DNA from: Syncephalis plumigaleata
Lineage: Eukaryota; Zoopagomycota; Zoopagomycetes; Zoopagales; Piptocephalidaceae
Direction of reading: 5' to 3'
Assembly: GCA_025201365.1 (NCBI GenBank)
Contig: JAIXMF010000098.1
Location: 1 to 40,118, forward strand
DNA length: 40,118 nucleotides
Below are positions 1 to 40,118 of this stretch, piece after piece (the first letter of the stretch is position 1; the number at the start of each line of letters is the position of its first letter). The notes below the pieces were generated by a model. The model was not told the DNA's origin. It was given only the letters and a program-made list of their open reading frames with translations, and did not search any database. Both the position numbers and the translations under genes were made by a program.

Positions 1-2602
1 TCCTTTTGAATGTTCAGAGCTTGAATATTCGGAAGATGACAACGACAACGACGATGATGATGATGATGATGATCGTCCATTGTCGACTATGACATCAATC
101 AGATTGTCAGCGGGTCCACTTTTGAATCTACAGAAAGAGGTGCATGATTGGAATCAACGTCCACGATCCAAGTCGCAAATTAATCTATCGCAACTTAATT
201 ATGATGGTGATCATTATGCATTGAATGGTAAATCGCATAGTAGCAATGGTGCATTGGCTCCTCCACCACCAAGATTACCGCCTCGTCGTGCTAGTTTCGA
301 TACATCTAGTAATAATCATTTTGTTACCACTGTTCTCGCTTATGCCAATAAGCAGAACTCGGTGAATAGAGCACAGGTAATCTAGCATAGCATAGTATAA
401 CATAGTATATTGCATGATAACTAATCTAATAACGATACATAGACCTGGTCAGGAACAGTATCAGCGCATACGTTAGCGACAATGGATGAAAAGGAGAGAA
501 AGCGCCAAGAATCAATATTTGAATTAATCATTACTGAACATGTATTTTTACGCAATATGATAACAGTTACTGAGGTGAGCCATGTTGGAATAAATAATCT
601 ATAATAGACATTTAATAACAGTAATATAATAATATAGGTGTTTCGTCGACCATTAGAGGCAGCTCTTTCCGCCCAAGAAATTGAAAGTGTATTTTTAAAT
701 CTAGACGAGATTATCATGTATAGTGCACGATTATTGAATGATTTACTGAAACGACAAGAATCGGATAATCGCGTGCTAACTAGTATAGGTGATATATTTA
801 CATTGCATGTAAGTTATACTGGTCACATTGTGTATTTCTTGATTACATTAACTGAATGATTACTAGATGTCTGATATGCAATGCTTTCATTCTTATTGCT
901 CGCGTGAGTCTACAGCAGCACGTCGCTTACAGTATCATCGTAGTCGAGATCCGCGTATTGTGGCTATTCTGCAAGAGGCACGTCAAAATCCTCGATCGCA
1001 AAAGTTGGATCTAAGCACGCTGCTCATTGAACCGATGCAACGTATCACTCGGTATAAGTTGCTATTAAAACAGGTAGATTAATGATTGACATAGCAATGA
1101 ATAGATGAATAACCATGATTGTGTTCTCTCATAATTATAACTGTGTAAACTAGATACATCAATTGACATCGGAAAGAAGTAGAGACTATAAACAGCTGTC
1201 GAATGTAGTGGATGGACTCGAAACACTACTAGTGGAGACAAATGAATCCACGCGTGTATTAGAGAATATTGATCGTTTACGTGAAATCAATTCATGGGTG
1301 GATCTATCTGATCTCGGCAAGGTAAAAAGATAATGTATGCATTTGCGTAGTACGACTAGTATTAATTATAGAAATGTGATTAGCATTTTGACTTGACCGG
1401 ACAGACTATTCATTTTGAGCAACGATACATCATTTTGGATAGTGTACTCGTGAAGGCAAATAGTGGTCGTAAACTACATGCCTATTTATTTACAGATATG
1501 CTCCTGTTAACACAACCACCGAAATATCGATCAACGAGTGGATATAAGAATGCCGTCTATCGAGAAGTAAGTGTTTAGGTAAAGCGCATATGAATGTATG
1601 CTAACCCAATCTATACAATTATTAGCCATTATTACTAAATGAAATTGAGATACGCGGTAATCCAACACTGCGTAAATCATCAGGTTAGTTAGCATTGAGT
1701 AGAATCGTGATAGATATAGTCTATTTACGAAGCAATCACCACTTTAATAGATTGCTGCTTCCAGATACTACACGATAGTAAGACTATTACGTTGAAGGCC
1801 GCCAATGTTGGTAGTAAGACGAAATGGGTCAATGAAATCGTTAAAGCCAAGAAATCTTTTGAACTATCAAAGGAAATGCTTGATGGTAATATCATAGGGG
1901 AAACAAGAGAGATAATAAATTGATACTGACTAATTGATGTGTGTGCGTGCATGCGTATATGCATGTCTATCCTAATAACAATAGGTGCACCACCTCCCGA
2001 GAATACTGTACTTGGTACATTAAGCGTATTGGTATGCGAGGCAGGCGCTCTAGTCAATCCCGATCAATATGGTAACTATTACCACCGTTCAGTAGACTAT
2101 CGTGCATTTTAGTTAACCCACTATTGTAACAAGCACTCCGCACCACTGTCAATGCCTATTGCGTACTTACTGTTTGCGGACAACAGAAGAGAACAAACAC
2201 CATTGGAGATAGTAATAATCCACGCTGGCAAGAGGTATGTGCAACTATACGGAATGATAAACGTATCTAGTCTAAACAAGTATTTGTTCTCATTCATTAG
2301 ACATTTCTATTTCCCGTTGATGATCTACGTGAGGCAATTCGAGTCGATGTCTACCATAGAATATCGAAATACAGTCAACCAGGTATGTGTGTGTAGTATG
2401 CTAATTAATCATTCATAACAGACAATCTAATCATTATTATTATTATTTGACGACACGATGCTTAGAATTCCTCGGTAGTGCCGAGGTCAATCTCTCCACG
2501 TTGGATCATTATGGCGGCAAGTCAACAAAGACCACCTTCCGTCTAAGTAATGCTAAGCAAAGGGGAAGTGTTACCCTAAGCCTCAAGTTTGATCCAAAAT
2601 AG
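1..2602 (+). CDS. RhoGEF (DH-PH-C2), 5' end outside window
   Basis: Guanine nucleotide exchange factor for a Rho-family GTPase, expected at the plasma membrane. My join: 1-376, 443-574, 638-808, 867-1073, 1154-1321, 1384-1566, 1626-1683, 1751-1885, 1985-2071, 2134-2234, 2301-2382, 2466-2602, phase-consistent throughout. The visible N-terminal part has an acidic run from a (GAT)n tract and a proline-rich patch (APPPPRLPPRR). The DH domain starts with RQESIFELIITEH and contains the helix LIEPMQRITRYKLLLKQ. A PH domain follows (RYIILDSVLV, HAYLFTDMLLL, ending TKWVNEI), and then a C2 domain (GTLSVLVCEAGALV, NNPRWQE). The stop is TAG at 2600-2602. DH, PH and C2 family calls are secure; the GTPase partner and the missing N-terminus are unknown. 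The acceptor of exon 10 (CAAG at 2130-2133) is the least usual, but the only one that avoids an in-frame TAA. Confidence 0.88.
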
Positions 2603-3143
2603 ATACAAGCATCTGTATTGTATAGCATTGTTGTGGCGTTAGATATATTTTTTATTGAATTATAGTTTAAATACAATATTAATTATTCATAACCATTGAT
2701 ACTAATTGCATCGATGATAATGGAATGACACTCTCATGTTACATGTCTAATTCAATAAGTATGATTGCTCATAAGTTGTACATTCATGTGGTAGTGAGAA
2801 GAATGCTATGTGGTACATTTTAAGTAAAGGTGACCGTACTACCATATGGCTAATTGACCAGGGTAACTCATGGCAATGCTACTTTATGCATTCGGGCTGC
2901 ATTACCGGTTAGTATAAACAGGTTGTCATATACGGTCTAATAGTTTAACGCTATCATCTCGGCTATAAGTCGAGCACTTTTTGACACATTTAACTTGTCA
3001 TCTTCATACTCACTCTTCTACTCTACTCTACTCTAGCTACTACTGTTGCTACTCGTATATACCACTGCCTTATACTCTCGTTCTATTCTACTCCCGTTCT
3101 AGTCTGTTTATCTGTCTATCCATTCCGCTAGGCCAACATCAAC
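2603..3143 (+). promoter_or_regulatory. RhoGEF 3' region and promoter of the peptide gene
   Basis: No coding region is visible. The first part is the AT-rich 3' flank of the RhoGEF gene. TATA-like sequences lie at 2913-2918 (TATAAA) and 2964-2969 (TATAAG), about 230 and 180 bp before the next ATG. From about 3000 to 3130 the plus strand is strongly CT-rich, with repeated TCTAC units, as in leaders of well expressed fungal genes. This suggests strong transcription of the secreted-peptide gene, but that is inference. Confidence 0.5.
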
Positions 3144-3896
3144 ATGAAGTTCTCTGCCATTGTCGCTATTGCCGTCGCCGTTGTCGCTCTCACAAGTATA
3201 GTCGCCGTTGAAGCTAGTCCTGCCTTGGATCGTCGTGGTATGTCTGGCCGTGTCCCTATCAATTGATGTACTAATCGTTGCTTATTGTTTCATTGTCCAC
3301 TGATGATTACTGATAGCTCGTAAGTTCATGTGTATCAAATGATTGATTTGACGTGCTAATCACATCATAATATTTATCCTATCTCTGAATTTGTTAGCTC
3401 AAGATGAAGGTGAGCTATCTTGTTGATTACTACAAGCACTATACTAATCGTAATATAAATCAAATCGTATGTATGACTTTCATTTTCAAGATGTTGTAAG
3501 CTACTATTTTGATCGTAATGCATGACTACTAATCACGTTATGGCACACGATCCACGTATACTTTTGTATAAGAGAAAATAAGTCATCATTCTGGCTGCAA
3601 TGTATAGCGTACTAATTAAGCGTGACACATCATTCCCGTATGTTTTTATATGATAGGACGTAAGTTAATACCTGATCCTAATGTACGCTTACTTATTACA
3701 ACATGGTACATGATCCACTTATATTTCCTATGATAGAAAGTAAGTTACCACTTTGACTGCAATGTATAGCGTGTTAATCACGATACAATCTACATCATCT
3801 AAACGATAGTAATAAGCGGTAAGTAATAATCCACAATAATCATACCCGTACTAATCCATTATGATTACAGAGCAAGACAAGGACATCATCAAGTAG
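3144..3896 (+). CDS. secreted small peptide gene built of micro-exons
   Basis: Exon 1 (3144-3237) encodes a classical signal peptide: MKFSAIVAIAVAVVALT, a hydrophobic core, then a small-residue region and a dibasic ALDRR that would suit a Kex2-type protease. The signal peptide is followed by a chain of tiny exons, each with an AG in front and GTAAGT, GTAAGC or GTGAGC behind: CTC 3317-3319, CTCAAGATGAAG 3398-3409, ATGTT 3491-3495, GAC 3657-3659, AAA 3737-3739, then TAATAAGCG (3810-3818) or CG (3817-3818), and a last exon from 3871. Joined in order, the first five after the signal exon read APQDEDVDK in frame. The 3' end is uncertain: TAA in the 3810 exon, TAG at 3894-3896, or later stops depending on which micro-exons are used. 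An AATAAA lies at 4022-4027. No family is recognised. The signal peptide exon is secure; the exact exon chain is inferred. Confidence 0.6.
3496..3822 (+). repeat. tandem duplication of intron plus micro-exon units
   Basis: Segments 3496-3659 and 3660-3822 are diverged direct copies of about 163 bp. Both begin at a donor (GTAAGC, GTAAGT), share TGATC.TAATG, ATGG.AC..GATCCAC, and the identical block TGCAATGTATAGCGT at 3596 and 3758 (offset 162). In copy 2 the micro-exon AAA is followed by GTAAGT (3740). In copy 1 the matching AAA at 3575-3577 is followed by ATAAGT, so the donor G is replaced by A and the intron runs on to 3656 (161 nt, about twice the local norm). Confidence 0.7.
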
Positions 3897-4039
3897 ATAT
3901 TATAGGTATTCAAGTCAAGAATGGATTGGTGCAAGACCCTTTAGTGTCCATGCTACTCAAGTCATTATTCCTTGGTACAACAACAAGTATATCTACAAGA
4001 TCATCATTCAATCATTTATTGAATAAATATATATGATCA

Positions 4040-5347
4040 TTATTCCTGTTTTAATGCTTTCTCATCATCACTGGCTGTAGTACTGACATTGTCACCATCC
4101 TGCTCTTGTTTGCTGTTACGCGGACGATGTTCAAATCGTGGTAAAGCCAAAAGAGCATATCGTTTGACGAACATTGGTAAATTACGATAGATAAATGGCG
4201 GTAATGGTACGAGTGGACTAGTACTAGCTAGATACTCCTCGTAGATCGACCATGCACCTAGTCGATTCATACGTCGTGCGTGATATCGCTCGCCAAGTGG
4301 CATACCCGAAAGTCCAATAAGTATCAATGCGGTAAAGATAGGAGGCATTGCTACGCCGAGAGAAAGACCTACCACTGTTGCTGTTGCTCGTTGATGCATC
4401 ACTGGCCATAGCAAGGGTAGACATCCTAATGAATGACCAAACCTATTTGAATAATTTTAATAAAAAATGATGATGATAATAATGATTAACGAGCGAGCAC
4501 AATTGGTGCAATGTAAGAGAAGAAGAGGATACTTGCCATAGCATGATGTCACCGAAATAGTTGGGATGACGACTCCATCGCCAAATGCCACGTCGACACA
4601 GACTAGTTGGCTCTGTGCGTGTGAGTGTATACCGGAACCGTTGCTCGTCCGCCACTAATAATAACAAGGTATAGAATTAGATGCAACGAGCTGGATTACT
4701 TGATTGCTTGCTGGCTGGCTTACCTGTTTCTATCAGCATGCCAGCAATCCAGCATGTAATGCCTACAGTATCCGTCCATTCTTGCCATGTATACGCCGCT
4801 TGTGTTGCACCTGGTGCGGCCAATGCAGCCGAAGAGCATGCAAGAGCGAGTGGCAGTACACCAAGCCATCCCCACAATGATTGTAGAACCCAGAAGAAGG
4901 TAAACATTCCTGGATCATCTCGAATGCCATCCATACGTGGTTCCTTTCCATGCTTAATTGTACGGCGAAGTAGAAATACTGTAATAATAATGAAATGATA
5001 GTACACGAGTGAGTAGTTGTCATCATTATCACTTTGATTGATGTCACTATTACCTCCTAGTCTTAAGGCCCACAAAGTGATACTACTGGCCAATACAAGA
5101 TGACGCGGATGAAATGCCTATTGCGCAGCAAGCATGGTTAGTATGACATTTTGAATCACTCCATGCTATTTGCTAAATATACCTCGCTTTGCCATAGGAC
5201 AAGCCATGCTCCCGCAGCAAACGCGGAAGATCCGGCAAAATCAGTAAACGTATCCTTTTGAGTTAGCCAGGCATAGATGCTATACGGTATTTGATAGGTA
5301 ACCACGCCGATGGCAGCAATAGATAATCGATCAGTTAGCTGTTCCAT
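4040..5347 (-). CDS. DUF1295 / steroid-5-alpha-reductase-like membrane protein
   Basis: Integral membrane protein of the DUF1295 family, related to 3-oxo-5-alpha-steroid 4-dehydrogenase C-terminal domains; the substrate is unknown. My join on the minus strand: 5347-5183, 5117-5054, 4978-4724, 4654-4537, 4442-4040, giving 334 residues, near the usual ~300. Family signs are WALRLGVFLLRR with a downstream charged loop, ADEQRFRY, and RGIWRWSRHPNYFGDI, the conserved segment likely to bind the nucleotide cofactor. The C-terminus is hydrophilic and acidic. The ATG at 5347 was chosen because it opens a hydrophobic N-terminus directly; an ORF continues upstream to 5491 without an ATG, so a further 5' exon is possible. 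The fourth intron fits phase only with a GC donor (GCAAGT). The gene converges on the peptide gene, with about 140 bp between their ends. Confidence 0.82.
4443..4536 (-). other. probable GC-AG intron in the DUF1295 gene
   Basis: On the minus strand the exon ends CTATG and the intron opens GCAAGTATCC, ending AAATAG before GTTTGGTC. Joining there keeps the frame (MLWFGHSLG), matching the hydrophobic stretch expected after RHPNYFGDI. The overlapping GT four bases later (GTATCC) leaves a phase that leads into the wrong frame for the conserved C-terminal part. Confidence 0.6.
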
Positions 5348-5984
5348 TTTATATATACACTTGGAACTGAGTGTGGCGCGGCTATTATCCAAGTAGCTAC
5401 AGGATACGAAATAATCGAGGAGATAAACAATGAACAACCAGAGAATAGGCGAGAGAACAAAGAACGTGGCCCATTCAACCAGTGCGATCAATGAGCATCT
5501 TTATAGCAAAGGTGCATTGCAACGTGTATGCCAAATGCGATAAAGCGTGCTGCCAAACCAATTATCGCGTGTGTGCACTATCATTTATGTGCCACACTGT
5601 ACATATTCATAGTTCGAACGGGTAAACCATGAATATGTACAGTTTATTTGCCTTTTCTAATCCTAGTTTTTTTTTGTTTATTACCCAATGTCCTACTAGT
5701 AATAGGCGTGTACTCCCGTATATTTACATTGATATCATTTGTAAAGTTGCTTATTATTTTAAGCCAACCACAATATCATCACTATCGATATGCATAAAGA
5801 ATGTTAAAGGCCTGCACCGGTTTCATCTATTTCGTGCGTAAACTACACACGCCCATGCGTGTATATATAGGAGCGAAAAGCTTAGCCACTACGAGAATAT
5901 GTCCGTTTCTTTTTCGTCGCTAATAGTTCCTGTTCAATAATCATACTTGTTTGTTATTCTACTCGCTATTATTTATTATATCAA
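5348..5984. promoter_or_regulatory. divergent intergenic region, DUF1295 / 7TM
   Basis: This is the shared upstream region of two divergent genes. A TATATATA at 5862-5869 lies about 120 bp before the 7TM start. A perfect inverted repeat sits at 5597-5642. The stretch 5348-5491 is open on the minus strand and hydrophobic if translated, so it may hold the true N-terminus of the DUF1295 protein. Nothing else is recognised. Confidence 0.45.
5597..5642. repeat. perfect 14-bp inverted repeat with 18-nt loop
   Basis: CTGTACATATTCAT at 5597-5610 is matched exactly by its reverse complement ATGAATATGTACAG at 5629-5642. It lies between two divergent promoters. It could be a binding site for a dimeric regulator, a hairpin, or the remains of a tiny inverted-repeat element. 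Confidence 0.8.
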
Positions 5985-6994
5985 ATGCCACTTATCGATA
6001 ACGATATTATTGCTAATTATACCTCTACGGATGGAAGTAAACGGAAAAGCTGGGGTGTATTTCTATACCCACCTGGGGAGAGAAACCTCGCTGACTTTTT
6101 CGTCGAGACATCCGATAATCTAGAGGATCAACGGAAATGCTTGTTTGGCGTACAAACGGGCATCGTACTAATGGTCGTGATTCTCTATCTCTTCGTGCAT
6201 AATCTATTTATCGCATGTAGGATGACCATGAGACGACCACGCTCCATAATGTCATGGTGCTGTCTAGCTGCTGCAGGCTCCGCCATAATAAACGGTACGC
6301 TGGTCGCACTGGCCATGCTAGGCGTAGCGTTCAATTGTCGCAATGTCGTCTGGGGAACCGGCACGTCTATGTCGATAGGATTCCTGTGTAATGGTCTAAT
6401 CCTGTTGCATAAAGCGTATTTAGTATCGTGTCGACAGAAATGGATAATCTACGTCAGTATTCCATTTATACTAACGGAGATGCTCTACATGCTCGTGTTG
6501 ACACACGTCACCTTTACGTCGTTCGATGTGAATATAGGCTGTGCCATGTTCTACCCGCCCGCCTTCCTATGGTTCTGGGCGGGTGCAGTGGCGCCGCTTA
6601 ATATACTTTTCTCCGTGATATTCTGTCGAGTCGCCTATCGTCAGTACAGATTGTTTGGCTCGGATGCGTGGAAGCGACTTGCACGCGACGGTATACAAAC
6701 ACTATGTATAGCCGCATTGTCGAACACTGCTTGCTGTCTACTTATAGTCACTCATTTCGGTAGGACTAATACCGATTTCTTTTTGGTCACTGACTGGTAA
6801 ACGTCTCTTATTAGCAATAATAATAGTAACAGTACTAACATATTTCTAGGGCGATCGTTACCACCGTGCTAATTCATCATTGTCGAGATATGCGAAAGAT
6901 GAATAGTTCATCTCATCGTCCCAAAACCAATTATGTACTTCATCTATCACAGATTGCTACGGCAGCATCTGCGAATATAGAACATGCTGCTTAG
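5985..6994 (+). CDS. seven-helix membrane protein, receptor-like
   Basis: Two exons (5985-6796, 6850-6994) encode 318 residues. Seven hydrophobic segments are seen at about 54-77, 89-115, 120-143, 152-175, 193-216, 235-257 and 264-280. The extracellular-type N-terminus of about 50 residues has an NYT glycosylation sequon at 11, and the C-terminal tail of about 40 residues is basic and Ser/Asn-rich. This topology resembles G-protein-coupled receptors, but I recognise no diagnostic class motif (no DRY, NPxxY or Ste2/Ste3 signature), so function is open. The intron splits the codon for W271 just before helix 7 continues. TATATATA about 120 bp upstream fits the promoter. A (TTA)n tract follows the stop. 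Confidence 0.75.
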
Positions 6995-7022
6995 TATTGA
7001 AAACCAATAGACGTACATACAT

Positions 7023-7052
7023 ATTATTTATTATTATTATTATTATTATTAT
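7023..7052 (+). repeat. (TTA)n microsatellite
   Basis: Some nine TTA/ATT units in the 3' flank of the 7TM gene, followed by AT-rich and A-rich sequence up to the URB1 start at 7259. No gene is seen in 6995-7258. Confidence 0.9.
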
Positions 7053-7258
7053 CATAGATAAAAGTACTTTAATATAAACATGAATCATACTCGTTGACCA
7101 TTTTAATGTAGCAAGTTATGTTGTGTAATTGTACTCCCATTTTTATTACCGCACCTTTTCTACAGACATCACAATTAAATTAAAGACAAAAACAAAAAAA
7201 AGAAAAATAGTGAATTCCTCCTCCTCTCTTTGCCTCTCGCTCTTTCTCGTTATTCAAC

Positions 7259-10200
7259 ATGACTGATGCAGTTCCTTCAACGACAAAGGAAGTTTACGAT
7301 CCAACTGCATTCACCACAATTGCAGATTTGTATGCTGCACTAAAGAATGAACAAACTGGTATATTTGAACGAGGTGTGTGTGTGTTAGAGAAGTTAATGA
7401 ATTGGAACTGACCACGTATTCTTGTAGCATTATTATGTCTCAAGTGTGAACTTGAAGCTAGAGCTGATGCAGCACCAGGTATCGGTCTGCTTGATGCCTA
7501 TCTAAGAATCGGGAATATCGAAGAGCTAACACGACTATGGGATCGATCGCGTGAGGTAAGGCTACACGATACGCATATTGAATGACATCATTAAATCGAT
7601 GATTAGCTTAATAGCATGACGGTCGACGTGTTAATGGTGGCAAGTTTCAGAGAGCTAATGCAACGATGCTCTCGTCTGCCAGAGTTACGATCAGTCGGCA
7701 CGGCATTGGCACGCGCTATTATACAAGATCGAATGAAGCTAGTTTATCGTTTACTTTCAGCATCGAAATCTAACGCGAATATCGCTGCTCTGGGACTATT
7801 AACAGCCATCAATGCACAAGGATCCATTATTGCCGGAGAACTCTATACCAACTTTAATTTCTCGCTTAATGTACGTATAATATTCCATATATATATATGC
7901 ATGTATATCTTTACTTATATCTCATACTATCCTAGGCACTACGTCGTATTTCTAGTCGTCTATTCATGCAGTCAAAGGACAATACCAAGGATAAGAGTAA
8001 ATTTGCAAAATTAGGTAAATTATACGTATATGATTGCATTCATCGAGCGTGTTACTAAGTAATATCTTAATAGAACGCGCGCATTATGTTCATTTTATGC
8101 TATCTTTCATTAAATACGGAGATATTAGCGTGAAGAAAGCTGTTATTAGCAGTAAAGAATTTGCCACGGGTGTACTCGGTCATCTTCATCTGGATAGTAA
8201 TGAGGTAAGCGAGTAACATGATTGTATTGTATATATTTGACATTATACTAATGAATAAAAATGAAAAGATTATCGAAGAAACGTTGAATGCAGTGAAAGA
8301 GCATATAGTACAAGAACGTCGATTACCACGATTCGAGGTCATTTCCATATTTACATCATCTTTACTGGAACATGTACGTATTATTTGTTTAATTGTTAAC
8401 TCGTTACTGACTACTTCTTATTTGTTGTTTCTGCATTACTAGATTGTCAAGCTATTTACCATTCATACAGATGACATTAAGAACGTAGTATATCAGTTCT
8501 TCGTAGATATTTGTCATCCTCAGTATGGATTATGCGGTAGTGATGAGCATTGGCAGATGCAAGATAATAATAGTAGTAGCAGTGTAAAAACGACAGAGAA
8601 ATCGAAGTCAAGTAAACGACGCTTACCGAACGGCAGTGACAATCATCGATTTATTCTACGCTTATTGCCATTACTTAAGCCTACTGATGATACGAAGCAG
8701 CGTGATCTGTTACTATTCATACTTGGAACATGGTCAAACATTATTGGAATGTAAGTATACCATTCTTACTCTTACTATATAGATATTGACATTGACATTG
8801 ATCATTAGTTATTGGAAGTCAAATTCACTAAGCTTTGAACCACGACTCTCGACACCATGGCTTGCCAATATGTCATTACTGCAAAAGATCTTAATGCTAC
8901 CGGTACCGACATTGGATGCCACTATGCGCCCTCCATCTACAGCATCCATTATGGTGCACATCTTGCCACAAACATCCTTACCTCGTAATCTTCTTAGTAG
9001 AGGATTACAACATGCTAATACGCTAGTCCAGTATACGATGCTATGTTGTATGGAGCAGATATTTACTAAAATGTCAAAAGTAACAATGGCCATACAAGAT
9101 ATCATGACACGTAGTAAGGATCCAACTATCTGGCAAACCACACTAGAGGATGTACAACTACGTCTATGGTTGTCATTACCTGATGTACAAACGATCATTG
9201 GATTAGTAGCTAAGAAGGCAGAGAATGAACGTAGTGATCTATTATCAGAGAAGGCCATTAATGTTATTGGTCATTATCTTCGTTGTCAGAATAAGGTAAG
9301 CATAAGCATATGGTTAAACAAGTTGATTACTATTACTAATGAAATGTTAATCATTGTATAGCAAATGACAGGACAAAAGTTCAATTTGAATAAATTATGG
9401 CCAGCTGATCTATTCAGTGTACATCCTCGATTACAACTATGCTATCTTACTTTAATGAAGACAAGCTATTATAGTAAAGCAACAAATCAACCCAGTACGT
9501 ATACTCATATATAGATATTCATAATATATATTCACTAATTATTATTAGATCTATTAGTTGATTTATTACCTGGACCAATGACATTGTGTATTAGTTCACC
9601 TTGTGCTGAAATACGATCAATGGCGATTGATGTTGTAGTCTCTGGATTAAGTGCATCGACTCTATTCGAACATCATCATCTCGAGGCATGGGCGTATATC
9701 GATGCCTTTACTAGAATGGCATTACCAGGTCAATCATTAACAGATGACACACGTATTGTATTGCAACTACTTGTAGATGCTGTCAAGATGTGTTTAGCAT
9801 CACCCTATGCAGCAGCTGATGCAGTAGTTCAAACAACATCACGAGCCATGGTGAGACATCCATTGCCTGTGAATGACATTGATGCAAACAAGTATTCGTC
9901 AAGGATACGAGCATGGATTCAATATCAGGACTCATTAACATCACGTCTTCCGGTAAGTCCATTGTTATGGGCCTTATTAGAACAATGGAAGATGCAGCAT
10001 TATGCATCGTGTCGTGGTGTTGCAATCTATATGACGCATTTGTTACGTGCATTATCCGATGGATTTGTACCCGCGATATTCCTCGGTGAATTCATGGAAC
10101 AAGTGCCAATTGCATTATACGATTCTGTAGAGCCATTGACTGCCATAGTGCATCGATTAAAGTCTACTTCATGGCTCACTACTCGGCATCAATCGTGTAA

Positions 10201-13200
10201 TGATTATGACGGAATGGACATACAAAGTAAGTTCTTTACTTGATGCTTCTTTTTGTATATTATACTAATGCATATGCATATAGGGTAAATACTAAATAAC
10301 TCAATTGATTGACCATGACATTTAACAATAACATCCCAATGAAGATCTGATATACACGAGCATAGTATACTAGGTATGATGCAACTATTATCTACAAGGC
10401 ATCTTTGTCAAATACAAAGTCGAGTCAAGTTAAATCAATTACTACGCGAGTCAACACAACAACAACAACGCATGATGATCATTGATATGCTACGCCTACG
10501 AATACTACTTCAATTGCAGACATTAGATGATGCAACACCATTCTACATACAAGAATGTCTATCGGTGATGGAGTATATATGGCGTATAGATGGTTTCCAT
10601 CAATCTAGCATTGATTGTCTACTCAATGATAATGTCGTCATTGCCTATTTCCTAGCTACTAATTATCGGGACGATCAACAAGACAATCTCGTTGAAGGTC
10701 GAATATCCCAGATGATTACTTATTGTATCCTTATGCTGTATACATATGTCTATTATTATTATTACTATTATACGTATACTTAACTATTACTATTCCTATG
10801 ATAGATGTTCTCTTCATTTGTTGGCGTACACAAACTATTCAGACACTTCCGATGCATCTACGCCAATCACTAGGTCCATGGGCATTATATGTATCTACAA
10901 CCACCACGGCAAGTTTATTGGATTATGAAGAGACTGCCATTGTATTGCAAGTACTTGGTCCTATCATTGAAGACTCTAGTTTAATGGCTATCATGGAGCG
11001 TTTACTTAAAAGCTCATGGCCATCTGAGGCCACACCAATCATTGTAAGACTTATGGGCAATCTATTCGCGTTAATGGCGGGTCGACAAGATACGATGCCG
11101 ATAGTTAGAAATAATGCTGAATCTTTATTACAACTATGGCGACAATCGACAGATGAGATCCTAGACGAGGTCATGTTAGTGGTGGTAGCGGCCACCTCTC
11201 CTTTACTATTCGCCAATGCATCGACTATTGTGTATGAGCGTAGTATTCATTGTCAAAAGATATTTGCACCTACATTGTCTACTATGCCATTTCACTTGCA
11301 AGACAATGATATAGAACGACTATTAGTTGATGCAACATCAGTTCGATTAGAATTACTAGTTATTGCGGCTACCTTAGATGGTCAATTACGTAGCAAAGTG
11401 GCTAGACTACTCAATACGAATCATTTGTCAGCAAGTGTGTCATTAATTGATCTGGTCGAATTCACCACAAGATATACACAACTATACTGTCCATTACATA
11501 TTGTTGAGATGGAACATGAGACAGACGAATTAGTATGGTATTCCGATACAAATGATGAAGCCATTCAATCAGTTTGCATGCTTATGAACCGTATACTGCA
11601 TACTATTCTGACATCTTCCACACATCGTTCACAAGTACAACAAGCGATAACCCTATTACAACGATGGTGGCCATTTTCTACTTTGGAGTATAGACGACAA
11701 TGCTTGTTGGAACTACAAAGAGGATTGCAACATTCGAATAGCACAATCATAATGGAATTAGTCAGTCATTTACTAGTACATCAAGATGAATCATTACATC
11801 CAATCTATACTCAAGTAGTTGATGCAGGCATAAGAGCAATTACTAGTATGACAATGATACCAGAATCGATTAATGCAGCATTAGGTAAATAATTAGATAT
11901 TTGTATTAATAATATTTACTAATCAATATATATATATGTATATTGCTAGTGATCCTATTGAATCCAAGTTATTCCCTTGTTGTTGATGGAACATTAGTAG
12001 AAGGTCTACTTGTTACTATAACTACTCAGTTGGACAAGTCACCACAAGGATTACGTGTTGTACGCGTGTTATTTGATCTATTGCATAAGCACAATGATAC
12101 TAAGGTAATTGTATGTCTATACTAAATGTCATACACTAATCATGCGATATAGTCATTGAATGAACAAGTTACACGATGGATTGAGCAACTGGTTGTGCTG
12201 CCATTATCGTGGCTTTCAAATGGCAAATATCGTGCTGAATTACTAGAACTACTACTAGCATTATCCGATTATGGTGCAACATCGATATTCTCATCGACAC
12301 TAGTCGATCTACTTATGCCACATTATACGGCGTCATTATCATTGGCCGATCAATATCAACTAGCTTTTCTATGGCATTACGAGCGATCAGAGAAGGAGGA
12401 ACCGATGTTGGTGCACGCTCTTCAATGGAGTCCACATCCCAATATTACACGTACAGTCACACCATTACTGCATGTCACTAGTACACCCGAGCAGGTAGCT
12501 GCTGTTCAAGCACTACTAAATGATATCGATCGTGAACGTATGTGGCATACAATACGTCACTTCCCTATCACACGTTGTATCGATGCTCGAGTGATTAATA
12601 AGGATGAGGAGAACAGCAACGAGAATAATGATCGTCTCTATGATCCACTATACTTTTTGTCAATCTTTTCATTTCTAGCCTCGCTTAATGGTGTTGTACC
12701 TACTAGAATGTGGGTAGAGACACATGCCTTAGGCTTAGCGGTAGTGTCACTATCTGCCAATGATGATATGTTACGTCGTGTGGCCTATACACTATTGGAT
12801 CAATTGTTGCCTGTATTACAGGTAATAGCTAGTGTTTAACTTGTTACATGAGTGTCACTAACTAATGAATGTACTAGGCGAGTGATGACTGGAAGGAACG
12901 ACGTCAAGTGCTCTGGCTTCTAGTCTCGCTTAAGAGTAGTATTCCACAGCGGGATCCATTGCCTGCACGTCTACCCATGCTTATTACTCAGTTTGCCGCA
13001 CATGCAATTAAACTAGCACTGACACCATGGCATTACATGTATCCTCTAGTCAATGGTTTCTTATTACAACGACCTTGTCTAGATCTAGAGGTAAGCATCT
13101 CGTTTATTATCTCGCTTATTCAATTAATCCAATTATTATTAGGATGTGCCAATGTTCTATAGTCTATTCCATGCGGCGACACCTGATGTCAAACGTCGTA

Positions 13201-14268
13201 AACAATGGATACTCCAACTATTAGTTGATGGACTCTGTGATGCATCAGTAAGTGGAAGGAATTGATGAGTAATACGTTTGTTTGTCTATATACATACTCA
13301 TTGTAACACTATCTATTCTAGGATTATGCATTGTATAGACGACGTCATGTGGTTGACTTGTGTCTAGATTACGCATCATCACCATTCTGTGATGTCAATG
13401 ACTTCAAACTGATTCTCGAGGTGAGTTATACGAACAAAGAGGTCGATACTATTCCATAGCCCACACGATGACTAATCACTAGACTAGCTATTGAGTCGTG
13501 CCGCTGATATCGATGGTGTATTAGAGGAAATAGTAATGCAGCATGGGGTACTCGTTTGGGTACAAACAGCGTTAAATATGCCAATGGTAGTCACATCACC
13601 TGCATTACAGGTGACAATGTTTGGATTGGCAAATCGAGTTTGTCGTCGATTATGCACCGTCAAATCTAGAATGCGTGAATCATGGATAAATCAACAGATA
13701 CAAAATATCATGACTACCATGGTTACTCGAGCAGGTTAGTTATTGCTATTGCTATTACTTGAATGCTTGACTAGGATTGTATTAGTAACAGCGACAAACA
13801 ATTCATTGTATTATAGATAATCTATTCGCTTTAGCCATGACGATAGAAACATTGGCACAGGCGGAATCACAAGATATCCATCTGTTTACATTGGCACAAG
13901 CCCAAATGCTGCAATTGCAACTGCACTCATTTAAGTCCGGGATACGTAGTGATAACGAGGGATTAGCATCATCTGTGGATATACCAATATGGGCCTATCC
14001 CGATAACGCGTGGAATACGCATAATTTATTTGTCCGATGCATTACAGGTTTATTCGAACTAGTATTCAACTCATCTATCGCTTCATACAATACTACAGCT
14101 ACAAATAGTAGTAATAATAGTAGTAACCAGCTTATTCATATACGCGAATGCGTCACTCGACTGGCCTTAACAGAACGAATTGAACCGTCTGTCTCTTGGC
14201 TTCGACAAGCTAAACAGTCACTATCCAGCGGTGGTGACTATCACCATTCATCACTCGTTACATCATAA
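7259..14268 (+). CDS. URB1: URB1/Npa1 nucleolar pre-ribosomal-associated protein 1
   Basis: Large helical-repeat protein of early 60S pre-ribosomes in the nucleolus, needed for 27S pre-rRNA maturation in yeast. My join: 7259-7373, 7428-7555, 7607-7870, 7936-8014, 8074-8204, 8269-8373, 8443-8750, 8809-9295, 9362-9494, 9549-10226, 10374-10724, 10805-11884, 11950-12104, 12153-12821, 12878-13090, 13143-13247, 13322-13420, 13488-13734, 13817-14268. This gives about 1932 residues, close to yeast Urb1 (1764). The Npa1 region includes GELYTNFNFSLNALRRI around residue 170. The C-terminal NopRA1 region has MYPLVNGFLLQRPCLDLEDV then PMFYSLF near residues 1613-1640, the most recognisable family segment. 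The intron 10725-10804 has U12-type signals, and the intron 10227-10373 is unusually long (147 nt) for this gene. Assignment is by recognised motifs and length; no alignment was made. Confidence 0.85.
10725..10804 (+). other. U12-type GT-AG intron in URB1
   Basis: The donor is GTATCCTTA, against the minor-spliceosome consensus RTATCCTTT. A branch-like ATACTTAAC (10776-10784) resembles TTCCTTAAC at 7 of 9 positions and lies 21 nt before the acceptor AG. The reading phase (one base before, two after) joins ITY to YVLFICWR correctly. Other introns of this gene begin GTAAGT, GTACGT, GTAAAT or similar and carry CTAAT branch sites. Confidence 0.65.
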
Positions 14269-15012
14269 TACACTATTGAGTAAATAAATAGATCTACAGT
14301 CATTGACTATTTGTCAGCATCATCTATATTCGCACAATGACTCATTTATACATTACCATTTATTCGGGTAAACATCACTCGTACTACCATAACCATAGTA
14401 ACCGTGATATTGATTGCGGTAATGTAATTGTGACAATGTTCATTTAAAATGGAATGCGTTGACATGTAGTGCTCATGTCGTATGTGTCGTATGTGTGTGT
14501 GTGTGTGTCCACACCACATGGTAGAACAATGCTCTATAAAAGTAACAAGAGCTCAGCCAATCAATGAGCCATACAACAAGGAGATTTGTCAGCGCTACCT
14601 CTTTTCCTTCTCCTCTTATCCATTTCGGGAAAACTCTTGTAAAATCCGACATGCGTTCATAAAAAAAGCGTAGGAAAAAAAAGATAAAAGAAAGAAGGTG
14701 AATCAAAGTTAGTAAACATTTTTACTACAACACGTATGATACTTGCTATTTAGTAACCAATATTGCTAGTATACGCTCTCTCCTCTCTCTCTTCTCTTTC
14801 TATTTCACTATTGGTGTACGGAGTGATATTCACTCTACGTTTTGTTCAGATTGATTTGCATATCATTTTATAGCGTCAGGTCTCTATTTCTTATTATATC
14901 ATTATTGTGTTGTCGTTGTTGTAGCTATTGGTATTAATTTGCCAATTGATCATTATTATTATTATCATTATCATATCTCAAAATAAGCAATATTTCATAA
15001 CTATTCTATAAC
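14269..15012 (+). promoter_or_regulatory. intergenic region and promoter of the ABC transporter
   Basis: No gene is seen. A (TG)n tract is at about 14492-14508, TATAAA at 14535-14540, and a strongly CT-rich stretch at about 14775-14805. The distance from TATA to the ATG at 15013 (about 475 bp) implies a long leader, perhaps with an unannotated 5' intron, or that the downstream CT-rich zone is the real start region. Confidence 0.45.
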
Positions 15013-19918
<4,906 letters not shown>

Positions 19919-20339
19919 CATTAAAAATAACTATAATATCCTTCATTCATTATTCTAGTATTTAACAAAAATAAAACATAACATTAACAACATCTCCATT
20001 GAAATTGTCACGTTGTTAAATGCACGTTTGCTACACGAACAGACAATGCGTTCACGTTGGCATGTCTCTAAAAATAGTTTTCATCTGCCAATCAAAGCTC
20101 TAATTCATTTTCCTATTATGGATGGCTAATTCAAAGGTGGAAGCGCCGCTATAAAGACAGACGATATCTCTTTATATTCGCCAGCACTCTTTGGTATTTC
20201 ATTACTACTACTTTATCATTTTCAAATTCGCGTGTAACTAAATGTAAGTAGTAAAGCCGCCGTATATATATATATATATATCTATTTGAATTGCTTATAG
20301 TTTACTTATCTCTCTTTGGTGTTCATTTCAGTATATAAC
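19919..20339 (+). promoter_or_regulatory. intergenic region; probable 5' UTR intron of the PSD gene
   Basis: AATAAA at 19970-19975 serves the ABC gene. TATAAA at 20150-20155 begins the next promoter. A GTAAGT at 20244 and TTTCAG ending at 20331 could bound a leader intron of 88 nt, ending nine bases before the ATG at 20340; this is inferred from splice signals only. A (TA)n tract is at about 20262-20281. Confidence 0.5.
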
Positions 20340-23300
20340 ATGAGCTTTCTCTTTCAAGTTCCAAGCTTTAAGATACGAGTGTGCGCCATTAGTGGTCGAG
20401 ATTTGGCAGCAAAAGATCGTAATGGCCTTTCCGACCCATTTCTCAAGTTTAAACTAGGAGAACAGAAGCATTCGACACACGTGTGCCTAGAGACACTATC
20501 TCCTACTTGGGATGATAAGTTCGATTTAGTACTACCAGTGAGTAAACCACCAACTCACCTGGTTATCGTCTGTTGGGACAAGGATCGATTTGGTAGAGAT
20601 TTCATGGGAGAGATTAAAATCCCAATTGCAGATTTATTTATGCGCAACGGTCGGCCACGACTATTCGAAAACAACGGGCCACAATGGCATAAATTGGAGA
20701 CACGCGGAAAGGAAGTAGTAAGCGGAGAGATTCAACTACACTGGGGATTCAAATGCAATAAGCGTGATTTACAACGCCATCTGGATTGGTGTCTGCTACT
20801 CGAGGGTATTTTCGGTCGAAAACTGGCCACTGATATGATCAAGTTACAAAAGGAAGACGATGCAGCTGCCAAAGCAAAACTAGAAGCCAATACAAAAGTG
20901 GGCGATGCCGGTATTATGAATTTGGGCGGTAGTATTGTGTCGCGATTGACGGCCGAAGCCCTTCGCCGTAAGGAGCAAATGATGAAGTTTACGGAAAAGC
21001 TAACGCAATCATCGAGTTTCAATAAGACGACAACAACTGAGACGGCAGACAATACGACGGAAGTACCATCTGAGACGAAGAAACCGGAGAAGAAACCAAT
21101 AGTGGCCAGTGCAAGTACTCCGGAGAAGAAAGAAAAGAAGGAGAAGAAGGAAGAAAAAGCGGAAGAAGGAAAAGACGCTAAATCAAAGGAGGATAAGAAG
21201 TACAGCGAGGAGAAGACAAATGTAGTAGAGGATAAAAAGGAGGATACAAGCGCTGTTAAGCAACCGGAGAAGAAAGAAACATCGAATGGTAGTGCATCTG
21301 ATGATAAAACTGAGCCTACTGTTACTGCTTCAACCGGCATTACATCAGAACAACCACCACCATTAGTGTTTATGGTGCTGCCGATCATCATGGCTACTTA
21401 AATCAAGAGCAAGTACTGGTTACCGACAAAATAAGCATGCCAGTACCGCAGATTGATGGTGTGGAAACAGGATATAACCATTTATACACGTCGGTATCCT
21501 ATCAAACTACAGCTATCGCTCAGAATACCGTGCAACCTGCGTCATCATTCTCCGAGGGAATGGCCCCCATGAGCATGCCTACCGTGGAGATTCCATCATT
21601 CACTGCCGAGGAACGACAACAAATTCTTGCCATGCCAGAGCCTTACATGTACTATTCGGCGGCGGAAGATGTTAAACCGCTTATTGTCATTGCACAGGAA
21701 GCGGCACAAGCCACGGAGATTGGTCCACCAACAGGTATTACCGCCAACGAGATGGTTATATCGGCGGTTAGTGCGGCGGCCAAGGCAGCAGCGGATAATC
21801 CATCCGCACAAGCTCGTATGATTCGCGTTGAATCCGATGATGAAGATGAGCTTGCCGCTGATGGTTCCAATGTCAAGGATACATACTCGGCGCGCGCGAT
21901 ACCATCACGTAGTATGTCATTGCCGATACCGTCACCTGAAGTGTTAGGTGTAGTGTTCGTGGATGTGGTAGCAGCCAAGGATTTGCCACCGTTAAAGAAC
22001 TTTCTACATACCGGATTCGACATGGATCCATTTGCTATTGTTACATTCGGGCGTAATACATTCCGTACACAAGCCATACGTCATACGCTAAACCCCATCT
22101 GGAATGAACGTCTCTACTTCCACCTCGCCAAGCACGAGCTATCCTATCCTATCACCTTCACTATCATGGATAAGGACAAATTCAGCAATAATGATCGTGT
22201 GGCTACCGCGTCACTATCTATTATGGATCTATTATCGGGATCGAATGTCAATATCGACGACTATACCGGTCGGAATGATGCAAATAATGTCATACCTAAT
22301 GATATGGATACGCCTCAGGAGCACACACTTACAATGCTGCCAGCGAAGGACAGCGGCTGGGAAGGACATTGCACCATTACATTCAGAGTGCGCTTTATTC
22401 GTTACACCACGCTACGTCGTCGTTTCTGGCATTCGTTAACCGAGCAATACGATTCTGATGGCAATCAACGAATTAACCGTGTCGAATTGCTAACAATGCT
22501 AGACAGTCTCGGTAGTACGCTGACGGAAGCCACTATCGATGGTTTCTTCCGTCGATTCAACAAAGATCCGGCACAAGGCGACGAGCTAGAGTTCGACGAG
22601 CTGGCGATGTGCCTTGAGCAACATTTACAAACGCAACATGGACCTCGTCCCGTTGAAATCGGTTCTCCATCCTCGGACGTGACATCATCTAGCAACAGCA
22701 ATGAGGGATTGACGGTGGCAGCCGAACCAACAGGACGTAAGCGTATCTTTTCATTCAACAAGGAGGTCAACAACAGTTCAAAAGAGGAGGTGGCCGAGTC
22801 GGGCGAGCAAGTCATTCGTATTCGGAGTGTCCCATCTGTCATAAACCGGATCTCTTGGGCAAGGACGACGTCAGCATTCTAACACATGTCGCCATTTGCA
22901 CGCTTAACGATCCCGAGAAGGTGGATCGATTCATGATGGGTAATTTCGTTACGGAGGCACAAGCTCAACGTCGCTGGTTCAATAAGTTAGCGGCATTCGT
23001 TAGCTATGGCAGCTATAGCATTGGCAAGAATAATGCAAACATCATTGTACTTGATCGAGCCACCGGACAACTGATCGAGGAGAAGATGCCGACCTACATT
23101 CGTATGGGTATTCGTATGTTGTATCAAAGCATCGGATCAAAGACTACGGTCGAGTCAAAGTCCATTCGAAATTTATTCGCTTCCCTGTCCATTAAGCAAG
23201 GCAAGAAGTTCACTAATCCCGAGTCCGTACGTGATATCGCGCCATTCATTGAATTCCACCAATTGAACGTGAATGAAATCGCCGACCCGTTGGATTCATT

Positions 23301-24091
23301 CGCTAACTTTAACGAATTCTTCTATCGTAAACTCAAGCCGGGAGCACGTCACATTGCCGGACGTAATGATCCACGCGTTGCCGTGTCGCCGGCCGACGCA
23401 CGTATTCTATGCTTCCCCACGGTGACGCAAGCGACCCAACTGTGGATTAAGGGTGATCTGTTCACGCTACCACGTTTACTGGATGACGCTGAACTTGCCG
23501 CCCGCTACGAGGGTGGAGCACTATGCATTTTCCGATTGGCACCGCAGGATTATCATCGATTCCACATCCCGGTAGATGGCGTATTCTCCGAGCCGAAGCC
23601 CATTGATGGCGCTTATTATACGGTAAATCCAATGGCAATCCGATCGTCACTCGATGTCTACGGCGAGAATAAGCGTATTGTCAGCGTATTGGAGAGCGAG
23701 AAATTCGGTCGAGTCACCTATGTTTGTATTGGTGCCATGCTGGTAAGTTTCTTGCTTTTATCATTTTCCTCATGAATAGTATGAAGACGATTAACGCGCT
23801 AATGAATGCTAATCTAGGTGGGATCGATCGTGTTGACGAGTGAACCTGGTAGAAAGTACATTCATGGCGATGAACATGGCTACTTTGCATTTGGTGGTAG
23901 CACCATTGTAATGCTGTTCGAACCGAATAGAATTCAACTGGATGCAGATCTACTGGAAAATGCTAGTAAACCATTGGAAACTTTGGTAAGTTATATAGAC
24001 TATACATTCATATATACATTTATTAATACTTTATAATACATCTCTATAGGTTAAAATGGGAGAATCAATTGGTAAAGCAATTCAAGAATGA
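20340..24091 (+). CDS. PSD2: phosphatidylserine decarboxylase, C2-domain (Psd2-like) type, frame changes twice
   Basis: Pyruvoyl enzyme converting phosphatidylserine to phosphatidylethanolamine; the C2-bearing type works in endosome/Golgi-vacuole membranes in yeast. Exons: 20340-23742, 23818-23985, 24050-24091. Order: C2-A (GRDLAAKDRNGLSDPF), a Lys/Glu-rich linker, C2-B (FDMDPFAIVTFGRNTF), an EF-hand-like pair (YDSDGNQRINRVELL), a CPIC..C cysteine motif, and the decarboxylase domain. The latter has SPADAR, the FRLAPQDYHRFHIP histidine segment, and FGGST, whose serine would become the pyruvoyl group. The frame shifts by -1 twice: somewhere in 21314-21401 and again in 22741-22828, where the cysteine motif is read only in the new frame. 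Either short unusual introns or missing bases explain this. All catalytic motifs are present, so the gene is probably functional with an imperfect model or sequence. Confidence 0.85.
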
Positions 24092-24515
24092 ACTGCTTAA
24101 GCAATAGTAGTAGTAATAGTGAATGCGGTTGTGTCATTACGGCAATCATTTTGTAGCACTTAACTTCATTTTACCAATCACTTTCTAATAATAATAACAA
24201 TAATAGCAATATAGTAATAAATACTAAATGAGTGCTTTTACATACATGCGCGCGTGTTGCTACGATAGTTGATGTATTACGATAATTCAATAAACATTAG
24301 TGCTTACACTCGGTGTACATATTATGATTGTTAGCATTCCTATGTGCTAGCATCTTATCAATGACCTATTATGACATCTTAGTGAGACCGCATCTTGCAT
24401 AATGAACCGTCACCATTCTTATCATGAATCCCTATTTCCCTTATGTTGCTTCTAGTATTTCTTAGCATCATATCTCTTATAGTTCTACTTACACGTACTC
24501 TACGTTATTAGCATC
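24092..24515. other. intergenic, PSD 3' flank
   Basis: AT-rich 3' flank of the decarboxylase gene, with AATAAA at 24289-24294. No coding region or RNA gene is recognised. The last 60 bp are pyrimidine-rich, like other leaders in this window, and stop at the ATG of the decayed gene that follows. Confidence 0.5.
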
Positions 24516-25481
24516 ATGCCCCGTGCTAAATCAAGACGATTTACGCGAAAGCGTCGTACTTTACACGCAATAAATCAATGACGAAACTAAGATTTCCTAG
24601 TTACGAAGAATTCTCGGAATGGCTTGCAACAACCGCGTCACCCAATGGTGAACTAGTATACCAGGGATCTACAGAGTAATAGACGGCGGATCATACCAAG
24701 TCATCCCAATGGACCTAACTGGATCAGTGATATGGCCAGCTTATATGTATGCTCACGTTATAAGGAGCATATTGTTAATGAGGAAATTAGACGTATCAAG
24801 CGCGGTATGCCTATAAAAAGAGAAACAAAAGAAAAGGAGGAGAGCCGAATCTTCAGTCACCTTAGAAGATCTCCATGCAAAGCACATTTCATATTCAAGA
24901 CGTCAGAGATAATATTATGAGGTTGACTACTGGTGGAAGCACACGCATGATGACAATGAGGATATGCAGCAGCCATCATATATTACAGAGCTGAGAAATG
25001 AAAAGTATGATGGGCTTGGTGGCTGGAGTCTAATAGGAATCCACTGGAAGAGACCAGAGAATTACTAGATCGAGTAAGTAGGAACGATATAGTTAATTGG
25101 CTTAACATTAATATGAACAATATAACGGTAGACTTTACGTGAAATTGTAATGAAGACGATAATGCCACCACCTTTACCAAAGCAGAGTATACGAGAGCAT
25201 GGCAACGAGTACTAAAATTAAGTAAGCTACTTGGTTTTACCTCAGATAGTGAATTCGCATTAGTGCGCGATCAATTCTGTTATGTACGCCCTATATCCGA
25301 GATTATAACAAGTCAAGAGTATACTCGTGCACGCAACTGGTTAATGACCTCTAGTCATTTACTGAGCTTAGCCATTGACGCGGAAGTGGAAGCTGCTCGC
25401 ATGCAGGTAATCAGATCAAGATTACCACGTCCCCTCTCGGCTACTGCTGCGGTATATCATCGTGTTAGTAATTGTGTCTAA
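24516..25481 (+). pseudogene. decayed gene of unknown family
   Basis: Coding-looking stretches continue on the plus strand but hop between frames. An ATG at 24516 opens a very basic MPRAKSRRFTRKRRTLH. Its stop overlaps a second frame reading MTKLRFPSYEEFSEWLATTA. Later pieces include YEVDYWWKHTHDDNED, a frame with an internal TGA (near 25138), and a last open run ending at 25481 with AEYTRAWQRVLKLSKLLGFT and SQEYTRARNWLMTSSHLLSL. The EYTRA..W motif appears twice, hinting at an internal repeat. At least three frame breaks and one nonsense codon are needed to connect them. No family is recognised; it could be a host gene copy or a remnant of an invading element. Confidence 0.5.
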
Positions 25482-25692
25482 GCCATGCTAGTAAAGGTAT
25501 ACAATAAAGTCAATGTATATTGTTATGCTAACATTTCCATTATTCGATTCAATGTTTATCAATAATTATCTGTACAAGTTCCTTTTTGTTGTAATGTAGC
25601 ATTCTAGATATGCGCTCTACCAATCAATTAGTCGATCTATTAGTAGAAGATACCTTCACTCATTATATATGCCATTATTACTCCCTCATACA

Positions 25693-26024
25693 TCATTGCT
25701 GCTATGATCACCGGAACTACTTTATCGGATTCAAATCAATAAATCTAATGCAATTTATTAAATGGATTTATATACATGTCTTCTGCTATCATCTTACCCG
25801 TAGGTCCTGTGCTGTCTTGTAGTCCTATTCAATTAATGTTATTAACAATTTAATGGCTAGCAAACTAGTGAATGGAATGACCACGTATGCATATATGCTT
25901 ACAACAAGAATGCAATGTTCGATTTTACCAAATGCTTCAATGATAGTTTACACTGTTAACTATACCATACTAAATAAATCGGATCCACATTACAAATACT
26001 TGCATACTCCATGATCATATGCTG
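25693..26024 (+). repeat. left inverted arm
   Basis: The outer end begins TCATTGCTGCTATGATCACC and the inner end is CATATGCTG at 26024. Differences from the right arm are two adjacent bases near 25918-25919 and single changes near 25985 and 26001. The match ends abruptly on both sides. Confidence 0.92.
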
Positions 26025-27139
26025 CATATCGAGTCGTTATCGAACTCTACGTCTGGATGTGCTATAGTAATGATAACGATGCTTAATTAATCGTACATTT
26101 AGTGATCATTAAGCATAACAATAAAGACAGTATTGGTACGTTAACACTTTCATACAAACACAGGCCCATGCCACAAAGCAACCTACAGTCAAAACAAGAT
26201 TATAATACAGCAATAAAATAGAATGATTAAACTAAAATGAGCCTACACTGTTTGCTGGCAATATAGTACAATTAAAAACGAGCAGTATACCAATCATTCC
26301 AATTAATAAGTTATTAGCACGTATATGACAAAGGATCATACATATATATGCTTACACCTGGTAATACTACAACAATGTCTACATGTATGTGACCAAAGAA
26401 AGAGATAAATAAAATGGACAGGTGTAATCCATGGCAATTTATTAGACGTATAAGTGACGTGTGAGAGCAAGAAAGCACAGAGAAACGGTAGAAAATGAGC
26501 AGAAGCAGCAGAAGAGAAGAAGAGAAGAAGAGAAGATTGCATATAGCATGCAAGTTTAGTTATTTGCATTGCATTATTATGCCATTCAGCGACAATTAAG
26601 GTAAATAAACACTCTATTGTATAGACAAGAAGCAGCGTTGTCTGTATAGCGAGGAATGGCAATACCGCGAATGAATAAATTATCAGTACGTTTAGCAGGT
26701 TGTACGTTACCGGTAGTCGAGAATAGAATGGAACAAGACCAAGGAATAGACTAACGACAAGTGATATATTGTTAAGAATGAAAGAAAAGGAACAAGGAAT
26801 AAAGTAATAAGTACTCGGTACAAAGACACGCATACTCGAACAACTTGCAGAAACGACGTGTGCTTGTAGTGGAGTAACCGAGTGTAGATATTATTATGAT
26901 AGAGCGGAGTGATATATGAACGAATAGTGGGAAAAAGACAAGGTGGAGATGACGTGTATTAGCGAGGATAGCATACACATAAGTAACATTACGCATACAA
27001 GACAGGGCAGTGTATGCTAATGAGTAGAACAAGCAATAACAAAGGTGTTATGATACTAAAGACAAATGAGCACATAAATGAGCTAAGATTAGTAGTAAAC
27101 AAAAGAATAACCGGAAGCAATAAACAAGGAATATAGGAA
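26025..27139. other. left inner flank, non-coding
   Basis: No supportable gene. The plus strand is purine-rich from about 26450, so minus-strand frames give long Leu/Ser/Phe/Tyr-rich open runs (for example 26336-26833) with no domain or start context. These look like composition artefacts of a pyrimidine-rich strand, similar in style to the mirror region 29560-30100. Confidence 0.5.
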
Positions 27140-27470
27140 TAGAATGACACAAAGAAGACGCGTATTACTGAGAAAGTGAAGAAGTAAATAAAGAAAGAGA
27201 ATGCGGTTGACACAAAGAAGACGCGTGTTGTTTACTGACAAGTGGAATTAGGTTAGCACAAAGGAGACAGCATTGGTAAAGAAGTAAAGGGAAAGGAAAA
27301 CAAGGGAAACAACTGGAATACAGTTGGCATGAATAAGACAGTACGTGAAAGAAGTCAACGACAAGTGGAATGTAGTCAATACTAAGAATATGTGTATTGT
27401 TTAATGACAAGTGGAATGTAATTGGCACTAAGAAGACGGCGCTGGTAAAGAAGTAAAGGGAAGGGAAACA
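27140..27470 (-). repeat. degenerate tandem repeats, left side
   Basis: Recurring units contain CAAGTGGAAT, GGCAC.AAGAAGACG and GAAGTAAAGGGAA on the plus strand. Read on the minus strand they match the repeats at 29000-29560, sharing for instance CATTCCACTTGTCGYTGACT, then CTTCTTTCAC and TGTATTCCAGTTGTTTCCCT. They form the inner part of the inverted structure. Confidence 0.7.
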
Positions 27471-28047
27471 ACAATGAGATGGATACTTAGAAATGGATTA
27501 GTACATCATTAACGTCGTTAGACACTAATAACAAACATGTCGATTAGTATTAGTGCTTACTGATTGTTAGTAATAAATGAATAAACTAAATATATACTTA
27601 TTATTGAGCATCTTTGAATGGTTCTAATTGAATAACAGTGCGGTGCTTTGTGTAGTTAACTTATGTTTATAGATTGTCACAATAAAGATATTGCTGCAAC
27701 GATGTCAACATAATGGCACGATGTGTTAGTTGGCGTGTAGATTAGCAATACCAGTATATCGTCTTATAGTCCTACGAACTACAAGCATTCACATATAAAA
27801 ATGAAACTATACAAGCAGCTAGTAAGCTAGAACATCTGCCCTTTACTGCTTTTATTTCGAAGCATATTGGCTACAACTTCTCTTACCTGCTTTAGTTTTA
27901 TTGAAAGATCCAAATACTATCAAGGTCAAGTTCGAAGAGAGTAAGAGGCGTGCTTGTAATACTAGGGCGGAGCGCAGCTTTGCGTCAGCCACTGGTGTTA
28001 CTTTAGAGCACAGCCAGAACGATAATGAAGAATGGGAGGAACATCTA

Positions 28048-28809
28048 ATGCTTTATTTTTATTTTGTATGGGGGGAGGGGAAACAACTAGCTGTAGGCAC
28101 CAATAATGTGCTAGTTAAACTGTGGGACGTGAAGGCAAATCGCAAACTAATGACTTATAGAGAACAAAGTCACAAGTTATGTGCAATGACCTGGAATGGC
28201 AGGTACCTAGTTTATGGAAGAGACGATGGTGCTATTATGCAACTTGATACACGCGATCGACGTACGCGATTAGAAAGACGGGAAAAGCATGATGGCGAAG
28301 TTACCTGTTTAAGTTGGAGCTCGGTCAGTTCCCAGCTGGCGAGCGGTGGTAAAGACGGAATAGTGCGTATATGGGACGATCGTCAGGGCTTCCCTCTACG
28401 TAGCTTTGCAGGCCATATCGATACTGTTAGATCCCTTGCTTGGTCTTCCCGTCAAAGCAATCTATTAGCTACAGGCGGTGATACTGGTGATCATCATATT
28501 CGCCTTTGGAATACTGAGCATCCCAATTCAATCAATAACATCGACGCACATTCACAAGTGCTCAATTTGGCTTGGTCATCAAACAACAATGAATTAATAC
28601 ATACACGGGGGCAACCGTGTAATGATATTTGTATTCAAAGTTATGGCAATACGACACATCCTCATACGTTTACTGGCCATGTCAATCCTGTTGCCTATAT
28701 GGCAATCTCATCTGATGGCCGTAAACTAGCCACAGGTTCACCTGGCGGGCCGCTTTGCATCTGGCAATTGCCTAGCTCTTCAAGTAATAATCAAGACAAA
28801 GAAAATTAG
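28048..28809 (+). CDS. Cdc20/Fizzy-like WD40 protein, N-terminus absent, intronless
   Basis: WD40 propeller like APC/C activators (Cdc20/Cdh1/Ama1). Family segments in order are GKQLAVGTNN..VKLWD, VTCLSWSSVSSQLASGGKDG, HIDTVRSLAWSSRQSNLLA followed by TGGDTGDHHIRLWN, and a last blade HVNPVAYMAISSDGRKLATG. The frame is open from before 27901 but has no ATG until 28048, so the real start is uncertain and part of blade one may lie upstream. No C-box (DRFIPxR-like) is readable upstream, and the C-terminus ends QDKEN rather than Ile-Arg, so both APC/C docking elements seem missing. There are no introns in 760 bp, unlike the neighbours. It may be a retrocopy or a gene carried by the inverted element, possibly non-functional. 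Confidence 0.65.
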   Translation: MLYFYFVWGEGKQLAVGTNNVLVKLWDVKANRKLMTYREQSHKLCAMTWNGRYLVYGRDDGAIMQLDTRDRRTRLERREKHDGEVTCLSWSSVSSQLASGGKDGIVRIWDDRQGFPLRSFAGHIDTVRSLAWSSRQSNLLATGGDTGDHHIRLWNTEHPNSINNIDAHSQVLNLAWSSNNNELIHTRGQPCNDICIQSYGNTTHPHTFTGHVNPVAYMAISSDGRKLATGSPGGPLCIWQLPSSSSNNQDKEN

Positions 28810-28999
28810 TCAATACGATTGCTTTTGCTATGAATAAACACTCCTCAGTATTATCTTAGTAATTATTAGTGCTTATATTTGATATAAAAAACAGTTTATT
28901 TATAGTGAAAAATATGGCTTACATCAATGTATTATTAGTGTATAACATTATTCATATTAAAGTGTTATTGCGCATTGTATGTATTCACTACTCCACTAA

Positions 29000-29560
29000 T
29001 TGCTCATTCTCCTTGTTGTTGACTTCTTCAGACAGTACGCGTCTTCTTCGTGCCAATTGTATTCCAGTTGTTTCCCTTGCTTCTCTTTTCCTTTACTTCT
29101 TTACCGATGCTGTCTTCTTAGTCTTAACTACATTCCACTTGTCGCTGACTTCTTTCACATACTGTTTTATTCGTGCCAACTGTATTCCAGTTGTTTCCCT
29201 TTGTCATTCAACGACACGCGTTCTCTTGATCTTGACTACCTTTCACTTTCCCTTTACTTCTTTTACTTGTTATCTTCTTCGTGCCAACTGCATTCTAGTT
29301 GTTTCTCTTGCTTCCCTTTTCCCTTTACTTCTTTCAATTGCTATCTTTTTCATGCCAACTGTATTTCCCTGTCATTCCCCTTGCCACTAAACAACAAGTG
29401 CCTTCTTTGTGCTAACTACATTCCACTTGTCAGTAAACAACACGCGTCTACTTCCTCTTAACTATATGCTAGCTATTTCTTTTACTTTCTCAGTAATACG
29501 CGTCTTCTTCGTGTCATTCTATTCCACTTACTTCCTCTTTCACTTTAGCATACACATTCC
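29000..29560 (+). repeat. degenerate tandem repeats, right side
   Basis: A TGCCAAYTGTATTCCAGTTG motif and its variants recur near 29050, 29171, 29280 and 29351, with CATTCCACTTGTC near 29130 and 29418 and ACGCGTCTTCTTCGTG near 29037 and 29491. Spacing is irregular (71-121 bp). The plus strand here is pyrimidine-rich and mirrors 27140-27470. Confidence 0.7.
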
Positions 29561-30111
29561 CAATAGCAGCTATTCTGTCATACTATCTCTATGACTTTTA
29601 TTTATCTCTTTGTTCTCTTCCTCTTCCTCTAAACTATCTACATGCTCACTTGTCGTTATTATTACTATACCAATAAGCCTTGTTTATTGTTCGTTCTAGT
29701 ACTTTTGTTTTCTATCACTGTCCTGCTTATTTATCAATGCTTAAGCGTTCACTGCTCTCGTTGTAATATGTACCTTTTACTTTTACCACTCTTTTCCGTC
29801 ATCTGTTTGTATGCCACTATTACGTCATGCTTTTATTTGTATTTTATTTGTTTATTGCCATCTCCATACTCTATTCACATACAAGCATACATTGCTTCTT
29901 CAAATAAACTGACATACGTGTTCATGCACCTTTCCTTGCTCATTCCTTGCTCCTTCGTGACAAGTCAGTCATTCTACTAGTTACTGCTTGTTTATTACAT
30001 TGTTTATCGTGTATTCTATTTGTTCACTCGTTGCTACTCCTATGCAGTTAACCGTAAGCATTATCATCATAACTTATTCAATAAATACACGATTACAATG
30101 TTCATCAAATA
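29561..30111. other. right inner flank, non-coding
   Basis: Pyrimidine-rich plus strand with open but low-complexity frames (29642-29980). No domain, splice structure or start context supports a gene. Confidence 0.5.
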
Positions 30112-30443
30112 CAGCATATGATCATGGAGTATGCGAGTATTTGTAATGTGCATCCGATTTATTTAGTATGGTATAGTTAACAGTGTAAACTATCATTGAA
30201 GCATTTGGTAAAATCGAGTATTGCATTCTTGTTGTAAGCATATATGCATACGTGGTCATTCCATTCACTAGTTTGCTAGCCATTAAATTGTTAATAACAT
30301 TAATTGAATAGGACTACAAGACAGCACAGGACCTACGGGTAAGATGATAGCAGAAGACATGTATATAAATCCATTTAATAAATTGCATTAGATTTATTGA
30401 TTTGAATCCGATAAAGTAGTTCCGGTGATCATAGCAGCAATGA
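30112..30443 (-). repeat. right inverted arm
   Basis: Reverse-complement copy of 25693-26024, 328 of 332 positions identical. The outer end is CATAGCAGCAATGA at 30443; the next bases differ from the left flank. Confidence 0.92.
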
Positions 30444-30911
30444 ATGAATTTGAACTAGGTGGCAATAATCTTTATGTTATTACAGCGATGATATCTGGCA
30501 CATTGATCGAAAGCATGAAGGTACTAAAAGGATTGGGACCACATCAAGCATCACCTGCTACGATAGTCAATAATAACAATCCAGTATTAGTAATGGATCC
30601 TATATTGATAGCGATAACTATCGTCATCAATTCTATAAGGTAGACGATACAAGTGTACGAGTATAGTTGGATATTGCCATGTCATGTACTTACAAGTAGC
30701 AATAAACTAGTATGAAAATACGAATTATTACTAGCTATACATAATACAAGCAGATATTGGACAGATTTTATTGCTTATAAAATGGTTTACATACTGACTA
30801 ATGGCCGATCTACCACTATTTTAATATAAGCATCGTATTAGCTCAATCTATATATAATAATTGCGTAGCAATGCAACAATGGTTTATTCGTAACATAACA
30901 AGTAGAAGAGA
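30444..30911. other. region between the right arm and the Arp9-like gene
   Basis: A short frame 30425-30643 reads GGNNLYVITAMISGTLIESM and onward, with coding-like composition, but it starts inside the inverted arm and matches no family I know. It could be a fragment of a gene cut by the inverted structure. The rest is AT-rich 3' flank of the minus-strand gene. Confidence 0.35.
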
Positions 30912-32575
30912 TTATGGATTTTTAGCATGAATAACACTGGGTCCACGTTGATTGTAGTCGGTCTTTGTGATAAAGTTCTTTGAATCGCTTAATGCCACCT
31001 GATCAATCGTGTATGTCAATTAGTCAGGCATTCTTATTTCTCATTAACGAGTACATCGTTCTAGGATAATGCTTACCTTTCCCAGGATATTTGCACCTAG
31101 AATACCAAACAATTCTGGATGTTCACGGTATTCGGTCAAATATTCGGGTGCTCCTACGAATCGAACTGATCCCACTTGGGATTCACCGGCATTCTCGCCG
31201 GATGGAAAGTAGATTGCCAATTCCGATTCTAACCGTTCGCGTAATCCTATCATATATCATTATCATCGCTATTAGTCTACCAATGTTTAATACGATATAC
31301 GTGCAAATATACCTGGCAAAAGAGCACCGCCACCTGCTAATATCGCATACTCGGATATGGAGACTCGTTTATCGACATCACACGCCATCAACGCATAATG
31401 GAATGCCTTTTGTAGTGACATTTCATCTTTACCAACTAGTTCAGGATTGAATAATGGTTCGGCAAACTTTTGATGTGCATCGAGTATTGTCACCTATCAT
31501 TATGGTATTAATTAGCATATTATCGTTATTTTCAATTACTAGTTCCATACCTGTTTACCCTGATAGTTCACTTGTCGTTTCTCGATCTTCTCCTTGGATG
31601 ATACGGGTATATGACATAGTGATGATGATTGCTGCAAGTGCTGTGCAAGTTGCTTCAACTCTGATGAATTCATACTTGGTTCCACTTGTCCTGGTGATTG
31701 TAGCAACTTCACCATATAATCATCTAAATCGGCAGTACCCATATTCATACGTTGACTAGCGTGCCTCTGTACAAATCCATCAATAACCGGTGTAATCACT
31801 ATAGTGTCACGTATTAGATTGATCTATTCTATTCTATTACGTGTGCGCATACACACAGACACACAGACGATAATCATGCCATTTACCTATTGTCTCATAG
31901 CCAATATCTACAACTATACCGGTGGTTGTACCCACACCATACGCTGCCAATAATGCCTGATCCATCATCATAATAGCAGGGGCATTCAATTGTTCAAACA
32001 GAATCTGTGTTATACGCTCGCGTTCCCGTTTATTCCAGTCTTCGGGTATGCCCATGATAATCGGTGAATTATTGGTAACACGTCGACATCCTAGTTGCGT
32101 GAATATAATATGGTCGCTACACGAGATGCACGATAAGACGATAGTCGCTATCCTGCTTTACTTATAACACTCACCATAACGCGGCGAAACGTGTCCAGTC
32201 AACAATTCTACCCTTTTGAACTGGTCTTTCCGCTGTACTCTGGCTGTTTTCACTGTTAACCAGTGATTCTGCTTCCACGCCAAACACCCATTCCTCTTCA
32301 GCTTCTATCGTTTCACCGTTTTCCCCTTGATCCTTTCCCGATGCCGGTTGTTCCGCCGTAAGTGTTCGCTTACGTGACACTACTGTACTGGAGAATTGCT
32401 TGAATAAAGTTAATAAATCGCATAAAGAGTGGTAGTGGTAGTAGTAGTGGCGTTAAGCATTATTTACCGGTAGAATAGGTGGACGCGTGGGATCGCTAAC
32501 TCCCTTATGAGCACGGAAATAACGTGATCCACATAATAAAGCAACAATATTATCGTCTCGAAGTGCTTGTTGCAT
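30912..32575 (-). CDS. Arp9-like actin-related protein
   Basis: Actin-fold subunit; fungal Arp9 belongs to SWI/SNF and RSC chromatin remodellers in the nucleus. My join: 32575-32468, 32398-32175, 32116-31887, 31798-31551, 31493-31313, 31246-31077, 30998-30912, giving 415 residues. Signs include the N-terminal RDDNIVALLCGSRYFRAHKG, GRIVDWTRFAAL, NNSPIIMGIPEDW, GTTTGIVVDIGYETIVITPV in place of the actin LDSGDG..H nucleotide loop, YAILAGGGALLPG, and the C-terminal SKNFITKTDYNQRGPSVIH. The altered phosphate loop (DIGYE) is expected of Arp9-type proteins, which do not rely on ATP hydrolysis. A charged insert (ENGETIEAEEEW) sits in exon 2. Arp assignment is firm; Arp9 rather than another divergent Arp is a judgement from the mid-region. 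Confidence 0.75.
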
Positions 32576-32809
32576 TTCAATATAGAATATCTTTAGAAAT
32601 ACGAAAAGTTAAAGAGATAATGCGATAAGCAAGAGAAAGGGAAAAGACAAAACAAACAGGTAAACCACAAGTAACGAATTCGTGTTAGATTTCACTTCTT
32701 TCGTCATTCCTTTCTTCTCATTTTTGATTAGCAACACTTGTTACTATCTCTCGCTCATTTCTACTTCCTCTCTTCTACTTTCTAGCAATTACTACTTATA
32801 CGAAGCAAC
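32576..32809. promoter_or_regulatory. bidirectional promoter, Arp9-like / HBS1
   Basis: 234 bp separate the two divergent start codons. The HBS1-proximal half is CT-rich on the plus strand (TTTCTTCTCATTT, CTACTTCCTCTCTTCTAC), matching the leader style of other genes here. No clear TATA is seen on either strand. Confidence 0.55.
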
Positions 32810-35800
32810 ATGTCGCGTCATCGCAATATACGTAACCTCACTGCTGATGGTAGTTTATTAGTATATGTATATACAGAGTAGAATTTAACAAGTATTATTG
32901 TTATTGTTATTGCTAGCCGAATACGACAATGACTACGATGAAGAATATGGCGATGAATACGAAGAGGTTCCAGAACTAACAGACGAACAAGAGGGTATTT
33001 ACCAGATGGAAATGATGGATATATATATGCTTGTTTGCTTACCTGCATGGTTTACAGAGGATATGCAATTAGCTATGGTAAAAGTACGTTCGCTACTAGA
33101 TGATAGTACAGCTTTTACGGATGCAAAGATTCGTGAAACACTTTGGTATTATTATTTCGATGTCGATCAGGCGGTCGATTGGCTACTACGTATGTATTAT
33201 TACGCTACTTGACTACTACTACTACTACTACTACTACTGTTGCTAATATGAGATATATCTATATGTATTAGAGGAGCAAGCGAAAATGAACAAGAAGGCT
33301 GCTACGACATCAGCAGCTAAATCTAAAAGTAACACTACGGGTAGGTTAAATTGTATAATAATTTCGAATTGTATATATATGCTATTGTGACATAATGGGG
33401 AGTATATGCGTATACATGAATATATATTTGTGTATGTATGTATGTGCACATACAAAATACGCAACATGCAGTGATTTATTGTAGTATTGGATATCTGACA
33501 GGCGGCAGTCATAGGCGGAGACAATACGACTACAACTTCTCCAAGTATACTGGAAGACTGTTCCGCAACTACAATGTCCACAGTACCAGTACCATCTAAT
33601 ACGCCTTCCATCAGTTCACTAAGCGATCTATTAAATCGTAGTGCAACTATTGGAAGTACAGGTTTACGAGGTCTTGCTTCCTTCTCATCCCATGCTACCC
33701 CTTCATCTTTACCATTATCCAGCTTGAATACTCTTCGTGATAAATTGGCTCATTCCCAGAATACTACACGGGGAGTGTCTACGTCAAGTGGTCATGGCGG
33801 TAGCAATAGTGCTAGTGGTACTGGTCAGACATTATCGGGATTACGACAATTGGCAACTACGCATGGTGGAAACAATTCAAGTTTAGCGGCTATCGCCGCA
33901 GTACGTGCTAATCTCAACAGCACTAATGTAAAATTACCATTACTTGCGAAACAGTCAAGTAAACCGAATCAAACGACAACTTGTTCGACATCTCCCATCT
34001 CGCTATCCTCATTAGCACAACCATCTATATCACCTATAGTATCCAATATGTCTACTTCATTAGTAAAAGAGCCACTAAGGAAGCATGACACGATCACCAA
34101 TGTCGACACTACGACGACTATGACCACTGCCACTGTGACTGCCAGTCAGCCAATGAACGACTGGATTGCTGCACCCTCATTATTTGCCTCTTTTGTATTT
34201 GCGAATATTTCTACTTCACATTGTCCTTTGGATGAATCAACAATTGCATCATTATTAACATTTCCCTCTGTGTTGAAACCATCATCAATGGCAACACATT
34301 ATAATACAGGCAAAGCATCGACGAGTAGTGCGCAAAAGGGAGCGAAACAAGCTACACCCACTGCTCAGAAACCGTTTAAATTCGATCGACCAAGTCCCGA
34401 TGATGTCGTATTGGCAGCGCAGTCACAGCGTGGTCGTAATCAAGGTGATTCCTAATAGTATGCTATTATTATTATTTAATAATTAGTTAATTATTATTAT
34501 TATTGTTATTAGTTAATAAAACAAAGGATACGAAACTGGCTAATGATGATACCTCTCAATTCGAGATGGACATGGCCAGTCTAAATATCAATGTTGCCAC
34601 GACCAAAGATGCCAATGAAGCAATGCCCGTGAAACGTACACCGAAACAAGGAAAGATCGATGTGCTAGGAGAGTTGAAGAAACGCGCACGATCCAACATT
34701 AACCTGATTGTTATTGGTAGTTCATATACACGATTATACTAGTGTATTGCGCTGACTAATCCCACTTGATATTCATAGGACATGTTGATGCGGGTAAGAG
34801 TACTCTATTGGGACATTTACTCTATTTACGAGGCAACATCACCGAACATATATACAAGAAATATCCTTTATTACATAATTGAAATAGTCAAGTTATAGTC
34901 ATTAACATCATGAATGATAATGTATACGAATGAGAAAGATGCACAGAATATTGGTAAAGGATCATTTGCACATGCATGGGTGCTAGATGCTACTGAAGAG
35001 GAACGATCACGGTAAGTTACATTGGATCGAGTAATGACTTTATTGCTAATTAGAATGTTTGACAGTGGTATTACCATGGATGTAGCGATTACTCATTTAG
35101 AAACGAAACATCGCCAGTTCACTCTATTGGATGCACCGGGACATCGTGATTTCGTGCCAAGAATGATTTCTGGTGCAGCTCAGGTATTTATGCGTCATTG
35201 ACATGTTTGCAGTGTATTATCAACTAATGAACCTACTGCGTATAGGCTGATGCCGCCATTCTAGTGATTGATGCATCCAGGGGTGGATTTGAAGCAGGAT
35301 TCAGTCAATTGGGACAGACACGCGAGCATGTGATACTCGCTCGTAGTTTAGGCATTCAACAGCTGATTGTTGCCATTAATAAAATGGATACGGTTAGTAT
35401 TAATGATGTTATTATATTGAATGATATTCGACGCTCATACAATCACGACTATGCTGTACGTATATGTATATTTATATACATTAGGTTGATTGGTCGGTGG
35501 ATCGATTTAACGAGATTAAGGAGCAGTTGAACTCGTATCTGATTCAGGTGGGATTCAAGCCTAATGCATTGACATTCGTGCCATGTAGTGGTATGAGTGG
35601 TGAGAATCTATTGGCACGCAATGAACAATCATCGAATCTCAATTGGTATCAAGGACCTACGGTAGCCGAAGCTATGGGTGAGTTGCTGTAATGATAATAA
35701 TATAGAATGCTAATGCGCACACCTATAATGTCTAGATCAATTCGCACTTCCAGAACGTGCAATTGACAAACCATTCCGTCTACCATCAGTTGATGTGTTC

Positions 35801-36640
35801 AAAGGTGCCGTACAAGGAGCAGGTGGCATTTCCATTAGCGGACGTATTGAAAGTGGTCATGTACAAGTGGGCGATGAGATTATGATTAGGCCAGGCGATG
35901 AATTATGCACTGTTAAAGGTAAGCAATAGAACGATGATTGTTTATTTAACACTATTACTAATGATTATTACATTCGACTATATTCAACTGTAGCGATGGA
36001 AGTGGGAGATGAATTTCCAGAATGGGCTGCTGCCGGTGATACTGTTACATTAACGGTATCCGGTACAGATATGATTCATTTTGGGTGAGTTTCTCTTTTA
36101 CTATTGCATCTATCTATACTTACATGATGACTATATGTATAAACAAGTGTTGGTACCATTCTATGCTCTCCACTATCACCTGTACCTGTAGTATCGCATT
36201 TCAAGGCAAGGATTATGGTATTTGAACCGACTATACCAATTACGATTGGTTATCCGGTAAGTAAACACAACGAGCATAATGATGAATAGCGTAGATTAAT
36301 GATGGTGATGATGACGACGACTAGACGGTATTATTCCATCATAACTTGAATGTCAGTGCCACTATCTCCAAGTTGGAAGCAGTGATTGACAAATCAACGG
36401 GAGAGATCATCAAGAAGAATCCAAGGTAACATATATGAAGAAGGAATACTCGATCATTAACCGTATTGATTCATTTGTTAAATACTTAGACATTTACCTA
36501 AATCATCGGCTGCTCTTGTAAATATCCAAGTGGAACGTCCCATTTGTCTTGAATTGTTCAGTGCATCCAAAGAATTGGGTCGTATTACCCTAAGGAAAGA
36601 TGGTAATACGATTGCTGCGGGTATTGTTGTCGGTAAGTAG
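32810..36640 (+). CDS. HBS1: HBS1, ribosome-rescue translational GTPase
   Basis: eRF3/EF1A-like GTPase that works with Dom34/Pelota to release stalled ribosomes. My join: 32810-32849, 32917-32994, 33058-33189, 33272-33340, 33509-34444, 34513-34716, 34779-34860, 34928-35011, 35066-35183, 35246-35392, 35485-35677, 35736-35918, 35994-36084, 36148-36256, 36325-36425, 36490-36640, giving 905 residues. N-terminal HBS1 domain: [11 protein letters not shown], an acidic [12 protein letters not shown] run and [19 protein letters not shown] Ser/Thr-rich linker ends in [12 protein letters not shown], typical of Hbs1. GTPase motifs: GHVDAGKST (G1), RGITMDVA (G2), DAPGHRDF (G3), NKMD (G4). Beta-barrel domains follow ([26 protein letters not shown]). 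The intron 34861-34927 is AT-AC, U12-type; intron 32995-33057 is a multiple of three without a stop. Confidence 0.92.
33213..33239 (+). repeat. (CTA)n microsatellite inside an HBS1 intron
   Basis: About eight CTA units lie within intron 33190-33271 of HBS1. Confidence 0.9.
34861..34927 (+). other. U12-type AT-AC intron in HBS1
   Basis: The intron begins ATATCCTTT, a full match to the minor-spliceosome AT-AC donor consensus, and ends GTATAC. A branch-like GTCATTAAC at 34898-34906 matches TTCCTTAAC at 7 of 9 positions, 22 nt before the end. No GT occurs between the G1 motif exon and the in-frame TGA at 34879-34881 that would keep the frame. Splicing at these ends joins HIYKK to [17 protein letters not shown], the conserved Hbs1 segment after G1. 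Confidence 0.82.
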
Positions 36641-36777
36641 ATTACTATTAGTATTATTACTAAGCTGATCATTCAATATCCATATAGAAATATTCGAATA
36701 ATAAAATAGATACTCTCGCAATCAATGTGTACTATGCTAATGTTTATTTAAACAATATTACATTCAATATGAATTGG

Positions 36778-38786
36778 TTATGTTATATGTGTTGTCGTTT
36801 CTAATTGCTCTGTCATTCCGTTATTTGTGGCAGTTTGATCTATCGATTTGTTACAATTATCTGTCGTGTCACTGGTCGATTTCACTCGTCGCCAATCGAG
36901 GAATAGACATAGTATGAGTGAAATACTGCCCATTACTGTACCGGTATAGAACACTATACTTAATGCATCTGCAAATGCATGTTGTCCACTAGATATCACT
37001 GATGCATCCTGATCGTATAATACATAAATGTTACTACGTATTTCAGAGACAAGCTAAATGAAATGTATACGTTGATGTTAGTCATTTGTCAGGAATATAT
37101 ATCTGTTGCTGTTGTTGTTTCCTTTGTATCACATTCACTCTATTACCTCATTCTTAATACCCGGGATGTATTCGTAGAGTCGACGTGTAAGTATATTGTT
37201 AAACAGTGTTCCGCAAATGGCAACGCCAATGACACTACCGATAACTCGGAAGAAATATAACATTGAAGTAGCCGTGGCCAGATCTGTCATTACTATTATC
37301 AATATATACATATATACATTATTTGATGCTCCTATGACTTACCGGCAGTTCTAGCAGCAGCTTGAGCAGCAAATAGAATAGGTTGCATGTTGATACCTAC
37401 ACCAAGACCGGCAATGATCATATATCCGATCTCACTGGCCAACGAAGTATGCTGCGTCATACTACCCATCAATGCTGTACCCACCACGATTAGTGCACTA
37501 CCAAGCATGATAAATGGTACGGTACGACCGGTAGCACTAATCGAGAAACCAATGCCTAGTTCAGCCACGGCTCCTCCTAATACCATGGGCAGTGTCTTCA
37601 ATCCTGACATGGTAGCACTATGACCTCGTACTGCCTATAGAAGTATATAGGTAAGTGTATCGTTCTTTTGTATTATCAATGATCAATGATCGATTATTAC
37701 CTGATACCATAATGGAGTGTAGAATAGCCCCACCATAAATGCCATACCAAGAAAGAAATAAAGAATAAATGATAGGTATACGTTACGTCGTTCGAATAGT
37801 TGTCGTGGCATGATGGGCTGCCTTGCCCAGTGCCATTCCACAATGATAAATAATGCAAATAGCAATACGGCACCGATCAGTAATCCAATGATCATTGACG
37901 ATGACCATGAATAAGTCTCGCCACCCCAACTTAGAGCGAGTAGTAAACATATAGAGGCAGCACTCACAAGCACCGTGCCTGCATAGTCAATATCGCGTAA
38001 TTTCTCGCGTATAGAACCACTAGGCGACGGTAATCGAAACCAGAATAGGATTATTAGAGTGGATATTGCACCTATGGGCAAGTTGATGTAGAATACCCAA
38101 CGCCAACTAATATGATCGGTAAACGCGCCACCCACTAATGGACCAATGATCGAGGATATGGCAAAGGTAGTAATGAGAATACCTTGATATTTACCACGAT
38201 CACGTAGCGATACAATCTCTAACGGTGGATGGATAATTATCATAATGATGTCAATGAGTAACAAGGGAGGTAGCTTACCCGACACGATAATGACACCGAG
38301 CGAGTTGATGGCACCACCACCGATACCCGCCACCGCTCTTCCTATGATAAGCATGTTCATGGAGGATGCAGCACCGCATAGTGCACTACCCGCTAGAAAG
38401 AAGAATACCGCCAGTAATAGGATGGATTGTCGTCCGAATATATCGGATAATCTGCCGAATAACGGTGGAAATGTCGTACTAGTGAGTAGATAAGCGGTGG
38501 CAATCCATGCCACTCGATCTAGACCATCTAACGAGGAGGCTATTGCAGGTGTTGCCGTAACAATCACTGTGGCATCCAATGAAGCAAGGAAATAAACTAG
38601 ACTCACACTATCAACGCGTTAATACAATTAGTTGTGATACTCCTGTAGAATAGAGCATTATCATTACCCAATAAATATGATGATCATTTGTTTAAATGGC
38701 AATGGTGGTGGCATTTCTGTCGTATCATCATGATAGTCCATTTCATTAGATGCTTGCTCTGCTTTACTACTATCAACGGATGCCAT
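36778..38786 (-). CDS. MFS transporter, DHA2 (14-helix) type
   Basis: Proton-coupled exporter of the major facilitator superfamily, DHA2 family, likely in the plasma or vacuolar membrane. My join: 38786-38668, 38607-38279, 38218-37701, 37634-37343, 37283-37147, 37053-36778, giving 556 residues, the normal size for 14 helices. Signs: LDATVIVTATPAIAS in helix 1 (the LD.TIV..ALP-type motif), GRLSDIFGRQSILL between helices 2 and 3 (MFS motif A), IIGRAVAGIGGGAI in helix 4, GPLVGGAFTDHISWRWVFYI in helix 5 (motif C region), and DYAGTVL in the middle. The N-terminal cytoplasmic tail is acidic and the C-terminus Thr/Asn-rich. It converges on HBS1 with 137 bp between stops. The substrate is unknown. 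Confidence 0.9.
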
Positions 38787-39111
38787 TATCAATGTAAAGG
38801 AATGAAAAGAGAAGGAGAAGAAAGAGAAGAAGAAAGGGAGATATTCCCATTGTCACTGTTATATAGATAGTCAGGCCTTTTGTTCAACTATCGTAACAAC
38901 ACGTGTGTATTTATGTAAGAACAATCACTTGATGTTTATTACTACAGTATCGCTATTGTCATGGTTGTGAAAAGTGACTGGTAAAAATGAAGATCATGTG
39001 CTACAAAGTCGTTACGATAATTGCTCTACATTGCGTATATTAATTGTAAGCATATCACAAGTACGCTCATGATTTGATCATACACGATGATCGCATCCAT
39101 ACTACTTAGAT
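38787..39111. promoter_or_regulatory. promoter region of the MFS gene
   Basis: 325 bp without a gene, between the 3' end of the broken dehydrogenase gene and the MFS start on the minus strand. On the minus strand the last ~60 bp before the MFS ATG are pyrimidine-rich, like other leaders in the window. No TATAAA is evident. Confidence 0.45.
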
Positions 39112-40118
39112 TTATTGCCACATTTCATTGTATAGCTTTTGCAACCATGGTCGCGTGCGTAAAAATGCTTCAGACCGATCGATAGGTGGCACATAACCAA
39201 GCAGCGTTTGAGCCTTTTCAATCGAAAAGGTATGCGTCAAGTTGGACATTATCACGTCGCGATCCTTAATGGTGGCTCCCAATTGACGAACGGATAGAGT
39301 AGCAGGCTGATTAGGTACAAAAAGTAGGTTAGCAACATTACAGGGAATATCGGGAAACGCCATTGGAACAATTCCTCGGCATTTGGCGCTTTAAGCTCAC
39401 GAGCAAAGCACCTGCCCACCTCGTATAGATTGATGGTATAGCCGTCGTGTATATTAAAGACTTGTCCATTAATCTTCGAGTCGGGTTGTAGGTACTTTTC
39501 CGCAAGAAGAAGCGCATACACTGCATTCTCCACGTAAATTACATTGGTAATGCCACCTTCTCCAAGACGCCAGCGTCCAAGGATTGATTTAGTCATGTAA
39601 ACGGCCATGGTGACGCGTTCCTATCGCCATTCCCGTAGATCATTGCCGGTCTTAGCGCGCATACGAGACGATCGGTCTTTTTACCCCATGCCATGACTAG
39701 TTGTTCCGTTTCGCTTTACTGGTCATATACGGATCGGTGGATTAGTGGCGTACGGTGCTGTCTCGTCCGCGTCAATGATGGGCGTACAGTTTAACACGAC
39801 CGTGGCCGAACTAACAAAGATTACTCGGCGTACTTGGCAGGTGTTCGCTGCCTCCAATAGTTGACGCGTGCCCTCCACATTAACCTGATGTAGCTTCTTT
39901 CGGTTTTGCGAGAATAACGAGGCCAAGTGGAATATGGTGGTGACACCTTGACAGGCAGCATACACGCTTTGACTATCGGTCAGATTGCCGATGACATAGG
40001 TGACATTGGATGGATCGTTGAAGTAGGACTGTCTAACGTCGAATACGCGAATTTCCGCTTCACTTCTCTCTCGAATAAGTGCCTCCACCAAATGTCGACC
40101 AAGAAATCCGTCGCCGCC
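39112..40118 (-). pseudogene. sterol-4-alpha-carboxylate 3-dehydrogenase-like (ERG26/NSDHL), frame-broken, 5' end outside window
   Basis: Short-chain (extended SDR) dehydrogenase related to Erg26/NSDHL, which removes the C4 carboxyl group in sterol synthesis. The window edge holds the Rossmann start GGDGFLGRHLVEALIRE, then TTIFHLASLFSQN, VNVEGTRQLLEA and VIFVSSATVV. After that the frame must be changed by -1 four times: near 39726, 39708, 39623 and around 39288. Pieces between the breaks remain recognisable (MTSKA, EQLVMAWGKK, LRPAMIYGNGDR, ITNVIYVENAVYALLLAEKY, FSIEKAQTLLGYVPP). The SDR Tyr-x-x-x-Lys appears as YMTSK only in the shifted frame. The stop is at 39112-39114. There are no introns. 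Decay is the plainest reading; sequence errors at single bases are the alternative, since all breaks point the same way. Confidence 0.65.

Follow-up and report, generated by a model that had tools for sequence, protein, structure and literature searches.

The question raised by this locus is whether the HBS1 gene of this fungus carries an intron that is removed by the minor (U12-type) spliceosome, and whether the remainder of the genome encodes the parts on which such splicing would depend. We analysed a window of 40,118 nucleotides (the whole stretch of DNA under study), which corresponds to C382:1-40118 in an assembly of 32.6 Mb and 383 contigs. Judging from the sequence, we assign a probability of roughly 0.95 to the reading that nucleotides 34861-34927 are a U12-type spliceosomal intron of the AT-AC subclass within HBS1.

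As to the identity of the gene, both an HBS1_N domain and an EF1A-like GTPase that lies nearest to HBS1 were found. The spliced frame of 486 amino acids aligned through residues 28-483 with residues 250-705 of HBS1L at equal lengths (507 bits), compared to 357 bits for the runner-up chain, an EF1A. The stretch matching the N-terminal domain was assigned to this gene as an upstream exon (Table 1). A total of 12 HBS1 introns were located between 33190 and 36489, comprising 11 GT-AG introns and one AT-AC intron; the last ten were checked by translation and the first two by motifs only, and the count excludes a further intron near 33340-33500. GTAAG or GTGAG began five of the 11 GT-AG introns.

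Table 1. Positions of HBS1 features within the window.
Feature	Position	Strand	Basis or remark
HBS1 N-terminal domain PF08938, 42.3 bits	32889..33209	+	profile match
Translated HBS1 part, 9 GT-AG introns and the putative AT-AC intron, stop 36638-36640	34515..36640	+	
Upstream exon, GTPase G1 motif (G)HVDAGKS to IYK	34779..34860	+	
Putative U12-type AT-AC intron in HBS1, 67 nt, phase 2	34861..34927	+	sequence signals and homologous join
5' splice site ATATCCTTT	34861..34869	+	matches U12-type consensus in full
Branch-site-like TCATTAAC	34899..34906	+	last base 21 nt before intron end
3' splice site AC	34926..34927	+	AC end of the putative HBS1 AT-AC intron
Downstream exon, 27 protein letters, (R)	34928..35011	+	

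The U12-type donor consensus has T as its ninth base, after RTATCCTT, and the U12-type branch-site consensus is TCCTTAAC. The eight-base donor rule RTATCCTT is given in an excerpt of PMC2846911. The HBS1 intron reads ATATCCTTTATTACATAATTGAAATAGTCAAGTTATAGTCATTAACATCATGAATGATAATGTATAC and follows the pattern ATATCCTTT...TCATTAAC...TATAC. When the HBS1 frame is left unspliced, an in-frame TGA is encountered at 34880-34882, and when 34860 is joined to 34928 the frame is kept, with 27 residues reading across the junction. Through phmmer, residues 4-152 of the joined 153-amino-acid piece were found to align without gaps to residues 287-435 of HBS1L (5lzw). The sequence-only reading had proposed an AT-AC minor intron with a perfect U12 donor at this place, and both proposals were confirmed at the level of predicted gene structure: the sequence is as it was described, the homologous join is gapless and the donor is a full match. 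Its proposed U12-like branch site agrees with seven of the eight letters of TCCTTAAC and ends 21 nt before the end of the intron. By reading, a polypyrimidine tract was not seen between the branch site and the intron end. RTATCCTT was found eight times in the window, compared to 3.14 expected, a count attained in none of 100 shuffles, while RTATCCTTT with one mismatch permitted showed no excess (27 compared to 25.9). We infer that the segment is spliced out of the RNA.

Introns with the same signals were sought across the whole genome, in which the strict pattern TATCCTTTN{15,45}CCTTAAC gave 26 matches compared to 4 for the reversed control; in 23 of these 26 the base before TATCCTTT was A or G. 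Many of the matches are copies of one another, and when grouped by eye they represented 18 distinct loci. An A or G preceded TATCCTTT in 16 of the 18 (L002-L027), with nine AT and seven GT donors, an AT share of 9/16 that may be raised by a strict pattern favouring AT-AC. At least one in-frame open join was available in 15 of the 16 loci, the exception being L008, for which there was none under the 75-nt rule; the chosen joins fell 10-30 nt past CCTTAAC in 15 of the 16. Two further candidates, L007/L018 and L015, were rejected as U12-type introns on their TT beginnings; L007 was also without an open join, and L015 had joins only at 55 nt beyond the branch motif. In a smaller motif census of 123 kb, made up of the window and 31 loci, the counts did not clearly exceed those of the reversed control for either the strict (4 compared to 2) or the loose pattern (6 compared to 7), and all four strict matches were inside the window.

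Because open joins may arise by chance, eight of the 16 loci were compared with Pfam or PDB, and homology spanning the join was found in five of the eight: DCP2, SMC3, RPC1 and a formin with AT-AC ends, and FHIT with GT-AG ends. The alignments were gapless over 106 residues for DCP2 (L016), 51 residues for RPC1 (L024) and 113 residues for FHIT (L026). For SMC3 (L003), 125 residues were gapless against the best chain, while a second chain showed a single-residue gap some residues ahead of the join. For the formin FH2 domain (L011), residues 5-56 matched profile positions 302-353 at equal lengths; this short piece scored 29.8 bits, below the Pfam cut-off of 34.8, while a longer piece reached 52.7 bits with sides of unequal length (85 compared to 82). 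In L014, an LsmAD match lay entirely past the join, and for L009 and L013 a significant match was not found in Pfam or PDB. It was also noted that the FHIT homologue (C373:395503-395547) has an apparent 5-nt microexon, TGGAC, between a GTAAGT...CCAG intron and the U12-type GT-AG intron; the 113-residue alignment includes this microexon.

Two additional intron-like segments were noted. On the plus strand of the window, positions 10725-10804 resemble a U12-type intron of 80 nt with GTATCCTTA, ACTTAAC and an AG end, which links two long frames in phase; a Pfam match was not found for the three frames around it. Locus L037:2395 (+) may hold an additional AT-AC intron with a CCCTTGAC branch motif.

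Among the minor-spliceosome snRNAs, a U6atac candidate was detected at C1:977157-977339 on the minus strand (L001:1501-1683), with a score of 33.7 bits, only just above the gathering score of 33, an E-value of 1.7e-5, and the best score of its clan at that place. The candidate is 183 nt long compared to 126 model positions. By reading, it contains AAAGGAGAGA, has TATATA about 30 nt upstream and closes with a run of T; its end pairing, GTGTTGA/TCAACAC, was also present in the predicted fold. At the place of the AGC of the Rfam consensus, which we take to be the catalytic triad of U6atac, the candidate reads GGC, and the seventh pair of its end helix is A-U and not U-A.

The Rfam models for U12 (42 of 1338 candidates scored) and U4atac (48 of 522) gave no match at an E-value of 0.001, in searches of limited sensitivity for which a control genome gave no signal. 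Matches to the U12 core pattern were fewer than in the control (26 compared to 62), as were those to the U12 Sm-site pattern (7 compared to 19). The U4atac pattern predicted from U6atac gave a single match (L028) and none in the control; this match was taken as chance and rejected, as it had no GGGG block and, by eye, no K-turn, and cmscan reported no snRNA there. Using cmscan, an snRNA was not found in 18 of the 21 loci derived from the U4atac and U12 core patterns (three near-identical copies were omitted), nor in five of the six U12 core matches without a locus and five of the seven Sm-site loci (two copies were omitted). These snRNA searches score top candidates only, and absence from the genome does not follow from them; U11, U12 and U4atac are presumably present. 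The snRNA set predicted from the HBS1 intron was recovered as to U6atac and not as to U12 and U4atac, at this limited sensitivity.

Among the minor-spliceosome proteins, the PDCD7 profile (PF16021) matched one exon at 29.5 bits and two joined exons at 49 bits. PF18036, which we take to be the SNRNP25 domain, matched two exons at 34.4 and 20.1 bits and their joined product at 69.9 bits. SNRNP48 (PF05253) and CENATAC (PF14968) had no match in the genome in an exon-by-exon search of limited sensitivity; as the profiles were read exon by exon, the absence of either protein does not follow. The proteins that had been predicted include PDCD7, which was found, and SNRNP48, for which PF05253 gave no match. 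Overall, the results support in part the expectation that minor-splicing parts are encoded across the genome.

These findings bear on the possibility that the AT-AC intron is excised by the major (U2) spliceosome. A few U2-type AT-AC introns are described in an excerpt of PMC8280824, and the HBS1 branch motif is an imperfect U12 branch site. However, the HBS1 donor is the full U12 consensus and a TATCC donor occurs in none of the 11 located GT-AG introns of the gene; elsewhere in the genome, introns that share this donor have CCTTAAC branch sites placed at comparable distances, and the genome encodes U6atac, PDCD7 and SNRNP25. Excision by the major spliceosome was therefore considered improbable.

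We further examined whether the true intron could end in GT-AG or GC-AG, with the AT-AC reading having been forced by homology. Excisions of at least 30 nt were enumerated with a first base at 34783-34889, a last base no later than 34984, an open product and FAHAWVLD in frame; 1717 joins satisfied these rules, and each was scored as the mean global BLOSUM62 score against three references. Among joins with GT-AG, GC-AG, AT-AC, AT-AG or GT-AC ends, the 34861/34927 join ranked first at 162.3, while the best GC-AG join scored 122.7 and the best GT-AG join 70.7, both with the loss of conserved GTPase sequence. No GT-AG or GC-AG join in this range gave a fitting alternative. The alternative has one point in its favour: the same 67-nt excision shifted to first bases 34863-34866 scored 168.0, 168.0, 168.0 and 165.0, slightly above the AT-AC join, and the shift to 34862 ties with it. 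The gain with shifts of two to five bases arises mainly because a tyrosine then suits the family. However, the termini of the five shifted excisions (AT-GA, TC-AA, CC-AT, CT-TG and TA-CG) include no known splice pair. Since shifted excisions match or outscore the AT-AC join, homology alone does not set the exact ends; homology sets the length and place of the intron, and the splice signals its ends. GT-AG and GC-AG alternatives were rejected for their lower scores and their removal of conserved sequence, and an intron with such ends is very improbable. Of the readings tested, only U12-type AT-AC agrees with the protein as well as with the splice signals.

That positions 34861-34927 are an insertion, an assembly error or the mark of a decayed gene, as the stop within them in the unspliced frame could suggest, was rejected as similarly remote on two grounds: the open spliced frame with its 507-bit match to HBS1L, and a second contig that has the same intron structure. 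This second copy (C46:234600-235380, L051) has 99% identity over a 781-base query. Within the intron the copies differ only at 34897 and 34898, with the donor, TCATTAAC and AC identical, and by reading the sole difference in the flanking exons is a synonymous GAT to GAC change at 34940.

In minor splicing, U11 and U12 bind the donor and the branch site together, and U6atac then takes the donor. At HBS1, U11/U12 would recognise ATATCCTTT and TCATTAAC jointly, U6atac would displace U11 at the 5' splice site, where its AAAGGA could pair with the donor UCCUUU, and splicing in phase 2 would link the exon that ends at 34860 to the one that begins at 34928. The duplex of the U6atac candidate with the HBS1 donor had an energy of -6.3, and 29.5% of random 15-mers from the window were equally good; two U2-donor duplexes served as controls, a correctly positioned one with -1.5 and a second that was displaced by 2 nt. 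Because the duplex energy fails to discriminate from random sequence, this pairing is a consistency argument only.

CENATAC serves AT-AN introns in humans. It was noted that AT donors exceed GT donors nine to seven here while CENATAC (PF14968) gave no match; in humans the AT-AC share is approximately 24-26% according to excerpts of PMC8280824 and PMC10639083. The base ahead of CCTTAAC in the 16 distinct loci was G in four, A in seven and T in five. A speculative reading, which we regard as unlikely, is that the lineage has a reduced and divergent minor spliceosome, in which AT-AC introns are unusually common, CENATAC is absent, T is not preferred before CCTTAAC and the GGC of U6atac is perhaps offset by U12. 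Should the divergence of U6atac and the lack of CENATAC be borne out, the lineage would offer a natural test of the parts that AT-AC splicing needs.

The human minor spliceosome consists of the U11/U12 di-snRNP and U4atac/U6atac.U5, with PDCD7 as U11-59K and SNRNP25 as U11-25K. As in humans, U6atac and homologues of PDCD7 and SNRNP25 were found here; unlike in humans, there was no match to SNRNP48 or CENATAC in the profile search. Among fungi, Table 2 of PMC2846911 gives one AT-AC U12 intron in Rhizopus oryzae and eight to nine in Phycomyces blakesleeanus, together with U12 spliceosomal RNAs. The RTATCCTT donor rule and the AC end are common to those introns and the present one, while the gene and the genome differ. 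Excerpts of PMC10639083 give 205 minor introns for Rhizophagus irregularis and 249 for Basidiobolus meristosporus, both fungi outside Dikarya with minor introns, as here; they also state minor introns for Spizellomyces punctatus and Neocallimastigomycetes, and describe convincing support as absent from Ascomycota and Basidiomycota. All four minor snRNAs are reported there for Rhizophagus, whereas here, among U6atac, U12 and U4atac, only U6atac was detected. No paper connecting HBS1L with a minor intron and U12 came up in a search of the paper library. As far as these excerpts (PMC10639083, PMC2846911) extend, the literature already contains minor introns from several fungi outside Dikarya, and the present case is a well-supported further example. 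It extends by one the patchy set of genomes that retain minor splicing, with introns, one snRNA and two proteins named, and a gene predictor restricted to GT-AG introns would break or truncate HBS1, DCP2, SMC3 and RPC1 in this genome.

Lastly, several loci were noted to be present nearly unchanged on two contigs, including C382 and C46 and pairs such as L008/L010 and L016/L019, and these duplicates resemble what a partly phased diploid assembly would contain.
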